Positions 1 to 64,000 of a stretch of DNA of 64,000 nt are shown one piece after another. The stretch comes from a virus. Location: positions 1 to 64,000 of the IMG/VR virus record IMGVR_UViG_3300044729_003839; one strand, written 5' to 3'. Within the stretch, counting starts at the first letter, position 1; each line of letters starts with the position of its first letter. The notes beneath the pieces were generated by a model. The model worked only from the letters and a program-made list of their open reading frames with translations, ran no database searches and had not been told where the DNA came from. The position numbers and the translations under genes were made by a program.

Positions 1-62
1 GATAAGGAGTCTTTATCAGTGTGAAACTTTATGTTAGGAAATCATAATATATTCCCCCTGTA

Positions 63-118
63 GTTGAAAGATATTTAATGGGGGTTTGCTACAATCCTGG
101 TCCTATCGTGCTTTCAAC
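63..118. promoter_or_regulatory. Divergent promoter-motif pair at the left edge
   Basis: A GTTGAAAGAT box at 63-72 points right toward the paralog array, and a GTTGAAAGC box on the minus strand (110-118) points out of the window to the left. Between them TGCTACAAT at 87-95 fits the extended -10 pattern seen elsewhere. This suggests divergent transcription with an unseen minus-strand gene to the left. Promoter activity is inferred. Confidence 0.45.
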
Positions 119-126
119 ACGGGATT

Positions 127-351
127 TTGGCTATGGCGGGAAATTTATTAGAGATCGGTGATGAGGATTACCTTATAGATTTAGTAAAAAGCACCTACGG
201 ATTGCGTTTATATATTAAGAGAGGTTATTTTACTAATTTTATTTATGTTTCAGAAACTAATAACAAGGACTGTCGAGTAAGGGCCTACAGTTGCAGTATT
301 ACCGAAGAACAATTCTTAGCTAATATAATAAAAGATTTCCTATTCTCATGA
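127..351 (+). CDS. Small array paralog 1 (subfamily A), unknown function
   Basis: A 74-residue protein, first of 16 similar small genes in tandem. It shows the subfamily A pattern: an N-terminal helix with Tyr-Leu, a strand with VYVS-like residues, and the C-terminal block FLANIIKDFLFS. The stop overlaps the next start as ATGA, so translational coupling is likely. It lies just downstream of the promoter motifs at 63-95. No known domain recognised; small acidic array genes of this sort in phages are often host-takeover or counter-defence proteins, but nothing here proves that. Confidence 0.75.
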   Translation: MAMAGNLLEIGDEDYLIDLVKSTYGLRLYIKRGYFTNFIYVSETNNKDCRVRAYSCSITEEQFLANIIKDFLFS

Positions 352-653
352 CTGAAGATCTTTTTACCAGAGTTCAAGAATTCCTAGAAAAGAACTCTTA
401 TCACAGTTACAGGTATTCAAATAATTATCTTGACCTAAGAGCAGAACTCACCGGGGAAATTGAAAGGCTAATAAAATGCCGCTTTAAATATGACGTATTG
501 GTTATTTTAGGGGATGAAGGTAACGAGTCATTGCTTTTTGACAATAATCAAACCATAATCTCATACCGTATCGAGAAATTCAAAAACGAGGATGTTTTCC
601 TCGGGCATATTATGAAAGATTTCATATTCGGATGTCCGGATCCGGGCGCCTAA
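348..653 (+). CDS. Small array paralog 2 (subfamily A), unknown function
   Basis: A 101-residue subfamily A member with the shared block FLGHIMKDFIF near the end, followed by an odd extra tail GCPDPGA that the other members lack, as if the original stop was lost. Overlaps the upstream gene by 4 bp. Downstream (654-765) is a short gap holding the hairpin GGGGCTTCGCCCC and a TGTGCTATGGT box that may restart transcription. Confidence 0.75.
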   Translation: MTEDLFTRVQEFLEKNSYHSYRYSNNYLDLRAELTGEIERLIKCRFKYDVLVILGDEGNESLLFDNNQTIISYRIEKFKNEDVFLGHIMKDFIFGCPDPGA

Positions 654-765
654 CGGCGCAGGGGCTTCGCCCCGTCCGTCTTGTGCTATGGTAGCCCCGG
701 AGTCTTTATGAGGTGGACGGAAAGAATGGAAGACTCTGCCGAATCCAGAGTATGTCCTATGGCTT

Positions 766-1011
766 ATGAATAATTACAAGTACAACGATAATTATTTAAA
801 ATTGCTAGACATTGAGCATGCAATGGGCAAATATTTGAGTGAAAAACTATCTTTAAAGATAAGGGTGCAGGTGCATGTAATTCCTCCCATTCGCGAGGGA
901 GTTACCGTCAGAGTGTCAGGTGGCGAGAGAATTATTTTCTACCCGTATGAAAGTCTACTTCAAAAAGATGTGTTCATGCTTCGTGTTTTCAAAGACTTTA
1001 TCTTTTCCTAG
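766..1011 (+). CDS. Small array paralog 3 (subfamily A), unknown function
   Basis: An 81-residue subfamily A member: N-terminal YNDNYLKLLDIEHAM, a central strand-rich segment, and the C-terminal block FMLRVFKDFIFS. The start chosen is the first ATG after the 654-765 gap. Only 2 bp separate it from the next gene. Function unknown. Confidence 0.75.
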   Translation: MNNYKYNDNYLKLLDIEHAMGKYLSEKLSLKIRVQVHVIPPIREGVTVRVSGGERIIFYPYESLLQKDVFMLRVFKDFIFS

Positions 1012-1013
1012 AC

Positions 1014-1292
1014 ATGGATTTTAACACGGTAGTCGAACTTTTTAGAAGGGAGGTGATACAGGTTTTTCCTTACGGGGATCACACATACCGATGCGAGCAG
1101 TTTCTAGAAGGATTGATTAAAAAGACCTACAACCTTAATGTGTGTGTTTACATAAGCCTTGTCTCTAATTTTATACATGTGTACGTCCCCGGACCTTCTG
1201 AAGGCGATGAGGCGACTTACAGGTTCGGAATAGATTTTGAAAGCGAAGACCAGTTTTTGGCCAATGTAATGAAAGATTTTCTTTTCTCTTAA
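1014..1292 (+). CDS. Small array paralog 4 (subfamily A), unknown function
   Basis: A 92-residue subfamily A member ending FLANVMKDFLFS, nearly identical in its last 12 residues to paralog 1, which argues that these two arose by duplication. The middle contains NLNVCVYISLVSNFIHVYV, the same predicted strand pair as in paralogs 1 and 5. Function unknown. Confidence 0.75.
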   Translation: MDFNTVVELFRREVIQVFPYGDHTYRCEQFLEGLIKKTYNLNVCVYISLVSNFIHVYVPGPSEGDEATYRFGIDFESEDQFLANVMKDFLFS

Positions 1293-1300
1293 CCAAGGCT

Positions 1301-1585
1301 ATGTACCAACTACCTGATGAAGATTTGCTCATGGAATGTTATAAGACATACGAACCAAGGAAAGGGCCATTGGCCCTTCTCGAAGATGAGATTGAAAACT
1401 TTATACAAGAAAAACTGTCCCTGTCTATGTGGGTTTATATTACTATGGGATGTGGTAGCCCAGAAAGAATAAAATTTGAAGTTTTTGAACGGGAGAAAAC
1501 TGGTTACAAAATCTATTTATACGAACAGGTCAAAGACCCGGGATTATTCCTAATGTACATTGTGAGGGATTTTTTGTTCTCATGA
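1301..1585 (+). CDS. Small array paralog 5 (subfamily A), unknown function
   Basis: A 94-residue subfamily A member with IENFIQEKLSLSMWVYITMG in the middle and FLMYIVRDFLFS at the end. The stop codon is embedded in the ATGATG start of a broken paralog that follows. Function unknown. Confidence 0.75.
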   Translation: MYQLPDEDLLMECYKTYEPRKGPLALLEDEIENFIQEKLSLSMWVYITMGCGSPERIKFEVFEREKTGYKIYLYEQVKDPGLFLMYIVRDFLFS

Positions 1586-1723
1586 TGAAATTCCCTTACT
1601 TAGAGATTATGTCTTTGTATTTGGATGATGATGATTATTATCGTGCAGACCGCTATGGTCCGGCTTGACGACGACCCCAGGGTGGTGTACGATGCCCTTA
1701 AGCTCAAGGAGATGTTCTCGTGA
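1582..1723 (+). pseudogene. Broken array paralog
   Basis: Reading from ATG 1582 gives an N-terminus like the other array members (MMKFPYLEIMSLYLDDDD) that stops after 28 residues. The next frame, open from 1604, supplies the family C-terminus ALKLKEMFS ending at TGA 1721-1723. The two halves together look like one paralog that lost its middle and its frame. It could instead encode two peptides; a decayed copy is the simpler reading. Confidence 0.55.
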
Positions 1724-1803
1724 TTTTTCCCGGCAGGTCGTTTTGGGACGACAGTGAAACCTGGAAATATAGCCATCGGGAAATATAGGTCACTATAGAT
1801 ATC

Positions 1804-2007
1804 ATGTTGCGTCAAAAGTTTCCTGGCAGTATAGTTTACTGTTTTATAAAGAAAAACACACAAAACTCAAACTACTATATTCTTGTAAAGACACCTGGTC
1901 CCCATAATAGTCCTATTTATTTTGAAAAACTAAACATGAGCGATACTGCAGAGTCACTTTTCTCTAAAATCGAACCGGCCGTTTCCCTCGCACTCTTATT
2001 CAAATGA
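1804..2007 (+). CDS. Small array paralog 6 (subfamily B), unknown function
   Basis: A 67-residue protein, shorter than its relatives. It carries a subfamily B-like strand (IVYCFIKKNTQNSNYYILV, compare HCFVRTRKSDHKVFVQLY in the next gene) and ends VSLALLFK. Overlaps the next gene by 4 bp (ATGA). The 80 bp before it hold no clear gene. Function unknown. Confidence 0.65.
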   Translation: MLRQKFPGSIVYCFIKKNTQNSNYYILVKTPGPHNSPIYFEKLNMSDTAESLFSKIEPAVSLALLFK

Positions 2008-2342
2008 CACCGCATAGGGAGGAGATTTTGCTCCGGACTTCCAAATTCTATTTGACAGATGCCGGAGTATCTCTGGAATTACGTATAGATAAAGAGTTAG
2101 GCAAAAGATTCTACTTCGTACATTGCTTTGTACGTACTAGAAAAAGTGATCATAAAGTCTTTGTTCAGTTATACGAGTATGGTCTGTCAGCTTACCCGGA
2201 TAAAAGAAACAGCATTATCATTGTAGAAGTAAAAGACTTCGAAGATTTTGAACCCCTGCTCGAGAAGCTGGTATCCTGTGCCGAGATGTATATCTTGTTC
2301 GGGGGTAGCAGGAGTGCAGCTTTTAGGGGGGAGGCGAAATAA
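2004..2342 (+). CDS. Small array paralog 7 (subfamily B), unknown function
   Basis: A 112-residue subfamily B member. Diagnostic segment HCFVRTRKSDHKVFVQLYEY is shared with 2635-2949 and 2931-3224. The family end AEMYILFGG is followed by an extra 14-residue tail. Shares one base with the next gene. Function unknown. Confidence 0.75.
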   Translation: MTPHREEILLRTSKFYLTDAGVSLELRIDKELGKRFYFVHCFVRTRKSDHKVFVQLYEYGLSAYPDKRNSIIIVEVKDFEDFEPLLEKLVSCAEMYILFGGSRSAAFRGEAK

Positions 2343-2632
2343 TGCTTTCTGCTCTATTAAATCAGATTGGTAAAGAGTGCAGAGAAACTCGCCTCTGGGC
2401 CGCCTATGGTAATGCCCGTACCTTGCTTGACAAAGAATGTTTTTCCGGGCGTTTCTACGCCTTCGTGGATAACGAGGACTGTTACCTGCAAAACGGAGAA
2501 GGAGGTAAATTCGTCTTTTCGTATTGGGAGGGCTTCTCGCAAAAGCTTAAACTAGAATACCCCTTAAACGAGTTTGTCAAAAACCCCGGGGGCATTGTTG
2601 CCCAGATCCGCCTCAAAATCCTTTTCTCTTAA
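2342..2632 (+). CDS. Small array paralog 8 (subfamily C), unknown function
   Basis: A 96-residue subfamily C member: RLWAAYGNARTLLDKE then FYAFVDNEDC, and C-terminal IVAQIRLKILFS. The same WxxYGxxRxLL pattern occurs at 3499, 4016 and 4260. Function unknown. Confidence 0.75.
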   Translation: MLSALLNQIGKECRETRLWAAYGNARTLLDKECFSGRFYAFVDNEDCYLQNGEGGKFVFSYWEGFSQKLKLEYPLNEFVKNPGGIVAQIRLKILFS

Positions 2633-2634
2633 CC

Positions 2635-2949
2635 ATGGAAAACACTTCGATTAGTGACAACTGGGATCAGTTCGAAGACACGCTCTTTACTAAGCAGAAG
2701 GAGTGCGTTATAGATATATTTTTAGAATCACATTACAAGGGGATACATTGCTGGGTTAGGCGCAAAATAAGTGACAACAAGGTGTTTGTAGAGCTTTATG
2801 ACTATTATGTGAGAGATGGTGAAAATGTTATTTTCGCGATACTCGAATTCGATGAGGGCGAGTCTTTCTTGCAGCAAGAGGTGAAAGCCTGTGTTAGCAT
2901 GTACTTGCTGTTTAAGAGAGAGTCAATCCCATGGTTAATACTACCTTAA
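2635..2949 (+). CDS. Small array paralog 9 (subfamily B), unknown function
   Basis: A 104-residue subfamily B member with HCWVRRKISDNKVFVELYDY and C-terminal VSMYLLFKR plus a 9-residue extension. Its 3' end overlaps the next gene by 19 bp. Function unknown. Confidence 0.75.
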   Translation: MENTSISDNWDQFEDTLFTKQKECVIDIFLESHYKGIHCWVRRKISDNKVFVELYDYYVRDGENVIFAILEFDEGESFLQQEVKACVSMYLLFKRESIPWLILP

Positions 2950-3224
2950 AGACTTTAAGAAATTCTTTTGATTTTGAACGTGCGATGGGTGACTGGAGCT
3001 TGGAGCATTCCCTAGACCATCTGCTAGAGCAAGACTTTTGCAAAATTCATTGTCTTGTGAAGACGAGTAACACCAATAATAAAAGATTTGTGGAAGTGTA
3101 TGATTATGGCGGTACATACACCAAATCTATACTTTTGAAAGAGATTACGCATGAAGACAACCCCGAAGATTTATATAAAAGGTTAATGCCTGAGGTAAAA
3201 CTTCTCGTGCTGTTCGGGGATTAA
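2931..3224 (+). CDS. Small array paralog 10 (subfamily B), unknown function
   Basis: A 97-residue subfamily B member with HCLVKTSNTNNKRFVEVYDY and C-terminal VKLLVLFGD. Starts inside the preceding gene in another frame. Function unknown. Confidence 0.75.
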   Translation: MVNTTLKTLRNSFDFERAMGDWSLEHSLDHLLEQDFCKIHCLVKTSNTNNKRFVEVYDYGGTYTKSILLKEITHEDNPEDLYKRLMPEVKLLVLFGD

Positions 3225-3229
3225 TTTTT

Positions 3230-3502
3230 GTGGGTAAGAAAGAAAACTTCAGAAGCCTCTTTGGCAAAGATTGGAGCAGATTTTACATAATGGATTATTT
3301 TTTCGACAGGGGGTATTCAGCCCGGGTAGTGGCAAAACTAAACGATAATGGTTATGTGTTAGGCTACCGTAGTTTTATGGAGCTGAGAAGGTTTGAAAAC
3401 TTCCCACAGCCTGTGGCCGCGTCTCTGGACCTGTCAGGGTATGATGAGGAGAACCCTGACGAGGCGATTCAGGCCCTTGAACTGCTGTTGTTATTCCAAT
3501 GA
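3230..3502 (+). CDS. Small array paralog 11 (divergent), unknown function
   Basis: A 90-residue protein starting with GTG (the first in-frame start after the preceding stop). It keeps the array end AIQALELLLLFQ but the rest is divergent. Overlaps the next gene by 4 bp (ATGA). Function unknown. Confidence 0.7.
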   Translation: MGKKENFRSLFGKDWSRFYIMDYFFDRGYSARVVAKLNDNGYVLGYRSFMELRRFENFPQPVAASLDLSGYDEENPDEAIQALELLLLFQ

Positions 3503-3774
3503 TTAAACGCCTTGAAAACCAGTACACAACTTATTTAATGTGGCATGCCTATGGAATTCTAAGAGATCGTCTTGAAAGAGAGTTTGCAACTCCCGAGTAT
3601 AATTACTACCTGTTTATCGAAGACGATGGAGTCGAGTGCTCCTCAAAAACCCTAGTATTCTCGTGCTGGAAAAATGGGGAGAATAAGTGTCGTATGAGAT
3701 TTCCTATACCTTTTCTGATTGATGACCAGATGGCGATATATACTCAAATAAAGATGAAGGTGATGTTCTCATGA
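3499..3774 (+). CDS. Small array paralog 12 (subfamily C), unknown function
   Basis: A 91-residue subfamily C member: LMWHAYGILRDRLERE, YYLFIEDDGVE, and the end YTQIKMKVMFS. Overlaps both neighbours by ATGA. Function unknown. Confidence 0.75.
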   Translation: MIKRLENQYTTYLMWHAYGILRDRLEREFATPEYNYYLFIEDDGVECSSKTLVFSCWKNGENKCRMRFPIPFLIDDQMAIYTQIKMKVMFS

Positions 3775-4019
3775 CACCTGTAAAAGTGTGGAACAACGCC
3801 AAAGTCGCCTTCGGCAAACAAGGTTTAGAAATTATACCCTACTCGGATGGGAAAAAGTTTAAGGTAAGGATTTTCTCAGTAAGCTCTTCAACAAATACAA
3901 TTCAATGGGTTTCCAAGCCGTCGCAAGAATTCCCTCTCAACTTATTAGACGAGTTGGACGAAAACGGCCTTAAAGATCTTGTCTTCAAATACCTTATTCT
4001 TTCGAATTTCGAATCATGA
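3771..4019 (+). CDS. Small array paralog 13 (divergent), unknown function
   Basis: An 82-residue protein with ends LVFKYLILSNFES. Its C-terminus resembles the family but is extended, and the rest aligns poorly with subfamilies A-C. Overlaps both neighbours by 4 bp. Function unknown. Confidence 0.7.
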   Translation: MTPVKVWNNAKVAFGKQGLEIIPYSDGKKFKVRIFSVSSSTNTIQWVSKPSQEFPLNLLDELDENGLKDLVFKYLILSNFES

Positions 4020-4255
4020 TGAGCGAACAGGAGGAGACGGTTTGGGGTAGTTACGGCATAGCAAAAGATTTGCTAAGTGAGAAGCTACAGGGCGTAAGGT
4101 TTTGGTTTTTTATTGAAAGGACCAATATGCCTTTAGAAGAGTGGAAAGTGGTAATCGCATCACTCGATCATGATGAAATGTATAGCTTGGATGAAATGAT
4201 AGGCAAAGAGAAGGAATTTTGTGATAAAGTCGCCCTTAAGTTCCTGTTCTCTTAG
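4016..4255 (+). CDS. Small array paralog 14 (subfamily C), unknown function
   Basis: A 79-residue subfamily C member: TVWGSYGIAKDLLSEKL, FWFFIERTN, and the end KVALKFLFS. Function unknown. Confidence 0.75.
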   Translation: MMSEQEETVWGSYGIAKDLLSEKLQGVRFWFFIERTNMPLEEWKVVIASLDHDEMYSLDEMIGKEKEFCDKVALKFLFS

Positions 4256-4259
4256 TATT

Positions 4260-4529
4260 ATGACTTTAGCCTTCTCTGATTATAACGACAATGACCTTTG
4301 GGATAAATACTCTGAATTGAGACAGGGAGTAATAGAACTGCTTATGGATGATAAGAGGGATTTTGCTCTGTTCTTTCGTAGGGATAGAAACTTATTAGAA
4401 TTTAACTTATTTGAGGGCAAGATAAATGAATACAATGGAAAAATAACTATGCAGTTTGACGTGTCAGACTTTAAAGAGAACCCCAGTCAAGTGTTTGAAC
4501 AAATCCGCCTTACCATCTTGTTTCAATGA
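4260..4529 (+). CDS. Small array paralog 15 (subfamily C), unknown function
   Basis: An 89-residue subfamily C member: DLWDKYSELRQGVIELL, FALFFRRDRN, and the end VFEQIRLTILFQ. The ATG at 4260 is preferred over an in-frame ATG at 4221 because it follows the previous stop and matches the length of its relatives. Overlaps the next gene by ATGA. Function unknown. Confidence 0.75.
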   Translation: MTLAFSDYNDNDLWDKYSELRQGVIELLMDDKRDFALFFRRDRNLLEFNLFEGKINEYNGKITMQFDVSDFKENPSQVFEQIRLTILFQ

Positions 4530-4765
4530 GCCTTTTATTGAATGTAAAACTTTTTAAAGAGGGTTTAAAGAGTTTTTTGGGGGAGAATCATTACGTCCAT
4601 TTCCGTCCATATTCTTATGCCGAAAGGCCGGGAGTGGGAAAAGTTTACATATTACCGAATTTATGGACGTATGAATTCCCAGTAGAAGAGTTAAAAGACT
4701 GGGAAAACTTGCTGGGCAAAATCAAGTTAAAATATCTTTTCGATACGGCTAGTCGTCATGATTAA
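4526..4765 (+). CDS. Small array paralog 16 (divergent), unknown function
   Basis: A 79-residue protein, last of the array, with C-terminal LLGKIKLKYLFD and a short tail. Its end overlaps a possible tiny minus-strand frame (4749-4859). Function unknown. Confidence 0.7.
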   Translation: MSLLLNVKLFKEGLKSFLGENHYVHFRPYSYAERPGVGKVYILPNLWTYEFPVEELKDWENLLGKIKLKYLFDTASRHD

Positions 4766-5679
4766 GCCAGCTCGGGAAGTTTATCTTTTCACCTAAAGCT
4801 TGATCCAAGAGGCCCAGCAGAAACCGCCCCAGACGCGTTGCAACGGGCTTTACCACCATCACCCCTACGAAGGCGCTGAGGGCCGTGTGGGCGTCATCTG
4901 AATAGGGGTGGGGGTCACGTAACCGAGCTGGCCCGCCCCCGGGGACGTCTTCATCACGTCCAGAGCCGTTAAAGGGGGCTTAAGCCTGTCATCAGGCTTT
5001 CAACGGCCAGCGGCCACTCTCTCCCCTTATACGCCTTATATTGTTTTGCAAAAAGAAAAGAAAAAAAGAAAAGAAAATACATAAGAATATAGGGGTATAA
5101 AAAAAGACACGAGAAGTTCGGGTTCCGGCCGCCAGAACAGGCGTTTCAGCCATACCAAGGCATCTCACCTTAAGACTCATGAGAATCACGCCTTAAAAGG
5201 GGTAAAAACGACCTCGGGCGGAAAAATATTCTGTTGTTGTTTTGTACAAAACATTGGCCTAAAAATGGGTAAGAATTCGGCAAAAACACAAAACATTTTC
5301 GGAAAAACACAAAACATTTGCCGTAAAAAGACAAAACATTTCCAAAACCCCTTGCTATGACTAGGAAAAAATTCTTTTGTTGTTTTGCACAAAATCTTTG
5401 AAAATGCGAATTTTTTCGAGCGTTTTTTGATCGTTTTCGAGCAAAATCTCACGCAAAACAACAAAACATACAAAACATTCTCGAAAACCTAGTCCAGCAC
5501 TAGAAAAATGTTTTGCAAAAATTTGCAATAGAACTTGATTTTGTTCGAAAAACGGCCGTAAAAATCCGATTTTTGGAATTTTTTAGTCGGGTTCCCGCAA
5601 TTCTCACACAAGTCTCAAAGTGAGAGAGGCTTCTTTTTACCACAGGGGTGGTAAAATCTGAAAGGCAAATAGAGACATC
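4766..5679. other. Gene-poor region between the array and the next gene
   Basis: No convincing gene of ordinary length is present. On the minus strand a GTTGAAAGCC motif at 4995-5004 points left toward two tiny frames: 4865-4954 (29 codons) and 4749-4859 (36 codons, containing LGRFLLGLLDQALGEKI). Neither has a clear ribosome binding site. An inverted repeat CCAGCTCGG / CCGAGCTGG brackets about 4768-4931. From about 5230 the sequence becomes AT-rich with repeated ACAAAACATT (separate entry). TGGTAAAAT at 5649-5657 is a likely -10 box for the gene at 5680. Confidence 0.5.
5238..5515. promoter_or_regulatory. Phased ACAAAACATT repeats with palindrome, candidate origin or operator
   Basis: Exact ACAAAACATT copies lie at 5246, 5288, 5309, 5331 and 5470, with an abutting near-copy at 5461 and an inverted AATGTTTTG at 5507. 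The first four are spaced 42, 21 and 22 bp, two or four helical turns. The first copy is half of the perfect palindrome TGTTTTGTACAAAACA (5238-5253); an imperfect version TGTTTTGCACAAAATC is at 5381-5396. Phased repeats in an AT-rich gap are typical of iteron origins or multi-site operators. Which one applies is inference. Confidence 0.5.
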
Positions 5680-6726
5680 GTGGTACGTAAGAAAAGCCCA
5701 ACCCTATCCGCCGCTCAAATTACCGAGCTGTCGAAGACCATGAGCCGGGAGAGTTTCAATCTCCTGTTAAGGACAATGTTGTCCAGAGAACAGAAAGAGC
5801 AAGAACTCGCCCTAAGCCAATCAAAGGAGCGGTTACTAGACAAGAAGATAAAACTCGCTAGTATCATGAAATCTACAATACAAGAGTATGCTGAATCCTG
5901 TGCAGAGAACAAATACACCCCTATGGCTATAAGCAGTATCTCTGCCGCGTTTGCAGCGATGACGGGGGAAAACCCAGACCTGGGGCTGCCTGATATGTCT
6001 GTGTTCAACGAAAAGAATACACCTTCACCACCGACGGACAACGCCCTAGACATGGCGGGATTTGACGAGCGAGTGAAGAAAGCGGAGGGTCAAGGATTCC
6101 GCTGGAACGACAGAAACGAGATGCCAGCCAATAAATCTACTGCGTTGAAAAAGATCGCGAAGTGGGAAAGTGAATTAGAGGAAGGCAGAAATATTGACCT
6201 TAAGTCTGTGTGTGAGATAGACTATGATTTGGAGGTTAAGCAGAAGTCCAAAGCGTTTATTGTTGGTGTATGCGAATCGCTTGAAAATAGCCTCAACCTT
6301 AGTAATACGCCATTATCACCATATTTAAAAAGGCGGTTCTCTGCACTTAAAGAGAAGTATTGTTCAAGCGCTGTTGAAGTGGCAGTGCAAGCCGACCCTA
6401 AAGTGTCGATAAACGACCAGATCAAAGGCCTTTATGATCACATATTTAAAAATAACAAGACAGAAAATCATTGGCAAGAACACCAACCTTACCTACGTAA
6501 GCTGTTCGCAAACAGGGGGGACGATATTCGCAAGGTATGTGGCGCGACCTTGGGGCGGCTGGTGTGCATAGGAGTTTACCCGCCAACAGTGAAATGGCGA
6601 GACGAGGAGGAAAAGCGCCGCTTTGAGAGGAATGCTCCTGGCTTATGGGTAGAAGAACAGAGAAAGTATTACGCCCCGCAACTTGAAGCGCTACGGGACG
6701 AATACATAGCCCGGGTAGGGCTCTAA
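5680..6726 (+). CDS. Unknown protein, 348 aa
   Basis: Starts with GTG at 5680, about 23 bp after a TGGTAAAAT box and downstream of the ACAAAACATT repeat array, so it may be controlled by whatever binds there. The N-terminal 70 residues are helical and charged, the middle is polar and probably disordered, and the C-terminal 150 residues are helical and basic (e.g. YLKRRFSALKEKY). No membrane segments or recognised motifs. A DNA-binding or replication-initiator role would suit the neighbouring repeats but is speculative. Confidence 0.7.
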   Translation: MVRKKSPTLSAAQITELSKTMSRESFNLLLRTMLSREQKEQELALSQSKERLLDKKIKLASIMKSTIQEYAESCAENKYTPMAISSISAAFAAMTGENPDLGLPDMSVFNEKNTPSPPTDNALDMAGFDERVKKAEGQGFRWNDRNEMPANKSTALKKIAKWESELEEGRNIDLKSVCEIDYDLEVKQKSKAFIVGVCESLENSLNLSNTPLSPYLKRRFSALKEKYCSSAVEVAVQADPKVSINDQIKGLYDHIFKNNKTENHWQEHQPYLRKLFANRGDDIRKVCGATLGRLVCIGVYPPTVKWRDEEEKRRFERNAPGLWVEEQRKYYAPQLEALRDEYIARVGL

Positions 6727-6727
6727 T

Positions 6728-8089
6728 TCAAATTGATATCCTGCCCGAGCCTGCCGGATACCCGATAGAATCCCGGTCTTTGATCGAGTGGTAAAGTTTG
6801 CTGTTATAATTAATCCCAAAACTATTAGAAATCACTATTCTGGGGTAATCATCAAGGCTCGACCATCTGTAATATTTAAACCCTTTTGACTGGTTAATGG
6901 CATGCATTCTGTCCACAACCTGTGATTCAAGATTGCCTGGTGCGCTCTTGGCGTACCAGTTATCCCACAAAATATTGCAGGTCATATAGAATTCAAAAGC
7001 CTCATCACTTTTAAGCGCGAGTAGTTTGCGGCAAATCTCATTCTTGCCAGTCAACAAGTCTAGTCCTTTGAACTGAAGCTTAGTCTTGTAGGGGCCGTAG
7101 TCTGTATGAAAGCCGATCATTTTCAAGTCTTTGAAAACAGCTTCCAGATCGACACTTTCGAAATCACCCGTGTCAAGACCATTTCTTAACATTACAGAGC
7201 CCCAGCACAAGTCGGACAGGTGGCAAGAGTTTCGGGAATCTCCGAACTGCATACTGTAATAGTGATGTCCTCGCCTTGTTGTAACATCCTTTTTAATTTC
7301 GTTTAGGACCTGATCCCGGTACAAGTCGGCAAAATCTTTTAACAGGTCGTCTGTAATACGCATCTCATCCAAACTCTTGACTAAATGCCTCAAGGAGTAC
7401 GACCCGCACATAGAGATGAATTGGAAAAGGGTTTTGTAGTCCGCCTTTTGACGGATCATCTCAAACGTGTTCAGCATCTCCCTTCTCGAAAGGACTATGA
7501 ACCCCTCTTTGCGAGAATTATAATCCTGGTCGATAGAATTAATAAACTCGCTTTGCTTCGCAACACCTTTGTTGAGAAAAGTCAGCCTGTTTGAGAAATA
7601 TAGTTTCGACATGTTGCTATTGACAACATCCGAGACTCTTTGCCGCACATCAGAATCCTTAAGCTCTCTAAAGAATTCCGCCGTCTTCATCATCGACAAC
7701 ACCTGCTCCAGTATCAAGACGTTGTTAATCTTCGGCGAAGTCACCAACGCTCGGCATATCACCTCTCTATTATGCGATTTGACCTTGTGCAAAGAGCCGC
7801 CGATACTGTTCAAAAATTGTGCCGGATCGGTATACGCTTCGTAAATGTCTTTGACGACAGGGTCCGAGGCGAACAAGCTTTTGACGGTAAAGCTTGTGTT
7901 GTTAATCACTTCTTTGATGTAAAGGCGTGCCGCCGCGCACATCAAAGCGGTACTTGCGTTCGGGTTCGAGGCAACCGCTTTTCGAACCCTGGGCGAGGTG
8001 GTCGAATCCCATACCCTCGCCAACTCTTCTGACGTAATGTCATCAGACTCCGCCAGTTTCAAAAGGTCCTGTACCTGCTGCTGGCTCAT
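6728..8089 (-). CDS. Unknown 453-residue protein with helical N-terminus
   Basis: Chosen start is the ATG at 8089 (MSQQQVQDLLKLAE), which follows AGGAACAGAAA and overlaps the stop of the upstream gene as ATGA; an in-frame start at 8164 would overlap that gene by 79 bp. The N-terminus has a segment TSPRVRKAVASNPNAS typical of leucine-rich-variant (HEAT-like) repeats, where aged or damaged proteins recur as helices. The remainder is alpha-helical without a recognised catalytic motif. Convergent with the 5680 gene, one base apart. Function unknown. Confidence 0.7.
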   Translation of the reverse strand: MSQQQVQDLLKLAESDDITSEELARVWDSTTSPRVRKAVASNPNASTALMCAAARLYIKEVINNTSFTVKSLFASDPVVKDIYEAYTDPAQFLNSIGGSLHKVKSHNREVICRALVTSPKINNVLILEQVLSMMKTAEFFRELKDSDVRQRVSDVVNSNMSKLYFSNRLTFLNKGVAKQSEFINSIDQDYNSRKEGFIVLSRREMLNTFEMIRQKADYKTLFQFISMCGSYSLRHLVKSLDEMRITDDLLKDFADLYRDQVLNEIKKDVTTRRGHHYYSMQFGDSRNSCHLSDLCWGSVMLRNGLDTGDFESVDLEAVFKDLKMIGFHTDYGPYKTKLQFKGLDLLTGKNEICRKLLALKSDEAFEFYMTCNILWDNWYAKSAPGNLESQVVDRMHAINQSKGFKYYRWSSLDDYPRIVISNSFGINYNSKLYHSIKDRDSIGYPAGSGRISI

Positions 8090-8376
8090 TTTCTGTTCCT
8101 CTTGCGGCTGGTGCTCGTGGTCGCGATAGTTTCCGTCAACTGGCACCAAAGCTCGTTCGAGCATTCTACGCTACAAACGTGCTCGACGGCGTAACGAGAT
8201 TTGAACAGGGTGCTTTTGCCGCAGATGCCGCAGCGCCCTGCGGTCTCTTGCCGGACGTAAACGTCGTCATGGCATTCGACAAACGCTTCGTTGGGATTGA
8301 AATAAGTCCGCTTCGGGCGGACGACGGTGGATGTTGGCACGGTGAATTTCCGAACTGAGAAAATTTTACCATACAA
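8086..8376 (-). CDS. Small zinc-ribbon-like protein
   Basis: A 96-residue protein with CGICGK at about residues 51-56 followed by HVCSVEC about 14 residues later, giving a Cys4-type zinc knuckle. The tail is basic and Ser/Thr-rich (TSTSRKRNRK). It is the first gene of a two-gene minus-strand unit, translationally coupled to the gene at 6728-8089. The 51-bp gap to the divergent gene at 8428 holds GTAGTATCATT, a possible promoter for the plus strand. Role probably nucleic-acid binding (inference). Confidence 0.65.
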   Translation of the reverse strand: MYGKIFSVRKFTVPTSTVVRPKRTYFNPNEAFVECHDDVYVRQETAGRCGICGKSTLFKSRYAVEHVCSVECSNELWCQLTETIATTSTSRKRNRK

Positions 8377-8427
8377 TCCCGTTTAAGGCGAGGTAGTATC
8401 ATTTTTTCACCTGAAATCCCCGAGCAC

Positions 8428-8802
8428 ATGAAAAACCCCAAGCGTTACCCTGAGATTTTTGTCGAGAAGGACTGGCTCGTATCCCGGGGCGACATTATAA
8501 AACGAGTGGTCAAGATTGACGACAACACGTACCGGGTGATTTACACCAATCCGGTCTTTGGGGACACGATGGAGATATTTGAAGTGGATGGCGATGGGGA
8601 CTTATGCCTTAAGTCTATATTTACGCCCGAGATGCAGACGGAGGAAGAGCTGGAATCGGTCAAAGATTATTACAACAATTACATACTAGATGGCGAACAA
8701 ACGTATATCGAGTATTTCAACAAGGCGGTGGGATATTTTCTTCTTTCAAGGAATATCGGGGTGTATCCGACCTCGGTCTATGGTGAGAGGGGTAAGGAGT
8801 GA
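8428..8802 (+). CDS. Unknown 124-residue protein
   Basis: An acidic soluble protein with alternating strands near the N-terminus (GDIIKRVVKIDDNTYRVIY) and a helical C-terminus. No recognised motif. Its stop overlaps the GTG start of the homing endonuclease gene, which suggests that gene was inserted right behind it. Confidence 0.65.
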   Translation: MKNPKRYPEIFVEKDWLVSRGDIIKRVVKIDDNTYRVIYTNPVFGDTMEIFEVDGDGDLCLKSIFTPEMQTEEELESVKDYYNNYILDGEQTYIEYFNKAVGYFLLSRNIGVYPTSVYGERGKE

Positions 8803-10004
8803 CGAGAAAACATACTCAAGAAGAGTTTGATTCTTTGCTGGCGGTTAAAAATCATAATGTTATTAGAATAGACAATTATATTAATTCCTTCACAAAAATA
8901 AAGTTTAAATGCCTAAGGCATAATAAGATTTATCAGGCATCTCCTAGGCACTGCTTAAAAGGTCATGGATTAACATGCTGTAGTTCAAAAGTAGTAAGGA
9001 GAGAAAAAGCAGCTCTAGAATTTGACTCCAAGTTAAGTATAAAAAATCCACTGATCAAGAGAGTAGGAAAGTATATTGACTCTCATACAAAAATAAACTT
9101 TAAGTGCTTAAGGCATAATCAAATTCATCAGGCAAGTCCCCGCCATCCCTTAGAAGGTCGCGGGTTAAAATGCTGCAGCTCGGGGAGATTAAAAGGAGAT
9201 AGAGCAGCTTTAGAATTTGACTCCAAGTTAAGTATAAAAAATCCACTGATCAAGAGAGTAGGAAAGTATATTGACTCTCATACAAAAATAAACTTTAAGT
9301 GCTTAAGGCATAATCAAATTTATCAGGCAAGTCCCCGCCATCCCTTAGAAGGTCGCGGGTTAAAATGCTGCAGCTCGGGGAGATTAAAAGGAGATAGAGC
9401 AGCTTTAGAATTTGACTCCAAGTTAAGTATAAAAAATCCACTGATCAAGAGAGTAGGAAAGTATATTGACTCTCATACAAAAATAAACTTTAAGTGCTTA
9501 AGGCATAATCAAATTTATCAGGCAAGTCCCCATCATTGTTTAGGGGGCAAAGGCCTTGCATGCTGTGCCGCCCCTAAGTTAGGAAGTTCGCTTAAAAATC
9601 TTTTAAAGGCCGAAAATGATTACCAGACCGTTTTTTATACTTACTCTCTCTCCCGGTACAAAAAATATGTTAAATTTGGCATAGCCAGAAGAATAGAGTC
9701 CAGGAAGGATTTGGAGTACGGCAAGGAAATATTTGCCAAGCAATTTAACACCAGATTGGAAGCATTTGCCATAGAACAAGCTTGCCTTAAAGATTCTCAA
9801 TTGGCAAAAGATTGCCCTGAGGAACTTGACCTGAATAAATGGCCTGGCCGTACAGAAGTGAGAAAATGTTCGAGACAGACGGCTTTGGCCCGTGCGAACT
9901 TTTACGTTCAAGAACTCGAGTCGATAGGGGTGAAAGAATTCATCCTTAAATACTTAAATCCTTCTCCGTACGAGAAAGCTTTATTGAAACGAAAATCTTT
10001 GTAA
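8799..10004 (+). CDS. Homing-endonuclease-like protein: tandem Cys/His modules plus GIY-YIG-like domain
   Basis: Four copies of a roughly 65-residue module (residues 1-270), each with KFKCLRHN...CCSS spacing that looks like a small zinc-binding DNA-recognition unit, followed by a C-terminal domain with FYTYSLSRYKKYVKFGIA, an Arg pair and FAIEQACL, which fits a degenerate GIY-YIG/T5orf172 nuclease (Tyr...Tyr...KxG, Arg, Glu). A relative with two modules lies at 23013-23840 and shares CPEEL...WPGKTEV near the end. Codons are AT-rich compared with neighbours, typical of homing genes. It sits directly upstream of the topoisomerase gene. GTG start overlaps the previous stop. Nuclease activity is inferred. 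Confidence 0.7.
   Translation: MTRKHTQEEFDSLLAVKNHNVIRIDNYINSFTKIKFKCLRHNKIYQASPRHCLKGHGLTCCSSKVVRREKAALEFDSKLSIKNPLIKRVGKYIDSHTKINFKCLRHNQIHQASPRHPLEGRGLKCCSSGRLKGDRAALEFDSKLSIKNPLIKRVGKYIDSHTKINFKCLRHNQIYQASPRHPLEGRGLKCCSSGRLKGDRAALEFDSKLSIKNPLIKRVGKYIDSHTKINFKCLRHNQIYQASPHHCLGGKGLACCAAPKLGSSLKNLLKAENDYQTVFYTYSLSRYKKYVKFGIARRIESRKDLEYGKEIFAKQFNTRLEAFAIEQACLKDSQLAKDCPEELDLNKWPGRTEVRKCSRQTALARANFYVQELESIGVKEFILKYLNPSPYEKALLKRKSL
9018..9527 (+). repeat. 195-bp direct repeats inside the endonuclease gene
   Basis: Two full copies (9018-9212, 9213-9407) and a partial third (9408 to about 9527) are almost identical at the nucleotide level; the period is exactly 195 bp, i.e. 65 codons. Only a few changes (such as CATCAG versus TATCAG at the HQIHQ/HNQIYQ position) separate the first two. 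They encode one DNA-recognition module each, so the gene gained modules by very recent in-frame duplication. Confidence 0.9.
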
Positions 10005-10007
10005 GAA

Positions 10008-11870
10008 ATGTCAATAACAACAGTCTCTATAGTTGACGAGATTAAGCACGATTTTTTATCATACTCGACAGCAATATTTAACAGGTCGTTGCCCGATATA
10101 GTCGACGGGTTAAAAGTGTCACAACGCCGAGTGCTCCTCGCGTTAAAAGACCTTGACCTCAAGCCGTCCTCCTCGTATTGCAAGGTGACCCGGGTCGAAG
10201 GCCATACCTTAGGGACTTATCACCCACAAGGTAATTGCTCCGGCACCATTATAAACCTCGGGCAGCAAAGTTCTCAGCGATACACTCTTACCGATTTGCA
10301 CGGCAATGCTGGTGGATCGATTCAAACGGGAGAATATGCCGGTCAAATGGTGTCGGACGATTCGCCAGCCGCTGCCCGTTACCTGGAAGTACGCTCGACG
10401 TCAATATCGCAGAAACTGTACATCGAGCAGGTGATTAAAAGTGTGGGGGAATGGCGCGATAATTACGACGGCAGCAAGCAGGAACCTGTGCGTATAGTTC
10501 CTTTGCTTCCCACTCTGTTGCTGACGGGCACACAAGGTATCGCATCCGGCTATGCTTGCTCGCACATTTCCTGGCCTTTGTCTGATGTTGCGAACGCCAC
10601 TGTCTCGTGGATTAAATCACCGAAAATACGCGATAGCACTTTGGCTGGGAGGTTTACCAGGCCCCCTGAGCCTCCGCAAGGCGGTAGAATAGTCAAAGAT
10701 GAAGGTGTTGTTCAAGCGTTACTAACAGGCAAAGGGGCCATCACAGCCTATGGGCAATGGGTAAAAGACGATAATATTGTATGGGGCAAGCGGTCAAAAC
10801 GTCCGGGCCTTGTAATTACCCGCCTGGCCCAAGGGTCGTCAGAAAGATTTCTTGAACGAGTCAGAGAGCTGGCTGAGGCGGAGAAATTGCCCGGTCTTGT
10901 TGACGCGTCCGACCATTCCAGCAGAGACGGGATAAGGATTGTGCTTGTGTTCAAGACGGCCGAAGACAGAGATTTAAGTATTCCGTCTCTTGTAAAGAAT
11001 ACGGGACTCAAACACGTTCATAACGTGTCGTGTGTCGCTGTAGGGATTGATGGCAAGCCGGTCACTGTAGGTGTGAGGCAAGCCATTGCATTCTGGTATA
11101 AAGCCAGGGTGGATTATTTGTGCGAATTGCACGGCAAGGAAATGCAAGAGTGGAAGGCGAAGGAGTCGAGATTAAACGCCGTGATAACAGTACTTAACGA
11201 CTTAGATGTGTTTATAAACACTGTAAAGAAATCGTCTACCAAAGAGCAAGCGGTGGATAAAGTGATGAAGAAATGGAAACTTAGCCGAGACCTTGCAACT
11301 TATGTAATCGGTATTCCAATCTCTAGTCTTATTGGGACAGAGATAAGCTCGGTCAGAGAGGACTTGGAGATGGCCAAGTCGAAGGCGTCCGACTTAGAGC
11401 GGCTGTCCCACCCGGGCGGCGATCTAGATGCTTATATATGCGGTCAAATCGCCTCTGTGCGGTGCCTAGAATCGCCTGCAAGGTCGGTCTGGATGACTGA
11501 GAGTATCCCTGAGACCCCCCCTGCGCCACAGGGGCGTAAAGACGTTATGAAGGCTGAGGCGGAAAAGGCGGGAATCTCTCCCAGAAAGTTCAATAAATGG
11601 CTGAAGGAGAATCTGGGCAAGGGGGATATTGACAGCAGGTGGGGAGAATTTATAAAATCGAGCAAATCCCCTAAGGCAAATGTTAAAAATCGAGCTGGAA
11701 CCGAGACTAAAGCACGCTGCTCTGCAAGAAGCTCAAAGGCGCCAAAAAGAGAACCAGTCCAAGGGACTGGTGGGAAGAAACGGGGCCCCGGCTCAAGGAG
11801 TAAGGTCGCTAAAAATGCACGAGCTGGGGGCGATGGGGGAAATGGCCGTAGCGGCGCATCTCGGCCTTGA
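10008..11870 (+). CDS. DNA topoisomerase II (gyrase/topo IV) A-type subunit
   Basis: The breakage-reunion subunit of a type IIA topoisomerase. Visible motifs: DGLKVSQRRVLLAL at about 33-46 (family DGLKPVQRR), GHTLGTYHPQG near 65-75, and AAARYLEVR at 121-129 with the active-site tyrosine at Tyr125. At 620 residues it lacks room for a full GyrA C-terminal beta-pinwheel, as in T4 gp52. No ATPase (B-type) subunit is in the window. The last 60 residues are low-complexity, rich in Gly/Arg/Lys, and are overprinted by the next gene. It acts on supercoiling during phage replication. Confidence 0.9.
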   Translation: MSITTVSIVDEIKHDFLSYSTAIFNRSLPDIVDGLKVSQRRVLLALKDLDLKPSSSYCKVTRVEGHTLGTYHPQGNCSGTIINLGQQSSQRYTLTDLHGNAGGSIQTGEYAGQMVSDDSPAAARYLEVRSTSISQKLYIEQVIKSVGEWRDNYDGSKQEPVRIVPLLPTLLLTGTQGIASGYACSHISWPLSDVANATVSWIKSPKIRDSTLAGRFTRPPEPPQGGRIVKDEGVVQALLTGKGAITAYGQWVKDDNIVWGKRSKRPGLVITRLAQGSSERFLERVRELAEAEKLPGLVDASDHSSRDGIRIVLVFKTAEDRDLSIPSLVKNTGLKHVHNVSCVAVGIDGKPVTVGVRQAIAFWYKARVDYLCELHGKEMQEWKAKESRLNAVITVLNDLDVFINTVKKSSTKEQAVDKVMKKWKLSRDLATYVIGIPISSLIGTEISSVREDLEMAKSKASDLERLSHPGGDLDAYICGQIASVRCLESPARSVWMTESIPETPPAPQGRKDVMKAEAEKAGISPRKFNKWLKENLGKGDIDSRWGEFIKSSKSPKANVKNRAGTETKARCSARSSKAPKREPVQGTGGKKRGPGSRSKVAKNARAGGDGGNGRSGASRP

Positions 11871-12183
11871 GGAAGCAGTTTTCAACGAGTCTTTGCCGAG
11901 GTGGGGCAGCTCCGATCTCCCCTATGACATCGAGGTTAAAACCCGAAGCAGGCATTGTTATGACTTAATCGTTCAAAGGAATGAACGCCCGGATAAAAAC
12001 ATGGTCCTTGTCACTATTGAAAGGGATGAGATTCTTATACAAGGTTGGTGCGTTTCAGGTGACGTGATGAAAAAGGAGTATTGGTCGGACCCGGCCGGAG
12101 GTCGAGCTGCCTATTTTGTGCCTGTCTCAGTGCTTAACTCCGCAGAGACGTTGAAAGATCTTATGACTGCGCAAAAGACTTGA
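11680..12183 (+). CDS. PD-(D/E)XK family nuclease-like protein
   Basis: A 167-residue protein with GAMGEMAVAAHL (Glu54) and DLPYDIEVKTR (Asp83, Glu85, Lys87), the layout of the PD-(D/E)XK nuclease core. No DNA specificity can be read. The first 191 bp overlap the topoisomerase C-terminus in a different frame; an alternative start at the methionine before HELGAMGE (11815) would shorten the overlap, but the upstream residues (LEPRLKHAALQEAQRRQKE) look like a genuine helix. A role in phage DNA processing or host DNA breakdown is inferred. Confidence 0.65.
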   Translation: MLKIELEPRLKHAALQEAQRRQKENQSKGLVGRNGAPAQGVRSLKMHELGAMGEMAVAAHLGLEEAVFNESLPRWGSSDLPYDIEVKTRSRHCYDLIVQRNERPDKNMVLVTIERDEILIQGWCVSGDVMKKEYWSDPAGGRAAYFVPVSVLNSAETLKDLMTAQKT

Positions 12184-12428
12184 CTTTTTATTACTTACTC
12201 CCTTTAATAGTTTTGGCCTGGATTGTGTTTCAAGACCGAAACGTAAGCGAATATCTTTATTTGCAGATATTTGCCCGCTTCAGGCTTTGGATTCTAGTTA
12301 CAATGTTCAAATGGCGCTTGTTATGGGGGATTAAATGGCAAAGATTTCAAATGCGGATTGGACATGTTCCCAAAAAATATGCTAAAATGGTTGAGCAAGT
12401 ACTCTCAAAAGGAGACGACAAGTCGTGA
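12180..12428 (+). CDS. Small membrane protein
   Basis: An 82-residue protein beginning with TTG in a TTGA overlap with the previous stop. It has one hydrophobic segment near the N-terminus (YYLLPLIVLAWIVF) followed by an aromatic, basic region (FKWRLLWGIKWQRFQMR). Likely a single-pass inner-membrane protein with a cytoplasmic basic tail. Function unknown; the unusual start lowers confidence. Confidence 0.5.
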   Translation: MTFYYLLPLIVLAWIVFQDRNVSEYLYLQIFARFRLWILVTMFKWRLLWGIKWQRFQMRIGHVPKKYAKMVEQVLSKGDDKS

Positions 12429-12552
12429 AGCTGAGACAACACCCTGGTTCGAGTTCAACTCGTACATCGACTGCTGCGCCAGCCTCGGAATCCGCCCCAG
12501 CGTCGGTAGATGGTCAGCCTACAGGCGATATTTCCTGCGTTATGGAAAGTAG
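12358..12552 (+). CDS. Small unknown protein
   Basis: A 64-residue frame overlapping the previous gene by 71 bp. The second half (WFEFNSYIDCCASLGIRPS then RWSAYRRYFLRYGK) reads as a compact protein, whereas the competing +1 frame starting at GTG 12425 is Ser/Thr/Pro/Ala low complexity. The start may be a later ATG at 12379. A TGCTAAGAT box just downstream (12579-12587) would serve the next gene. Function unknown. Confidence 0.45.
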   Translation: MDMFPKNMLKWLSKYSQKETTSREAETTPWFEFNSYIDCCASLGIRPSVGRWSAYRRYFLRYGK

Positions 12553-12613
12553 CGAGCGCCTTGGCCCTGGGGATAATCTGCTAAGATTTGGACTCGGCCC
12601 CGCTTAAACCATT

Positions 12614-13012
12614 ATGACTTCGACTTTTACTGAAGACTTGGACGATTACGAGCAAAAACTTCTTAAATTCACAGGCTCTGTTCAAAGCAATTTGGACGCT
12701 TTGTTGCGGCTGCTCGACAACGCGAAGATCGATCCGAGCGACAATGACAAGTTAATGAACTTGGCCATCGGACTGTCTCAGTACGTAGACACCATGACGG
12801 ATGATTTGTGCGAAGATTTAGAAAATCACATTAAAAAGGGGCTTTCTCCGGTGAAATTCACCTTTTCCACCGTAATAGGCAAAGATTACACGATCACTTT
12901 CCCGCCTGACGTGATCGGACAGCTCGGATGGAAAGAGGGCGATCTGCTTACTTGGAGGCTGAATGCCGATAAATCCGTCTCAATTACAAGAATTCCCCTT
13001 ACACAGGGGTGA
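12614..13012 (+). CDS. AbrB/SpoVT-fold C-terminal protein
   Basis: A 132-residue protein. Residues 1-80 are helical and acidic; residues about 85-130 (FTFSTVIGKDYTITFPPDVI then LGWKEGDLLTW) match the swapped-hairpin AbrB/MazE DNA-binding fold: strand, IxFPxxVxxxLGxxxGDxL, strand. Such domains bind operator DNA. The gene has its own TGCTAAGAT box upstream and overlaps the bilin reductase gene, so it could regulate that unit. The helical N-terminus fused to an AbrB domain is not the usual antitoxin layout. Confidence 0.6.
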   Translation: MTSTFTEDLDDYEQKLLKFTGSVQSNLDALLRLLDNAKIDPSDNDKLMNLAIGLSQYVDTMTDDLCEDLENHIKKGLSPVKFTFSTVIGKDYTITFPPDVIGQLGWKEGDLLTWRLNADKSVSITRIPLTQG

Positions 13013-13622
13013 TTATCGCCGAGGAATCGCCTCGAAAAGGGGAGTAAAAGCCGCTACGCTTGTTTCACAAGCGTATGAAAGCGAGAAATCGCTTCGACGC
13101 GAGTGTATTTTGCACGTTCCGGGAAAATTTACCGCCCAGACCATGGCAATTTTCCCTTTGAACGGGGTGAATACGCCGGTATTTGGGTGTGAATACATTG
13201 AAATGCCGGGAAAATCGTTTGGTGCGGTGGATTTTCACCCCCAAGCCCAAGATTTAACACTTATAAAGCCGTATTTAGGGCCGGATTTACCCCGGGACCG
13301 GTTAAAATCCAAACACTACGACCTTGAGAAACACTTTTCACCTTGGCTTTGGCTTAAGAAAGGTGAGAAATCAGTGTATTCTGAGTTTTACAGTGCCTGT
13401 AACATAACATTATCGTTGTATTACAGCATGCTGGAGGGGGTTTCAGGGGCTAAAGCCTTGCCCCCAACCGCTTATTGCAAGTACATGGCCACGCACGACC
13501 CCGCTCGTGGTATCCTGAAGGCGTATTTTGGTGCTGAGTTCGCGAATGACTACATCGAGCACTTCTTGTTCCCAAGAAATCCGAATTTTAGTGACTTTAT
13601 CCGATACTTACAAGGACTTTAG
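12963..13622 (+). CDS. Ferredoxin-dependent bilin reductase (PebS/PcyX/PcyA family)
   Basis: Reduces biliverdin to a phycobilin with electrons from ferredoxin, making light-harvesting chromophore in the cyanobacterial host. Family evidence: TPVFGCEYIEMPGKSFGAVD at 71-90 followed by FHPQ (equivalent to the LPCFGMDL...FDFQHP region of cyanophage PebS), KHFSPWLW at 123-130, YSEFYSAC, and the C-terminal HDPARGILKAYFGAEFA...FLFP. The two aspartates important in the PebS family are present as Asp90 and Asp179. At 219 residues it is at the short end of the family. The start is uncertain: ATG 12963 lies inside the preceding gene and no later ATG precedes the conserved core. Which bilin is made cannot be read. 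Confidence 0.8.
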   Translation: MPINPSQLQEFPLHRGDYRRGIASKRGVKAATLVSQAYESEKSLRRECILHVPGKFTAQTMAIFPLNGVNTPVFGCEYIEMPGKSFGAVDFHPQAQDLTLIKPYLGPDLPRDRLKSKHYDLEKHFSPWLWLKKGEKSVYSEFYSACNITLSLYYSMLEGVSGAKALPPTAYCKYMATHDPARGILKAYFGAEFANDYIEHFLFPRNPNFSDFIRYLQGL

Positions 13623-13623
13623 A

Positions 13624-14010
13624 GTGTCGGATTTGCAAAAGTTTGGTAATATGGTTAATGATGCCAACGTAAACCAATTCACTAGCAACAGGCTCTTACA
13701 AGTGAATCAATTTTTTTTGAATCCACGGCCAAATGGGAAGTTTGAATACTTAAACCATGGGTATTTCGACCTCGCGCATGAGAAAATCACTTTCGGCGAG
13801 GTAAAATACCTTGTTCACAAGGCGGAAGAACTCTGCCAAGGCTGCGAAGCCTATACAAGGTACAAAATGCTTAAGCTGTTTAGTTCTAATGACAAAAAAG
13901 GTAAGAATTTCTATGGTCCGCCTCCGGGCACGGTAAGAATCTTCTCAAGACGGCTAATTTCTTACTGGAACGGCAAAGATTGGCATAAAATCTCCTTGCC
14001 TGGACTATGA
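13624..14010 (+). CDS. Unknown 128-residue protein
   Basis: Starts at GTG 13624, one base after the bilin reductase stop, and ends by overlapping the next start (ATGA). The sequence is rich in Asn/Phe/Tyr with two CxxC-like cysteines (CQGCEAY). Position suggests co-transcription with the bilin reductase. No recognised family. Confidence 0.65.
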   Translation: MSDLQKFGNMVNDANVNQFTSNRLLQVNQFFLNPRPNGKFEYLNHGYFDLAHEKITFGEVKYLVHKAEELCQGCEAYTRYKMLKLFSSNDKKGKNFYGPPPGTVRIFSRRLISYWNGKDWHKISLPGL

Positions 14011-14807
14011 AACAGGTAATACACTGTCCGGGGCGCAGTACGGACACGCATTTCCAATTCCTCGAACTTTATCCCGAGCTAAACAACCACCACGTCTTGT
14101 GTATTGACACAGCGCAAGCAGATCTGCCCTATTTCTCCTCCTCGCCTAAACTCACCCTCTGCACCAAAGAACGATACATGCTCGAGCTGCATAAGTTTCT
14201 GCTCGTCCCTACTGCGCACGAACTGATTAAAGAGGTATGGGAGCAGGAGTACGATAATGGAAAGAATTGGACCCAACGCTGCAAAGAACTTGCCTCGTTT
14301 AATAACAAGGATAGAGGTAGAATCCTAAGGAACTGGACCGACACAGCCCGGTATTACTGCATATTGTCAATGAGCGGTTTTTACTACCATTATAACAAAT
14401 GGATGTTTGTCGGGGAGCATACCCCTGTCACCCCTGATTACAACGCTTTACAAGAATGGTCGCAAGTCAATTCACAAAGACAAGTGGACTTCCAAGTTCG
14501 CGACATTTACACCTTTAAAACCACAGCAGTGGACAATAACACTGTAATATATTTTAACTTTCCCTACCAGTACGGCTCGTATGGTTGCCGCTACCTTTGG
14601 ACGAAAAAGAAATTTGATAGCATGGTCAAAGAGATTGTATCTTTGGCGGTGATGGGCCATAAAGTTTGTGTTTCCACCCCTTACAGGAATCGTGGCCGGT
14701 ACTTGAGACATTTTACACCTCATATACTCCCGCCCGAATTATTTAAAATGCATGAGTTGAAAGCTTCTGAGGATAAAAGCGAGGCGTTTTATGTTACTCG
14801 ACTGTAG
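14007..14807 (+). CDS. D12-class adenine methyltransferase-like protein
   Basis: A 266-residue protein whose C-terminal half matches the Dam (D12) layout: FQVRDIYTFKTT, then VIYFNFPYQYGSYGCRYLW in place of the vYxDPPYxxxxxY motif, then a helix and GHKVCVSTPYRN. The catalytic motif reads NFPY rather than DPPY, and no clear N-terminal SAM-binding FxGxG is seen. It may therefore be a divergent or inactive methylase. Family membership is inferred from the pattern only. Confidence 0.45.
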   Translation: MKQVIHCPGRSTDTHFQFLELYPELNNHHVLCIDTAQADLPYFSSSPKLTLCTKERYMLELHKFLLVPTAHELIKEVWEQEYDNGKNWTQRCKELASFNNKDRGRILRNWTDTARYYCILSMSGFYYHYNKWMFVGEHTPVTPDYNALQEWSQVNSQRQVDFQVRDIYTFKTTAVDNNTVIYFNFPYQYGSYGCRYLWTKKKFDSMVKEIVSLAVMGHKVCVSTPYRNRGRYLRHFTPHILPPELFKMHELKASEDKSEAFYVTRL

Positions 14808-14808
14808 C

Positions 14809-15138
14809 ATGGGCAAGCACGTCTTGCTTAACCTTTATGAGTGCGGCAATGTTTCTAGGCTTGTTAACTTACACGAGTACGAACCGTTTATTACTGATTT
14901 ACTCATTAAGTGTAGGGCGGAAATAATAAGTACAAGTTCGCATCAATTTAATGGCGGATTTACCCACCTCGCCCTATTAACTACCTCGCACTGCTCGATC
15001 CATACCTGGCCGGAGTGGGAATCCGCCGCCATCGACGTGTTTACCTGCTCGGACCTGGTTGACACGTCAGGGATCGTGGACGGTTTGGTGGAGTATTTTG
15101 ACTCATTGCGCAGCGAGCCCACTGTCGTGCTAAGGTGA
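14809..15138 (+). CDS. speD: S-adenosylmethionine decarboxylase proenzyme
   Basis: Makes decarboxylated SAM, the aminopropyl donor for spermidine. Motifs: GKHVLLNLYECG at the N-terminus, HQFNGGFTHLALL, and SHCSIHTWPEW followed by AIDVFTCS, the pyruvoyl-forming core of bacterial-type SpeD. The self-cleavage serine would be Ser60 in TTSHCSIHT; the usual preceding Glu is Thr59, which is unusual. Start 14809 (MGKHVLL) fits the family and follows the previous stop by one base; an in-frame ATG at 14791 overlaps it. SpeD is a recurrent cyanophage auxiliary gene. Confidence 0.85.
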   Translation: MGKHVLLNLYECGNVSRLVNLHEYEPFITDLLIKCRAEIISTSSHQFNGGFTHLALLTTSHCSIHTWPEWESAAIDVFTCSDLVDTSGIVDGLVEYFDSLRSEPTVVLR

Positions 15139-15159
15139 CAAGGTGTTGCCTTAAACCCC

Positions 15160-15459
15160 ATGAGCACTTTCACCGTCCACGATAAAATGAGAGAGATAAT
15201 GAAAAAGATTGAATCTTTAAAGGAAAAGTCCAGGTCTACTGCCCAACTCTCACTATACTTCACTTTTCTAGTAGCGTTTATTGGAGTATTCTCTAGTGAC
15301 TCTGCGAGGAGATTCGCCGTCCCTGTAACCGCTTTTCTCTCGGCGTCCGGCTGGCTTGCCTCTAAGCATTTTGAGAGCAAGGAGGAGGAAGCCCGGAAAG
15401 AGTTAAACGAGGCTATTTTGATTGAAGCGTCTCGCTTCAACCTCGAACGGTTGATCTGA
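15160..15459 (+). CDS. Small membrane protein with two hydrophobic segments
   Basis: A 99-residue protein: charged helix (residues 1-28), hydrophobic segment LSLYFTFLVAFIGVF, a short polar turn, second hydrophobic stretch FAVPVTAFLSASGWLA, and a charged helical tail KEEEARKELNEA. The topology suits a small inner-membrane protein, possibly holin-like, but no lysis gene adjoins it. Confidence 0.6.
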   Translation: MSTFTVHDKMREIMKKIESLKEKSRSTAQLSLYFTFLVAFIGVFSSDSARRFAVPVTAFLSASGWLASKHFESKEEEARKELNEAILIEASRFNLERLI

Positions 15460-15478
15460 CAGGATCCCGTGCTATACT
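15451..15478 (+). promoter_or_regulatory. Sigma70-like promoter
   Basis: TTGATC (15451-15456) and TATACT (15473-15478) are separated by 16 bp, with an extended TG (TGCTATACT from 15470). It would transcribe the small basic protein at 15502 and probably the tRNA region. Confidence 0.6.
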
Positions 15479-15501
15479 GACATCGTCTCCTCTCCAAGGA
15501 A

Positions 15502-15651
15502 ATGGCCAAAAAGCCGTCGCCCACCACCCTCAGCTCCACCTTTGCCAAGGGCAAACCGAAAAAGACTCGTCAGGGCAACGGCCTGAACACCAGGCTCAGC
15601 GCCACGAGCAGAAATGGCGCCAAGAAGCGCGACAGGGGGCAAGGCAGTTAA
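15502..15651 (+). CDS. Small basic protein, 49 aa
   Basis: Too short for routine gene calling but well supported: AAGGA directly upstream, its own promoter at 15451, and a strongly basic sequence (GKPKKTRQGNGLNTRLSATS then RNGAKKRDRGQG). I recall similar small Lys/Arg-rich proteins with KPKKTRQGN in T4-like cyanophages, of unknown role; nucleic-acid binding is likely from charge. Confidence 0.65.
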   Translation: MAKKPSPTTLSSTFAKGKPKKTRQGNGLNTRLSATSRNGAKKRDRGQGS

Positions 15652-15669
15652 CTTTAACGGGGATTAGTT

Positions 15670-15675
15670 TATACT
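15670..15675 (+). promoter_or_regulatory. -10 box for the tRNA-Ile gene
   Basis: TATACT sits 13 bp before the tRNA-Ile 5' end, the expected distance for a start site at the mature end or a few bases upstream. No strong -35 box is visible. Confidence 0.4.
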
Positions 15676-15687
15676 ATCCCCTTTAAA

Positions 15688-15762
15688 GGGAGCCTAGCTT
15701 AATTGGTAGAGCGGCCTGCTTATAACGGGTGTCTTGTCCGGGTTCAATCCCCGGGGTTCCTA
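15688..15762 (+). tRNA. tRNA-Ile (anticodon UAU)
   Basis: Cloverleaf by eye: acceptor GGGAGCC/GGTTCCT, D stem GCTT/GAGC, anticodon stem GCCTG/CGGGT with loop CTTATAA (anticodon TAT), T stem CCGGG/CCCGG with loop TTCAATC, discriminator A. The variable loop is 7 nt (GTCTTGT), longer than usual. CCA is not encoded. It would read AUA codons. Confidence 0.85.
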
Positions 15763-15778
15763 TTATAACTTATCCCTT

Positions 15779-16219
15779 ATGGATACCTTTACTGTTATTA
15801 CAAAATGCCGAGGATGTGACTGCGACATAGTAAATGTCAGAAAAACTAAAGGCAGACTTAAAAACTGGTGTAGTGCTAGTTGTAGAGGACGTTGGAGGTA
15901 CAAAAATAGGATAATAGTTCCCGGAGAAAGCACCTATACTAAACAAAAGTCTAGGGGATATTTAAATAAGTGGAAAGCTTTACAGAGAAAAGGAGGGAAA
16001 TGTCAACAGTGCGGAGAGTCTAGACCGGCAGCTTTATGTTTTCATCACAGGGTATCTGCTGAAAAAGAGTTTGCCCTAGACGGGAGGTGTTTTGCCAATT
16101 TAAAGTGGCAGAAAATTGAAAAAGAGGTTGACAAATGTGATCTCTTGTGCCACAATTGCCATAACATACTTCATTACGGGGGTAGCTGGGATGAATTTCT
16201 TTCCTCTTTAGAGGAATAA
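15779..16219 (+). CDS. HNH endonuclease (free-standing homing type)
   Basis: A 146-residue protein. A first Cys cluster (CRGCDCD, CSASC, residues 10-35) looks like a zinc knuckle; the HNH core spans about 75-132: CQQCGE, CFHHR (His89-His90), and CDLLCHNCHNILH (Asn126, His128), with the zinc pairs Cys75/78 and Cys124/127. The ATG at 15779 is used; an upstream in-frame start lies inside the tRNA. The gene is inserted between tRNA-Ile and tRNA-Leu and is AT-richer than its neighbours, as expected for a homing gene. Confidence 0.85.
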   Translation: MDTFTVITKCRGCDCDIVNVRKTKGRLKNWCSASCRGRWRYKNRIIVPGESTYTKQKSRGYLNKWKALQRKGGKCQQCGESRPAALCFHHRVSAEKEFALDGRCFANLKWQKIEKEVDKCDLLCHNCHNILHYGGSWDEFLSSLEE

Positions 16220-16222
16220 CAC

Positions 16223-16304
16223 CGGAACGTGGTGGAATTGGTAGACACAACGCACTTAAAATGCGTCGTCGAAAGACATGAGAGTTCAAGTCTCTCCGTT
16301 CCGA
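16223..16304 (+). tRNA. tRNA-Leu (anticodon UAA)
   Basis: Acceptor CGGAACG/CGTTCCG, class II long variable arm (CGTCGAAAGACATG region), anticodon stem ACGCA/TGCGT with loop CTTAAAA (TAA), T arm GAGAG-TTCAAGT-CTCTC. CCA not encoded. Reads UUA. Confidence 0.9.
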
Positions 16305-16348
16305 TTAGGTTGGTTACCTATCTTCAAATATCTGCCAACCTCTAATAA

Positions 16349-16422
16349 GCCCACTTAACTCAGTTGGATAGAGTAACGGACTTCTAATCCGTAGGTCGCA
16401 AGTTCGAGTCTTGCAGTGGGCG
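16349..16422 (+). tRNA. tRNA-Arg (anticodon UCU)
   Basis: Acceptor GCCCACT/AGTGGGC, anticodon stem ACGGA/TCCGT with loop CTTCTAA (TCT), T arm TGCAAG-like stem with TTCGAGT loop, discriminator G. CCA not encoded. Reads AGA. Confidence 0.9.
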
Positions 16423-16448
16423 TTACCTATTAATTAGGTATCTTAACT

Positions 16449-16748
16449 ATGGACAGGCCTAATAATCTTAACAAATCCGGAATAAAAGTCTGGAACAAGC
16501 TTACTGAATTCCAGAAAGAACATCGCCCAGATAACCACCTTCGACCCTTTCACTTTACTTCCCTCGAATATTACGAAGAATTTTTCAAAGAGAGAAGAGT
16601 CGCCCCGTTCAAAGAGCGACTTCTCAAAGGTGTAAACACACCTATCGATCCGGAATTTCTTAATAATCTAAGTGAGATACTAGCCGATTTTAATGATAAA
16701 TTAAACGAACTCGACAACGGTAAGCAGGACAAGCCCTACGACTGGTAG
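16449..16748 (+). CDS. Unknown 99-residue protein
   Basis: A hydrophilic, helical protein with many Asn, Lys and Glu residues (e.g. EYYEEFFKERRVAPFKERLL). No recognised motif. Lies just after the tRNA-Arg gene and before the promoter motif at 16750. Confidence 0.6.
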   Translation: MDRPNNLNKSGIKVWNKLTEFQKEHRPDNHLRPFHFTSLEYYEEFFKERRVAPFKERLLKGVNTPIDPEFLNNLSEILADFNDKLNELDNGKQDKPYDW

Positions 16749-16749
16749 A

Positions 16750-16759
16750 GTTGAAAGCC
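16750..16759 (+). promoter_or_regulatory. GTTGAAAGCC motif
   Basis: Recurrent motif, 22 bp before the ATG at 16782, overlapping nothing but the 3' edge after the 16449 gene; followed by CTGTAAAC. Likely drives the small protein and hli. Confidence 0.45.
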
Positions 16760-16781
16760 CTGTAAACACACTTTCCGACCA

Positions 16782-16922
16782 ATGAAACCCGCTTTCCTCA
16801 CTTACCACCTCGGCCAGAGACAGATTCGAGATCGTGAATCGAAGGAATGTCAGCGTTTCCTGACAATGCTCCGCGATTCGGAGAAAAAACCGGTTAAAGC
16901 CTGTAAGCAAGAGGATTTTTAA
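16782..16922 (+). CDS. Small unknown protein, 46 aa
   Basis: Open from ATG 16782 to TAA 16920; basic and helical (GQRQIRDRESKECQRFLTML). The stop is 1 bp before the hli start, and a GTTGAAAGCC motif precedes it, so both are probably one unit. Function unknown. Confidence 0.6.
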   Translation: MKPAFLTYHLGQRQIRDRESKECQRFLTMLRDSEKKPVKACKQEDF

Positions 16923-16923
16923 A

Positions 16924-17043
16924 ATGCAAGAACCGAGCCCTGAGCAAATCGAACTCTGGAATTCCCGCCTTGGTCTTATCGGCCTTATCGCTTCCCTCGG
17001 CGCCTACGCCCTCACCGGTCAAGTAATTCCGGGCCTCTGGTAA
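16924..17043 (+). CDS. hli: High-light-inducible protein (Hlip)
   Basis: A 39-residue single-helix protein, too short for most automatic calls. ELWNSRLGLIGLIASLGAYA carries the chlorophyll-binding Glu...Asn-x-Arg pattern of the light-harvesting-like helix (ExxNxRLAMIGF), followed by LTGQVIPGLW matching the family LTGQGI end. Cyanophages use such proteins to protect photosystem II of the infected host. It acts in the thylakoid membrane. Short for a host Hlip but typical for phage versions. Confidence 0.85.
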   Translation: MQEPSPEQIELWNSRLGLIGLIASLGAYALTGQVIPGLW

Positions 17044-17060
17044 AAACACCCAACACCCTG

Positions 17061-17070
17061 GTTGAAAGCT
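17061..17070 (+). promoter_or_regulatory. GTTGAAAGCT motif
   Basis: Exact recurrent motif 3 bp before the GTG used for the next gene; TGTATAGG follows. If it is a promoter, the true start of the next gene is probably further downstream. Confidence 0.45.
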
Positions 17071-17072
17071 AT

Positions 17073-17525
17073 GTGTATAGGCTTTTGACTGGGGTGTTTA
17101 TTTTGTCTTTAATTCCCAAACTTTCAATTTCCCCTGATGCGAGATTAACTGTGCTTGAGGAAAGGCTACAGGCTTTTGACGAGTTAAGTAGGCAAATGCT
17201 TTCAAAACTTGAGCAGGCAGTAGACAAGATCTCTGAATCGAATCAAAACATTTCCCGTATCCTGACCAGGCACGAAGAGCGGATTGATCGCTCGGCGGAG
17301 GCGAACAGTGCAACTTTAAAGATTATCGAAAGGACGGAGTCTGATCTAAAAGATAAGATTCAAAACCTAGAGACGTCGATTGAAGATTTAAAAAAGACGA
17401 GATGGATTTGGTTCGGAGTCGTAATCGCTGCAACTTTCTTTATTAACCAGTTCAATCTTTCACAGAAACTTTTTCACACCGAGCCGAATAACGCTTTGTA
17501 CACTTATGAGAGGGTTTTACCTTAG
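17073..17525 (+). CDS. XhlA-like coiled-coil membrane protein
   Basis: A long coiled coil (about residues 25-115: LTVLEERLQAFDELSRQML, SNQNISRILTRHEERIDRSA) is followed by a C-terminal hydrophobic helix WIWFGVVIAATFFINQF. This is the arrangement of XhlA/haemolysin-type phage proteins that sit at the inner membrane and assist holins. The N-terminal GTG start abuts the GTTGAAAGCT motif, so a later GTG may be real. Lysis role inferred. Confidence 0.55.
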   Translation: MYRLLTGVFILSLIPKLSISPDARLTVLEERLQAFDELSRQMLSKLEQAVDKISESNQNISRILTRHEERIDRSAEANSATLKIIERTESDLKDKIQNLETSIEDLKKTRWIWFGVVIAATFFINQFNLSQKLFHTEPNNALYTYERVLP

Positions 17526-17640
17526 TCGCCTCGGGTGTACAATAGTCCATGTAATTGTTGATTTCCCCGGCCATTACTGTGTCTGGTTAGCAAAAGATCA
17601 CAAAGGGGCTTTAAGGGTTGTCGATTCTCGGTACGTGTGA
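17506..17640 (+). CDS. Small unknown protein, 44 aa
   Basis: Open from ATG 17506, overlapping the previous gene by 20 bp, to TGA 17638. The sequence (LGCTIVHVIVDFPGHYCVWL then DHKGALRVVDSRYV) looks like a compact beta-rich protein. No family recognised. Confidence 0.5.
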   Translation: MRGFYLSRLGCTIVHVIVDFPGHYCVWLAKDHKGALRVVDSRYV

Positions 17641-17646
17641 TAGACT

Positions 17647-17799
17647 ATGGGCTGCTTAAAAACTTTCATGGCCTTCTCAACCTTTTGGCAACGTCTTTTC
17701 CTGCTCCAACTGTTAAAGCGTCACTCCCCCGCCCTCGCCTTCGAAAATTACTGTAAACTGAATCCGTGGTGCCTTGAGGCCCGGATTTATGACGTCTGA
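17647..17799 (+). CDS. Small unknown protein, 50 aa
   Basis: Open from ATG 17647 to TGA 17797, overlapping the phosphatase start. Basic N-terminus, then FENYCKLNPWCLEARIYDV. Short proteins with a NPW..(E)xRxYDV end occur in cyanobacterial and cyanophage genomes, as far as I recall, without known function. Confidence 0.5.
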   Translation: MGCLKTFMAFSTFWQRLFLLQLLKRHSPALAFENYCKLNPWCLEARIYDV

Positions 17800-18442
17800 C
17801 CAAGGGCCTTGGGCTTTTGTGGGGGATTTGCACGGCAGGGTCGAAGTCCTGGAGAGGATTTTGGCCCGAGACCCGTCCCTGCGCTATCATTATGTGTTTG
17901 TAGGCGACATTATACACCACAAGCCGTTTTTTCGGTTCACGAAGAGAACCTCGCCTGTAAAAATGCTTGCAAAAGTGTGTGAAATGGTTGACAAAGACCA
18001 AGCCACACTTATACTGGGTAATAACGAAAACTATATCCTTAAAAGCCTTGTAATGCCAGTAGAAGATATTCGCAAAAAGGAAGTAAAGTCTACTTTAAAA
18101 GCGTTGAGAGAGATAGACCTGCAGACACGGGTAAAATACATCTCGTTGTTGTCAAATGCGCCTTTGAGCCTGGAGCTGGGTGGCGAATTCCGGCTCGCAC
18201 ATGCCTATTATCCTCATGCCACGAGGGAAGTGACTCGTGAAACAGTATTGCACGGCCCAGGTTACGTGTGGTTCAGGGATAACGACCTGGCCAGGCACGG
18301 TATCCGAGACGATTACAAGTATTTCTTCGGCCATTACGGGTACCCTTACCGGCGTAAGAACGTCTCGATAATCGATGCGACCTCTCTTGAAGCGGTAGGT
18401 GTTTATTACACCGATCGCGATGAATTTCTTGTCTACTACTGA
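17789..18442 (+). CDS. Calcineurin-like metallophosphatase
   Basis: A 217-residue metallophosphoesterase of the serine/threonine phosphatase type. Motifs: GDLHG at 12-16, VGDIIHH at about 38-44 (usual GDxVDRG), GNNE at 77-80 (GNHE), AHAYYP and FGHYG further on. The departures from GDxVDRG and GNHE point to a diadenosine-tetraphosphatase/PrpE-like subgroup rather than PP1. Start ATG 17789 is preferred over one at 17774 because it begins 8 residues before the first motif. Substrate unknown. Confidence 0.8.
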   Translation: MTSDQGPWAFVGDLHGRVEVLERILARDPSLRYHYVFVGDIIHHKPFFRFTKRTSPVKMLAKVCEMVDKDQATLILGNNENYILKSLVMPVEDIRKKEVKSTLKALREIDLQTRVKYISLLSNAPLSLELGGEFRLAHAYYPHATREVTRETVLHGPGYVWFRDNDLARHGIRDDYKYFFGHYGYPYRRKNVSIIDATSLEAVGVYYTDRDEFLVYY

Positions 18443-18448
18443 TCTCAA

Positions 18449-21202
18449 ATGACTGTTAATTCACTTGGTTATTCCATCCTGCCCGAGGAAATGGCGTTCA
18501 AGGCGTTTGGGCGTAAGGCGGTCGAGAACTATGCCCCAGACTTGTGCGGGGATTGGAAAGGCGGCCAGCCCAAGATCGCCGAGATTATGGAAGAGATGGA
18601 GAAGTTTGGCGTAGAGTTTCCCGTCAAAAACCCGCAAATATTCACTTCGTTGCCAGAGTTTTTTCTCCCCGACCTAGAAGGTGAAGACATTGCACAGCAT
18701 TTTAAAAGCATAAGCGAAGGGATTGTAAAGGACAAAGCTCAACTCCTTAAGAAGTTTGCTGCGATAGAAGCTGTTTCTCCACCCCCATCCTCGTACATTG
18801 TGTACACCCCGGGCTGGGTACGCTACACTTTAAGGGATGAGGTGTGGGAGATTGATATTTTAAACGAGAGGGGATTGGAAGGCGAGGAGATCGCGATTTT
18901 CGACTGCGAAACATTCGTCAAAGGTTCGCACTTTGGTCATCCGGTGCTCGCCACGGCCCTCGGCATGTCCGGCTCGTATTATGTGTGGATGCATGAGTCG
19001 TTTGTGGACCCGGAAATACCGTATATGCCCAAGCTTGTAAAGCTTGGCACCAAGAACTCGTTACTAATCGCGCATAACGTGGGGTTTGACCGGCAACGCA
19101 CTCAAGAGGCGTATATTCTTGAACATAATCCTTATGACAAGCAGAATCCGACAGGAAACTTATGGTTTGACACCATGTCCGCTCATATTAACGTCAGCGG
19201 ACTTGCCTCCGAGCAACGTTTCTGGTTCACCCAGTCCAAGGATAAGTCGTTCAAATGGGTTACTGAACCGGGTTGGGTAAAGTACGGCTCTTTGAATAAC
19301 CTGGTTGATGCGTATAACTTTCACTGTTCTCCTGACGTACCGGTAGAGAAAGAGTCTAAGAAGACGAGAGATTTGTTTGTCAAAGCAGGAAGTATGGCTG
19401 ACTTTTTGCCCGACAGAGACGAATTAGTTTCCTACGCCCTACGAGACGCGTATTTGACCTTCGAACTTTACTCCATAGTATCATTAAAATATCTTCAATC
19501 TAATCCGTCACTTACAACGTTGTGTGGGCATTTTGCCCAGACTTCGTCCGTCCTGCCTGTCACCGACAAATGGTATGACTGGGTCGAGTCGTGTGAAGAT
19601 GTTTGGAGCGAATCGATCAACCGGCAAAGCGAACTTCTGACCGAGCTTGCTGAACAAGCGCTTGAGGATTGGAAGAACGACGATGTAGATGTCGAGTCGG
19701 ATCCGTGGTTGTCACAGCTCGACTGGTCGGCTAACTACGCCCTTAAGAAGGATGGAAAGCCTAAGTCAGTCTGGTACGGTATCCCTAAATGGTATAGGGG
19801 GAATGCCGAGAACTGCAAAGAATTGAAGAAAATTGTGCTCAAGCCAATCACAACCAAGAGCAGATTAAGCCATATCCTGCTTCGGTTGAAATGGAAAGGC
19901 CAGCCGATTAAACACACAGATGACAAAGGATGGGTTTTTTGGGACGGAGAAAAATCGCAGTATGAACGCTTGCCCCATCCGAATGGGGAAGGTGTGAACG
20001 TAGGCGGCGTACTCAGCAAGGATTATCTTGACGATTTTGAATCTGGCAGGTTGTCAAGCGATTTACCGCAGGCTCAAGAACTTATTCGCCTCGCGATTAA
20101 AGTGAGTTACTGGACGTCGGTAAGAAGTCGTGTACTTGAGCAGTTACCGGTTTCCGCCTATGACGACAAAGAAACCACAATCATAATACCTCAAACTGTC
20201 CCTCATAACACTGTGAGCAACAGGGCGGGGGAGCATTTATGGTTGACAGTTCCTGATCCTAAGCCGGAAAAAATCGGCACGGAAGTTAAGACGAGAGTAC
20301 AGGTCAAGTCGCCTTATACATTCGTTTCTTCAGACTACGATGGCCAAGAAGCAGTAGTCGCGAGCATATTTGCCGATTCAAATTATAAAATCGCAGGCAG
20401 TACGCAGTACAGCCATAGCGTGCTTGCAGGTTCTAAAGATGACGGGACGGATATGCACAGTATGACCGCAAAGCGAATAGGGATTTCAAGGACAATCGCT
20501 AAAAACTGTAACTATGGCATGCTTTATGGGTCGGGGGCAAAAACACTCGCAAACACCATTCGCAAAGGAAACAAATCCATAAGCATGAAAGAAGCGACGG
20601 TGATGGGGCAAAAACTTATCAAAGCGAAGAAGGGCGAGAAGTCCCCTGGCGGCTCGGGCAAATATTTAAACGGCAGCGATTCTTACGCGTACAATGTAAT
20701 GGCGGAAATCGCCAACGAGATGATACCGGTCAACCCGTTGTCCGGCACGAAGATGTCAACCGCTTTTAGACCGATTAACGTGAGTAAAGATTTCTTTACA
20801 ATGCGCAATAACTGGGTTATTCAGTCTACAGGCAGCGCGATGTTACACGCCTTTTTAACGGGCATGGAATACCTCTTGCAAAAGTACAATGTAAAGGCGA
20901 GATTCTGCATGTCTGTACACGACAGCGTGTTGTTTATGTGCCACGAACGCGATGCGGATGTCGTATCTGCGTTGTACCAAATCGCCCATCTATGGTCATG
21001 GTCCTGGCTACGATTCAATTACGGTATATGTGAAATGCCGCATGCAAACGCCTGGTTTAGTAGTATCGAGGTGGATAAGATTTTCCGCAAATCTGCTAAT
21101 GCGAGCACTGTGACAGTGTCTCAGCCCCACCCAGAAGCCCCTGGACGCGCCCATACCATCACTTCCTTGGTCACTGTCCTTAACTCGCTTGAAACGTGCT
21201 AG
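18449..21202 (+). CDS. Family-A DNA polymerase of the mitochondrial Pol gamma type
   Basis: Replicative polymerase with proofreading. Exonuclease: IFDCETF about 150, AHNVGFDRQR about 209, WFDTMSAHINVSGLASEQRFW about 235 split from a Tyr...Asp ExoIII (YALRDAYLTFELY, about 328). Polymerase: motif A SSDYDGQEAV about 627, TDMHSMTAKRIGIS then RTIAKNCNYGMLYGSG (motif B, about 680), motif C SVHDSVLF about 821. Order and wording match human POLG along the whole length: HNVSFDR, FLDTMSMHMAISGL, RELFVKG, NVGSPFAKDFL, GTDLHSKTA, NWVVQSS, CISIHDEV, FFSAVDIDRCLRK. The last motif-C acidic residue is Ser instead of Glu. At 917 residues it is shorter than POLG, lacking most of the spacer/accessory insert. 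Confidence 0.9.
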   Translation: MTVNSLGYSILPEEMAFKAFGRKAVENYAPDLCGDWKGGQPKIAEIMEEMEKFGVEFPVKNPQIFTSLPEFFLPDLEGEDIAQHFKSISEGIVKDKAQLLKKFAAIEAVSPPPSSYIVYTPGWVRYTLRDEVWEIDILNERGLEGEEIAIFDCETFVKGSHFGHPVLATALGMSGSYYVWMHESFVDPEIPYMPKLVKLGTKNSLLIAHNVGFDRQRTQEAYILEHNPYDKQNPTGNLWFDTMSAHINVSGLASEQRFWFTQSKDKSFKWVTEPGWVKYGSLNNLVDAYNFHCSPDVPVEKESKKTRDLFVKAGSMADFLPDRDELVSYALRDAYLTFELYSIVSLKYLQSNPSLTTLCGHFAQTSSVLPVTDKWYDWVESCEDVWSESINRQSELLTELAEQALEDWKNDDVDVESDPWLSQLDWSANYALKKDGKPKSVWYGIPKWYRGNAENCKELKKIVLKPITTKSRLSHILLRLKWKGQPIKHTDDKGWVFWDGEKSQYERLPHPNGEGVNVGGVLSKDYLDDFESGRLSSDLPQAQELIRLAIKVSYWTSVRSRVLEQLPVSAYDDKETTIIIPQTVPHNTVSNRAGEHLWLTVPDPKPEKIGTEVKTRVQVKSPYTFVSSDYDGQEAVVASIFADSNYKIAGSTQYSHSVLAGSKDDGTDMHSMTAKRIGISRTIAKNCNYGMLYGSGAKTLANTIRKGNKSISMKEATVMGQKLIKAKKGEKSPGGSGKYLNGSDSYAYNVMAEIANEMIPVNPLSGTKMSTAFRPINVSKDFFTMRNNWVIQSTGSAMLHAFLTGMEYLLQKYNVKARFCMSVHDSVLFMCHERDADVVSALYQIAHLWSWSWLRFNYGICEMPHANAWFSSIEVDKIFRKSANASTVTVSQPHPEAPGRAHTITSLVTVLNSLETC

Positions 21203-21205
21203 AGT
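21197..21205 (+). promoter_or_regulatory. Extended -10-like box
   Basis: TGCTAGAGT within the last codons of the polymerase gene, 28 bp before ATG 21233; fits the TGnTAnnAT pattern loosely. Would start the unit 21233-22287. Confidence 0.35.
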
Positions 21206-21232
21206 GGACGCTGAGCACCTCTCACGAAGCAA

Positions 21233-21490
21233 ATGCCCGCCCTCCCCTTCCCCTCGCTGTTGACCGAGACAGAGGATTTGTCCGAAGTCTTTGAGTCGTG
21301 CGATACCTCGGGTGTGACGTATATCGACGGCTTGATCCTTTCTTATCGGCCGGATTGCGATCCGGAGTCGGAAGAATTCCAGTCCGTCCGTTTCCTTTAC
21401 CAGGTGTTGGTCGATGATGGCCAGATGACGGACAAAGAGGCTGTCACTTTGATCGATAATAGCTTCTTGTCTTTTGTAGAGGAGGAGTAA
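21233..21490 (+). CDS. Small acidic unknown protein
   Basis: An 85-residue, strongly acidic soluble protein, no membrane segment or motif recognised. Its stop and the next start share a base (TAATG), so the pair is coupled. AAGCAA precedes the ATG, a weak ribosome site. Confidence 0.6.
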   Translation: MPALPFPSLLTETEDLSEVFESCDTSGVTYIDGLILSYRPDCDPESEEFQSVRFLYQVLVDDGQMTDKEAVTLIDNSFLSFVEEE

Positions 21491-21801
21491 TGGGTAAAGA
21501 CAAGTTCCCTCACAAGATCGGCGTTACTGATGAGTTAAAAAAACAGCTAGATAAAGATGCGGCATTGCTCGATCTTAATGACTGGATTGATGCCGATAAC
21601 ATGGGTTCAGATCTCGTAATAAAATACGCTGAATCCCACGTCAAAGGCAAAACCTCGGTTCTTTTTTGTACACCGGATGTTGCATCCTGTGTTGAAAATA
21701 ACCCGGCCTTTTTCGAGGCTCTGTGCCAAGAGGGAGTGATCGAATGGCTTACTCCCTTCGTACTCGGTAAATCTACTACACGACCTGAAAAAGGCCAATG
21801 A
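21490..21801 (+). CDS. Unknown 103-residue protein
   Basis: Soluble, mixed alpha/beta composition, beginning with charged KFPHKIGVTDELKKQLDKD. It overlaps the next membrane-protein gene by ATGA. GAGGAG lies just before its ATG and is a good ribosome binding site. Confidence 0.6.
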   Translation: MGKDKFPHKIGVTDELKKQLDKDAALLDLNDWIDADNMGSDLVIKYAESHVKGKTSVLFCTPDVASCVENNPAFFEALCQEGVIEWLTPFVLGKSTTRPEKGQ

Positions 21802-21974
21802 ACCCTGGTGACTACTCCCTCATAGCTTTCTTGATTTTCCTGGCACAGGCTAATGCCAAAGACCAAAAATTTTTGAATCGAATGGTGGTGATTTACTTTA
21901 TTCTTTCGGTTGCTTTTTTGGTTCGCAACATTATCCCTTCTCCTGCAGTCCATTATCCCCTTGCAGTTTTTTAA
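21798..21974 (+). CDS. Small membrane protein, 58 aa
   Basis: Two hydrophobic segments: YSLIAFLIFLAQA and MVVIYFILSVAFLVR. Overlaps the preceding stop by 4 bp (ATGA). Together with the next gene it could be part of a lysis (holin/spanin-like) group, given the RlpA-like protein nearby, but no direct evidence. Confidence 0.55.
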   Translation: MNPGDYSLIAFLIFLAQANAKDQKFLNRMVVIYFILSVAFLVRNIIPSPAVHYPLAVF

Positions 21975-21984
21975 ACTTTCACCA

Positions 21985-22287
21985 ATGACTCCGGAAAAGT
22001 TCACCGAGTTGTTCAACTCCTGTTTGTGGGGAGCGTGGATAGTCGTTATCCTAGCCTGGTGCTTCGCTTTACTGAGTAAATCTATCCCCGAAAAAACAAG
22101 CGTAACAAATCAACGTTTGCGAAGATGGCAGGAAAACATTGCGCAAATAAAAGAAAGCAATGATCGGCTGGAGCGCAGCGCCTGGCGGCTCGGTAACAGG
22201 CAGGCTCGACTACCGCATCCTCCCCCTCCGGATGTGCTAGGATCCAAAGATCTGCAAGACAAACAAGGGGGCCAGGGATCGGCCTGA
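21985..22287 (+). CDS. Small membrane protein with charged helical tail
   Basis: A 100-residue protein from ATG 21985: hydrophobic LWGAWIVVILAWCFALL at about 13-29, then a coiled-coil-like helix (RRWQENIAQIKESNDRLERS) and a proline-rich tail. A longer in-frame start at 21910 would overlap the upstream gene and add a second hydrophobic stretch. Lysis-associated membrane role is possible but unproven. Confidence 0.55.
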   Translation: MTPEKFTELFNSCLWGAWIVVILAWCFALLSKSIPEKTSVTNQRLRRWQENIAQIKESNDRLERSAWRLGNRQARLPHPPPPDVLGSKDLQDKQGGQGSA

Positions 22288-22383
22288 ATCCCCCGTCTTG
22301 TATGAAACCCTGCAAAGCCCTGGCTACGGTCAGGGCTTTGTGGTATTATTAAAAAGTAAGGGCAGGCCCTTTGGGTCGGAACC

Positions 22384-22407
22384 GGGAGGTAGAGCCTCCC
22401 GTTTTAT
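22384..22407 (+). terminator. Rho-independent terminator
   Basis: GGGAGG-TAGAG-CCTCCC followed by GTTTTATT. Ends the 21233-22287 unit just ahead of the TGTGCTATAAT promoter. Confidence 0.7.
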
Positions 22408-22409
22408 TG

Positions 22410-22420
22410 TGTGCTATAAT
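22410..22420 (+). promoter_or_regulatory. Extended -10 promoter TGTGCTATAAT
   Basis: TATAAT at 22415-22420 preceded by TGTGC. No clear -35 box; extended -10 promoters do not need one. Transcribes the RlpA-like gene with a roughly 160-nt leader containing the 22447 hairpin. Confidence 0.6.
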
Positions 22421-22590
22421 ATCGTGGCAGGATCCACTACCTGTACCGGATTTGCGCAGCAAATCCGAATCGTACCGCTTTCACGACACGTTGTGCTTGA
22501 GGTGCGTCCCGGATCCGGCCTTGTCGGGGTAACGCGGTTTATCCGTACCCGCCAATCGAGTCGTAATCCGGTGTCCTTTGCTCTATTCTA

Positions 22591-22959
22591 ATGCGTTTTT
22601 TAACCATTCCTCTCCTCTCCCTCGCCCTGCTGTCCGCTTTCCCCCTGCCTTCACACGCCCTAGCTCGTGTATGCGGCCGAGCATCGTTCTACGGCCTGGG
22701 AGACGGCTTCGCTGGCCGTACAACCGCCTCTGGGGAGACCATGCGCCCCAGCGCTATGACAACCGCGCACAGAACCCTCCCATTCGGTACCCGGCTTCTC
22801 GTCACTAACCGCTCGAATGGCAGCCAAGTCGTAGTCAGAGTCAACGATCGTGGGCCAGCAGTATTGGACAGAATTTTAGACCTCTCTGCTGGGGCCTTTG
22901 TTAGAATTGCCCCCCAAAGTTCCGGACTGGCCGACGTGTGCTTCTCAACCCTAAGCTGA
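22591..22959 (+). CDS. RlpA-like double-psi beta-barrel protein, secreted
   Basis: A 122-residue protein with a signal peptide (residues 1-25, hydrophobic core LTIPLLSLALLSAF, SHALA cut site). The mature part is a single RlpA/barwin-like barrel: GRASFYGLGDGFAGRTTASG, THRTLPFGTRLLV-like segment and VRVNDRGP with the conserved Asp. RlpA proteins cut peptidoglycan glycan strands; in a phage this would assist lysis or wall passage. The host RlpA SPOR domain is absent. Confidence 0.8.
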   Translation: MRFLTIPLLSLALLSAFPLPSHALARVCGRASFYGLGDGFAGRTTASGETMRPSAMTTAHRTLPFGTRLLVTNRSNGSQVVVRVNDRGPAVLDRILDLSAGAFVRIAPQSSGLADVCFSTLS

Positions 22960-22973
22960 GTATTTGCAGTCAA

Positions 22974-23011
22974 ACCCTCTGATGTGTTAAAATTACACCA
23001 GGGGGTTTTAT
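22974..23011 (+). terminator. Terminator-like hairpin
   Basis: ACCCTCTG and CAGGGGGT pair with one bulge, enclosing GTGT...ACAC, followed by TTTATT just before the endonuclease ATG. Ends transcription after the RlpA-like gene. Confidence 0.5.
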
Positions 23012-23012
23012 T

Positions 23013-23840
23013 ATGCCTAAAAAATTAACAGAATCAGAGTACGACTTAAGGTTATCTTCAATAGGAAAAGTCGTTAGGATAGGCCATTATGTTAATGGTA
23101 GTACCAAAATACTTCACAGGTGTTTAATACACAATGAAGTCTTGCAGGGCACACCTTCAGATTTACTGAACGGCCATGGTTTATATTGTTGCTGGAACGG
23201 GGGATTAAATAAACAAGCTAAGCTTAATTATGATAAAAAATTAAAAGAAACTGGAAACTTAGAAAGAGTAGAAGAGTACAAAACCAGCAGATTGCCTATT
23301 AAGCACAGGTGCCTTACTCACAATTTAGAATTTTTTATGCCCCCCAGGAGGGCATTAATGGGGAGAAAACCCCCGTGCTGCGTTGGAAATGGGAGAAAAT
23401 CCCTGTATTCCATGCTAATGAGCCCGGGAGAGTACGCCTCTTATTCTAAATCTTATGTTTATATTTACCAATTAAAAAATTACCCTAATTACTATAAGAT
23501 AGGGATATCTTATAATATAAAAACTCGCTCTGATGACCCTGAATATGGAGAACTTGTGTGCTGTTGGGAAAATAGCAGGATAAACACATTTTTAATTGAA
23601 CAAGCCAGCCTTTCTGATAATCTATTAAATAGAATTTGCCCAGAGGAGCTTATTAAAAGAAGCTGGCCTGGAAAAACAGAAGTAGTAAATAACAAAGAAA
23701 GCCTGGTAGTAGATGTTGTGCAATATTACGTTGACCAGTTAGAATATTTAGGCAAATTTGAGTTTATACTAAACTATTTAAATCCTAGCGAGGAGGAGAA
23801 AAGTATATGTCTAAACTTTAATAAACCCCGAGATCGATGA
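23013..23840 (+). CDS. Homing-endonuclease-like protein (Cys/His modules plus GIY-YIG-like domain)
   Basis: A 275-residue relative of the 8799-10004 protein. Two Cys/His modules (HRCLIHN...YCCWN and HRCLTHN...PPCCV) precede a GIY-YIG-like domain: YVYIYQLKNYPNYYKIGIS, an Arg, FLIEQASL, then CPEEL and WPGKTEV. AT-rich coding compared with the RlpA gene. It lies between an intact RlpA-like gene and a fragment of a second RlpA 3' end, the expected footprint of homing into a conserved gene. Nuclease activity inferred. Confidence 0.7.
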   Translation: MPKKLTESEYDLRLSSIGKVVRIGHYVNGSTKILHRCLIHNEVLQGTPSDLLNGHGLYCCWNGGLNKQAKLNYDKKLKETGNLERVEEYKTSRLPIKHRCLTHNLEFFMPPRRALMGRKPPCCVGNGRKSLYSMLMSPGEYASYSKSYVYIYQLKNYPNYYKIGISYNIKTRSDDPEYGELVCCWENSRINTFLIEQASLSDNLLNRICPEELIKRSWPGKTEVVNNKESLVVDVVQYYVDQLEYLGKFEFILNYLNPSEEEKSICLNFNKPRDR

Positions 23841-23841
23841 A

Positions 23842-23940
23842 GTTAACGACCGAGTGCTCGACCTGTCCTCCGGCGCCTTTACACAGATCGCACCAGCGAG
23901 TCAAGGCGTAGCGAATGTCTGCTACCGCCCTATTGCCTGA
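23842..23940 (+). pseudogene. 3' remnant of a second RlpA-like gene
   Basis: In frame to TGA 23938 the sequence reads VNDRVLDLSSGAF then IAPASQGVANVC, matching VNDRG...DLSAGAFVRIAPQSSGLADVC of the intact RlpA-like protein. No start codon or N-terminal part remains. It is either the original gene tail displaced by the inserted endonuclease, or what is left of a tandem duplicate. Confidence 0.7.
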
Positions 23941-23963
23941 TTCTACATTTACAAGGGGGAGGA

Positions 23964-24440
23964 TCAGTCCTCCCCTTTTTCTTCGTCTTCGCCTTCGCCC
24001 TCCTCATCTTCATCGGCTTCTTTGCCGTCACTAACCTTAGTGACCGACCCGAGCAAATATTTGACTTTCGCCATATCTTCCATCAGACCTTCCACAAAGC
24101 TCAGAACGCCATACTGCTCGGCGTCATCCGCTTTGATGTGAAGTTTCTTCATCGAGTCGCACAGATCTTCCGTCACTTCGTAAAGCTCTTTCGCAAGATC
24201 TTCGCAAGTCGACCATTCAAGTTCGGGTACGTTGTGATAAATCTTGGCCGGAATCTCTACACCATGGCTTCTGGCCAGTTCGGCAGTCGCATCAATCTTT
24301 TCGCCAACTATTTCATACACCTTCTCAAACAGAAGATGGTACTGATAAAAGTTAGGTCCGTCAACATTAAAATGTGCGAGATGCGCAGCATGAGCAAGGT
24401 TGTTCTGTGCGGTAAGCAGGTCAATAAATTGTTCTTTCAT
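23964..24440 (-). CDS. Dps/ferritin-like protein
   Basis: A 158-residue four-helix-bundle protein. The Dps signature is clear: AHFNVDGPNFYQYHLLFEKV with His23 and His35, then EKIDATAE with Asp50 and Glu54, the intersubunit ferroxidase ligands. The tail is very acidic (DEDEEGEGEDEEKGED), unlike the DNA-binding Lys tails of many Dps. It may store iron or detoxify peroxide, or be a virion protein, since it sits at the end of the minus-strand structural operon. Start ATG 24440 is chosen; an upstream in-frame ATG would add a disordered proline stretch. Confidence 0.75.
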   Translation of the reverse strand: MKEQFIDLLTAQNNLAHAAHLAHFNVDGPNFYQYHLLFEKVYEIVGEKIDATAELARSHGVEIPAKIYHNVPELEWSTCEDLAKELYEVTEDLCDSMKKLHIKADDAEQYGVLSFVEGLMEDMAKVKYLLGSVTKVSDGKEADEDEEGEGEDEEKGED

Positions 24441-24465
24441 GGTGGGAGGAGGGGGTGGTGAGAAA

Positions 24466-25410
24466 TCAGGGGCTGGACTTCTCATTATACACCTTTGTAA
24501 GGCCGATATTAAGCTGCTGTCTGGCTGATTTACCCGGCTCGGTGTTGGGGACCGTGCCAATCTCGTTTCTCCAAAGGCCCGCATCGATTTTAAGCCTAAA
24601 CCAATCAGGGTAATCGCTTCCTGCCTTAATGCCCTCCGCTGTGCATTTCCAAAAATTATTCAAAGTGCCCGCCGTCACTTTAGAATTATCAATAGTGCCG
24701 TCTGGCCTTACTGCGGTTGACGGAATAAACACGTATTCAGCGTTCCCCGACCCCTCAGGTCCAATGCACTCCCAGTGCAATCTGTCACCAATAAGTCTGC
24801 CGCATCTCGAGTCCTCGACAACATATTTTTGCACCTGGCCGACACCTACTGTCCGCCTCCAAACCGCTAAGCCCGTTTGCCGATTATCAGCAGTAACGAG
24901 ACATTTACGTACGGGCAAGAAGTCCTCCACCTTAATAGGGTCGAAGGCTGCACAGGGTTGAGAATAGAATCTCGAATCCGCAATCAACACTTTGATGGTG
25001 TAGGTCTGCTCGTAGATGAACTGCGAGCCTTCTTTCGTGACTTGCACGAATTTTTCTGCCCCGAGTTCGAAGCCGGTTTGAAACTCGAGTCCCGGTATTT
25101 CTGGGACCCACCCGGTGACCGCATCGGCCAATAGGTCGAGAATAGGAAGGCAGAAAGAATGTCCTTCACGCTGTGCTTGCTTTTGTACAAGAGTCAACGT
25201 ATAGTTCATCTTCCTCATACGGACTGTCGGTATATACGCCCCTTCGTGGGGGTTTTCGGTGTCCGCACCCGTGAACGATACTATTATCATGGCTTGTTCT
25301 GCCACGCGGCCAGACTCATCGAGGCTCTCGGCGAGCCGGAGGACCACGGCGCTTTGCCCCAAAGTCTCGTGGACTTTTCTGTGAAGTTGATTCTCAATCT
25401 CGAGAAGCAT
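24466..25410 (-). CDS. Mu gp37-like tail/head completion protein
   Basis: A 314-residue protein. N-terminal LEIENQLHRKVHETLG and YTLTLVQKQAQREG...LPILDLLADAVTGWVPE follow the Mu-type gp37 (DUF1834) pattern, which lies beside gp36 in Mu-like phages; here gp36 is the next structural gene. The middle carries a cysteine-containing insert and the C-terminus is a beta-rich extension not usual in the Mu protein. A GTTGAAAGCT motif (25433-25442) is 23 bp upstream. Confidence 0.55.
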   Translation of the reverse strand: MLLEIENQLHRKVHETLGQSAVVLRLAESLDESGRVAEQAMIIVSFTGADTENPHEGAYIPTVRMRKMNYTLTLVQKQAQREGHSFCLPILDLLADAVTGWVPEIPGLEFQTGFELGAEKFVQVTKEGSQFIYEQTYTIKVLIADSRFYSQPCAAFDPIKVEDFLPVRKCLVTADNRQTGLAVWRRTVGVGQVQKYVVEDSRCGRLIGDRLHWECIGPEGSGNAEYVFIPSTAVRPDGTIDNSKVTAGTLNNFWKCTAEGIKAGSDYPDWFRLKIDAGLWRNEIGTVPNTEPGKSARQQLNIGLTKVYNEKSSP

Positions 25411-25432
25411 GGCCTATAATAATGTCGCTAAG

Positions 25433-25442
25433 AGCTTTCAAC
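25433..25442 (-). promoter_or_regulatory. GTTGAAAGCT motif
   Basis: Exact motif 23 bp upstream of the gp37-like gene; downstream ATTATTATAGG lies near the expected start site. Confidence 0.5.
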
Positions 25443-25450
25443 ACTTTTTT

Positions 25451-25669
25451 ATGGCAGACTCAAAAATTGTATGGCAGAATACACTGGACGGCAAATTCCA
25501 GTGCCAGGTCGAGGAGTACATGGAGACCTGGGGCTATCTCACAATGAGATTGATTGGGACGGGTGAGACGGTCTACACCAAAGCCGTGCCCATCTCGCGT
25601 TACTTCAAGGCGCAGGATGTGCTATGGTGGGGGAGGTATTGTATCGCGGCAGCCAGGAAGCTGCCATGA
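25451..25669 (+). CDS. Small unknown protein, 72 aa
   Basis: On the plus strand amid minus-strand structural genes. Reads MADSKIVWQNTLDGKFQCQV then YMETWGYLTMRL, a strand-rich soluble protein. An in-frame ATG at 25409 overlaps the neighbouring start and the promoter motif, so 25451 is preferred. It is convergent with the next minus-strand gene (2 bp apart). Confidence 0.55.
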   Translation: MADSKIVWQNTLDGKFQCQVEEYMETWGYLTMRLIGTGETVYTKAVPISRYFKAQDVLWWGRYCIAAARKLP

Positions 25670-25670
25670 A

Positions 25671-26021
25671 TCAAAACTCTCCACCTGAGACATAATCAAG
25701 CAGTTCCCAGAACCCGGTCGTGTAGTCGTAGGCCAAGATGTCATCGGCTTGAGGCGACCGGGCAAAATTCACATCAGCCAAATCTTTTAACTTACGGGTA
25801 GCTTCAAGGTTGATAATGTATTGGCGAAGTTCGCTTGCCGATTGTTTGTAAGGTGTCGAGTCGGGGAACACACCAAATCCAGATTGATTCAGCCCGTACA
25901 ACGAACCGCTGTTCCATGAACAGTCGCTTGTTCCTTGATTGGGGAGAATGGTTAGCATACCCGCCCCACCCGGCATAGCCGGGTTCAAAGGATCATAGCC
26001 ATAATTTTGATTTTGCGACAT
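25671..26021 (-). CDS. Small virion-like protein with fibre hinge motif
   Basis: A 116-residue protein: Gly/Asn/Pro-rich N-terminus, then LKDLADVNFARSPQADDIL followed by YDYTTGFWELL. The pattern LxDLxDV...PxxGDxLxYd...W recurs in phage tail-fibre proteins, and in this window also at 26057-26848 and 50473-51099. Probably a short fibre or connector piece. GTTGAAAGCT motif at 26047-26056. Confidence 0.6.
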   Translation of the reverse strand: MSQNQNYGYDPLNPAMPGGAGMLTILPNQGTSDCSWNSGSLYGLNQSGFGVFPDSTPYKQSASELRQYIINLEATRKLKDLADVNFARSPQADDILAYDYTTGFWELLDYVSGGEF

Positions 26022-26046
26022 CCTTTAATATCCTACTAACTTACTA

Positions 26047-26056
26047 AGCTTTCAAC
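26047..26056 (-). promoter_or_regulatory. GTTGAAAGCT motif
   Basis: Exact motif, followed on the minus strand by TAGTAAGTTAGTAGGATAT; 26 bp upstream of the 25671-26021 gene. Confidence 0.5.
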
Positions 26057-26848
26057 TTAGAAATTATCCGATTCCTGTAAACCGCCATCGTATGTAGTGA
26101 TATTTCCATCGCTGTCTTCGACCACTAAAATATCACCTTCTTGTGGATTCACGGCTTCCTGCGTGTCGGCGAACGATGCCAGGTCGCGGGTTGTTTCCAA
26201 TTCATCAAACAGTTTGTTAACTGCTAGTGTACTATCACTGATAATCGTTACATCGTTACGGCTTAAGTTGCCGCTAGGGCCTCTGTCCGTAACACTATTA
26301 ATAACTTCGGCGTTCTTTCTCCGATATATGTTCCAGCGATTGTTCGTGCCCCAACGCATTTCCCACCTCGCGAGAGATACATCGGTAAGAGACCGATCTC
26401 TTTGCGTGTTCGACATAACCATTGCACATTGACTGTTCCAATACCTGTACGCCTCTTGCCATTTAATACCTGTAGACGGACTTGCTTTACTCGCCCAGAT
26501 GTCAAGCTGCTTGAGTGCTGCCTCTGCCGCATCGACAACAGCTTGCCTAGGACGCAGCGTATCCAGATACCAGCGGGCAATAATAGCTTGCGTACGCCGA
26601 AACGACCCGGCAATCAACAACTTGCCTGCAGGCGGGGCAGTCTCTCTAAAACTTTGTATCAACAACGCCGCGTCATTCAACGCGAGTTGGATTTTTTCGT
26701 AGTTAATAGTGTTCGCGGTGGGATCTTCGAGCCGCGACAACTCAAGGGCCTCGTTGTACCCGAAAATGTCTATAAAATAGTCGACTGAAGCCGGGCTGCA
26801 CTGATCAGCTACACCGTGTGAATCGGGGGGTGGGGTGTACGGTGCCAT
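26057..26848 (-). CDS. Mu gp36-like head/neck protein with fibre-hinge tail
   Basis: A 263-residue protein. Residues 15-125 (SPASVDYFIDIFGYNEALEL, ALNDAALLIQSFRE, IARWYLDTLRPRQAVVDAAE) follow the DUF1320/gp36 pattern of Mu-like phages: N-terminal fG element, AxxDA helix, and the IARxxL...A helix. The C-terminus carries the fibre-type motif DLASFADTQEAVNPQEGDIL, which the usual gp36 lacks. The gp37-like gene is close by. A T4-late-like TATAAATA follows its GTTGAAAGCT motif. Confidence 0.6.
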   Translation of the reverse strand: MAPYTPPPDSHGVADQCSPASVDYFIDIFGYNEALELSRLEDPTANTINYEKIQLALNDAALLIQSFRETAPPAGKLLIAGSFRRTQAIIARWYLDTLRPRQAVVDAAEAALKQLDIWASKASPSTGIKWQEAYRYWNSQCAMVMSNTQRDRSLTDVSLARWEMRWGTNNRWNIYRRKNAEVINSVTDRGPSGNLSRNDVTIISDSTLAVNKLFDELETTRDLASFADTQEAVNPQEGDILVVEDSDGNITTYDGGLQESDNF

Positions 26849-26864
26849 TCAGTTCGCAAAACAC

Positions 26865-26885
26865 TATTTATACAGAGCTTTCAAC
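26865..26885 (-). promoter_or_regulatory. Late-type promoter: GTTGAAAGCT plus TATAAATA
   Basis: On the minus strand GTTGAAAGCT (26876-26885) is followed after 3 bp by TATAAATA (26865-26872), the core of T4 late promoters. It lies 17 bp upstream of the gp36-like gene. Confidence 0.65.
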
Positions 26886-26893
26886 GAAAAATG

Positions 26894-26902
26894 TGCTAGA
26901 AT
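26894..26902 (+). promoter_or_regulatory. Extended -10 box for the endonuclease gene
   Basis: TGCTAGAAT at 26894-26902, part of TGTGCTAGAAT, 25 bp before the endonuclease start. Host-type promoter inferred. Confidence 0.45.
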
Positions 26903-26927
26903 CCGGCCTGGTGAAGGCCTTTTTGGT

Positions 26928-27812
26928 ATGGAAGACACGAATTTTGTTGTTTACATGTATGTCAGGGAGGACGGTACTCCCTACTATATTGGGAAGGGTC
27001 GCCCCTGGAGACCTTACAGGAGAGGGGGAAGACCTTGTGTAACTCCTTCCAGAAATAGAATTTTAATTCTATGCAAAGATATAAGTGAAAAGTCAGCTCT
27101 GAGCATAGAAAAAGACTTAATAGCTGGGTATGGCAGAAAGGATCTAGATCCTGTCAACGGTTTATTGCGTAATCGTTCAGACGGGGGAGAGGGTACTTCT
27201 AATCCTTCACCGGAGAGGATTAAAAGACTCAGGGAAAGGATGACAGGGGAAAGAAACCCGATGTATGGGAAAAGAGGCATTTTGAGTCCAATTTTTGGTA
27301 TAAAACGCACAGAAGAGCAAAGAAGAAGAGCTTCAGAGCAGAAGAGGGGTCCTAATAATTCTTTTTATGGAAAGAAAGGCAAAGAACATAACAGATATGG
27401 CATACCTCACTCTCAGGAAACTCTAGAAAAAATATCTAAATTTTACGACTGGTATCACCCTAATCATGGTGAGATATTAAAAGTTTCAACTAGCAGATTG
27501 CCCGTTATGTTTCCAGACCAAAAGCTGGACAGATCTTCATTATGTAAAGTTTCGAATGGAATTTGTTACCACCACAAGGGCTGGAGACTTTTAAAAAATA
27601 AAGATGTAGACATCTGCAAAGAGTTGAGAAAATCCAGGAGAAAGGGCTCATACAACTGGCACCACAAAGACTATGGGGATCTAAAAGATCTCTCCTGTGT
27701 AGAGCTTATTGCTAAATTTCCGGAATTAAAACTGGCCCTTTCCTCTCTAAGTAAAGTTTCTTTGGGGAGTCAAAAAGCACATAGAGGTTGGAGCATAATT
27801 ATTACTGAGTAA
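26928..27812 (+). CDS. GIY-YIG endonuclease with NUMOD3 repeats
   Basis: From ATG 26928 a 294-residue protein: GIY-YIG core VVYMYVREDGTPYYIGKG with RPWRPYRR and the Glu in LSIEKDL, followed by SDGGEG. Then NUMOD3-type DNA-binding repeats (NPMYGKRG, SPIFGIKR, NNSFYGKKG, HNRYGIPH), and C-terminal paired helices with LSKVS/LCKVS. It lies on the plus strand between minus-strand gp36-like and capsid genes and has its own promoter, so it is a free-standing homing gene. Confidence 0.85.
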   Translation: MEDTNFVVYMYVREDGTPYYIGKGRPWRPYRRGGRPCVTPSRNRILILCKDISEKSALSIEKDLIAGYGRKDLDPVNGLLRNRSDGGEGTSNPSPERIKRLRERMTGERNPMYGKRGILSPIFGIKRTEEQRRRASEQKRGPNNSFYGKKGKEHNRYGIPHSQETLEKISKFYDWYHPNHGEILKVSTSRLPVMFPDQKLDRSSLCKVSNGICYHHKGWRLLKNKDVDICKELRKSRRKGSYNWHHKDYGDLKDLSCVELIAKFPELKLALSSLSKVSLGSQKAHRGWSIIITE

Positions 27813-27816
27813 TAAT

Positions 27817-27848
27817 AAAAAAAAAAATCCCGTCATTTCTGACGGGAT
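27817..27848 (-). terminator. Rho-independent terminator after the capsid gene
   Basis: ATCCCGTCA-GAAA-TGACGGGAT stem (27827-27848) followed on the minus strand by a run of 11 T. The hairpin is symmetric, so it may also slow plus-strand transcripts of the endonuclease. Confidence 0.85.
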
Positions 27849-27870
27849 AGCTATTAAATCAGTCAGTTAA

Positions 27871-28839
27871 TCAGGCAGATTGACCGACGGGATTAAGGAA
27901 GACAGCACCAGCGCCTGCCCTACCAGTTTGTCCCAAACCAACTAACTCAAAGGATCGCTCAACTAAGATGTCACCTTCAAAAACTCTCCGTTCTACGTTA
28001 AATCTTTCTGGCGTAGAGATGGGGTAACCGGAAAGCGTATAGGTATAGGCAAAAGCCGGGTTACCATAGTTAGCATCTAAGAGCGGAGTAAATCCATCCG
28101 AGGCAGCAGAAGGCTGATAGAACAAAATGGCGATATTATCATAGATATTCACCAGTTCGTCTGTCTCAGGGTCCAACTTAAGACGGCGTGCAACACGGAT
28201 TTCGTCAAGACCAAAGATCTCGGCGAGAGTCTTTTCGTTAACGAGCACACCACGTTGCATAAAATCCCTGATTCTTTTATTGCGTTTTAATGCATTAAAC
28301 GCATCAGGAGAGATAACCATCTTATTGGGATAAACAGAACATTGCGTACGCACTTGCTCTTTCATCTCATCAATAAGAACTTCAATGTCAGAAGTTGGGC
28401 TATTGAACTGATCAGCACCACTGTTATAAGTAGCGAGGTCGAGTACGTTACCGGACTCGTACTGAGTAATATCAGTAACTTTCTCCGATACCTCCACTTC
28501 CCAGCTCTGCATCAAGGATTCCGCAGCTCTTTTAGCCACAAAGGCTCTGAGGTCGATAGCAGCAGCACCATTCTTAGCTTCAGCGGCGACTTCTTCAGTC
28601 AACTGCCAGCTAATAGCTTCTTGCCGAAGCGAAAAGCTACGAGTTCCGAACTCGGATTGGATTTTCTGGATATTGGTACCAGGAGCACGCAGGTAAGACA
28701 ACGCAGCAAAAGCTTCCTTGCCAAACACAAGCGTTCTACCAGCACGAACACTCATTGATACGGATGGCCCAAAGAATGTAGCAACACCTTCAGCCTGCCT
28801 ATAACCTTGAGCGATTTGTGTAAGAATTGGGTCAATTAC
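27871..28839 (-). CDS. Major capsid protein, exon 2 (HK97 fold)
   Basis: Exon 2 of the capsid gene; with exon 1 (29726-29749) it gives a 330-residue protein. Within the exon the frame is open upstream of the first ATG (28755) and encodes VIDPILTQIAQGYRQAEGVA, the typical N-terminal arm of HK97-type capsid proteins. Other family features: RTLVFGKEAF, RAPGTNI, SFSLRQEAI, AAIDLRAFVAKRAAESLM, YPNKMVISPDAFNAL and IRDFMQRGVLVNEKTLAEIF. Encoded between the decoration protein and the terminator at 27817. A gene call starting at 28755 would miss 36 residues. Confidence 0.85.
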   Translation of the reverse strand, partial: VIDPILTQIAQGYRQAEGVATFFGPSVSMSVRAGRTLVFGKEAFAALSYLRAPGTNIQKIQSEFGTRSFSLRQEAISWQLTEEVAAEAKNGAAAIDLRAFVAKRAAESLMQSWEVEVSEKVTDITQYESGNVLDLATYNSGADQFNSPTSDIEVLIDEMKEQVRTQCSVYPNKMVISPDAFNALKRNKRIRDFMQRGVLVNEKTLAEIFGLDEIRVARRLKLDPETDELVNIYDNIAILFYQPSAASDGFTPLLDANYGNPAFAYTYTLSGYPISTPERFNVERRVFEGDILVERSFELVGLGQTGRAGAGAVFLNPVGQSA

Positions 28840-29725
28840 CGATCTGTTAACTTAGAGTTGTTTATCTCTAATCTCCGATTTCTCGGAGTGTCGGACTATA
28901 TCATCACAAAGAAGATATTATCTTTGTGTCGGGCACTCGTGTCGGCTTCATCACTGTTCTAGTGGTATGCCGTTAGTCTCTGAACCTTCTAATCATCCCT
29001 GATTAGCTTGGCTGCTGATTACCTTTTGGGGACTAACCCTTCTGAAGACTTCCAGCAATTCACCCGATTTTACCTCCTGGTAGAGTACATTAGGTGCGTA
29101 TTGAGGGAGTTTTGATGCTTTCCCCAGTATCTCAATAGAGGAACCAGAAAAAACTTTAAACCTTTTCCCTGTAGTTGCCCAGTTTCTCAGAGTATTTTGG
29201 TTTATACCCAAATACTGACTAATAATACTGGTTCCAACGAATATTAAAACTTGACCGTTATGGTGCATTTTATAAACGTTGGATTTAGCCCTAAGACCAC
29301 CCACCGAGCCAGCTCTTTTTGAGGTTTCTGAGTGAAGTTCTGTTCCATTGTAGGATTTAAACCCGTTATAATTTTTAACAAAACTTCTAGCATGTCTACC
29401 CCATTCTCCGCCAGCTCTAGAACCATTTAAGCCATTTTTCCAAGAATTGTAGAGGTCAATATAGTAAGTCTCTCTGCTTCCCATTTCAGAAGAATCGTTT
29501 ATTTCTTCTAGAATTTGAAATTCAAAAGATTCAATACCATATTCAGAAAATGCCTCTTGGAGTTTCTTGGCCGACCTAAATCCGTTAATATGCTGTTTCC
29601 ACCTTTTATGGATGTTGACAGATTTACCTACATAAACTAAACTTTCTTCAGTTTTATGCTTGATTAGGTAGATTCCGGATTTAATCATGTCGAGGCTTGA
29701 GTTCTACGAAGGCCGCGTATTATTC
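28840..29725 (-). mobile_element. Group I intron in the capsid gene
   Basis: 886 bp. Core elements on the minus strand: GTTCAGAGACTA (28974-28985, P7 5' strand) pairing with GATATAGTCCGAC (about 28890-28902, P7 3' strand), the preceding GCAGCCAAGC with hairpin CTAATCA-GGGA-TGATTAG (28989-29006), and a 3' end ..GATCG with terminal G. Exon 1 ends CCGT and the intron begins GAATAATACGCGG, so GCGG can pair with CCGT to form P1 with the required U.G. Removing it joins ...QVR to VIDPIL in frame. It encodes the GIY-YIG endonuclease. Exact splice sites are inferred. Confidence 0.8.
28993..29688 (-). CDS. Intron-encoded GIY-YIG homing endonuclease
   Basis: A 231-residue protein. GIY-YIG core: SGIYLIKHKTEESLVYVGKS, then HKRWKQHING and the Glu in SREEYYI-like SRETYYIDLYN, with NGLNGSRAGGEWG after it. 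The C-terminal part has a NUMOD1-like helix-turn-helix (SIISQYLGINQNTLRNW). Its last codons (ISSQANQG) overlap the ribozyme P4-P5 region, so protein and RNA structure share sequence. It makes the intron mobile into intronless capsid genes. Confidence 0.85.
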   Translation of the reverse strand: MIKSGIYLIKHKTEESLVYVGKSVNIHKRWKQHINGFRSAKKLQEAFSEYGIESFEFQILEEINDSSEMGSRETYYIDLYNSWKNGLNGSRAGGEWGRHARSFVKNYNGFKSYNGTELHSETSKRAGSVGGLRAKSNVYKMHHNGQVLIFVGTSIISQYLGINQNTLRNWATTGKRFKVFSGSSIEILGKASKLPQYAPNVLYQEVKSGELLEVFRRVSPQKVISSQANQG

Positions 29726-29749
29726 ACGGACTTGATCTAAATTCATCAT
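29726..29749 (-). CDS. Major capsid protein, exon 1
   Basis: Eight codons (MMNLDQVR) beginning at ATG 29749, with AAGGAGAG upstream as ribosome site. Unspliced, the frame ends at TAA two codons later. It ends in CCGT, the expected 5' splice-site U. Spliced to exon 2 it yields MMNLDQVRVIDPILTQIAQG. Confidence 0.7.
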
Positions 29750-29767
29750 GATAGTTAACTCTCCTTA

Positions 29768-30493
29768 TCAGTTAGTTTGTGCGCCAGCTTCGTTGCCAAG
29801 CTTCACGCGGATGAATTGACCAGCACCAGCGGCGCTGATAACATCGAGGCAACGACCGAGCACAACCTTTCCGCCAGCAGTGCTAGAAGCAGTACCGGAA
29901 GTAGTCGAGTACACCGCACTATCCACAGCAAAAGTAGAGGTCGAATCCACTTCCACAATGGCGATACCGGTAGTCACAACACTCATCAGGGACTGATAGG
30001 GGAAGACACCAGGCTTGCGGGGGGTAGTCGAAGGATTGCTTTGACCTTCGTAGGTGCCAGGCCAGATAAAGGCGCTGGTGCCAGTGGAAACAGCGGTTGC
30101 CGGGGCAGGAGCCACAGTCGCACTAAGGTCACTAGCGATGCTCATCACTCGGAAGAGCTGACCGCCTACTTGGATCGTGGTACCGACTTCGAGTTCAGTC
30201 TCAAACTCAGTAGTAACACCGGTCATAACTCCGGTGGTAGCGATGCCAAGGGTACCAGTCAGTTGAGTAAGAGTTGCATCTTCAACTTGATAGCCTTTTT
30301 CAGAAAGAACACCTTGGCCATAAAGCTTAAAGATGTTCACGCCAGCGGCATAGCCACCAGCAGAGGGGTAAGCGCCATCGCGCTTAACAAAACGACAACG
30401 TTCAATACCATTAGTGAGGGCGGTACTGTTAGTGACAGTCACGGTCTCGACATACTGGTGATCAAACGACATATAGCGAGGATCTTTCGCCAT
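29768..30493 (-). CDS. Capsid decoration/stabilisation protein
   Basis: A 241-residue beta-rich, Thr/Ala/Gly-rich protein directly upstream of the capsid gene, the usual place of decoration proteins. N-terminal MAKDPRYMSFDHQYVETVTV, then Gly-rich strands. It contains the module VMTGVTTEFETELEVGTTI and VGGQLFRVMSIASD, also found inside the tail sheath (near 33425-33640). AAGGAG precedes the start. Confidence 0.7.
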   Translation of the reverse strand: MAKDPRYMSFDHQYVETVTVTNSTALTNGIERCRFVKRDGAYPSAGGYAAGVNIFKLYGQGVLSEKGYQVEDATLTQLTGTLGIATTGVMTGVTTEFETELEVGTTIQVGGQLFRVMSIASDLSATVAPAPATAVSTGTSAFIWPGTYEGQSNPSTTPRKPGVFPYQSLMSVVTTGIAIVEVDSTSTFAVDSAVYSTTSGTASSTAGGKVVLGRCLDVISAAGAGQFIRVKLGNEAGAQTN

Positions 30494-30636
30494 GTATTTT
30501 AATCTCCTTAAGTTAGGGGGTTATTAGACAATTGGTTTCGGTTTATGTAACCTGGGGTATAGATATTAAGTAAATATATTTTACTTTTTTGAATATCTAT
30601 CGGGGGCGTAAGCCCCCGTGTTACACCGATACGTGA
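30494..30636 (-). other. Intergenic hairpin between protease and decoration genes
   Basis: GGGGGC-GTAA-GCCCCC at about 30600-30617 forms a strong hairpin after the end of the protease gene, but no T run follows on the minus strand. AT-rich TTACTTAATATCTAT (about 30560-30580) may contain a late-type promoter for decoration and capsid. No GTTGAAAGCT motif is present. Confidence 0.4.
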
Positions 30637-31662
30637 TCAGTCCTCGTTATTGAGGACGAATTTGATGGCGGACATGTAGTCCGTGCCATTCTTTTCCGAG
30701 TATTCCACTGCCTTGGCATGGATCTCGGCATTACGCTGATCGAACACATAGCCGTCAGCGCTGGGGCGAGGAGCCTTAGGCTTTTTAGGCGCTGTAGCGG
30801 CAGGCGCTACTTCTTCGAACGAGACCATGGCCGGGAGTTTCTCAAGCATCGACTTCATGAAGTCGAATTGAGTAGCTTTGCCCGCCTCGCTAAAGTTGAC
30901 GTTGTTCTTGGAATTCAAGGTTTCCATGAACCGGGACAAGTCGTTAATCGGCACGACTTGCTCGGTAAGTTGTCCCTTCTCGTAAAGGTTTTCACAGAAA
31001 TCTGTAATCTCCTTCTGGCGCATAAGCCGCCTCTGAGCAGCAAGCTCTTCTTCCAGTTGGGCGACTTTCTCGGCGAGCGGATCCTGAGACTTCGTCTCAG
31101 AAAACTCGGCAACACTATCCTCTGGATCTTTAGATTCAGAGTAACCGGGCATCATCCCTTCGCCCATCTCTTGCGAGCCCTGAGCAAGCTGATACAGCGC
31201 CATGATCAGTTGTTCTTCGGTGTATTGAGAAGCGAGTTCGGAGGCAACTTGCTCGTCATCATCACCAGACATGTCTTCGACATCGGCGCCTTCGGCGGGT
31301 GGCATATCACCCTCGCCTTCCTCACCACCCGGGCCTTCGCCATCCTCGGGCAACGGCTCACCTTCACCATCACCTTCATCGCCCATCTCCTCACCATCAG
31401 GCCCTTCGACCATGTCTGTTCGTTGGAGGCTGGGGTCAGCGCTACCGGGCATAGGAGTTTCGGGCAGCATACCGTCCGCATACTCCATGTCATAAGGAGC
31501 GGGCGAGCCACTCGCCTGAGTAGCAATACCGCTGTCATCAACTTCAGTGGGCGCGGTATCCGCTTGCCCCATCCCATTGATGTTCACATTAATCGTCATG
31601 CCTTTCCCGTCGGCGTGGTCAACAACCTGCTGTTGGGGGGCTTCGGTTTTTCTTTTAGCCAT
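30637..31662 (-). CDS. Possible nested scaffold protein (internal start)
   Basis: ATG 31662 inside the protease gene begins MAKRKTEAPQQQVVDHADG, exactly at the boundary between protease and scaffold parts. AGGAAA lies upstream, about 12 bp away. Lambda-like and Mu phages make scaffold this way (protease and nested scaffold from the same frame). The product would be 341 residues. Not proven. Confidence 0.45.
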   Translation of the reverse strand: MAKRKTEAPQQQVVDHADGKGMTINVNINGMGQADTAPTEVDDSGIATQASGSPAPYDMEYADGMLPETPMPGSADPSLQRTDMVEGPDGEEMGDEGDGEGEPLPEDGEGPGGEEGEGDMPPAEGADVEDMSGDDDEQVASELASQYTEEQLIMALYQLAQGSQEMGEGMMPGYSESKDPEDSVAEFSETKSQDPLAEKVAQLEEELAAQRRLMRQKEITDFCENLYEKGQLTEQVVPINDLSRFMETLNSKNNVNFSEAGKATQFDFMKSMLEKLPAMVSFEEVAPAATAPKKPKAPRPSADGYVFDQRNAEIHAKAVEYSEKNGTDYMSAIKFVLNNED

Positions 31663-32208
31663 AGTAGAAAAAGTTTCCTGGAATGAAATAGAAGACTCCC
31701 TTGGAGTTATTGTGATCGAGCCTTCGGGGTTAGTTTCGGAAAAGGCTGTAAGACCTTTCACCGCTGGGATGGACACAAGTCCGAGGTGGCGCAGGCATAG
31801 ACTGCCCGGAGCGGGGTTGGTGTCAGCGTCGGGCAAATAGAACGAGCTACTTACCTTTTTAAAGACGCCGTCACGAATAAGCCTTTCAGCTTTGGGGGTA
31901 AGTTCGACCTTGCCCCAAAGCGACTTACCTTTGCGCCAGACTTCACGAACCCAGCCAAGGGCCGGGGTCGCGTCATCTTGCTCATGTCCGATAATTAAAG
32001 GAGCTTCGTGCTTGTTCGGGTTGTAGCTAGTGACAACCTGATCAAGATCTCCCTCCTCAAATACCATTTTCTGGCCCGTAGAACTAATCTGCGGTCCGGA
32101 CCTGAACAGCTCGACATAAACAACCCGTTTGGGTTGTTGTTCTGTCAAAGGGGAAGAGGCGTTTAAAACCTCTTCACCCCCTAACTGACCTTTAAAACGT
32201 CTGGCCAT
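30637..32208 (-). CDS. Mu gpI-like prohead protease fused to scaffold
   Basis: A 523-residue protein. Residues about 30-165 match the Mu-type protease: HEAPLIIGHEQDDATPALGWV, GKSLWGKVELTPKAERLI and FKKVSSSFYLP. Then a very acidic, Gly/Pro/Glu-rich segment and a coiled coil (QDPLAEKVAQLEEELAAQRR), typical of a scaffold cleaved during head maturation. It precedes decoration and capsid genes in the operon. Catalytic residues are probably the His of IIGH and the Ser of VSSSF (inferred). Confidence 0.8.
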   Translation of the reverse strand: MARRFKGQLGGEEVLNASSPLTEQQPKRVVYVELFRSGPQISSTGQKMVFEEGDLDQVVTSYNPNKHEAPLIIGHEQDDATPALGWVREVWRKGKSLWGKVELTPKAERLIRDGVFKKVSSSFYLPDADTNPAPGSLCLRHLGLVSIPAVKGLTAFSETNPEGSITITPRESSISFQETFSTMAKRKTEAPQQQVVDHADGKGMTINVNINGMGQADTAPTEVDDSGIATQASGSPAPYDMEYADGMLPETPMPGSADPSLQRTDMVEGPDGEEMGDEGDGEGEPLPEDGEGPGGEEGEGDMPPAEGADVEDMSGDDDEQVASELASQYTEEQLIMALYQLAQGSQEMGEGMMPGYSESKDPEDSVAEFSETKSQDPLAEKVAQLEEELAAQRRLMRQKEITDFCENLYEKGQLTEQVVPINDLSRFMETLNSKNNVNFSEAGKATQFDFMKSMLEKLPAMVSFEEVAPAATAPKKPKAPRPSADGYVFDQRNAEIHAKAVEYSEKNGTDYMSAIKFVLNNED

Positions 32209-32218
32209 ATACTTTGCT

Positions 32219-35047
32219 TTACACGCCTAGGTTGGTCGCCCGTAAGAAGGCGTCGAACCTTTCACCGTTCCGGCTGAACGAATCGCTCAGGAGAGATACC
32301 TGACCAAGCGGCGTGCGAACAATCGTAATAGCAAGCCTTTCAAGGGTCGGGCTTGTCGCGACATAAGCATCCATTCGAACAGTACCCTGCTCGAGAAGTT
32401 CGGGAGAGTTATTAGAATCACCACAAACCACGAGATAAGCTTGCTCGGGTACAGAGCCAAATAACGCGCCCTGGTTATAGAACTGGTTTAGGACTTGTGT
32501 CGCAATCGAACTTACTTTGCTGTACACCGTACCGGCAGAGTCAATACTCTCGAAGAGAATGTCATCAAAGCTGCGATTCATAACATCAATCAACGCGTTG
32601 AGGATTACGCGGGTATTGACGAAGCGGAACAGCGGAGAACTGGACAGAGTTCGAGAACCCCAGACCACAATTCCACGGTTAGGAAGCGAACGGATTGGAT
32701 TAAGACCCAAGGCGTAAGTAACTTCTTGCTGCTGAGCACTGATTTTGAATTTGACATCGTTTACGCCGCGCAGCGGGTAACGAGAACCGGCAGGGGGCTG
32801 CTGGAATCCTTCGTTGATGTAACGACTGGACGCGATACCGGCCACGTAACCGCTTGCGGGCACGAAGCGATCGTCCGTATTACGAAGGTACGGTGCAAAG
32901 TAAGCGGCATGCCCGAAGGGAACGCCCACGACACGCTTAATAAGGCTGAGTTCATCTTGCGCTTCGGACACGTTTTCAATATCCCCCCCGCAATCGATCA
33001 ACGCCATATGCTGGGTGTTTGTAATACCTTCGGTGGTGCCGAAACGCCCTTCGGCAGCCGCCACAAGCGTCTGTGTGACCTTCAGGCGTTCGCCAGCCGC
33101 ATCGCTCTTGGATGCGAGGTCCGAGCCTGCCCCATACGCAAGCTCTCTATATGCCTCAGGGGCAAACAAGAACCCGGGAGCGTAGTACTCACCGCCCATA
33201 CCTTTTTCAATGGCATATACAAAGTCTTGAGCTTTGGCTTGGGCGGACATTTTGTAAGACGCGTAGCCTACGTTCTCATCAATAGACGTCAGCTTGACCA
33301 CATTCTCGTCAATAAGCCCTTGGCGATTAGTCCCCGAAAGTACCGGGCTTACAATCCCATTTTTGGAGGTAATCTTTACCTTAAGAATGTAGTCGTGCGA
33401 GAAGAAGCCGTTGGCAAACGATTTATCAACATAGGCTTTGGTACCGGCGGTCACGGTGACGGTGGCCGGAGTCACCACTATTGCGGTGTTGCTAGTAAGC
33501 GTGGTTACGGTGAACCGAGTTCCACCAGCCACAAGCACACTCCCCACACCGAGTTCTTGTGTGAACAAAGTTCCGACACCAGTGACATTGCCACCGGCAA
33601 CGGCAACAGTCCCCGTCAGTTCGATATCATTGATATCCGGACGGATAAAGGGCGAGCCGTGACTCGACACGAGATTATTAATCACCCGATATCCGTTGTT
33701 CGGTGCGTAGACACCTGCCGAGTACTCAGAGCCGGTAGAAACCGCTTCGACATTATAATATTGGTCAAGATCTTTCTCCTGCAGGATAGAGATGATCTCG
33801 TCGCGGAGATTTTCTGCAAGTTCATCCGGATCCGCACCGTTAACAATCAGTGCGCGATTCTCACCCGCCACGCGAATGTAAAACACTTGCACCGAGTCGG
33901 GCAGATAACCGCTTCGCACACCGGCACTGATAGTCCCTGTAGGGACAACAGCATTCAGGCCGGACACAAGCTTAGTGAACTTACTGGTTGAGGTGGAGTA
34001 AGTCCAGTACGCGGCATCGGCATCGGGCCATTTATCACCCGACCCTACACCGGACGTAAAGTCCTTGCTAATAGCAACGATCTTGCCGTTAGGTACACTG
34101 GCATAAATACCCTGATCGGCCAGGAAATCCTTAAGCGCGGAGGACTTGTCATCCGCATCGGTCATATCATAAGTGCCGGGGGTGTCGCTATTCGCGGCGG
34201 CAACAAACAAGCTCAGGGCCGAACCGTCCACATAAAGAACAGGTTCGCCAGTGGCGATGTCGCGGCTGTTACAACGGAAATTAACCTCTTTGACCGAAGT
34301 GTACACCTTGATGATATCGGCAGTGTTCAGCGAGAGCTTAGTCGCATATTGCGTATCACTGATGTTATAGGCAAAGAAATCGTCAACCTCCGGCAACACC
34401 GAGTTGTCCCGGGCGAAAATGCGGAATCTGCCCAACAGCGCTTCGTCCGCAGTCTGCTCGACCCGATAGAAGTCGGAGAAGCTGTCCGAGTTACCACTAG
34501 ACAAATACTCGTACAGATCGCGAGCATTATCCAGTTTGTCAATACCGGTCGTGGTAATGACTTTGATTTCATCACCATCGTCGTCCGGAACACCAATAGG
34601 CGTACCGAAATAACGGCCATTCACCTTCAACGCGAAGGCGTTATACCCCGCACCAGCGCTACTCGGTTGCAGGTCGATAACCGTCTCGGGCGTCGGGGTT
34701 ACTCGTGTAAAGTAAAGAATTCCATTAACACCTACGTTGTCGAAGTACGCTTTGACCGAGTCGTAGGTAGTGAGTGCGCCGCGACTGCCGGTAGGAGCTG
34801 ATCCACCAATCTGATTCAAAAAGTCCTGTGCCGACGCGACTTGAGTCGGGGTGTAAGGCAGGAAGGACGAGTAGATTCCCTCTGCATTGTCGCCGTAATA
34901 CTCTTCGGCCGGGGTCGTACCGAACAAATAACCGACCGCATGGGTCGCAATGGGTTGCGGAAGACCTCCGGTCACCGACTGGGCGATAAAAACCCCTGGC
35001 CGGTTAAGGTTAGCCGCATTGACTGTAATCGAAGTTGCCAAGGTCAA
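32219..35047 (-). CDS. Contractile tail sheath protein
   Basis: A 942-residue sheath, very long for the family. N-terminal RPGVFIAQSVTGGLPQPIAT and TAYLFGTTPA-like segment (AVGYLFGTTPAEEYYG), repeated beta domains in the middle, and the conserved C-terminal end: YVAGIASSRYINEGFQQPPA, LNPIRSLPNRGIVVWGSRTL, RFVNTRVILNALIDVMNRSF and FESIDS. Insert near residues 470-540 is the VTGVGTLFTQELGVGSV module shared with the decoration protein. The start is TTG 35047 behind CGGAG; promoter motif at 35076. Confidence 0.9.
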   Translation of the reverse strand: MTLATSITVNAANLNRPGVFIAQSVTGGLPQPIATHAVGYLFGTTPAEEYYGDNAEGIYSSFLPYTPTQVASAQDFLNQIGGSAPTGSRGALTTYDSVKAYFDNVGVNGILYFTRVTPTPETVIDLQPSSAGAGYNAFALKVNGRYFGTPIGVPDDDGDEIKVITTTGIDKLDNARDLYEYLSSGNSDSFSDFYRVEQTADEALLGRFRIFARDNSVLPEVDDFFAYNISDTQYATKLSLNTADIIKVYTSVKEVNFRCNSRDIATGEPVLYVDGSALSLFVAAANSDTPGTYDMTDADDKSSALKDFLADQGIYASVPNGKIVAISKDFTSGVGSGDKWPDADAAYWTYSTSTSKFTKLVSGLNAVVPTGTISAGVRSGYLPDSVQVFYIRVAGENRALIVNGADPDELAENLRDEIISILQEKDLDQYYNVEAVSTGSEYSAGVYAPNNGYRVINNLVSSHGSPFIRPDINDIELTGTVAVAGGNVTGVGTLFTQELGVGSVLVAGGTRFTVTTLTSNTAIVVTPATVTVTAGTKAYVDKSFANGFFSHDYILKVKITSKNGIVSPVLSGTNRQGLIDENVVKLTSIDENVGYASYKMSAQAKAQDFVYAIEKGMGGEYYAPGFLFAPEAYRELAYGAGSDLASKSDAAGERLKVTQTLVAAAEGRFGTTEGITNTQHMALIDCGGDIENVSEAQDELSLIKRVVGVPFGHAAYFAPYLRNTDDRFVPASGYVAGIASSRYINEGFQQPPAGSRYPLRGVNDVKFKISAQQQEVTYALGLNPIRSLPNRGIVVWGSRTLSSSPLFRFVNTRVILNALIDVMNRSFDDILFESIDSAGTVYSKVSSIATQVLNQFYNQGALFGSVPEQAYLVVCGDSNNSPELLEQGTVRMDAYVATSPTLERLAITIVRTPLGQVSLLSDSFSRNGERFDAFLRATNLGV

Positions 35048-35075
35048 ATTCTCCGTTTTGACAGACTTATCACTA

Positions 35076-35085
35076 AGCTTTCAAC
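35076..35085 (-). promoter_or_regulatory. GTTGAAAGCT motif for the sheath gene
   Basis: Exact motif, followed by TAGTGATAAGTCTG, 29 bp upstream of the TTG start of the sheath gene. Confidence 0.55.
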
Positions 35086-35094
35086 TACCTGCAC

Positions 35095-35385
35095 CTAATT
35101 TGCAACTCCCATGCCCTGATATAATTCGTATAACGAGTTCACAAGCCAGTCCGAACAAAAAACTTCACCATTCAAGATCTGTTTCTTGCCTAACATCTTG
35201 CTCACTCTGCGTACAAGTTTATTAAAATCTTCTGAATCAATCACCTTAGAAGTGGATACCACAAACCGGTTAAGCTCAGTAATATCAGCCTTCAAACACA
35301 CCGCGTATAATATTAACGCCATGTGCAAGAATTCTTCGGGCGTAGCATCTGCGCTAAACTTGTGGACTGACGGGTTCTTCTGCAT
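35095..35385 (-). CDS. Small protein of the sheath-adjacent operon
   Basis: A 96-residue helical protein (EEFLHMALILYAVCLKADIT). It overlaps the previous gene by 32 bp. No family recognised; position between sheath and the two chaperone-like genes suggests a tail-assembly role. Confidence 0.6.
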   Translation of the reverse strand: MQKNPSVHKFSADATPEEFLHMALILYAVCLKADITELNRFVVSTSKVIDSEDFNKLVRRVSKMLGKKQILNGEVFCSDWLVNSLYELYQGMGVAN

Positions 35386-35806
35386 TTCCTTGTGGATTAT
35401 TCATTTGATCCATCGCCTCTTTATGGATAAGGCACATGGCGGCAAACTTGGACAGGGGGATTTTTTCCATTTCCGATACATTTTGAAACGAGCCGTTTTG
35501 AATGGAATAGCATTGCCTGAGCCAGGACTCTTTGTCCAAGTAGTTAACTAGAATGGTATTTGATATCGCCTTGTACAAGGCGCGGATAGCGCGGGGGGTA
35601 AGTTGCGATATACGTGTCGGAGACTCTGACACCTTGAGAAGGTTGAGCACTTTGACCAGGGAATCCGCGCTTAAAGTTTTGCCGTCATCCGATAACAAAT
35701 AGTCAAAGAATTCGATGTCCGCGCCTGTCGCATCGCGAAACACTATCTCGTTACCCACCTCGTCTAAACAAGTAACGGTATAATCATAACTCTCCTGTAC
35801 CGTCAC
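35354..35806 (-). CDS. Possible tail assembly chaperone component
   Basis: A 150-residue protein starting with GTG 35806, overlapping its upstream gene by 23 bp. Beta N-terminus (YDYTVTCLDEVGNEIVFRDA) followed by helical segments, a layout seen in phage tail proteins of the GpG/GpGT type. Assignment rests on position and shape. Confidence 0.45.
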   Translation of the reverse strand: MTVQESYDYTVTCLDEVGNEIVFRDATGADIEFFDYLLSDDGKTLSADSLVKVLNLLKVSESPTRISQLTPRAIRALYKAISNTILVNYLDKESWLRQCYSIQNGSFQNVSEMEKIPLSKFAAMCLIHKEAMDQMNNPQGNAEEPVSPQV

Positions 35807-36158
35807 TTTTCATATCTTTGTCATCCGCCCCCAGAAGTTGGTTAATCGCCTCGCCCAGGAGACGGATTTGTTTTGCGCGAAGACGTTTCGCATCCTTAAG
35901 GGTGAGTTTTCTACCTCCGTTCTCCGGACTATGCAAGATGCAAATCGTTTTCAGAGTCGCCTGGATCTCATCAAGTTTCTCATCATTCGAGATGGAAGTA
36001 ATTTCAATCAAGTCTTCGGCGGACGGCTCGTGCAGAGACAGGAATTTACCCGGCGCGATTTCCACCGAGATGATTTCAGCAGGACCGAAGTCAAATTCGT
36101 CAAGACCGTCATTAACCGACGTCTCGATCTCTCTAATTGTCTTAGAACTCAAAGCCAT
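35784..36158 (-). CDS. Possible tail assembly chaperone (first frame)
   Basis: A 124-residue protein with FDFGPAEIISVEIAPGKFL, EPSAEDLIEITSI and helical LRAKQIRLLGEAINQLLGAD, matching the small acidic chaperones encoded before tail genes. The next gene overlaps in the +1 frame (ending GGATGACAAAG region); no usable frameshift was found (see rejected). Confidence 0.5.
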   Translation of the reverse strand: MALSSKTIREIETSVNDGLDEFDFGPAEIISVEIAPGKFLSLHEPSAEDLIEITSISNDEKLDEIQATLKTICILHSPENGGRKLTLKDAKRLRAKQIRLLGEAINQLLGADDKDMKSDGTGEL

Positions 36159-36212
36159 TTTTACAAGTGCGGGCTAAAAGTCTTTAAACGGTTTTTTCGC
36201 CAACTGTAAAAA

Positions 36213-36222
36213 GTTGAAAGCT
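36213..36222 (+). promoter_or_regulatory. GTTGAAAGCT motif
   Basis: Exact motif, followed by TTGGGTAGGATAAG, 28 bp before the ATG at 36251. Confidence 0.55.
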
Positions 36223-36250
36223 TTGGGTAGGATAAGCTTGTCGTTGTCAA

Positions 36251-36589
36251 ATGGCGGTTCAAATAAATCCGTACCTGAGGTGGGTTGGGGTACGTCAAAA
36301 TTCTGATTATCGCTCGAGGGAGACGCAAGCCTCGAGTCTGACAAGGCAGATGCTGAGTCAGGCGGAATATCTACGCAATCGGAACAGAGTAAATCCCGGC
36401 CCGTTACGCAATTTACGTGCTAATGCGGCTGACTCAGCACAACAAATCCCGCACGGCACATGCAACGAAGATGTATGGGGATGGCAGAAATGGACGGAAG
36501 AGGGCGAGTATTTACTCCCTACTGATCTGGCAACTAATCTGCTTGAACGCCAGAATTTAAAAGACATTCCCGGGTGCGGTGAAAGCTAA
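36251..36589 (+). CDS. Small virion-like unknown protein
   Basis: A 112-residue, Arg/Asn/Gln-rich protein with long helical stretch LTRQMLSQAEYLRNRNRVNP. It begins a plus-strand fibre/adhesin unit right after a promoter motif. No family recognised. Confidence 0.6.
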   Translation: MAVQINPYLRWVGVRQNSDYRSRETQASSLTRQMLSQAEYLRNRNRVNPGPLRNLRANAADSAQQIPHGTCNEDVWGWQKWTEEGEYLLPTDLATNLLERQNLKDIPGCGES

Positions 36590-36617
36590 ATAGTATAATA
36601 CATGAGATGTCGAGTTA

Positions 36618-37610
36618 ATGGTCCCTAATTATAATAATCCAGGCCAGATTAACGACGAAGCGCTGAATATTGCTGGCGGGAGGACGTTCCAGGTCATTCA
36701 GCTCGCTGACAGCGAGGGAAATGTAGTTGATCCGTTGACGGGAGATGGGATTACTGTAGAAGTCGGATCGGCAGTAGAAATTAGTAATGAGTCTGACAAC
36801 CCGGTCCCTGTTCAACTCCCGTACCTAGTAAGTGTTAACAATAGTAAGACGTCGGGAGGTCTCTCCCCTAACCAGAATTGGAACGCTAGTGGAGCCGGAG
36901 ACGAAATCCTTGAATATGGCACGGTAACGGTGTGTGTATTCTCGGACCGGGATTCTGCCACTGGCGGGCTTGTGTTCGAAGCGTCGTTAGACGGCACTAA
37001 TTGGCAGGTCATGGAGTCCTACAGCTACAAAGCGGCTGAAGGACTGGAAAGCTTTTCCATGGCCCCTAGTGGGCGTTATTTCCGCGTTCGGTTTGTCAAC
37101 GGTGCTGTCGCCTCTACTTTCACGAGAGTACAGACACTCTATCGACAGGGATATACCAAGTCCTCTAGCCATCGCATTGGCGATGTAATCAGCGCGGAGA
37201 AAGATGCGGAACTGGTGAAGGCGGTCCTGGCCGCAATGAAACCGAATGGTGATTTTACCGATATTCATTGCACGGCAGGCGGAAATCTTAAAGTCTCGGT
37301 CGAAGAAACAGAAGGTCCGATCGAGACTTCCGTACCCGTTCGCACTCCCACCACGACAAGTGTGGCCAGCAGCGCCAGCAGCGTAACGATCCTTGCGGCA
37401 AACGCCAACCGCAAAGGATTCTCGATCAGCAATATCAGCACCAGAAAGCTGTATTTGAGCTTTACCAATCCGGCAACAACAGCAAACTGCTTTATTGAAG
37501 TACCTGCCGGGGCCTTCTTGCTGCTCGATCAGCAGTGCATTGTTCCGAATGCTATCTACGGCATCTGGGCCAGTGCTAATGGTGCTGCTCAAGTCACGGA
37601 GTACGTCTGA
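36618..37610 (+). CDS. Virion structural protein, beta-rich
   Basis: A 330-residue protein with a galactose-binding-like sandwich segment (VTVCVFSDRDSATGGLVFEA then SLDGTNWQVMESY and RYFRVRFVNG) and C-terminal strands FIEVPAGAFLLLDQQ. Such segments recur in phage tail-tip or adhesin proteins. AGTATAATAC before the start is a host-type -10 box. Stop and next start overlap. Confidence 0.6.
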   Translation: MVPNYNNPGQINDEALNIAGGRTFQVIQLADSEGNVVDPLTGDGITVEVGSAVEISNESDNPVPVQLPYLVSVNNSKTSGGLSPNQNWNASGAGDEILEYGTVTVCVFSDRDSATGGLVFEASLDGTNWQVMESYSYKAAEGLESFSMAPSGRYFRVRFVNGAVASTFTRVQTLYRQGYTKSSSHRIGDVISAEKDAELVKAVLAAMKPNGDFTDIHCTAGGNLKVSVEETEGPIETSVPVRTPTTTSVASSASSVTILAANANRKGFSISNISTRKLYLSFTNPATTANCFIEVPAGAFLLLDQQCIVPNAIYGIWASANGAAQVTEYV

Positions 37611-37867
37611 TGGCTATTTTTCTGACTCCCGGCGACTTCGCCCCTGCCGCGCAGGGTGTGACCAACGGCAACAGTCACGACCACAACGGCGGCGATGGGG
37701 CGCAGATCGCCTACAGCAGCCTGTCGGGATTGCCCCCCGTTGTGCTATCCGACCCGACCGGCATCACCGGAGCCGACGCCGTGACCAACATCATCAGCCT
37801 CACGCAGGCTGAATACGACGCCATCGCAACGCCTAGCGCTACCACTCTTTACGTGATCACAAGCTGA
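37610..37867 (+). CDS. Small fibre-like protein with HDHNGG motif
   Basis: An 85-residue protein containing SHDHNGGDGAQIAYSSLSGL, a common linker in phage tail-fibre proteins (HxHxGGDGAQI...LSGLP), followed by TAEYDAIATPSATTLYVI-like end. It starts a GC-rich block unlike its surroundings. Confidence 0.7.
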   Translation: MAIFLTPGDFAPAAQGVTNGNSHDHNGGDGAQIAYSSLSGLPPVVLSDPTGITGADAVTNIISLTQAEYDAIATPSATTLYVITS

Positions 37868-39660
37868 TGCCAACTACAACGGGAAAAATCTATTTAGGCA
37901 GCACGCTGGTTGCTGGCGGTGATGGTGGTGCTGTTACTGCTGAGTGGGTGCGCAATCCAGCGTGGCCGGCGCTGACGGAGCCTGGTGCAGCAGAGCAAAG
38001 GATTGTAGGGCTACATGCGGTGTGGCCTGGTGATGGCACCGGCCCTGGCGGCAACTTCGTTGCGTTCCTTGCGCAGGGCGCCTATACGATTGATTATGGC
38101 GATGGTACGGTGACAAATTATGCGAGCAATACCCGCGCAGATTATCAGTTTGACTTCAACGACCCGCAGCTTGCTGGCACTGATGCGCCAGTAACGTTCG
38201 CCGTTGCTACAAATGTCGTCAATCGCACTGCGCACGGCCTGAGCAATGGTGCTGGCATTAGGTTCTACAACCTGGTGAATACAACCGGCATCGTTGCCGG
38301 TCGGCTGTACTACGTCATCAACGCAGCGGCCAACAGTTTTCAGATTGCCGAAACTATTGGCGGTAGCGCTGTTGATCTAACCGGCACGGATGGCTCAGCC
38401 ACGCTGCTGCCGTACAAAGTGGCCGTGGTGACGATCACACCGCAGGCAGGGCAAAACATGACGTTGGTGAACTTTTTTCAGAAGCACGGTCAAACAGGGC
38501 TGGTAAATAACTATCCGACCGGCTGGCTAGATCTAGTAATGGCCATTCCGCAAGTCAGCGGCGCCAACTTAACGATTGGTGGTACAACGACTGTTGTTCA
38601 TGCGTTAATTGAGCGCATCAACATTGTGGCGGTTGGTGCGTTGACTTCGATGGCTGAGCTCTTTAATGGTTGCCGCAGTTTGCAATCGTTGCCGAGTTTG
38701 CCTAGTGCAACGGCGGTAACAAATATGGGCAGCATGTTTCAGAACTGCTTCAGCCTGCAAACGATACCGCCATTCCCTGGAAGCGTTGCAGCAGTAACGA
38801 CCATGAGCAGCATGTTTCAGAGCTGCTCCAGCCTGCAAACGATACCGCCATTCCCAGGAAGCGTTGCAGCAGTAACGAACATGATTAGCATGTTCTTTGG
38901 CTGCTCCAGCCTGCAAACAATACCGCCATTCCCGGGCAGCGTTGCAGCAGTAACGAACATGACCAACATGTTCTTTGGCTGCTCCAGCCTGCAAACGATA
39001 CCGCCATTCCCAGGAAGCGTTGCAGCAGTAACGACCATGAGCAGCATGTTTCAGGGCTGCACCAGCCTGCAAACGATACCGCCATTCCCGGGCAGCGTTG
39101 CAGCAGTAACGATCATGAACAACATGTTCCTTGGCTGCTCCAGCCTGCAAACGATACCGCCATTCCCAGAAAGCGTTGCAGCAGTAACGAACATGAGCTT
39201 CATGTTCCAAAGCTGCTCCAGCCTGCAAACAATACCGCCATTCCCGGGCAGCGTTGCAGCAGTAACGACCATGAGCAGCATGTTCTTTGGCTGCTCCAGC
39301 CTGCAAACGATACCGCCATTCCCTGACAGCGTTGCAGCAGTAACGAACATGAGCGGCATGTTTCAGAACTGCTCCAGCCTGCAAACGATACCGCCGATGG
39401 ACACATCAGGCGTATCGTCATCGGCTAATTTCGCCAACATCTACATCGCTGGCGGGCTCGCCCGTATTCAAGCCACCGGGCAGCGATTTACATTCTCCGT
39501 CGCCAACCAACGCTTATCCGCTGTCGCACTCAACGAGATCTTTGCCGGGCTGCCTACTGTCACCGGCCAGATTATTACGGTCACGGGAAACTACGGCATC
39601 AATGAGGCTGGCTACAACCCAACCATTGCCACGGCCAAAGGATGGACGGTGACGGCATGA
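37867..39660 (+). CDS. BspA-type repeat adhesin
   Basis: A 597-residue protein. Residues 1-260: beta-rich, with an Ig-like part and an insert related to viral tail domains (GQNMTLVNFFQKHGQTGLVN). Residues about 300-510: nine near-identical 26-residue repeats SLQTIPPFPGSVAAVTNMSS-MFxxCS of the BspA/DUF285 leucine-rich class. The C-terminus is a beta domain. BspA-type proteins bind surfaces; here it may recognise the host as a receptor-binding protein. Host-like codon use suggests gain by transfer. Confidence 0.75.
   Translation: MPTTTGKIYLGSTLVAGGDGGAVTAEWVRNPAWPALTEPGAAEQRIVGLHAVWPGDGTGPGGNFVAFLAQGAYTIDYGDGTVTNYASNTRADYQFDFNDPQLAGTDAPVTFAVATNVVNRTAHGLSNGAGIRFYNLVNTTGIVAGRLYYVINAAANSFQIAETIGGSAVDLTGTDGSATLLPYKVAVVTITPQAGQNMTLVNFFQKHGQTGLVNNYPTGWLDLVMAIPQVSGANLTIGGTTTVVHALIERINIVAVGALTSMAELFNGCRSLQSLPSLPSATAVTNMGSMFQNCFSLQTIPPFPGSVAAVTTMSSMFQSCSSLQTIPPFPGSVAAVTNMISMFFGCSSLQTIPPFPGSVAAVTNMTNMFFGCSSLQTIPPFPGSVAAVTTMSSMFQGCTSLQTIPPFPGSVAAVTIMNNMFLGCSSLQTIPPFPESVAAVTNMSFMFQSCSSLQTIPPFPGSVAAVTTMSSMFFGCSSLQTIPPFPDSVAAVTNMSGMFQNCSSLQTIPPMDTSGVSSSANFANIYIAGGLARIQATGQRFTFSVANQRLSAVALNEIFAGLPTVTGQIITVTGNYGINEAGYNPTIATAKGWTVTA
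38752..39392 (+). repeat. 78-bp repeats in the BspA-type gene
   Basis: Eight full 78-bp units plus partial flanks. ACGATACCGCCATTCC-type starts at about 38761, 38839, 38917 and so on, 78 bp apart. Variable positions cluster at the NMxxMFxxC segment. Near-identity suggests frequent recombinational change of repeat number. Confidence 0.9.
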
Positions 39661-40121
39661 CCATAAATCCTGGCTTTTACAAGTTCGACCGCGAGCTGCT
39701 CAGCTACGCGGCGACCAGCGTGTATGCACCCAACTACACCCTGCTGGCCGAGAATCACGTAACAATTGCATTTCCTGTCAACGGCTGGTCTTGGTTCAAC
39801 AGCCAATCAGAGGCCGAATCGTATTTCGGTATCAATGGCGCCACCGCTGGCAAGTGGCTGGAGTTTGGCGCTGCGCTTGCTGCTGATCCAGCGATTAACC
39901 AGTTCGTCGCCGCCATCGCTCAGGCTGCCCCCGTGCTGCACCTGATGATCGGAGTGGGCCTCGGTCAAGCCGCACAAGGTGACGTGCGCACATTTCTAGA
40001 GGCGTGGGGGCTGGGCCTGGCCGCCGAGATGATCCCCTCCGACCTGCAGCAACACTTGATCAGCATGTCCAGCGGCTACGACCTGCCGCAGCGATTCATT
40101 GACGGCCTGAGTGCCCCGTAG
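39657..40121 (+). CDS. Unknown protein in the GC-rich block
   Basis: A 154-residue protein from ATG 39657, overlapping the adhesin stop (ATGA). Alanine-rich helical second half (AAIAQAAPVLHLMIGVGLGQ AAQ). It resembles in style cyanobacterial prophage/genomic hypothetical proteins. Function unknown. Confidence 0.6.
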   Translation: MTINPGFYKFDRELLSYAATSVYAPNYTLLAENHVTIAFPVNGWSWFNSQSEAESYFGINGATAGKWLEFGAALAADPAINQFVAAIAQAAPVLHLMIGVGLGQAAQGDVRTFLEAWGLGLAAEMIPSDLQQHLISMSSGYDLPQRFIDGLSAP

Positions 40122-40134
40122 TGTCCCGGCCTCG

Positions 40135-40197
40135 ATGACCACCCTCCTACTCCTACTCACCACACTGATCAACACGTTCGGAGCTGCTATCCCATGA
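40135..40197 (+). CDS. Tiny hydrophobic peptide, 20 aa
   Basis: ATG 40135 to TGA 40195: MTTLLLLLTTLINTFGAAIP. It overlaps the next frame by ATGA, in line with the two small membrane proteins that follow. It may simply be a leader frame. Confidence 0.35.
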   Translation: MTTLLLLLTTLINTFGAAIP

Positions 40198-40295
40198 CCT
40201 GTGATGTCGCAATGATCGCCGCGATGATGGCCCCAGCCAGCGTTGCCGTTGCGGTGCTACTGGTGGCGCTGCTGCGAATTGGATGGGTCGAGTGA
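40194..40295 (+). CDS. Small single-pass membrane protein, 33 aa
   Basis: ATG 40194 to TGA 40293. Short N-terminus then a hydrophobic segment VAVAVLLVALLRIGWV. Overlaps the next start (TGATG). Likely translated with its neighbours; function unknown. Confidence 0.45.
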   Translation: MTCDVAMIAAMMAPASVAVAVLLVALLRIGWVE

Positions 40296-40438
40296 TGCCC
40301 TACCTGATCCGCTTCACCACTGCCGTTGCACTGGTGGCCGGCCTGCTGATCTGGCTGCTGAGTGCCGTGCCTTTACCGGTGGCGCTGGTCGTCGCGGTCG
40401 TCTGCGCTTGGCTGGTGTTTGACCTGGTGCAGCCGTAA
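40295..40438 (+). CDS. Small two-helix membrane protein, 47 aa
   Basis: ATG 40295 to TAA 40436. Two hydrophobic helices, FTTAVALVAGLLIWLLSA and VALVVAVVCAWLVFDL. Could be a small holin-like protein, but no lysin is adjacent. Confidence 0.5.
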   Translation: MPYLIRFTTAVALVAGLLIWLLSAVPLPVALVVAVVCAWLVFDLVQP

Positions 40439-40511
40439 GCCGTAGGTCAGCTCTCAACCCCAACCGATCCTCCTCTGGGGGGGGCAAACCGATGACCCGA
40501 GGTTACGAGGC

Positions 40512-40521
40512 GTTGAAAGCC
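40512..40521 (+). promoter_or_regulatory. GTTGAAAGCC motif
   Basis: Motif in the gap after the GC-rich block, 32 bp before ATG 40554; marks return to native phage sequence. Confidence 0.5.
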
Positions 40522-40553
40522 AATTAGCACCAGCCCACCACCTAAAATGTCAA

Positions 40554-40847
40554 ATGGCGGAAACTCGTTCTCAAAGTCGCAAATCGCAGCCTGGCGAGAG
40601 TGGGCCAGAAGAAATGCAAGCGCGGGAAACTCCCCCCTTAGAGAAGTCTCACCCCCTCAACAAAGTGCCGGATTTCAAATCCGAGCCGGAGGCTGCTCCT
40701 CCTGCAAAAGACTCAGATAAACCGGCATTTAAGTCCGGCGTGATCTTTCTAACCGAGAAAGATAGAAAACTCGCCTTGTCCATGACAAGGCAGATCTACT
40801 CTCGACTAGGCCTTAATTCAAAGGCCCGTTCTTACCGTGTCAATTAA
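40554..40847 (+). CDS. Unknown 97-residue protein
   Basis: Disordered Ser/Pro/Glu-rich first half and a basic helical C-terminus (DRKLALSMTRQIYSRLGLNS). The leader TGTCAAATGGCGG is repeated before the start of the gene at 36251. It overlaps the next gene by 11 bp. Function unknown. Confidence 0.55.
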   Translation: MAETRSQSRKSQPGESGPEEMQARETPPLEKSHPLNKVPDFKSEPEAAPPAKDSDKPAFKSGVIFLTEKDRKLALSMTRQIYSRLGLNSKARSYRVN

Positions 40848-41202
40848 CACGCCCGAAGAAAAACAAATACTCGCCCAGTCCTTGAACAAGACTGGCGACA
40901 AGGAAGGTGTGCTTGAATCGTTGAGGTATATTGCCGATAATCGCACACCTTTCGCGCTTTACGTTGCCACTAAAGACCGCTCGAATGTGATGTGGGTTTT
41001 TGACCCCGACAGCGTGTACGAAATGCTGGGGGGTGAGGATATTCATGACAAAACGTTCAGAACGCTGTTCCCTGAGCAACAAGAAAGGCAAGAAGGAATA
41101 TTGTTTTACGTATTTACCAAAACACAACCCGTCGTAGTCATTAGACTCGGGCTGGAAACAATATGCTGGCTAATAGACACTTTAGAGGCGGATATGCCGT
41201 AG
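40837..41202 (+). CDS. Unknown 121-residue protein
   Basis: Begins with GTG in the end of the previous gene. Mixed alpha/beta (FALYVATKDRSNVMWVFDPD then VVVIRLGLETICWLI). Its end overlaps the convergent minus-strand gene by 21 bp. Function unknown. Confidence 0.55.
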   Translation: MSINTPEEKQILAQSLNKTGDKEGVLESLRYIADNRTPFALYVATKDRSNVMWVFDPDSVYEMLGGEDIHDKTFRTLFPEQQERQEGILFYVFTKTQPVVVIRLGLETICWLIDTLEADMP

Positions 41203-42051
41203 CTTGACGTTAACCTTGTTCCTGCTACCCGACTGATTCACCACCCGAACCCTGAGAATGCCGTTTTCCGAATATCCCACCACCAGTGGTAAATAATCGA
41301 CTTGAAAGTTTTGAGCAGTTGTGACCGCATCGGCAATCACACCAGGTCCAGAACCCGCCCCCTCTCTATTATCTCTGGCCCTGGCCGCCCTATCTGTATA
41401 AACAGTAATCCAAGCTGGGACACTCGTCTCGATTGATAAAAGACCAAAATACCTGGCCGAGTTAAGATCGAGTTCGAACGAGTCTTGATCATTTATCGGC
41501 CCTGTACTTTGCTCGAGAATTACAACTCTGTCCTGATCCGGCTCGGGTGCCGCTCCCTGCTCAAGTTGCGAAATCTGGTTTGTTAGGATTTCAACACTTT
41601 GCTCGACACTTGAGATTCTCAAGCCCAAAGATGTGTTGACTATTTCAACTTCTCCCGAAACACCAACACTCAGCCTTTCAAACTCACTTTCCAGCGTCTC
41701 AAAGGCGGATTCCAGATTCTGAGCAGATTCTGCTACCGACTCGCTCAATGCCGCTTGAGACGAGGCGATTGCCGTTGCGAATATCTTAAGTTCGCGTATT
41801 TTGGCATAAGTCCTATCCGCACTTCTTACATTTAAGATACCCGTCTCGGTCATAGGATCGACACACTCGGCCAGACCCGACCCAAGTCTGATTCCAGACT
41901 TTACCCCTCTACCATCTTCAACAAACAAACTCCCTGTCTCAGGGAAACCGTCCTGCGCTAGTACCTCGCCCGTACTAGAAAGTTCCTGCCTCGCGATATT
42001 AAGCAAGCCCCCGGCATAATCCTCAATGAACCTGGTGCGTAAATCCGCCAC
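41182..42051 (-). CDS. Tail fibre protein with coiled-coil stalk and beta head
   Basis: A 289-residue protein: N-terminal part, long coiled coil (about 90-175; SQAALSESVAESAQNLESAF), then a beta domain VPAWITVYTDRAARARDNRE...RVRVVNQSGSRNKVN. The same head domain with PxWIRVYSxxxAR is found at 50473-51099. Stalk plus C-terminal knob is the classic trimeric fibre layout. Promoter motif at 42077. Confidence 0.65.
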   Translation of the reverse strand: MADLRTRFIEDYAGGLLNIARQELSSTGEVLAQDGFPETGSLFVEDGRGVKSGIRLGSGLAECVDPMTETGILNVRSADRTYAKIRELKIFATAIASSQAALSESVAESAQNLESAFETLESEFERLSVGVSGEVEIVNTSLGLRISSVEQSVEILTNQISQLEQGAAPEPDQDRVVILEQSTGPINDQDSFELDLNSARYFGLLSIETSVPAWITVYTDRAARARDNREGAGSGPGVIADAVTTAQNFQVDYLPLVVGYSENGILRVRVVNQSGSRNKVNVKLRHIRL

Positions 42052-42821
42052 TATTTGAATTCCGATATCTCTATTCGGCTTTCAACGAATCGAGCGTACA
42101 GTTGGGGTGGTACTATTTCGGCGGGAGGATTATTACTCCACTTAACTACCCAGTTATTAGTGACGAGCATTCTTATTTTGCTGGCAATACGCCTATTCGA
42201 CCAGTCGATCATATTTCCGCGCAAATCGAGCAGTGTGTTATGTGGCGAACGAAACGCCCCCGCACCCCTGCTATTCGAACTCGCTGTTATTACCGGAGTA
42301 AAATCTCTTAACAACTGTTCCATCGCACTCGATGTCATATTGCAATCTTTAGCATTTAAAGTTTGAATGTTTTTGTTCACCCCTAGAGACACATTCTCCA
42401 GCGCTTGGCATTGCGAAACATCTAAAGTTTCAAGATTAAAGCATTCGTGCAAATGCAACACTTTTAAGCCTTTATTGCCCCTGAGATCCAAGATCTCAAG
42501 TGATGGGCGGGGGGTATTAATATTAACATACACCAGGTCATTCTGGCTTAAAACCAGTTCTTGAATCTCTGGATCTACAATTTTCCCGCTATTGCTATCA
42601 ATCCAATGATCATCCCATGTCAACAAAGACTGGTTTGTGATTTTTAACCTTTCAATGCCCGACGATTTCGAATCAATACCTATCTCAATTGAATCCTTAA
42701 GCTGACGCTTAATCTCTGCGTTTACAATTTCTTGTCCTCTGACATAATTAAACTCTTTGCCTTTACCGAATTCGAGAAGTTTGGCATTTCCGTCGCCAAG
42801 TTTACAATACCCTAAGATCAT
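42051..42821 (-). CDS. Leucine-rich-repeat structural protein
   Basis: A 256-residue protein with about six LRR units: IQELVLSQNDL, LEILDLRGNKGLKVLHL, FNLETLDVSQCQALENVSLG, NIQTLNAKDCN. No signal peptide. LRRs are also in the protein starting at 62444, so they may form a host-recognition set. It overlaps both neighbours (ATGA with the next upstream gene; 1 bp with the fibre). Confidence 0.65.
   Translation of the reverse strand: MILGYCKLGDGNAKLLEFGKGKEFNYVRGQEIVNAEIKRQLKDSIEIGIDSKSSGIERLKITNQSLLTWDDHWIDSNSGKIVDPEIQELVLSQNDLVYVNINTPRPSLEILDLRGNKGLKVLHLHECFNLETLDVSQCQALENVSLGVNKNIQTLNAKDCNMTSSAMEQLLRDFTPVITASSNSRGAGAFRSPHNTLLDLRGNMIDWSNRRIASKIRMLVTNNWVVKWSNNPPAEIVPPQLYARFVESRIEISEFK
42077..42086 (-). 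promoter_or_regulatory. GTTGAAAGCC motif
   Basis: Inside the last codons of the LRR gene, 25 bp upstream of the fibre start (42051); followed by GAATAGAGATATC. Confidence 0.45.
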
Positions 42822-45800
42822 GGTGCCAATCTCCCGCCAAACAATGATCTCGGGCAGAACTCAAAGAAATATTTACCCCGATACGGGGGACTAAACCTTT
42901 TACACTTAAGCATAGAGATGCAGGCGCTGTATTCAAACGGATCTTTGATAGACGAGCAAAGCATCTCGTTGTCTTTGAAAACAGGGGACCGGGAAAGCTC
43001 CGTAATACCTTGTAAAGAGTAGTAGTAATTTGTATCACTTTTTACTATGTTGTCTGGGACAATTTCAACAGTTAACCCACGGCCCAACGGTCTGTCTATC
43101 AAAATACCGGGAATGGGCGATTCGGTACCGTATCCGGTTTCAGGATAAAAAGATTTGTTATAGCCGCTTCCTTCACACTTGTCAACACCAAGCTGGTCGC
43201 AATCCGCACCTCCGAACCTTTTACAAGACTCTACAGGGTCAAATTTACTTCTTGCTCGTAAAATCGTATTACCTTTTTCATAGACTTGCACTTGTAAAGA
43301 TTTATCTTTGCCAGGAAGACTCGTATCCTGTTCAAAGGCTTGACCGGGATTCAAATCCTGCTCGAAAATAACTCCTTGTGAAAGGATGTTTGACAACGAA
43401 AGCCTTATATACGAGCCGGAATCTACACCTAATGCTGGTTGTTGCGATCCTGCACCCGGACTGCTAACCACCAGTACCGACGCCTCTTCAGGAGTCAAAG
43501 AGTTATCTATTCTGACACCGTTAGGGAGGCGAGAGTTTCCTGTACCAGGTGGCTCGGCAAGAGCGAATTGAGACCCATCCCCACCTGACACAACATCAAC
43601 AACCGCCTCGAACACCTTGCCTTGTACTTGTACCAGCGGATCAGAGAAGTCTGCTTGAAAATTTTCTCTATTTTCTAGGACTAAAGATCCCAGTTCGAGA
43701 TTATCAGAAAGAGTCTCCAGGTTCGACACCAGTTCAAGCAGTTTTTCATACCTTTCTGCCGGTTCGTTCATTAACTGGTAAGAATTCCGATAATCGGACA
43801 ACGAGTACAAAAGTCCGAAGATGTTGCAGTACCTGAGAATGGATGTGAGCCGACCCCCTCTCACCCCGTCAAGCATAACCCCTAGGGGCGAGGTCGCACT
43901 AGGATTATTAAGAATGTCGTACAACTCTGTTGGCGTAATTCCCTCTCTCTCCTTGTACATACCTCTAACGCTTGGGCCGGAATTACCCGCCGATTGCTCA
44001 ATAAGAGAGTTCCATGTCGGTTTCTGATTCTCATATCCAGAGTTATCGCTTACAACCATCTGCGCCACCATTCCAGACAGCAAAGAAACCTTTTCTTTTG
44101 GAAGGATTACATTGCTCTGGCCTTGTTCTATAAGTTTTGATACAGATTCGAGAAGGCTAAGCTGATTGTCTTTAAGAAACTCGTTGAATATCTGGAGCTG
44201 TTCAGGGTCTACAGCATAAGTCAAACTTATCAAATACCCTATAAGTTTGGGATATTTACTTCCAGCGATTACCGATCTTTGCGTGCGGTTTACATCTAAA
44301 AATCCCAACAACCGGATTAAAGATTGCTGCTCATCTTTGCCGTACAAAAAGTTAATATACTCGTCAATGGCATTTTGCCCGCCAAATTCATACACTAACT
44401 TAGTAAGGTCGAATGCCCGGAAAAATGAAATAACATCGTTCGAATCGGTCAACGGTGCTAGAGAATTTAACAGCTCGGAGAAGTTGTTCGCCGACATTAT
44501 TTTATCGATTTCCACTTCTGTAAAACCCAGCGATTTGATCCTATCTCTTATCAAAGATTTTCTCGGCTCGTGGTAATTTAATTCGAGCGAGGGAACATAT
44601 CCCCCCGGTTTGAATCCGGTCGTTTTAAAGCTATCGATCAAAGAATCGACTTCTTGCTTTATACGTTTAAACGCGTCGGTAACAGGGTAGTCGGGGATGT
44701 TTCCCGGGCCGAGTAAAGTTGAAAGGCTGATGTGTCCGGACAGCAGGGTATATATTCCCCCAGTAATCCCCCTATCCGACTTGTACAAAGCGGGGGAAGA
44801 TGGAAATACCCTGGACAATATATCCATTTGCAAAGAACTTTTATCGTAGATCGAATTGCCGACCTTAAGACAAGATATGTAAATAGATTCGAGGGTAAGT
44901 TTTACAAAATCGACTTCATTTTCGTTTATAACCCCGGCAACATATCGATCTTTGACTCCATCTTTGAACTTGTCTACCAAAGGATTTGTACTGTTACCAT
45001 CTTTGAACCTGAACATCGGCTCTAAGAACTTAAGCCCCGGTATCTCGTTATTTTGCAAAGTTCGCTGTTCGAAGACTTTTTCAAAGTCCCCAAATTCCTC
45101 GTTCAGAAATTCCGTCTTTCTCCCATACGAGACAGCCATCACGTATCCGTAGTACCGGGACTGGTAATCGACAGCCCCGGAAAACGACCCCTGATACCCT
45201 CCAAATTCACTACCAATATTAAACAAGTTAACAACATCTTGATATATTTTCTTGCCACCTCCGAAAAAAGTAGCTGTCAACAAGTCGGTATCAATGTCGC
45301 CGGGTAGCTCGTAATCTAAAACGTCTGAATCGGAAGTAATATTATTAATCTCAAATACCGCACGGGTTATCGCATCCGTCTTATCTTTTAATCTGGAGCT
45401 GAAAACGGTGGAAAACTTATCTTTAAGGCGGGAATTCTCAAAGCTTTCGCGAACGGGGAAAAACTTTTTATTCCTCGGCCTTGTTATCAGGCCGGAAACT
45501 CGATATTGCTCTAGTCCATTCAAATACTCTACTATTCCCGTCCTAAAAAGCGATTTATAGTCTTCAACCGCCTCTAGTACAAGTTTTTCATAAGTCCTGT
45601 ATTCCCTGACAAGGCTTGTCTCTTTAACTATTTCATCAAAAACATAACTTATTATGGAGGAAATTTTATCCCTATCAAAGTCTAACGCGTACAACGACCT
45701 TACAATCTCACCTTTTAAAAGTTTCGCGTTGGGGATTTTCCCAGAGTCAATTAAATCGCTTACGTCAAGAACAATTTCTACGCAAATATCAAAGAACTTA

Positions 45801-45889
45801 TCTCTATTAATGTTCGGGCTGAAGTAGCCGTACCGGTCAAAGGCACGGGAAACAATAGCATCAACCTTCTCTCTGACTGTAATCGTCAA
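42818..45889 (-). CDS. Very large unknown structural protein, 1023 aa
   Basis: The N-terminal half is alpha-helical (DRDKISSIISYVFDEIV, VLEAVEDYKSLFRTGIVEYL), the C-terminal 200 residues are beta-like and Cys-containing (CKRFGGADCDQLGVDKCEGS). No enzyme motif found. Size, late-promoter motif (45910) and position among fibre/LRR genes indicate a virion component, perhaps of the baseplate. Start ATG 45889. Confidence 0.6.
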   Translation of the reverse strand: MTITVREKVDAIVSRAFDRYGYFSPNINRDKFFDICVEIVLDVSDLIDSGKIPNAKLLKGEIVRSLYALDFDRDKISSIISYVFDEIVKETSLVREYRTYEKLVLEAVEDYKSLFRTGIVEYLNGLEQYRVSGLITRPRNKKFFPVRESFENSRLKDKFSTVFSSRLKDKTDAITRAVFEINNITSDSDVLDYELPGDIDTDLLTATFFGGGKKIYQDVVNLFNIGSEFGGYQGSFSGAVDYQSRYYGYVMAVSYGRKTEFLNEEFGDFEKVFEQRTLQNNEIPGLKFLEPMFRFKDGNSTNPLVDKFKDGVKDRYVAGVINENEVDFVKLTLESIYISCLKVGNSIYDKSSLQMDILSRVFPSSPALYKSDRGITGGIYTLLSGHISLSTLLGPGNIPDYPVTDAFKRIKQEVDSLIDSFKTTGFKPGGYVPSLELNYHEPRKSLIRDRIKSLGFTEVEIDKIMSANNFSELLNSLAPLTDSNDVISFFRAFDLTKLVYEFGGQNAIDEYINFLYGKDEQQSLIRLLGFLDVNRTQRSVIAGSKYPKLIGYLISLTYAVDPEQLQIFNEFLKDNQLSLLESVSKLIEQGQSNVILPKEKVSLLSGMVAQMVVSDNSGYENQKPTWNSLIEQSAGNSGPSVRGMYKEREGITPTELYDILNNPSATSPLGVMLDGVRGGRLTSILRYCNIFGLLYSLSDYRNSYQLMNEPAERYEKLLELVSNLETLSDNLELGSLVLENRENFQADFSDPLVQVQGKVFEAVVDVVSGGDGSQFALAEPPGTGNSRLPNGVRIDNSLTPEEASVLVVSSPGAGSQQPALGVDSGSYIRLSLSNILSQGVIFEQDLNPGQAFEQDTSLPGKDKSLQVQVYEKGNTILRARSKFDPVESCKRFGGADCDQLGVDKCEGSGYNKSFYPETGYGTESPIPGILIDRPLGRGLTVEIVPDNIVKSDTNYYYSLQGITELSRSPVFKDNEMLCSSIKDPFEYSACISMLKCKRFSPPYRGKYFFEFCPRSLFGGRLAP

Positions 45890-45909
45890 GACTCTACGCT
45901 CTTCTCCCG

Positions 45910-45937
45910 AGCTTTCAACGAAAAACCGTTGAAAGTC
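45910..45937. promoter_or_regulatory. Divergent pair of late-type motifs
   Basis: Back-to-back: GTTGAAAGCT on the minus strand (45910-45919) serves the 1023-residue gene, and GTTGAAAGTC on the plus strand (45928-45937), followed by GATTATATTAATCC, serves the gene at 45961. Only 8 bp separate them. Confidence 0.6.
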
Positions 45938-45960
45938 CTTAGTGAGATTATATTAATCCT

Positions 45961-46458
45961 ATGACATACAAAGTCTCCTTGCTGTTTACGGAAAAAACTC
46001 GCCTAGAGCCCAGCCTTGGTAAAATGATTCAACACCTCGAAGGTGTTTTGAAAGAGATTGAAGGTGTTGACGTGAAAACTTGCACTTTGACAAGTGGGTT
46101 CAAAGCGCTGCCGCAGGCCGACTACACCATCTTCTGCGGGTACGATCACGTCACCCTGGCCTACCTCCACCTCGCCCTGGACAAAGCCCTCAAGCTAGCG
46201 GTTTACGACGAGCCTGGCAAAGCGTTGCAGACCGAGCTGGGTGCCCTTATGTACCGTGGGGTCGACTCGGGCCGGATCCCCCCGGGCTCCCTGAGCGCGG
46301 TAGAATATTGCTGGTCGTACAAGGACATTGTCGGCATTGTAAAACAAAACCTCCGTGGATCTGGAGATCATCCGAGAACTAATCGCACACGACAAGTGGA
46401 AGACGCTGGAGACCCACCGTCACCAGAAGGAAATGCTGCTCCTGAGCAGGAGTCTTAA
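45961..46458 (+). CDS. Unknown 165-residue protein
   Basis: Alpha/beta composition with alternating strands and helices (YTIFCGYDHVTLAYLHLALD, LKLAVYDEPGKAL) like a Rossmann-type nucleotide-binding fold, though no diagnostic P-loop or GxGxxG is seen. The last about 35 residues are disordered and overlap the next gene in another frame. First of a plus-strand run into the portal gene. Confidence 0.55.
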   Translation: MTYKVSLLFTEKTRLEPSLGKMIQHLEGVLKEIEGVDVKTCTLTSGFKALPQADYTIFCGYDHVTLAYLHLALDKALKLAVYDEPGKALQTELGALMYRGVDSGRIPPGSLSAVEYCWSYKDIVGIVKQNLRGSGDHPRTNRTRQVEDAGDPPSPEGNAAPEQES

Positions 46459-47119
46459 GCAGGAGGAGTCCGGGGTCTCCGACTTCAATTCAGAAACCTC
46501 GCACGGACAATGCCAACCCAAGGAACAAGGACTTATCGCCTTAAGCAGCGTCCGCAAAGGCGCCAAAGAATACACTTCAACCTTACCCGGGATTGAAATC
46601 CCGGACTTGTACTCCGACCTTATATCAATATCCTGGTGTGGTAAACGGCTTGAGCGTTGGCCGGAAGCCAAAGATGCCAAAGTATCTTTGACCGCTGTTA
46701 ACAGGATATTTGCAGATTTGATCGACGAGCACGGCCCGGGCAAAGTCCTTGACGCGATTTCTCTGATCCCCGACTTCGATTCCCGAATCGTACAAGATAA
46801 AATAAACTCCTTGACGGTTACAGAATCCAAACGGATTATCCACTCACCCTTGTTTACAGAATTTGCAAAACACTACCCGTATATCGAACTCGACCTTCTC
46901 GAAGAAGCTTATGGCAACTGCAACGAAAACTTTGTTGAGGCTGGTGTAAAGCTTTTGAGGAAGAATTTTCCTGATAACCCCCCCAGCGAGTTTTCCAGTC
47001 ACGCTAATTGGAAACAAAGCTGCCACCAACACTTACCGGAGTACCTGAAACAATGGCAAAAAGATCTAAGAAGCATTCAGACGAGAATGAGAGTCGCGCA
47101 AAAGGCGTGGACGGCATAA
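46355..47119 (+). CDS. Unknown 254-residue protein upstream of the portal
   Basis: Starts with GTG inside the preceding gene (104-bp overlap). Helical N-terminus with a long amphipathic run (LETHRHQKEMLLLSRSLKQE), a central DLYSDLISISWCGKRL, and a helical tail. Its position before the portal is where small terminase or adaptor genes lie, but no HTH is evident. Overlaps the next gene too. Confidence 0.5.
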   Translation: MDLEIIRELIAHDKWKTLETHRHQKEMLLLSRSLKQEESGVSDFNSETSHGQCQPKEQGLIALSSVRKGAKEYTSTLPGIEIPDLYSDLISISWCGKRLERWPEAKDAKVSLTAVNRIFADLIDEHGPGKVLDAISLIPDFDSRIVQDKINSLTVTESKRIIHSPLFTEFAKHYPYIELDLLEEAYGNCNENFVEAGVKLLRKNFPDNPPSEFSSHANWKQSCHQHLPEYLKQWQKDLRSIQTRMRVAQKAWTA

Positions 47120-47271
47120 ACATCTTGACCGACGGGAGTTCTGGCGTATATCTAGACGGCGCGGAAGAGGTGATTGACATGTACGAGCGAGGAGGCATGG
47201 ACCGAGAAGCGTTGTACGATGCGATTATGAATCTGGATGTTGTGTTTAAATCCAAAGACCCTAGGGGTTGA
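47053..47271 (+). CDS. Small unknown protein, 72 aa
   Basis: From ATG 47053 (MAKRSKKHSDENESRAKG), basic start followed by acidic helices (VIDMYERGGMDREALYDAI). A 47008 start is possible. Ends just before the portal promoter motifs. Function unknown. Confidence 0.55.
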   Translation: MAKRSKKHSDENESRAKGVDGINILTDGSSGVYLDGAEEVIDMYERGGMDREALYDAIMNLDVVFKSKDPRG

Positions 47272-47287
47272 AAATTCGTTGAAGGCT
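47268..47287 (+). promoter_or_regulatory. Doubled, degenerate GTTGAAAGCT motif
   Basis: GTTGAAAATT (47268) and GTTGAAGGCT (47278) in tandem, then AGAAAGAAGAATAAAT; 24 bp before the portal ATG 47311. The doubling is unique in the window. Confidence 0.5.
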
Positions 47288-47310
47288 AGAAAGAAGAATA
47301 AATCTTTGTA

Positions 47311-49278
47311 ATGGCAGATCAGCCTACCGACAAAAAGCGTATAGTAAAAACTGGCTATAACGACCGCCTCTACAACCTGAGCCTGAGTCAGGGAAATGTG
47401 GGAGGTTATTTATCAGATCCTTACACGTGGGGAGGTCTTCCGTCCGTCTTAGCCGGAACTATCCTTCCAAGGCGGGACGACATTCTTATCGAGGAGGGTG
47501 GAGGCGGCCCACGCGCCATCGAGTCTTATACCCGGCTGTTTAATGACAGTGCGGTTATAAGTGCGTGGGAGAAGCTTGTTGGCGAGATTATACAACGCAA
47601 GTGGGAAGTGTTTCCGGCTTCCGACTCTGACAAGGACGAGGAAATCGCGGAATTCGTACGTCAAACTATCTACCACCTCGGGACGAATACCCGGCAGACC
47701 AGGGGGCGCGACATGCTCGCTACTTCTAACTCCGGCTTTGACTCTTTCGTACGAGGAATGTGCGAATCGTTAATACTCGGTATAAGTATTGGCGAGATTT
47801 GCTGGATGCGTCAAGGGGGCTACGTTGTCCCCGCCGAAATCAAGATACGAGATCCGCGCCGGTTCCAGTTCGTCCTGAATGAAGACGGGTCTATCAGTCC
47901 TAGAGTAATCACTATACAATCCCCTGTAGAAGGCCTTCCGATCCCTATGCGCAGCATGGTCATTCACAGGCACTGGGCGTATAGTAATAACATGGACCCT
48001 TATGGTACAGGACTAGGGCGTCAGTTGTATTCGTTAGTAGAATTCCGGCGTACTTTGATGAGTTTCTGGCTTCAATACGCAGATAAGCATACAACCCCAA
48101 CAGCAGTAGGCAAATTCAGCCTCGGAACCCCGGAGGAAGAGGTTAAATCGTTGTTCACCGCGTTACAACGGCTTGGCCAAGAGACCGCCATTGTAATACC
48201 AGACGAAATGGATGTCGATTGGCTAAGCGGGGGAGAAGGAAGACCAGAAATGTACGAGAATATTATAAGTTATATTGATAGGCAGATCTCTTTTCTTATT
48301 AACGGTGAGTCGACAGTAGGACAGGACACAGGATCAGTCGGCAGCTACGCTAGGGATAACGTGGCGGACAGTGTTCGAATGCGCAAAGCGAAAGCGTTCA
48401 GCGAGCAGATTGACGAGACGTTAAACGCTACTCTTGTACGTTGGATTGTAGAACTTAACTATCCCGGCTCGTCAGTGCCCCGGCTGCGCCGGAACTTCGA
48501 AGACCTTGAACAGCGCGAAGATCCGGTAAAAGTTGTCCAGATAATGTCACAACTCCAGGCCTTGGGATACCAAATCTCTGACTTGGACTGGGTCAGAGAC
48601 AAGCTTGAAATCCCGTCTCTTGAAAAAGGCGAAGTACCCGGCATGGATGGAATGATGCCGGGAATGTCGGAATCTCAACCAGGAGCCTTTCCTAAGGGCA
48701 TTGTTCACCAGAAAAAGGACGAGCCGGAACCTCTGGTTATGGGCGAAAAGACACTCGGCCAACTCGTTTCGCGCAACAACTACGTGTCTGCCGATAACCT
48801 TGACTTTTCCGAGTTTGATGAGTCCGGCGATCTTAAGGACAAGACGGTCAGAGATAAGGTATCTAAAAAAATTGCGGAAAGATTTAATCAGGGTGGATTG
48901 GACGAGGTTGGCTGGGAACGCATCAGCACAGGTATTAGTGGTCTGGACTCCGAAACGTCCAAACTTAACATCGACGAGCATACTACACCCGGCGATATCG
49001 TTTTCACAACAAAACGCCTGCTCGAAGAGGTGAGAAATATCCCTGGTGTCGGTTCGAACGAACATTATGGAACGGCTAATCACTATCGGATTGAAATGAC
49101 GACTTACGAGCAGAAAATAATGCGCGAGGAGGAATTTTCGCAAGACGAGATCAACACGCTTATCGGCATTTACAGTAAGTCCTACCGGTTAAATAGGGCA
49201 GTATTGCATCGTGAATGTGTTGTCCTTGATCCTGAAAAGACAGGATACTGGTCTTCATTCGCTCCTTACTTCATGTAA
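47311..49278 (+). CDS. Portal protein (Mu gp29-like, DUF935)
   Basis: A 655-residue portal. Features: N-terminal VLAGTILPRRDDILIEEGGG, DSAVISAWEKLVGEIIQRKW, central GISIGEICWMRQGGYVVPAE and IKIRDPRRFQFV, then HRHWAYSNNMDPYGTGLGRQ and SFLINGESTV-type helices, as in DUF935. The tail after about 450 (acidic, LVSRNNYVSADNLDFSEFDE then long helical end) is an extension beyond the usual portal. It forms the DNA entry ring of the head. Confidence 0.85.
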   Translation: MADQPTDKKRIVKTGYNDRLYNLSLSQGNVGGYLSDPYTWGGLPSVLAGTILPRRDDILIEEGGGGPRAIESYTRLFNDSAVISAWEKLVGEIIQRKWEVFPASDSDKDEEIAEFVRQTIYHLGTNTRQTRGRDMLATSNSGFDSFVRGMCESLILGISIGEICWMRQGGYVVPAEIKIRDPRRFQFVLNEDGSISPRVITIQSPVEGLPIPMRSMVIHRHWAYSNNMDPYGTGLGRQLYSLVEFRRTLMSFWLQYADKHTTPTAVGKFSLGTPEEEVKSLFTALQRLGQETAIVIPDEMDVDWLSGGEGRPEMYENIISYIDRQISFLINGESTVGQDTGSVGSYARDNVADSVRMRKAKAFSEQIDETLNATLVRWIVELNYPGSSVPRLRRNFEDLEQREDPVKVVQIMSQLQALGYQISDLDWVRDKLEIPSLEKGEVPGMDGMMPGMSESQPGAFPKGIVHQKKDEPEPLVMGEKTLGQLVSRNNYVSADNLDFSEFDESGDLKDKTVRDKVSKKIAERFNQGGLDEVGWERISTGISGLDSETSKLNIDEHTTPGDIVFTTKRLLEEVRNIPGVGSNEHYGTANHYRIEMTTYEQKIMREEEFSQDEINTLIGIYSKSYRLNRAVLHRECVVLDPEKTGYWSSFAPYFM

Positions 49279-49280
49279 TA

Positions 49281-49290
49281 GTTGAAAGCT
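49281..49290 (+). promoter_or_regulatory. GTTGAAAGCT motif
   Basis: Exact motif directly after the portal stop; the next start is ATG 49325, with TGCATAATAATG in between. Confidence 0.55.
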
Positions 49291-49324
49291 GTTTAGGCAA
49301 CAGCCATTCCACTCTTGCATAATA

Positions 49325-49753
49325 ATGCTTAAGATTCGCCCCTCGACTCAGTCTCAATTCTGGGTACAAGCCACTCCCTGGTCTCACTTTTTCACCTCGT
49401 TTTCGGGTATTAGAGATACGGCAGCTACTTCCCAGTACGCTGACGGCATCACCCAGCGCGTTTACCAGCTCAAGGGGGTCAAAACTCTCCAAGAAGCCAC
49501 TATCTCTGTGCCTTTCGACCCCCAAATCCACTACGATATTGTGGATTTTTGGAAGTCTCATGGGTGTGAATTCGTAACCGTTTTCATTACTCCTGTAACT
49601 TGTGGTGAAGATCCCCGCCCCCTTGGGACGCGGAGAATTATCGTGCCCGACGCGCAGTTTACCTCGCTTAATTTCGGACAAGTTGACAGGACTTCCGGTA
49701 CCCCCAGCACGATCGAAATGACGTTCGTGATGGACAGTTTCCAATTCCGTTGA
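49325..49753 (+). CDS. Probable tail tube protein
   Basis: A 142-residue, beta-rich protein: VYQLKGVKTLQEATISVPFD, then IVDFWKSHGCEFVTVFIT and C-terminal STIEMTFVMDSFQF. Length and the strand-turn-strand pattern fit small tail tube proteins, and a sheath is in the window. Evidence is by shape only. Confidence 0.5.
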   Translation: MLKIRPSTQSQFWVQATPWSHFFTSFSGIRDTAATSQYADGITQRVYQLKGVKTLQEATISVPFDPQIHYDIVDFWKSHGCEFVTVFITPVTCGEDPRPLGTRRIIVPDAQFTSLNFGQVDRTSGTPSTIEMTFVMDSFQFR

Positions 49754-49756
49754 CAC

Positions 49757-50476
49757 TTGGCTAGGCTTTTTGGCCAAGGAAACTGCCTAACTACGGGTCA
49801 GCAAGACGCTGTAGGTGAAATAGAAATCGCCGACACGTCTTGCTACGGAGTTTATATTAACACGTGCGGAGTTGACGCTCGAGAACTGCTATTGCTCTAC
49901 CCTATATACAATCCTTTGGCCGGTTTGTTCCTTACAAAATGGGGAGAAATTAACATCCCATGGGGCGATATTGATCGGGAGTGGGGCGATGTTAAAATTG
50001 AGTCGGATTTTGGGTATTTTCAAGGGGACAGAGTCCTATGGTTCGAGGGGGATGGAGATTATCTTGTTGTATACGAGGCGGTTGATGACATTGACAAAGG
50101 GCTAGGCCCTTTCAACCCCGATCAATGGCTAGAAGTTTGCAGAATCCGAGTAACAGATAGATCTTTGCTATCAGAAATAATTACAAGATATCCTTATTGG
50201 TCGGGATCAATTGAGCAAGGAATTGTGAAAATAGATACTGAATGTGGTGATTATAGCTGTTTGTATATAACTAGCACCGCTATAGTTTCTGAAGTCTCGC
50301 CTCCCAACCCCGAGTTCTGGACAAGAGTATTTTGCTCGGAGAATGGCAAGGATAATACTTGCGGGAAAGTGATAAAATGCGGCCCCAACAGGACTCTGGT
50401 ATCTCTCTCGTCTGAAGATAACGATTTAATATGCGTTCCAGTTGAAAGCTTTGACGGTATAGGGCCTAGGAAATGA
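49757..50476 (+). CDS. Fibre-like protein with carbohydrate-binding-type segment
   Basis: A 239-residue, Cys-containing protein starting with TTG (no other nearby start). YFQGDRVLWFEGDGDYLVVY followed by GPFNPDQWLEVCRI and SPPNPEFWTRVFC fits the aromatic pattern of chitin/cellulose-binding (CBM5/12) modules. It overlaps the next gene by ATGA and its end contains a GTTGAAAGCT motif (50441). Confidence 0.55.
   Translation: MARLFGQGNCLTTGQQDAVGEIEIADTSCYGVYINTCGVDARELLLLYPIYNPLAGLFLTKWGEINIPWGDIDREWGDVKIESDFGYFQGDRVLWFEGDGDYLVVYEAVDDIDKGLGPFNPDQWLEVCRIRVTDRSLLSEIITRYPYWSGSIEQGIVKIDTECGDYSCLYITSTAIVSEVSPPNPEFWTRVFCSENGKDNTCGKVIKCGPNRTLVSLSSEDNDLICVPVESFDGIGPRK
50441..50450 (+). promoter_or_regulatory. 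GTTGAAAGCT motif within coding sequence
   Basis: Exact motif at codons for VES of the upstream protein; 23 bp before ATG 50473, followed by ACGGTATAGG. Confidence 0.45.
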
Positions 50477-51099
50477 GCAACATTTATGGAAAATCTTGCA
50501 CTCCTAATCTGGGCGGGGTAAGCAATTTTTATACAAAAGAAGAGGTAAGATCTCTTTTACGTGGTGAGCGCATAGACTGTACTTCTACTGACACCGGCAA
50601 CGCGAAAAAGCTTTCAGACCTTGAAGATGTAGATGTTACAACAAATCCTCCATCTGATAACCAGCCGCTTGTTTATGATGACTATCTAGAAAAGTGGCTC
50701 CCAGGTGTTCAGCCTCTTAGTCTTGACAGTCTTGAGCACATTACTGCAAATCTTGCCCCTGGCGGCGTGGAAGATGTTGCGCTGATATCGCCACAGATTT
50801 TCAATATACTAACGCTGTACTCAGAAACTCCAGTTTGGATTCGCGTCTACAGCACAAGTAGCGCAAGGGCGGCTGATACGCGAACTAGCCCAGGCGGAAC
50901 ACTGCCAGCAGCCGGGACAGGCTTATACGCAGAAGTTGTAACAACGGAGTCCCCAGGATTTATCAGCTTTTCGCCAATTCCAATGGTGTCTTGCGCGGGA
51001 TCGGTGTTTATCAGAGTTGTTAACATGGACACCATAAGCACAGAGGTAAATTTCGTCTTCGGCATCCTTGCTTACGGGGTCTATGCGGTAGGGGGTTGA
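50473..51099 (+). CDS. Tail fibre protein with hinge and beta head
   Basis: A 208-residue protein: CTPNLGGVSNFYTKEEVRSLL at the N-terminus, hinge KKLSDLEDVDVTTNPPSDNQPLV-type (L.DL.DV...W), and head domain VWIRVYSTSSARAADTR...FIRVVNMDTI shared with 41182-42051. Short trimer-forming fibre proposed. Confidence 0.65.
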   Translation: MSNIYGKSCTPNLGGVSNFYTKEEVRSLLRGERIDCTSTDTGNAKKLSDLEDVDVTTNPPSDNQPLVYDDYLEKWLPGVQPLSLDSLEHITANLAPGGVEDVALISPQIFNILTLYSETPVWIRVYSTSSARAADTRTSPGGTLPAAGTGLYAEVVTTESPGFISFSPIPMVSCAGSVFIRVVNMDTISTEVNFVFGILAYGVYAVGG

Positions 51100-51141
51100 C
51101 ACCTAACCCTCGCTTTTTTCACTTTATTCTTTTCTTAAATT

Positions 51142-51627
51142 GTGGCCTACACCGAGGAAACCTACACCGCTGCAGCAACCTGGACTACAGCGCAGTTAGC
51201 CGATCTGTTCCGCGATGCGTTCATCGACGCGGGGCTGATGACAGCTTGGTATGACTCGTTTGCAAATGGCGGCATTGAGAATCGCGTGCTGGAAATCACC
51301 TACGGCGGGACCAATACGCATGGGAAGACTTACTACTGGTTTATGTTCTCGGCCGATGGGGTGCGGTTGCATGCGGCAACAGGATGGAATGCTGCGACGG
51401 ATCAGCCAACTGGCACGCAGTATCTGGACTTTTTTGCCACCACCACGTCAGACACCGTGGAGCTGGTGCGTTACACCTCTGGCGTGGATGCGGATCAGAG
51501 CTGGTTTGTGATTAAAAGTAGCGGTAGCCCCAGTATGGCGATTTCGTTTGGCAGCACATCCGAGCCTTCAGGCCCCATTATCCCCACCACCGGTCAAATC
51601 TGGCCTTTAGGTACTCCGGGATTTTAG
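51142..51627 (+). CDS. Unknown virion-like protein, 161 aa
   Basis: A 161-residue protein starting with GTG; N-terminal TYTAAATWTTAQLADLFRDA then beta-rich HGKTYYWFMFSADGVRLHAA and TVELVRYTSGVDADQSWFVI. Its codon use is richer in G+C than neighbours and resembles the 37.6-40.4 kb block. Function unknown, position suggests fibre accessory. Confidence 0.6.
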   Translation: MAYTEETYTAAATWTTAQLADLFRDAFIDAGLMTAWYDSFANGGIENRVLEITYGGTNTHGKTYYWFMFSADGVRLHAATGWNAATDQPTGTQYLDFFATTTSDTVELVRYTSGVDADQSWFVIKSSGSPSMAISFGSTSEPSGPIIPTTGQIWPLGTPGF

Positions 51628-51742
51628 AAGTAGTTACAGGTCTTAACTCGCTCCAACTCCGGGAATGATTTGGATCCTTGACACAGGATTCATTTGTCCC
51701 CTAGTACAGGCTATGGTATTTATAGCCCGGTAGCCCGGGCTG

Positions 51743-52093
51743 TCATGAGAGAGCAACGGGGCTGGACTGGACCTCCAGCCTCTTTCTTTCCTCTTGTATC
51801 CTAGCACACACTTTGAGCATTCTCTCAAGAAAATCGTCTGGCAACACCCCGCGCAAATCGTTCCTGGCATCATCAGGGTCTGTCGGCCAGCCAGAACCAG
51901 CATAAGCCAAAAACTCTTTAAGTTCTTTGACCGTTATAAATCTGCCCGGTAAAAGGTGCCAAAAAACACCGTCCCAGACGTTCACATCCCCGCTGTGCAT
52001 TATCACAAAGTCGCCAGGACTTAGCCCTGAGTCGTCAGGAAACAGGTCCGAAGGTTTTCTTAAAACGTATACAGCAGGCCGTTTATTAGCCAT
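51743..52093 (-). CDS. Unknown protein, 116 aa
   Basis: From ATG 52093 (MANKRPAVYVLRKPSDLFPD), then GDFVIMHSGDVNVWDGVFWHL, a beta-rich segment like a fibre hinge, and a charged helical tail. A longer in-frame start at 52159 would overlap the small upstream gene. An 8-bp overlap with that gene suggests coupling. Confidence 0.6.
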   Translation of the reverse strand: MANKRPAVYVLRKPSDLFPDDSGLSPGDFVIMHSGDVNVWDGVFWHLLPGRFITVKELKEFLAYAGSGWPTDPDDARNDLRGVLPDDFLERMLKVCARIQEERKRLEVQSSPVALS

Positions 52094-52244
52094 TTTCAGG
52101 AGTACTTTCCACCACCGGAGCGTCAAAGATACTGTCCAACGCTCGTTCCACCTGGCCAATCATAATACTGATAAGGTGTTTGTTGCCGATCGCCTTGGCG
52201 TCCGAGTACGCCTCGATCAAAGTCACCATGTCCTGTTTGCTCAT
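52086..52244 (-). CDS. Small unknown protein, 52 aa
   Basis: ATG 52244 to TAA 52086. A helical protein: MVTLIEAYSDAKAIGNKHLI, then MIGQVERALDSIFDAP. CGGTGAAAGTATTATG about 30-45 bp upstream on the minus strand resembles the late motif. Below the size of most gene finders. Confidence 0.55.
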   Translation of the reverse strand: MSKQDMVTLIEAYSDAKAIGNKHLISIMIGQVERALDSIFDAPVVESTPENG

Positions 52245-52290
52245 TTTAATCCGAGGGAAAGAAGGTACATAATACTTTCACCGGTTTTTT

Positions 52291-52300
52291 GTTGAAAGCT
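52291..52300 (+). promoter_or_regulatory. GTTGAAAGCT motif
   Basis: Exact motif, followed by CAGAAGAATAAG, 20 bp before ATG 52320. Confidence 0.55.
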
Positions 52301-52319
52301 CAGAAGAATAAGATCGCCC

Positions 52320-52628
52320 ATGGCTCAGCCCATTAGAGAATTTGACGTGTCAAAGACGTTCGACAACGTCTTGCTGACACAGGTTACAGGGCAGCCGGAT
52401 ACAGACGGCATTCCCGTTAATTTCTTACCCGCGAGACGGACCGGAAACCTCGCCCTGCGCGATCAGGGCAGGGTTCAAGACGGTTTCGGCACCGCCGCCC
52501 CTTTAGTGATCGGTGCAAACGCCATTGAGGTTGAGTCTGATCCGGGTACGGCGTTTTCCCCCATCCGACGTGCGGATTTTGTCGGCTTGCACGCCCACAT
52601 GTTCATTCAAAGTATTATCTGGAGCTGA
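52320..52628 (+). CDS. Small virion-like protein, 102 aa
   Basis: Beta-type small protein (FDNVLLTQVTGQPDTDGIPV, GAAPLVIGANAIEVESD-like) just after a late promoter motif. Ends 3 bp before the next gene. No family recognised. Confidence 0.6.
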   Translation: MAQPIREFDVSKTFDNVLLTQVTGQPDTDGIPVNFLPARRTGNLALRDQGRVQDGFGTAAPLVIGANAIEVESDPGTAFSPIRRADFVGLHAHMFIQSIIWS

Positions 52629-52631
52629 TAG

Positions 52632-53027
52632 ATGTTACTCCCGTCAAACGTATCGACTAATTCCCTTGCTACCCCTTCAAACGTACAAGAATCGTCCCAA
52701 GGGTTGATGATTGACGTGCCTGTCGCCCCAGGATCTCCTCCGGACTACCAAAAAAACTTCGCCCTTATAACCTCCCTTATCGTGTGTAATAAGTCCGCCG
52801 GGAGTTTGGGTGTATATGCAAAAATTGTCAACGGCGCCACCTCCGCCTCTCTTCTCCACAACCTGGACCTACCCCCTGGCCAGTCTTTTGAAGTAATTAA
52901 TGGCAATAAATTTACCTTGAAGGAGGGCGATAAACTGTATGTATGGCATAATAGTCTTGTTGCCACGGATCTCGACGCTATTATCTCTTACACTTTGCAC
53001 AGGCCTTTGACCACATATGATGTCTGA
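52632..53027 (+). CDS. Virion-like protein, 131 aa
   Basis: Beta-rich with ITSLIVCNKSAGSLGVYAKI and NKFTLKEGDKLYVWHNSLVA, a jelly-roll-like pattern common in neck or tail accessory proteins. Overlaps the following small gene by 8 bp. Exact role unknown. Confidence 0.6.
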   Translation: MLLPSNVSTNSLATPSNVQESSQGLMIDVPVAPGSPPDYQKNFALITSLIVCNKSAGSLGVYAKIVNGATSASLLHNLDLPPGQSFEVINGNKFTLKEGDKLYVWHNSLVATDLDAIISYTLHRPLTTYDV

Positions 53028-53187
53028 TATTTACAAGATAGAGGGAAAATATCCTGACCCTCAACAGATAAAACAAGTCCTTGAATCTTACAAAGGGACA
53101 GAAGATTACCCCGAAATGCTCCGAGAAGTCAGGGAAGCGGGGATGTCGAAACATCCTCTATTGGAGAGATTTTTTGTTGAAAGCTAG
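53020..53187 (+). CDS. Small unknown protein, 55 aa
   Basis: ATG 53020 to TAG 53185. Acidic, helical (YKIEGKYPDPQQIKQVLESY, MLREVREAGMSKHPLLERF). Its last codons FVES* are the GTTGAAAGCT motif. Function unknown. Confidence 0.6.
   Translation: MSDIYKIEGKYPDPQQIKQVLESYKGTEDYPEMLREVREAGMSKHPLLERFFVES
53176..53185 (+). promoter_or_regulatory. GTTGAAAGCT motif abutting the tail-spike start
   Basis: Exact motif ending 4 bp before ATG 53190. If it is a promoter, the mRNA would start within the tail-spike gene, so either the start is further downstream, or the motif acts otherwise (see findings). Confidence 0.45.
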
Positions 53188-53189
53188 AC

Positions 53190-55439
53190 ATGCGCTATAT
53201 CCCCAATTATACGACCAGGTCCGTCCTGCAGATATCTGAGGGCGAAAGCTCTTATATAAATATAAAGAATGTCGGGGCTTCTGGGGGCGGGGAAACCCGG
53301 TTTACATCTACCGTAACAGATATACAGTCCAGCATTGTCACTCTCGGGAATATAAATGACGGGCAAGGGGGTCAATTAAACGCTTATAGAGGTATTTTAA
53401 AATCAGATACCGACTTGCAAGCGTTTTTCTACGCCCCTCCCGGGTCTGTGCAAGACAAGACGATCGTAATCTCCACTTTTGTTGCGCAAGGAGTAGATTT
53501 CTCCAGCTCTGAGTTTGTAAATACTAACCTGCGCCCTTTAAAATATATTGTCTTCGGATATAATATAGATACAGGGTTTATGCCCAACGCGAGAGAAGTA
53601 GTAGAAATCGGCACAAAAGTCCTTAATCCGGACTTCTGGAACATAGACCAGTATGTTCAGTTAAATATTACAAGAAGCTCGCTGTATGTGTTACCAGTAA
53701 TTTATAGGGTCTGGGGTAACCGCGTTGATTTCCTTGGACTTGTAGGGAACAACACTATAAGCTATTCCAATAGTGCAACTTTTAGAGATCTAGGTCTAAC
53801 CGAAATACCAAGTTGGGATACAGAACGGGCTCTTCCCATCTTTTTGCAAGGAGCGATTTCCGTAGCCGGATCGGATGTGATCATCAATAGTAGAGTACTT
53901 GGCAAAGAGAAACTTAATATCCGCCCGACCCTGTCAGGATCTTTGCCCAATACCTTGTCATGCTTCTGTCAAGGGGATACTTCAAAATACGATACTGGTA
54001 ACACGGTAAGATTTTATACCGACGACACCAGGTATTTGCAGACGGCGGTTAACCTGGCCCGGTCAGGAGGAATTAAAGACATATTCTTCCCGTCCGACAC
54101 GTATAACATATCCGATGTATCTTTTGTAAACTCTAGCCTTAACGACTATTCCAATATAAGTTTTAGGGGAGTAGGAGAGGGCAGTATAGTCAAAAGATTA
54201 CCATCAATTGTGCATAATGTTACAAACCCAGGACTTGTGTGCTTTTCTGGAGGCAACACCTCTAACCCATTGTCTGGTGTAAAGTTTGAATCTATTGTCT
54301 TTGATGGAAATAGGAACAATAACGCTTCTGTTCTCTCGCCCAGGGCTTCTGAAACAACCTTAAATATTTTACTTTCTGAAAGTCTAACTATAAGATACTG
54401 TCTTATCAGAGATAATGCCAGTTCCGGTGTAGGTATCGAGGATTGCAAAAACGTTTCTTTGCTTAATAATCGAATATCGAGAACGGGAAGGGCTTATGAG
54501 GAAGGGGCCGAGCCATTGTCCGTCTTAAACAGCGAGAACTTGGTGACCCAGGGAAATATTCTTGAACTGGCCACTTCTTCCCCTAAAATCGATTCTACAG
54601 ATTTCAGTACGGTTAACGGCAATATCGTGAGAGGATGTGGAGATAGAGGTTTTGATCTGCAATCGTCGTTCCAATGGAATTCTCAGGGTAACGTCGCCTA
54701 CAGCGATAACGATTCAATCATCCGCTCCATCGACACCTACAATAACGAGTATAGCAGAGCCACTATTGAAGTCAGAAAAGGCTTTGCTCTCGACCCTATA
54801 TTCATGACTGTTACGTACGGAGGCGAACCCGTCTCAATAGTCAAGGGGTCGGTAAAAGCCGAGATATTCAGTCTCACTTCCCAAGGGGTTAAGAATGTTA
54901 AAGTCGGTTCGTTTAGAGTTATAGAAACTTCAGATCAACTCGAGGCGGGTATTTTCTCCCTAACCTTGCCCGGAACTACTTCTCAAGAACTTGGGGGCGA
55001 GACAATAATCGCCACCGGATCTTTGAATAATGAGTTCGGGTATATTTACGAGGTAAAAGCGAATGTTTTGATAGGCGGAGGTCCGAGGGGTTATACACCC
55101 CTCTCACTAGGGAGAGTAGAAATCAGCTCTGAGATATACCCCACCCTTAAACTGGTTAACTCTTCCGACATTCTCTCGCTTCAAATACACGCCCCGAGCG
55201 GACTTGAGAATGACAAAGTCCTGGTGAAAGGATTTTTACCGGACATACTCCCGGGGTGGGATCAAAACGCGAGCTACCCGATCCGAGATGTAGACGTAGA
55301 CACAGCCACCTTAATACTTGAGCAGATCCCAGGTTTTAGTCCACCCGAACCTCCGGTGGAATTCGGCTCAGGAAGTCTATTTATTTCCCGTCCGGACTAC
55401 TTTGTCGCCGACGGCAACTTATTCGTTCACACCCTGTAA
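53190..55439 (+). CDS. Tail spike with right-handed beta-helix
   Basis: A 749-residue protein. The N-terminal 270 residues form an attachment domain; residues about 280-510 show pectate-lyase-like beta-helix repeats: SNISFRGVGEGSIVKRL, VKFESIVFDGNRNN, LTIRYCLIRDNASSGVGIED, VSLLNNRISRTGRA, LVTQGNILELAT, TVNGNIVRGCGDRGFD. The C-terminus is beta-sandwich type. Such spikes bind and cleave surface polysaccharide; catalytic residues cannot be assigned. Confidence 0.8.
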   Translation: MRYIPNYTTRSVLQISEGESSYINIKNVGASGGGETRFTSTVTDIQSSIVTLGNINDGQGGQLNAYRGILKSDTDLQAFFYAPPGSVQDKTIVISTFVAQGVDFSSSEFVNTNLRPLKYIVFGYNIDTGFMPNAREVVEIGTKVLNPDFWNIDQYVQLNITRSSLYVLPVIYRVWGNRVDFLGLVGNNTISYSNSATFRDLGLTEIPSWDTERALPIFLQGAISVAGSDVIINSRVLGKEKLNIRPTLSGSLPNTLSCFCQGDTSKYDTGNTVRFYTDDTRYLQTAVNLARSGGIKDIFFPSDTYNISDVSFVNSSLNDYSNISFRGVGEGSIVKRLPSIVHNVTNPGLVCFSGGNTSNPLSGVKFESIVFDGNRNNNASVLSPRASETTLNILLSESLTIRYCLIRDNASSGVGIEDCKNVSLLNNRISRTGRAYEEGAEPLSVLNSENLVTQGNILELATSSPKIDSTDFSTVNGNIVRGCGDRGFDLQSSFQWNSQGNVAYSDNDSIIRSIDTYNNEYSRATIEVRKGFALDPIFMTVTYGGEPVSIVKGSVKAEIFSLTSQGVKNVKVGSFRVIETSDQLEAGIFSLTLPGTTSQELGGETIIATGSLNNEFGYIYEVKANVLIGGGPRGYTPLSLGRVEISSEIYPTLKLVNSSDILSLQIHAPSGLENDKVLVKGFLPDILPGWDQNASYPIRDVDVDTATLILEQIPGFSPPEPPVEFGSGSLFISRPDYFVADGNLFVHTL

Positions 55440-55444
55440 TTATT

Positions 55445-58400
55445 ATGGCAAACAGACAGACCATTATTGGTAAAACGGCCCCTGTACCGCTTGGCCAACA
55501 AAAAGCGGTAAACTCGCTGCCTGTTGTTTTTGCCGAAGACCAGCCCGCTATCCCCGTCGAAGAACAGAATAAGATTCAGTCGGAAGTTGCCCTCTCGCTG
55601 CTCGGTATTCCTCGCGCCGAAGTCGCCTTGGGTATCTTTGCCGATGTAAACACGTACGATATTAATCCGACTGAATGGTCTCAGTCTCCGCTAGAGAATG
55701 ATCTGGACTCCGGAACAGGACTTTATCACCTTGCTCAAGAGGCTGGAGCGGAGCTGGTGGCTGGCGAAGGAAGAACTACTATCCTCACATCAAAGCGATT
55801 TTTCAGGTATCAGCCTGGACGTGTTTCCTCCTCGACAATGGGCGTAAGAATGAACAGAACGAGTTCAACTTACCTGTCCGGAGTTGAGAACAGAAACATT
55901 ATGAAAGGCGCTCCTACTATTAAAAAGTGGGGCATTTTTGACAAGTTTGACGGCTACTATTTCGAAATAGTTAACTCGGGGGATAATAACGACTTTAGAT
56001 GTATAAGACGTACGCAGGCTCTTGTGCCATCCGAGCCGCCCGGTGTCGGAGCGACTCCTGACGCTTGGAATAAAACAGACGGGACGAATGGAAAAACGAA
56101 TATCAAAGGGGGTAATTGGGGTGTAGTAGGCGAGGATCCTGTAATCTATAGGAATGGACTTTGCTATGTTGCCGCAGCGATATACGACCCGAGTCTCTGT
56201 TTTCTACCCGGAGATGTAAGAGAGATTGAGGCGAATGAAACTAGACTTTCAGAATTCACTTACAACGAAGACTATGCCTTAAGGTTGGCGTATAGAAATG
56301 CTGATGGCGATTTTATTGAACATTTGGAGGGGCGACAGTTCCAGTTCCCGTTCGATCAAAAGGAGCCGGGAACGTTTTCCACCGGGGATTACGAAAACTG
56401 GCAGATAAACAATTTGTTTTTAAAACCAGATTCTGAGTATATTCGCCTAGATGCTCACTGCCGCTGGGAAGACATTGTAACCAACCTGAGCAGAGGAGAC
56501 GGTACCGGATTCGATACTGAAATAACTGCTACCGGTTCGACAATCTCCGCTTTACCTGGTGACAGCCGGTTCGAATATGATACGGCTCCTTCGGCGGACG
56601 ACAGCGGCGTTAAGGTCTGGAACCTTCTCGTATCGGTCCAAGGCTCGAGCCAAGTCTCCAACTCCCAATACAGTGCTGCTTTCCCCACACCCCACAGAAC
56701 CTCACCCTACGATGTAAATAACGCGAATGTGGGCAGAAAGAACATCACATTAAAAGAATGGTTCAAGATATGTGTACCGCCCCAGTTCCGCACAGTATAC
56801 GAATGGCGGCCAGTCCGAGCCATGTTCAGCAATGACCAGTTGAACGGTAAAACTGATAATAAAGTAAGATGGAGCGATGTTTCTACAGCGAACGTAGATC
56901 CGTCGGGAGTCGGAGTAAAAAGGCCCGGTGACCCTATTGAGGTGGGCGGATCTATTCTTACGCAATCTTCCGTGTACGATGTGGATTTCACCAAAGTCAC
57001 CATGTGGAAGATCGAATTCTCATGGTACGGTGCTGTTGGCGCGTTGTTTCTGTGTTATGTCCCTGTTGGTAATGGGGAAGCGAGATGGGTCCGAGTCCAT
57101 CACATGCGAGCCTCTAACCAGCTTGACGTGGCGTCTTTGGGCAATGCAACTCTGCCCATTACTTATTTAACGCATGCGGGCATCGGGAACGATTTAGTAG
57201 ACAACAAAAGCGTGCTTGTTAAGTACGGTGCTAGCTATTATATCGACGGTGGTGACAAAGGCACAGTAAAACTCGTATCAAAGTCTTCCGATTACCCTAA
57301 GCCGGTAAATTTTGGTGTCATACGAACTACAATCACCACCACTCCCGCACTTAACTACTTCAGTATCAGCACTTCGGTGTTATCCCAGTCTCTAAAAGAT
57401 CAACTCATTGGGTCGTATTTGAGAAACGATAAAACCACTAAAGTGATTTGGGTAGAGAACGATTCCACCGATAAAATAAGACTGTATTTCAACCAATCTG
57501 TAGCCCTGTTCGCGCAGAACGACCCTATTGAGATTGTGGTGCCACGCCGCCAAAGGTCTATGATGTCTTTGCGTGCCAAAGACCAAATTACTAACACGAC
57601 CGGTACAGCTATACGAAACAGAGTACAAATCTACCCGCTGAAATACGGCTCGGGTGTAATTGACAGCAGCGCTGACACCAACATCCTAACGATCAATTTC
57701 TCTAAAAATCCACTTGTAATAACGAATAATCTTAACAACTCCACTCTAGCCGCTTCTTATAATCTTCCGATCTACACTGACGCCTTGGATACAGGTTTAG
57801 GGTTCGAACTCGGCTCGGGTACAATACCGAAAAAAATTGAATCGGGCACCAATATAACTTCTGGAAACTACACCACTTTAGACGGACTGCTTTCGTCGAA
57901 CGGAAAGTATTTCCACTGCTATATGAGGGGCATTGCTACTTCAGAAGTGGGCAGCGGATTTGATGCTAATCCTCAAGTGACAGAGTTCCCTCGTCTTGTC
58001 AGGGTATTTAAAAAGTCTGGCAGTATCTATATTCAAAACTTTTCCTCAAACCCTGAGCCGGTATCCGTGTTCGGTGTCATGATACCTGTTCGCATGTACA
58101 TTTTTAACTCTAGTGGTGCGTTGACAGCGTATACAGGGACTCCAACCCACACAAAGTACGAAGATCAGAATAAATGGTCAGAGGCGGGTTTAGTCGGGAC
58201 TTTTGAATCCATCGGTCAGCTTTCTGGCGCTTCTGTCGCGCAAGACTTTAAACTTTCCCCTGTGTCCGACACGGGCAATCTCGTATTCTCTTTGTACACC
58301 AATAGAGGTGGCGATCAGTTCGATCTGGCAGACTACTTCGCTTACAACAAAGAATACATTTCGTATCCATTGACTAACGAAGTCGACATCCTTTGCGCTT

Positions 58401-58486
58401 ACGCTTTGTGGGAGTCCACTTCCTCATCTACCACGCCAAACTACTCCTTAAACGTTATAAACTCTCTCACCTGGGAGGAGCAGTAA
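55445..58486 (+). CDS. Large cyanophage-type virion structural protein A
   Basis: A 1013-residue protein related to the next one. Shared parts: LLGIPRAEVALGIFADVNTY, RFFRYQPGRVSSSTMGVRMN, MWKIEFSWYGAVGALFLCYV, GEARWVRVHHMRASNQLDV and YGASYYIDGG. Very similar segments occur, as I recall, in structural proteins of T4-like marine cyanophages. Beta-rich, probably part of the tail-tip or fibre assembly. Runs 3 bp before the next gene. Confidence 0.65.
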   Translation: MANRQTIIGKTAPVPLGQQKAVNSLPVVFAEDQPAIPVEEQNKIQSEVALSLLGIPRAEVALGIFADVNTYDINPTEWSQSPLENDLDSGTGLYHLAQEAGAELVAGEGRTTILTSKRFFRYQPGRVSSSTMGVRMNRTSSTYLSGVENRNIMKGAPTIKKWGIFDKFDGYYFEIVNSGDNNDFRCIRRTQALVPSEPPGVGATPDAWNKTDGTNGKTNIKGGNWGVVGEDPVIYRNGLCYVAAAIYDPSLCFLPGDVREIEANETRLSEFTYNEDYALRLAYRNADGDFIEHLEGRQFQFPFDQKEPGTFSTGDYENWQINNLFLKPDSEYIRLDAHCRWEDIVTNLSRGDGTGFDTEITATGSTISALPGDSRFEYDTAPSADDSGVKVWNLLVSVQGSSQVSNSQYSAAFPTPHRTSPYDVNNANVGRKNITLKEWFKICVPPQFRTVYEWRPVRAMFSNDQLNGKTDNKVRWSDVSTANVDPSGVGVKRPGDPIEVGGSILTQSSVYDVDFTKVTMWKIEFSWYGAVGALFLCYVPVGNGEARWVRVHHMRASNQLDVASLGNATLPITYLTHAGIGNDLVDNKSVLVKYGASYYIDGGDKGTVKLVSKSSDYPKPVNFGVIRTTITTTPALNYFSISTSVLSQSLKDQLIGSYLRNDKTTKVIWVENDSTDKIRLYFNQSVALFAQNDPIEIVVPRRQRSMMSLRAKDQITNTTGTAIRNRVQIYPLKYGSGVIDSSADTNILTINFSKNPLVITNNLNNSTLAASYNLPIYTDALDTGLGFELGSGTIPKKIESGTNITSGNYTTLDGLLSSNGKYFHCYMRGIATSEVGSGFDANPQVTEFPRLVRVFKKSGSIYIQNFSSNPEPVSVFGVMIPVRMYIFNSSGALTAYTGTPTHTKYEDQNKWSEAGLVGTFESIGQLSGASVAQDFKLSPVSDTGNLVFSLYTNRGGDQFDLADYFAYNKEYISYPLTNEVDILCAYALWESTSSSTTPNYSLNVINSLTWEEQ

Positions 58487-58489
58487 ATC

Positions 58490-61400
58490 GTGTCGGCAAA
58501 ACGATCTATTCGGGCGGATAGAGTACCCCCCCGCAGGACAAAAAGAATCATTCGAATGGTGGACGTCAAGGGTTCACCACTAAGTGCTGAGTCAGGCCCG
58601 GACCTAGTCACAGAGAAAGACGCCTATAACCGCAGAGAATATGAGGCAAAGAGTTCGACTCCGGTTGTATTAGACTCGGATTCTTACAGAGAAAAAGGTT
58701 ACAGTACTGCGAACAAGTTCAGCAAGGGTGTTCCAGCCGCTTTGCCCGTGATCGAGCAGTTCCCCGAGCAAAGTGAGGTCTCTCGATCGCTGCTCGGTAT
58801 TAACAGAGAAACTTCCCAAAAAGGCCTTTTTAGTAACGTCTCTGTTTACGGCCTTGACACAAAGGACTGGGAATTCACGTTCTCGGGATACAGGGATGGC
58901 GGGAATACGTGGTGGACGAGAAGACCTAGCCTTTCGGGTAATTATTTCCCCGGAATTATAAAAGAGGATGATAAGAACTCGGCCCTTAGGTTGACGGCTA
59001 ACCCTACACCTTACCTCGAACCTGAGATTCCGACAGCCAACCGCCCATTTAAGTCATTCGCTCAGTCAATACCTTGGGGTCAGTATGTAAACTCCGTAGT
59101 CGCCTTGTACATCTTCAAGTACATGGTCAATAATTTCTCTGAAGAGAAAAAACTCAGATATAACATATCTTACTTGTTGAGTATTTACCCCACCGACGAG
59201 CAGGGTAATTTCAACGACCTAGCTTGGGACAAAATCTGGCTGGATATAAGCCAAAGGCGTCTCGGACTGCCCGAAAACTACCCCTTGATACCAGAGGTCA
59301 AAGCTTATAATTTTAGAGATGCGATTGTAAACAATTTTAGATCTGCTGAGCTTTGGGGGTCCGAAGGGGTAATAATTGAAGAAGCTAATGCGTCACTTCC
59401 TTCAAACGCCGACTTCTCTTGGAACAAAGAATATTTCAGTGTTGGCCGTATGTTCTTCCCTTCGGGAAGGCCGGACAACAAAGGACATTTTTACATAAAG
59501 ACCAATCCAGACGTTAATGTATGGGAAAAATACTTCGGCCTGAGGTGGAATCTTATAAAACAAGAGATAAAGGATTGGGAGTTTACTGTTCACGAATCAG
59601 AAGATACAGTAACAGACATTGAAAAAGAATTAAAACTGCCTTATGTTATTATAACTGACAATCCCCAGGCTTTTACTCCCTCTTGGCCAATAGCAGCGAG
59701 TACAGATTTGCCGGTCAACGGCAACAGGATAGGGGGCGCACGCGGTATCAACACGGGGATACTGCTCAAATCGACGCGAGCTTTTAGGTATCAGCCAGGC
59801 AGAATAAGTGGATTTACATACGGGGTCAAGTTAAGTGAAATTGGGGCAGGCCCAGGAACTACCCTCGAGTTCGGGATTGAAAATTTCACCGACTCTTATA
59901 TGTTCCGCCTCACCAACGGGGGTAATTTCTCGATTATACGGCGGTCAGTTGTCCCTCTGGATGAGACGGTATTTTTGAGTGATGCGCGGTATGGGGAGAA
60001 CACCAAAGAGGTGATAGTAGACGGGCAAGTGCAATACGAAACTACTATCGGGCAGAACATAATGAACGGGGACCCTCTTAACGGCGAAGGTCAAACCGGT
60101 TATATTCTCGACCCAGACGCTGTAACCATGTTCAAGATCGAGTTTGGCTGGTACGGTGCTATTGGCGCGAGGTTTTATGCCTATGTGCCAGTGAGAAACG
60201 ATGAGTGCAGATGGGTAACTATACATACGCTAGTAATTGAAAATCAACTCAAAAAGCCTTGCCTAGGGGATCCGTTCTTTTTCTTCACTTACAAACTAGA
60301 CATACAAGACTCGAGTTCTGTGCGTCTAGAACAGTTTGTCGACAAGTTCGGTGCGTCTTATTATATCGATGGGTATGACGATGGAACTACCTCCCCTAAA
60401 AGTATTTCGTCCGGTACCCGGTCTTTAAGCGTTAATGCTAGTGAAGTCCAGAACACTATAAGCCCGTTGGACTGGACGACTTTGACCGGGTTCAAATCGC
60501 GCAGCTTTATAACCAACTCGCAAGGGGATGAAATCCCCAATAAGAAGGAGATTTTTCCAGAAAAAATCAATATTTTTTCTACAACGGACTGTGAAATCAA
60601 ATTTATTCGACAGTCCGGATGCCCAGAGTATGCTTATAATCATCAAGAGGGGTATAGATGGCAAATACTGCCGGAGAATAGAAGGCTGAAGGGAAAGTTT
60701 TTTATAAACCCGTTCTTCGAATTAGATTTACCTGAGCTGGAAATCTCTCAGTCCAACTCAAGTACGCACACAGCCATAGCGTTATATAACGCTGCTTCAC
60801 AAGGACAATTTAGGGATCCTACCGTTCAAAGTAACTGGGACGTTACAGGACAGCAATATCTGCGAGTATTGGCTAATGATGTTTTCGGGGTTTTTGTAGA
60901 CAAGACAGCTTTCCCGACAGACTCAGCTTTGTTGCGGCTAAAAAGACCGGTAAATTATAGGTATTTATCGAGCAGGTCGGCCCTGCCAGAGCCAATAGAT
61001 ACGGTCAAGTTGCCATTTACTTACGCCCCCGTATCCCCCAACGAACAGGGATACGACCTTGAAATAGACTATTTTCGTAGAGATCAGGTCCTGTTGTCTT
61101 CCGTGGACGTAAATTCTAACGAGTTCTATATATACTGGACGGGAGGACGAACTCCTGGCCCTAATCCGGGGAATTTCGCCTCCATCCGATTTGGATTCTG
61201 CTGGCCTAATGTATCAGACGATCAAAGTCCGATCTATGCTCTGGGATCATCGGGGGACTGGGGAATTGAGCAAGGCCCAGTGGAGTATGATGGCCAAACT
61301 TTTTACGAAGGATTGCCGTACGATTTTGTAAGCGATTTCTCTGATAACTGCCTTTATGTAGAAACAGGCTCAGATGTGCGGTATAATACATTCGGCCTGG

Positions 61401-62419
61401 AAATACGAGAAGAAGACTTTTTCGCCGGAAGGTTTATGAACCTCGAGCCTGATTTCGTTCTCTCCGCTCCAGGGACTGAAGGAGGAATATGCAGAGGGCT
61501 GTTTTGTAAGGCTGGGAAAGAGATCAGAGATCAAGTAGTTATTATATCTGAATATAACGAAGACGAAGACATAACCACTTATTTTGTGTCAGATCCTAAC
61601 TCGCCTTGGCCCAATCTCGAACCGAAGAATTACACCGTCACAATATCTCAAGGGGACAATAAGGTCAGCGTAGAAACCACTGGGGGTATTACCAGAAATT
61701 TAGACGGAGTAGTTCTATATCTAATACCTATTGGGGAATCTTTACCAGAAGGCATAGAAGAAGGGTTTGCTAAAGTCTCGTACAATATTATTTATATTGC
61801 AAGAATGGACCAAAAGTCTAGAGTTGTAGAGATATTGACTTCGGAGATAGCTCCTGGCGATTTGCCATTTGTCCGCGTGTTTATCCAAGGTAGGCAAGGA
61901 GCCCAGCTCGGAGGGGTATGGATAGGACAAAAGACTTCTGAAGGAATTAGGGTATCCCCATTGACTCCGCACAGGTCGTCCCTGTCCATATCCGACAACG
62001 GAGTTGATAAGCACGGGGAGTGGTCTGACCCCCCTGAGGAGGACGGGGCGGTGAAAGCGGTGGCTGCCTATACCCAGGCTGGCACAGCCCCTACCTTAGA
62101 CGCCTCAGAGCAAAGTCTTACTACATTTAAATCGATCAATACAAGTCCGAGAAAGTGCGGCAATTTTATAGTCCCGGGCGTGTTCACGGGCTCAGACTAC
62201 CCACTACGTACATTCACCCAACCATCAATCGGTACTCCCATTGCAACTTATTACGTATCCGCCAACAAACCCACCCAAATCGACCTTAAAAACGTGTTCT
62301 ATGTAGGCGGAGAAGGTGTGTACAACAGTGTTTACTCAAACATCGCTACGTTTGTTGTGGCGAGATCGATAGAATCCCCGGGACAAGTGCAGGTGTCTTT
62401 GAATTATATAGAAAGTTGA
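58490..62419 (+). CDS. Large cyanophage-type virion structural protein B
   Basis: A 1309-residue paralogue of 55445-58486, starting with GTG: SRSLLGINRETSQKGLFSNV, AFRYQPGRISGFTYGVKLSE, MFKIEFGWYGAIGARFYAYV, CRWVTIHTLVIENQLKKPC, FGASYYIDGYDDG. The N-terminal insertion (59000-59650) and the C-terminal 350 residues are unique. Same operon as its partner; both may assemble together at the tail end. Confidence 0.65.
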   Translation: MSAKRSIRADRVPPRRTKRIIRMVDVKGSPLSAESGPDLVTEKDAYNRREYEAKSSTPVVLDSDSYREKGYSTANKFSKGVPAALPVIEQFPEQSEVSRSLLGINRETSQKGLFSNVSVYGLDTKDWEFTFSGYRDGGNTWWTRRPSLSGNYFPGIIKEDDKNSALRLTANPTPYLEPEIPTANRPFKSFAQSIPWGQYVNSVVALYIFKYMVNNFSEEKKLRYNISYLLSIYPTDEQGNFNDLAWDKIWLDISQRRLGLPENYPLIPEVKAYNFRDAIVNNFRSAELWGSEGVIIEEANASLPSNADFSWNKEYFSVGRMFFPSGRPDNKGHFYIKTNPDVNVWEKYFGLRWNLIKQEIKDWEFTVHESEDTVTDIEKELKLPYVIITDNPQAFTPSWPIAASTDLPVNGNRIGGARGINTGILLKSTRAFRYQPGRISGFTYGVKLSEIGAGPGTTLEFGIENFTDSYMFRLTNGGNFSIIRRSVVPLDETVFLSDARYGENTKEVIVDGQVQYETTIGQNIMNGDPLNGEGQTGYILDPDAVTMFKIEFGWYGAIGARFYAYVPVRNDECRWVTIHTLVIENQLKKPCLGDPFFFFTYKLDIQDSSSVRLEQFVDKFGASYYIDGYDDGTTSPKSISSGTRSLSVNASEVQNTISPLDWTTLTGFKSRSFITNSQGDEIPNKKEIFPEKINIFSTTDCEIKFIRQSGCPEYAYNHQEGYRWQILPENRRLKGKFFINPFFELDLPELEISQSNSSTHTAIALYNAASQGQFRDPTVQSNWDVTGQQYLRVLANDVFGVFVDKTAFPTDSALLRLKRPVNYRYLSSRSALPEPIDTVKLPFTYAPVSPNEQGYDLEIDYFRRDQVLLSSVDVNSNEFYIYWTGGRTPGPNPGNFASIRFGFCWPNVSDDQSPIYALGSSGDWGIEQGPVEYDGQTFYEGLPYDFVSDFSDNCLYVETGSDVRYNTFGLEIREEDFFAGRFMNLEPDFVLSAPGTEGGICRGLFCKAGKEIRDQVVIISEYNEDEDITTYFVSDPNSPWPNLEPKNYTVTISQGDNKVSVETTGGITRNLDGVVLYLIPIGESLPEGIEEGFAKVSYNIIYIARMDQKSRVVEILTSEIAPGDLPFVRVFIQGRQGAQLGGVWIGQKTSEGIRVSPLTPHRSSLSISDNGVDKHGEWSDPPEEDGAVKAVAAYTQAGTAPTLDASEQSLTTFKSINTSPRKCGNFIVPGVFTGSDYPLRTFTQPSIGTPIATYYVSANKPTQIDLKNVFYVGGEGVYNSVYSNIATFVVARSIESPGQVQVSLNYIES

Positions 62420-62424
62420 AAGCT
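62415..62424 (+). promoter_or_regulatory. GTTGAAAGCT motif
   Basis: Exact motif overlapping the stop of the previous gene, 19 bp before ATG 62444. Confidence 0.55.
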
Positions 62425-62443
62425 CTTAAGATTTGAGTTTTCG

Positions 62444-64000
62444 ATGTCCGAAGGGGTTTTTAGGGGATTTGGACAATTTTCTCGCCCAGACATCGGGCTG
62501 ATTTCCGACGGGTTTCAAAACCTTTCCGAAATCTTCGAGTCGGACAAGCGAAACGCGTTAAGAAATATACTTCTAGATCCTGAATCTCTTGACCAAATTT
62601 ATCAGTTATCTGAAACTATTAGTAGAGAGGATCTTAGGTCGGTCTCCGGTCTATCTTCCTTCCTGCTTTCAACCCTGCATAGAATTGATAATATATCAGG
62701 AGATCGAATCCTTGAGGAGCTTGAGGTTGACAAGCTATACGCTTCGCCTAAGTACACCTTGGGTGGTACGGGTTCCAATGCTTTAAACCGTCCGAATGTA
62801 ATAATTTTTAACGGAGGCATAAAGTGCGAAGGTGCTTTTTACCGCGCTAATGTACTTTCCGAAAGTCTTTTCGAAAACCCAGAAAAAAGACTAATTTCCC
62901 TCTCGACATCCCGCTCAAGTCTTTTCAGCTCCAACTTGGACGAGGATAATCCCGGGTTCTTCAAAGACGCTTCGTATCCGGGGTCTGTCCGCGTACGCAG
63001 AAAGTCCCATGTCAATAGAATTTTTGTCCCCGAGGGTTCTTTCGTCCGGAAGTCTTCCGTCCCTGAGTCTCCCTCCCACACCCTTAAGCTCAATGTCATT
63101 AACGGGCCTGGGCAACCAGTAACACCTTTGAAATTACTGGCCACTATAAACTCCCCACTCAAGATATTTTGCAGACTTTCCAGGGGTAGTATAAAATTTA
63201 AATTCACTGACTCGTTAATTAATTTTTACGGGTACCAAGTGCAAGTTGTCCAGCAAAGGCCTAATACTGAATTTGTAGACTTTTTACAAGTAGAACCATC
63301 TTCTCAACCCTCAGGTACAAACGAGTTCACTTTAGATATAGATATCACGAGTACTGGATATCAACAGGTATACGATTTGTACCTGTATCTTTACCTGAAT
63401 CCAGAAAAAGTCAGAGGTCTAGAGTTTGAAGGTATCGATATCAGAGAAACTCCTGATAAAAAAGACCTTGGCCTTATAGGGTTTAACAACCTCGAGGAAC
63501 TTAGAGTGTCCGGAGGTTCGATGACGATCCTGCCACTCTGGTTAAAAACACTCTCTAACAAGCTCCGGGTACTCGATCTTAAAAACAGCGGAGACACTTG
63601 GAAATCAGGTCCGATGTCCTGGTTTGATATCAGGAATTCAGGGGCTGTCCCCTCATTCAATCACCCCATTTATACAGTAGTAAGCTATTTAACAATCCCC
63701 AAAAGCGGGCCGATGATAAACAGCGCCGGGGATGATTGGGCGGATGAAAAGTTTGAGAAATATATTTTAAACGAGAGCAGGACTGCCGGGGTTGATTATC
63801 GCCAATTTACAAATTTACAAGAACTTTACCTCGGGGACAGATTCAGGGGACTTAATTCCGACTTAAGTGATGTTTTCCCCAACTTAAGGGTACTGGAATG
63901 GAACACTAAAACTCGCGGACTAACAGCCTTCATTTCCGGCCAAAAATTGCCGTCGATTAAAAACACGGGCGGACTGACTCAGTACAACATTTCTGGTTCA
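62444..64000 (+). CDS. LRR-containing structural protein, partial (runs off the window)
   Basis: Open from ATG 62444 to the window end, at least 519 residues. N-terminal helices (GFQNLSEIFESDKRNALRNI), a beta domain with ESPSHTLKLNVINGPGQPVT, then leucine-rich repeats (FNNLEELRVSGGSMTILPLW, LRVLDLKNSGD, LQELYLGDRFRGL, LRVLEWNTKTRG). Resembles the 42051-42821 LRR protein. Likely a fibre or host-recognition component. The 3' end is missing. Confidence 0.7.
   Translation, partial: MSEGVFRGFGQFSRPDIGLISDGFQNLSEIFESDKRNALRNILLDPESLDQIYQLSETISREDLRSVSGLSSFLLSTLHRIDNISGDRILEELEVDKLYASPKYTLGGTGSNALNRPNVIIFNGGIKCEGAFYRANVLSESLFENPEKRLISLSTSRSSLFSSNLDEDNPGFFKDASYPGSVRVRRKSHVNRIFVPEGSFVRKSSVPESPSHTLKLNVINGPGQPVTPLKLLATINSPLKIFCRLSRGSIKFKFTDSLINFYGYQVQVVQQRPNTEFVDFLQVEPSSQPSGTNEFTLDIDITSTGYQQVYDLYLYLYLNPEKVRGLEFEGIDIRETPDKKDLGLIGFNNLEELRVSGGSMTILPLWLKTLSNKLRVLDLKNSGDTWKSGPMSWFDIRNSGAVPSFNHPIYTVVSYLTIPKSGPMINSAGDDWADEKFEKYILNESRTAGVDYRQFTNLQELYLGDRFRGLNSDLSDVFPNLRVLEWNTKTRGLTAFISGQKLPSIKNTGGLTQYNISGS

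Follow-up and report, generated by a model that had tools for sequence, protein, structure and literature searches.

A hypervariable tandem multigene family of small proteins in S-TIM5-like cyanophages

The array of small genes at positions 127-4765 (+ strand) of the window, by which we mean the whole 64,000-nucleotide stretch analysed, belongs to a hypervariable multigene family that is arranged in tandem and spread across the S-TIM5-like cyanophage clade, given its re-sorted counterpart in a close relative (G001), the contrast in dN/dS between the array and its flanks, and the occurrence of same-fold arrays at the same locus in distant relatives. The source genome is that of an uncultivated S-TIM5-like cyanophage of 122,965 b. 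That this recombining multigene family constitutes a repertoire of host-protein inhibitors, probably acting in counter-defence, is a reading on which we place even weight for and against.

Units of the array and their kinship

ORF listing and translation of the region yield 16 intact small genes of 67-112 codons and one deletion-broken unit, which bears out the original prediction of 17 consecutive units, one of them broken, in three subfamilies. Subfamily A comprises u1 (127..351, 74 aa; TTG at 127, alternative start ATG at 133), u2 (348..653, 101 aa), u3 (766..1011, 81 aa), u4 (1014..1292, 92 aa) and u5 (1301..1585, 94 aa; the modelled protein corresponds to its core at 1373-1582), and is followed by the broken u6 (about 1582..1722), whose frame is lost. 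Subfamily B consists of u7 (1804..2007, 67 aa), which lacks the first helix, u8 (2004..2342, 112 aa), u10 (2635..2949, 104 aa) and u11 (2931..3224, 97 aa), and subfamily C of u9 (2342..2632, 96 aa), u12 (3230..3502, 90 aa), u13 (3499..3774, 91 aa), u14 (3771..4019, 82 aa), u15 (4016..4255, 79 aa), u16 (4260..4529, 89 aa; ATG at 4260 is a better start than GTG at 4221) and u17 (4526..4765, 79 aa), all units lying on the + strand. The frequent ATGA overlaps noticed earlier are of the -4 type and occur at seven unit junctions (u1/u2, u5/u6, u7/u8, u12/u13, u13/u14, u14/u15 and u16/u17), and the hydrophobic C-terminal end said to be common to the units, with F among the last residues, is present in 11 of the 16 array genes as against 6 of the 111 other genes.

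Within subfamilies, where copies are about 20-40% identical, BLASTP similarity is clearly beyond chance (u8/u10, E 1e-12; u1/u4, 2e-11; u9/u13, 7e-10; u2/u3, 2e-8). The weakest member of the array is u14, assigned to subfamily C. Profile comparison of all members, which had been proposed as a check, left the A-B-C links weak, as did pairwise search. In leave-one-subfamily-out HMM ranking against the remaining genes of this phage, B was recovered from A+C with an AUC of 1.00, A from B+C with 0.97 and C from A+B with 0.82. Homology between A, B and C is supported by this ranking, by the joint structural model and by a natural A/C chimera, with no significant E-value.

To the left of the array lies a promoter-like motif, GTTGAAAG (63..70, +), a one-base variant of a genome-wide motif that reads into the array and may drive it, and the left border is marked by a GTTGAAAGC motif (110..118, -) reading away from the array; a further GTTGAAAGC motif past the right border (4996..5004, -) points back to it. 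Counts of sigma-70 consensus promoters and terminators in positions 1-6000 were not clearly above those of shuffles, and an Rfam scan of window 1-9000 gave no match. The units are probably co-transcribed and would be partly coupled in translation by their ATGA overlaps. The conserved right neighbour, a 348-aa gene (5680..6726, +) homologous to S-TIM5 gp003, served as a flank control (dN/dS 0.04).

Turnover and sequence change at the locus

IMG/VR scans with u4, u9 and u11 gave G001 as the sole convincing relative. The flanks of G001 are 96-99% identical in DNA to those of the window, and a search for the same array in related phages, as the original prediction had advised, was answered by this genome, which carries it in re-sorted form: two extra A units are present, the position of u10 is occupied by an A/C chimera in which the C-terminal helix of u12 reappears, the u13 allele is swapped for one that is 45% identical, u2 has a divergent allele and the u7 ortholog is longer. 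G001 also has an intact u6 ortholog of 68 aa (L006 2328-2534), and thus the window u6 has lost an internal stretch. The suspicion that an antisense vwa piece in G001 reflects an assembly chimera was dropped, since five other contigs have the piece too.

Amino-acid change in the array units is several-fold faster than in the adjoining genes. The site-corrected dN/dS of 11 vertically inherited units is about 0.83 versus 0.10 in two flanking genes, with nonsynonymous to synonymous counts of 103:31 and 15:42, respectively (Fisher p 1e-10), values that come from small synonymous counts in one phage pair. The pooled ratio is below 1; five units exceed 1 (picked post hoc, p 0.08), and none does so significantly when tested unit by unit. 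Substitutions cluster in strand 1 and in two loops, one between strands 2 and 3 and the other following helix 1, and are fewest in helix 2 and strand 3. Not every unit diversifies, since u14 is nearly invariant, with a dN/dS of 0.06 between relatives. A dosage-tuned role alone, one of the options raised at the outset, is unlikely because the copies differ to the extent given above and their rates of amino-acid change range from near-neutral to elevated.

A pooled ratio of this size, a broken u6 and a variable number of units would also be expected if the array were under relaxed selection, i.e. if expendable duplicates gathered changes and were lost, their diversity being unselected. We regard this as unlikely, however, given that 16 of 17 window units and all recognised G001 units are intact, that the approximately 134 substitutions in the 11 units include 0 stops versus ~5 expected (our own estimate, taking 4% of random changes to create a stop), that u14 is strongly constrained and that divergent relatives have retained arrays at this locus. 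Because the variability of profile A1 precluded a pattern scan, the conserved topoisomerase and zinc-finger protein were used to reach such relatives, in which the topoisomerase is 40-60% identical and tandem arrays of a small-protein family distinct in sequence occupy the same locus. The syntenic tandem arrays of G003, G004 and G011 (YGL family) have the same predicted alpha-beta3-alpha fold (pLDDT 93); comparisons of this family with A, B and C by hhalign and hmmsearch were non-significant, and held-out ranking gave AUC values of 0.79-0.93. No member of the syntenic family was found in the GTDB species genomes, and neither blastn with window 1-8000 nor tblastn with five window and five syntenic-family units matched any INPHARED phage.

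Predicted fold and library searches

From the joint alignment, AlphaFold2 predicted one alpha-beta-beta-beta-alpha domain (H-E-E-E-H; pLDDT 79, pTM 0.60), and all units appear to share this one small shape. Structure prediction followed by Foldseek, as had been recommended, matched the joint model significantly to no characterised family. The top PDB matches of the array model, namely dsRBD, RNase III and SRP9/14 (E 0.33, TMq 0.49), and also HicA-like folds, are similar in topology only; those of the syntenic-family model, a 58-residue S. pneumoniae toxin-antitoxin chain and a ribosome hibernation factor, are likewise non-significant (best E values 0.33 and 0.09, TM about 0.5). Both predicted models agree with the dsRBD in topology, at a Foldseek score that is not significant.

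Such topologies, along with the size and element order that the units have in common with dsRBD, SRP9/14 and HicA, raise the possibility that dsRBD-like or HicA-like units bind or cut RNA, for example in host mRNA shutoff or in regulation of phage transcripts. We think this quite unlikely: no structure or sequence match to these folds is significant, the last helix lacks the basic dsRBD motif at its N-terminal end (A, B and C are acidic or neutral at this second-helix start), and no conserved histidine column, as expected of the HicA catalytic residue, or other catalytic residue was found in alignments A1-A3, A8 and A9. The member pI values of 4.5-9.4 also argue against it, and rule out uniformly acidic DNA mimics.

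The statement that no named family shows such an array held in every library tried (Pfam, PHROG, PDB-sequence and INPHARED). No family matched more than one member (best Pfam E 0.0012, UPF0203, 1 of 21 members), no array relative was found in PHROGs (best E 0.055) or among PDB sequences (best E 0.6), and a search of the literature outside subscription papers returned no description of such an array. None of the family, fold or literature matches points to a function. No member matches known counter-defence proteins. In PADLOC, 1 of 21 members matched PDC-S01 (E 0.0014), a match that was absent on rescan of ten window members.

Possible functions of the array

We propose that the array is a recombining family in which variants of a single small alpha-beta-beta-beta-alpha protein are encoded in tandem, at a locus whose position is constant in S-TIM5-like cyanophages. 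The C-terminal packing helix and the third strand would be kept and the first strand and loops would vary across units and, because of this variation, each unit may have a different partner. Most likely, the units would form a repertoire that binds and inhibits proteins of the host, mainly targets in defence or takeover, with new variants arising as units are duplicated, are replaced by other alleles or exchange segments with one another; binding and counter-defence, like co-transcription and expression timing, are what we infer here. Of the selection for many variants of one scaffold that had been suggested, the variants of one scaffold and their fast diversification with recombination are borne out, and the counter-defence or inhibitor interpretation is plausible and partly supported. 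More tentatively, these cyanophages may keep a dedicated diversity locus beside an inverted repeat, at which duplication, loss, allele replacement and segment swaps make new anti-defence binding specificities.

Tandem, diverse small proteins also typify polymorphic-toxin immunity loci (PMC3482391), and the units could accordingly be immunity or exclusion proteins, or antitoxins, guarding the cell or phage from rival mobile elements. This is improbable, as the array was negative for a toxin partner, for membrane segments and for superinfection families, and no PADLOC match reproduces. In S-TIM5 (NC_019516, 159-172 kb) the interval between vwa and gp003 resembles the window array in genomic position and in its many small genes, one of them annotated anti-restriction, which favours the inhibitor reading, but neither the window families nor the syntenic family could be detected in it. 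A few small genes of this equivalent interval are annotated virion structural, and yet minor structural or assembly proteins kept in several versions are a highly improbable explanation, the array lying outside the structural blocks, differing in composition between close relatives and matching no structural family.

The repertoire of inhibitors has a partial parallel in the anti-TA island of T4 (dmd, tifA, 61.2/adfA; PMC9391042; SegB, PMC13096335), where small accessory genes are likewise clustered and variable across related phages and recombination likewise alters copy number. TifA, a small anti-toxin of 85 aa, differs from phage to phage, and pressure from defence leads to its amplification (PMC9391042). 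The T4 genes, however, are mutually unrelated and naturally single-copy, whereas the cyanophage has 16-18 diverged tandem paralogs of one fold with a putative role.

The terminal multigene families of asfarviruses and poxviruses are tandem sets of diverged paralogs close to an inverted repeat, and isolates differ in the number of copies. The array resembles them in these respects by analogy only: proteins, hosts and folds are unrelated, and the cyanophage repeat may or may not mark genome ends. If the proposed diversity locus is real, it would be the phage counterpart of these families of large eukaryotic viruses. The array suggests that a lytic phage can store and shuffle a repertoire rather than single accessory genes. 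Little is known of the defences of cyanobacteria or the counter-defences of cyanophages, and 16-18 fast-changing variants of one scaffold are a compact candidate set for testing; should the scaffold be a general inhibitor framework, it would offer many ready binders for mapping unknown defences, and comparison of arrays across phages would reveal which hosts or defences drive them. As in the T4 comparison, homing-type endonuclease genes are present in this cyanophage too.

Layout of the array and kinship of its genes

The window covers bases 1-64,000 of a 122,965-base IMG/VR virus contig, and its phage was grouped with the S-TIM5-like cyanophages based on a mitochondrial-gamma type DNA polymerase (56% identical to that of cyanophage S-TIM5), a topoisomerase (41% identical) and a Mu-like portal and protease. 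The array of small genes predicted at 127-4765 is confirmed; it consists of 16 intact genes on the + strand, each 67-112 codons long, and a broken unit (u6 in the order u1 to u17). ATGA overlaps join seven neighbouring gene pairs and the remaining gaps are mostly short, the larger ones being 112 bases after u2 and others around u6. Using BLASTP within the array, three clusters could be recognized, viz., A (u1-u5), B (u7, u8, u10, u11) and C (u9, u12, u13, u15-u17, with u14 as a weak member). HMMs of A or C recover all their own members in the phage genome, with no further match there and none in S-TIM5 or S-CBWM1.

The original prediction held that these genes are many variants of one scaffold, which is upheld within the clusters by BLASTP and across them by two other lines of evidence, whereas profile-profile alignments between A, B and C did not reach significance. 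Firstly, when one cluster was omitted and an HMM built from the other two was run against the real genes of the phage, the members of the omitted cluster ranked far above background (AUC of 1.00 for B, 0.97 for A and 0.82 for C). Secondly, the joint alignment of the units yields a single alpha-beta-beta-beta-alpha domain (AlphaFold2, pLDDT 79, pTM 0.60). A common scaffold for A and C is also supported by a chimera in the close-relative contig G001 (L006), where an A-type body is followed by the C-terminal helix of u12 at the u10 position, showing that A and C segments can join into one open frame.

The locus in related phages

The array is real, clade-wide as a locus and hypervariable. In G001, flanking DNA is 96-99% identical to the window and most units are common to both, but array composition differs: two additional A-type units precede u4, u13 is a 45% identical allele within otherwise about 96% identical DNA, u2, u3 and u7 are divergent alleles, and u6 is intact.

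More distant S-TIM5-like contigs (topoisomerase 40-60% identical) were fetched by scanning IMG/VR with conserved neighbours, the topoisomerase and a small zinc-finger protein. In three of these, G004 (L021), G003 (L020) and G011 (L075), tandem arrays of genes some 60-110 aa long lie directly upstream of the homolog of gp003, which in the window is the 348-aa gene at 5680-6726 (+). The genes of these arrays form a homologous family, with 32 HMM members across all contigs, and are marked by LxxxCxxYGL and by a C-terminal helix whose last residue is usually F; a single such unit is present in each of G005 and G006, and G008 and G009 have additional small genes. The model of this syntenic family (alpha-beta3-alpha, pLDDT 93) has the same element order as that of the window family. 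Common descent with A/B/C is likely though not proven, since sequence searches gave no significant connection while held-out ranking placed the family above background. No relative of the syntenic family turned up among the GTDB species genomes scanned.

In the window, the array is bordered on its left by the contig end. Six other related contigs have, immediately upstream of the array, a 3' portion of vwa in antisense orientation (L006 1-132; L020 2841-3122; L021 1-237; L026 55-111; L072 18261-18551; L075 17709-17792); window position 1 and the right end of contig G000 belong to the same observation. In G004, a MoxR ATPase gene and vwa lie at the right contig end and the array at the opposite end; the region of S-TIM5 that follows vwa contains small genes, of which one has an anti-restriction annotation. 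Both G004 and G015 start and end with 127 bases that are reverse complements of each other, and the same relation links 1-90 and 161513-161602 of the S-TIM5 record. We read this as an inverted repeat adjoining the array, which would be either terminal or the boundary of an invertible segment; the 127-base length itself is not considered biological, as assemblers also commonly use 127 as a word size. Past the antisense vwa piece of G003 (L087 3493-5996; L020 68-2571) an AAA ATPase gene is accompanied by small genes on the - strand. Two of the small genes end in FRKLHKLE(R/W)LFG, and this region is possibly a second array arm.

Amino-acid change and predicted function

Rates of change were compared over 11 units that look vertically inherited, leaving out the recombinant-looking u2, u3, u7 and u13. 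These carry 103 nonsynonymous and 31 synonymous changes (site-corrected ratio 0.83), against 15 and 42 in the two genes beside the array (ratio 0.10; Fisher p 1e-10), and the contrast persists when all 15 units compared are counted (p 3e-9). The ratio is 1.2 or higher in five units, among them u15 with nine nonsynonymous changes and no synonymous one; u14 is the exception, at 0.06. Positive selection is suggested and not proven, given that the five units, pooled against neutrality after a post-hoc choice, yield only p 0.08. Counted by region, with u2, u3 and u13 included, changes fall mostly in the strand 2-3 loop (31%), the loop following helix 1 (27%) and strand 1 (20%), and least in helix 2 and strand 3 (8-9%), as would be expected if an unchanging core carried a binding surface that varies.

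As originally proposed, the family is undescribed within the libraries and papers searched: Pfam, PHROGs, PADLOC and PDB sequences name neither a family nor a function for the array proteins, and the papers hold no description of the family. Foldseek found no significant match in the PDB or among viral models. The nearest folds by topology, all non-significant, are dsRBDs and SRP9/14, joined by a small toxin-antitoxin chain in the case of the syntenic family. RNA binding is not the preferred interpretation, because the basic motif of dsRBDs is absent from the window family, whose charge varies. The best-supported reading is that the array is a predicted repertoire of host-interaction inhibitors. 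TifA, a small accessory anti-toxin of T4 (85 aa), differs from phage to phage, and under pressure from defence its gene is amplified through recombination (PMC9391042); such amplification can be driven by a homing endonuclease (PMC13096335). Homing-type endonuclease genes could promote recombination at the array, namely an HNH-endonuclease-like gene 4 kb downstream (8799-10004), whose internal repeats differ in copy between close relatives, and a NUMOD3 homing-endonuclease-like gene at 26.8 kb (26835-27812). We give the mechanism inferred for the array an even chance of being right.

Border motif and right flank

The stretch at 5210-5490, past the array and ahead of the 348-aa gene, is A-rich and noncoding, with ACAAAACATT units repeated at about 21-base spacing. 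The 9-base motif GTTGAAAGC is present at both array borders and has 19 sites in the window (110, 4996, 14756, 16750, 17061, 25434 and others) against 0.72 expected. Often located 10-40 bases upstream of a gene and present in related phages too, it is likely a phage-specific promoter or regulatory motif.
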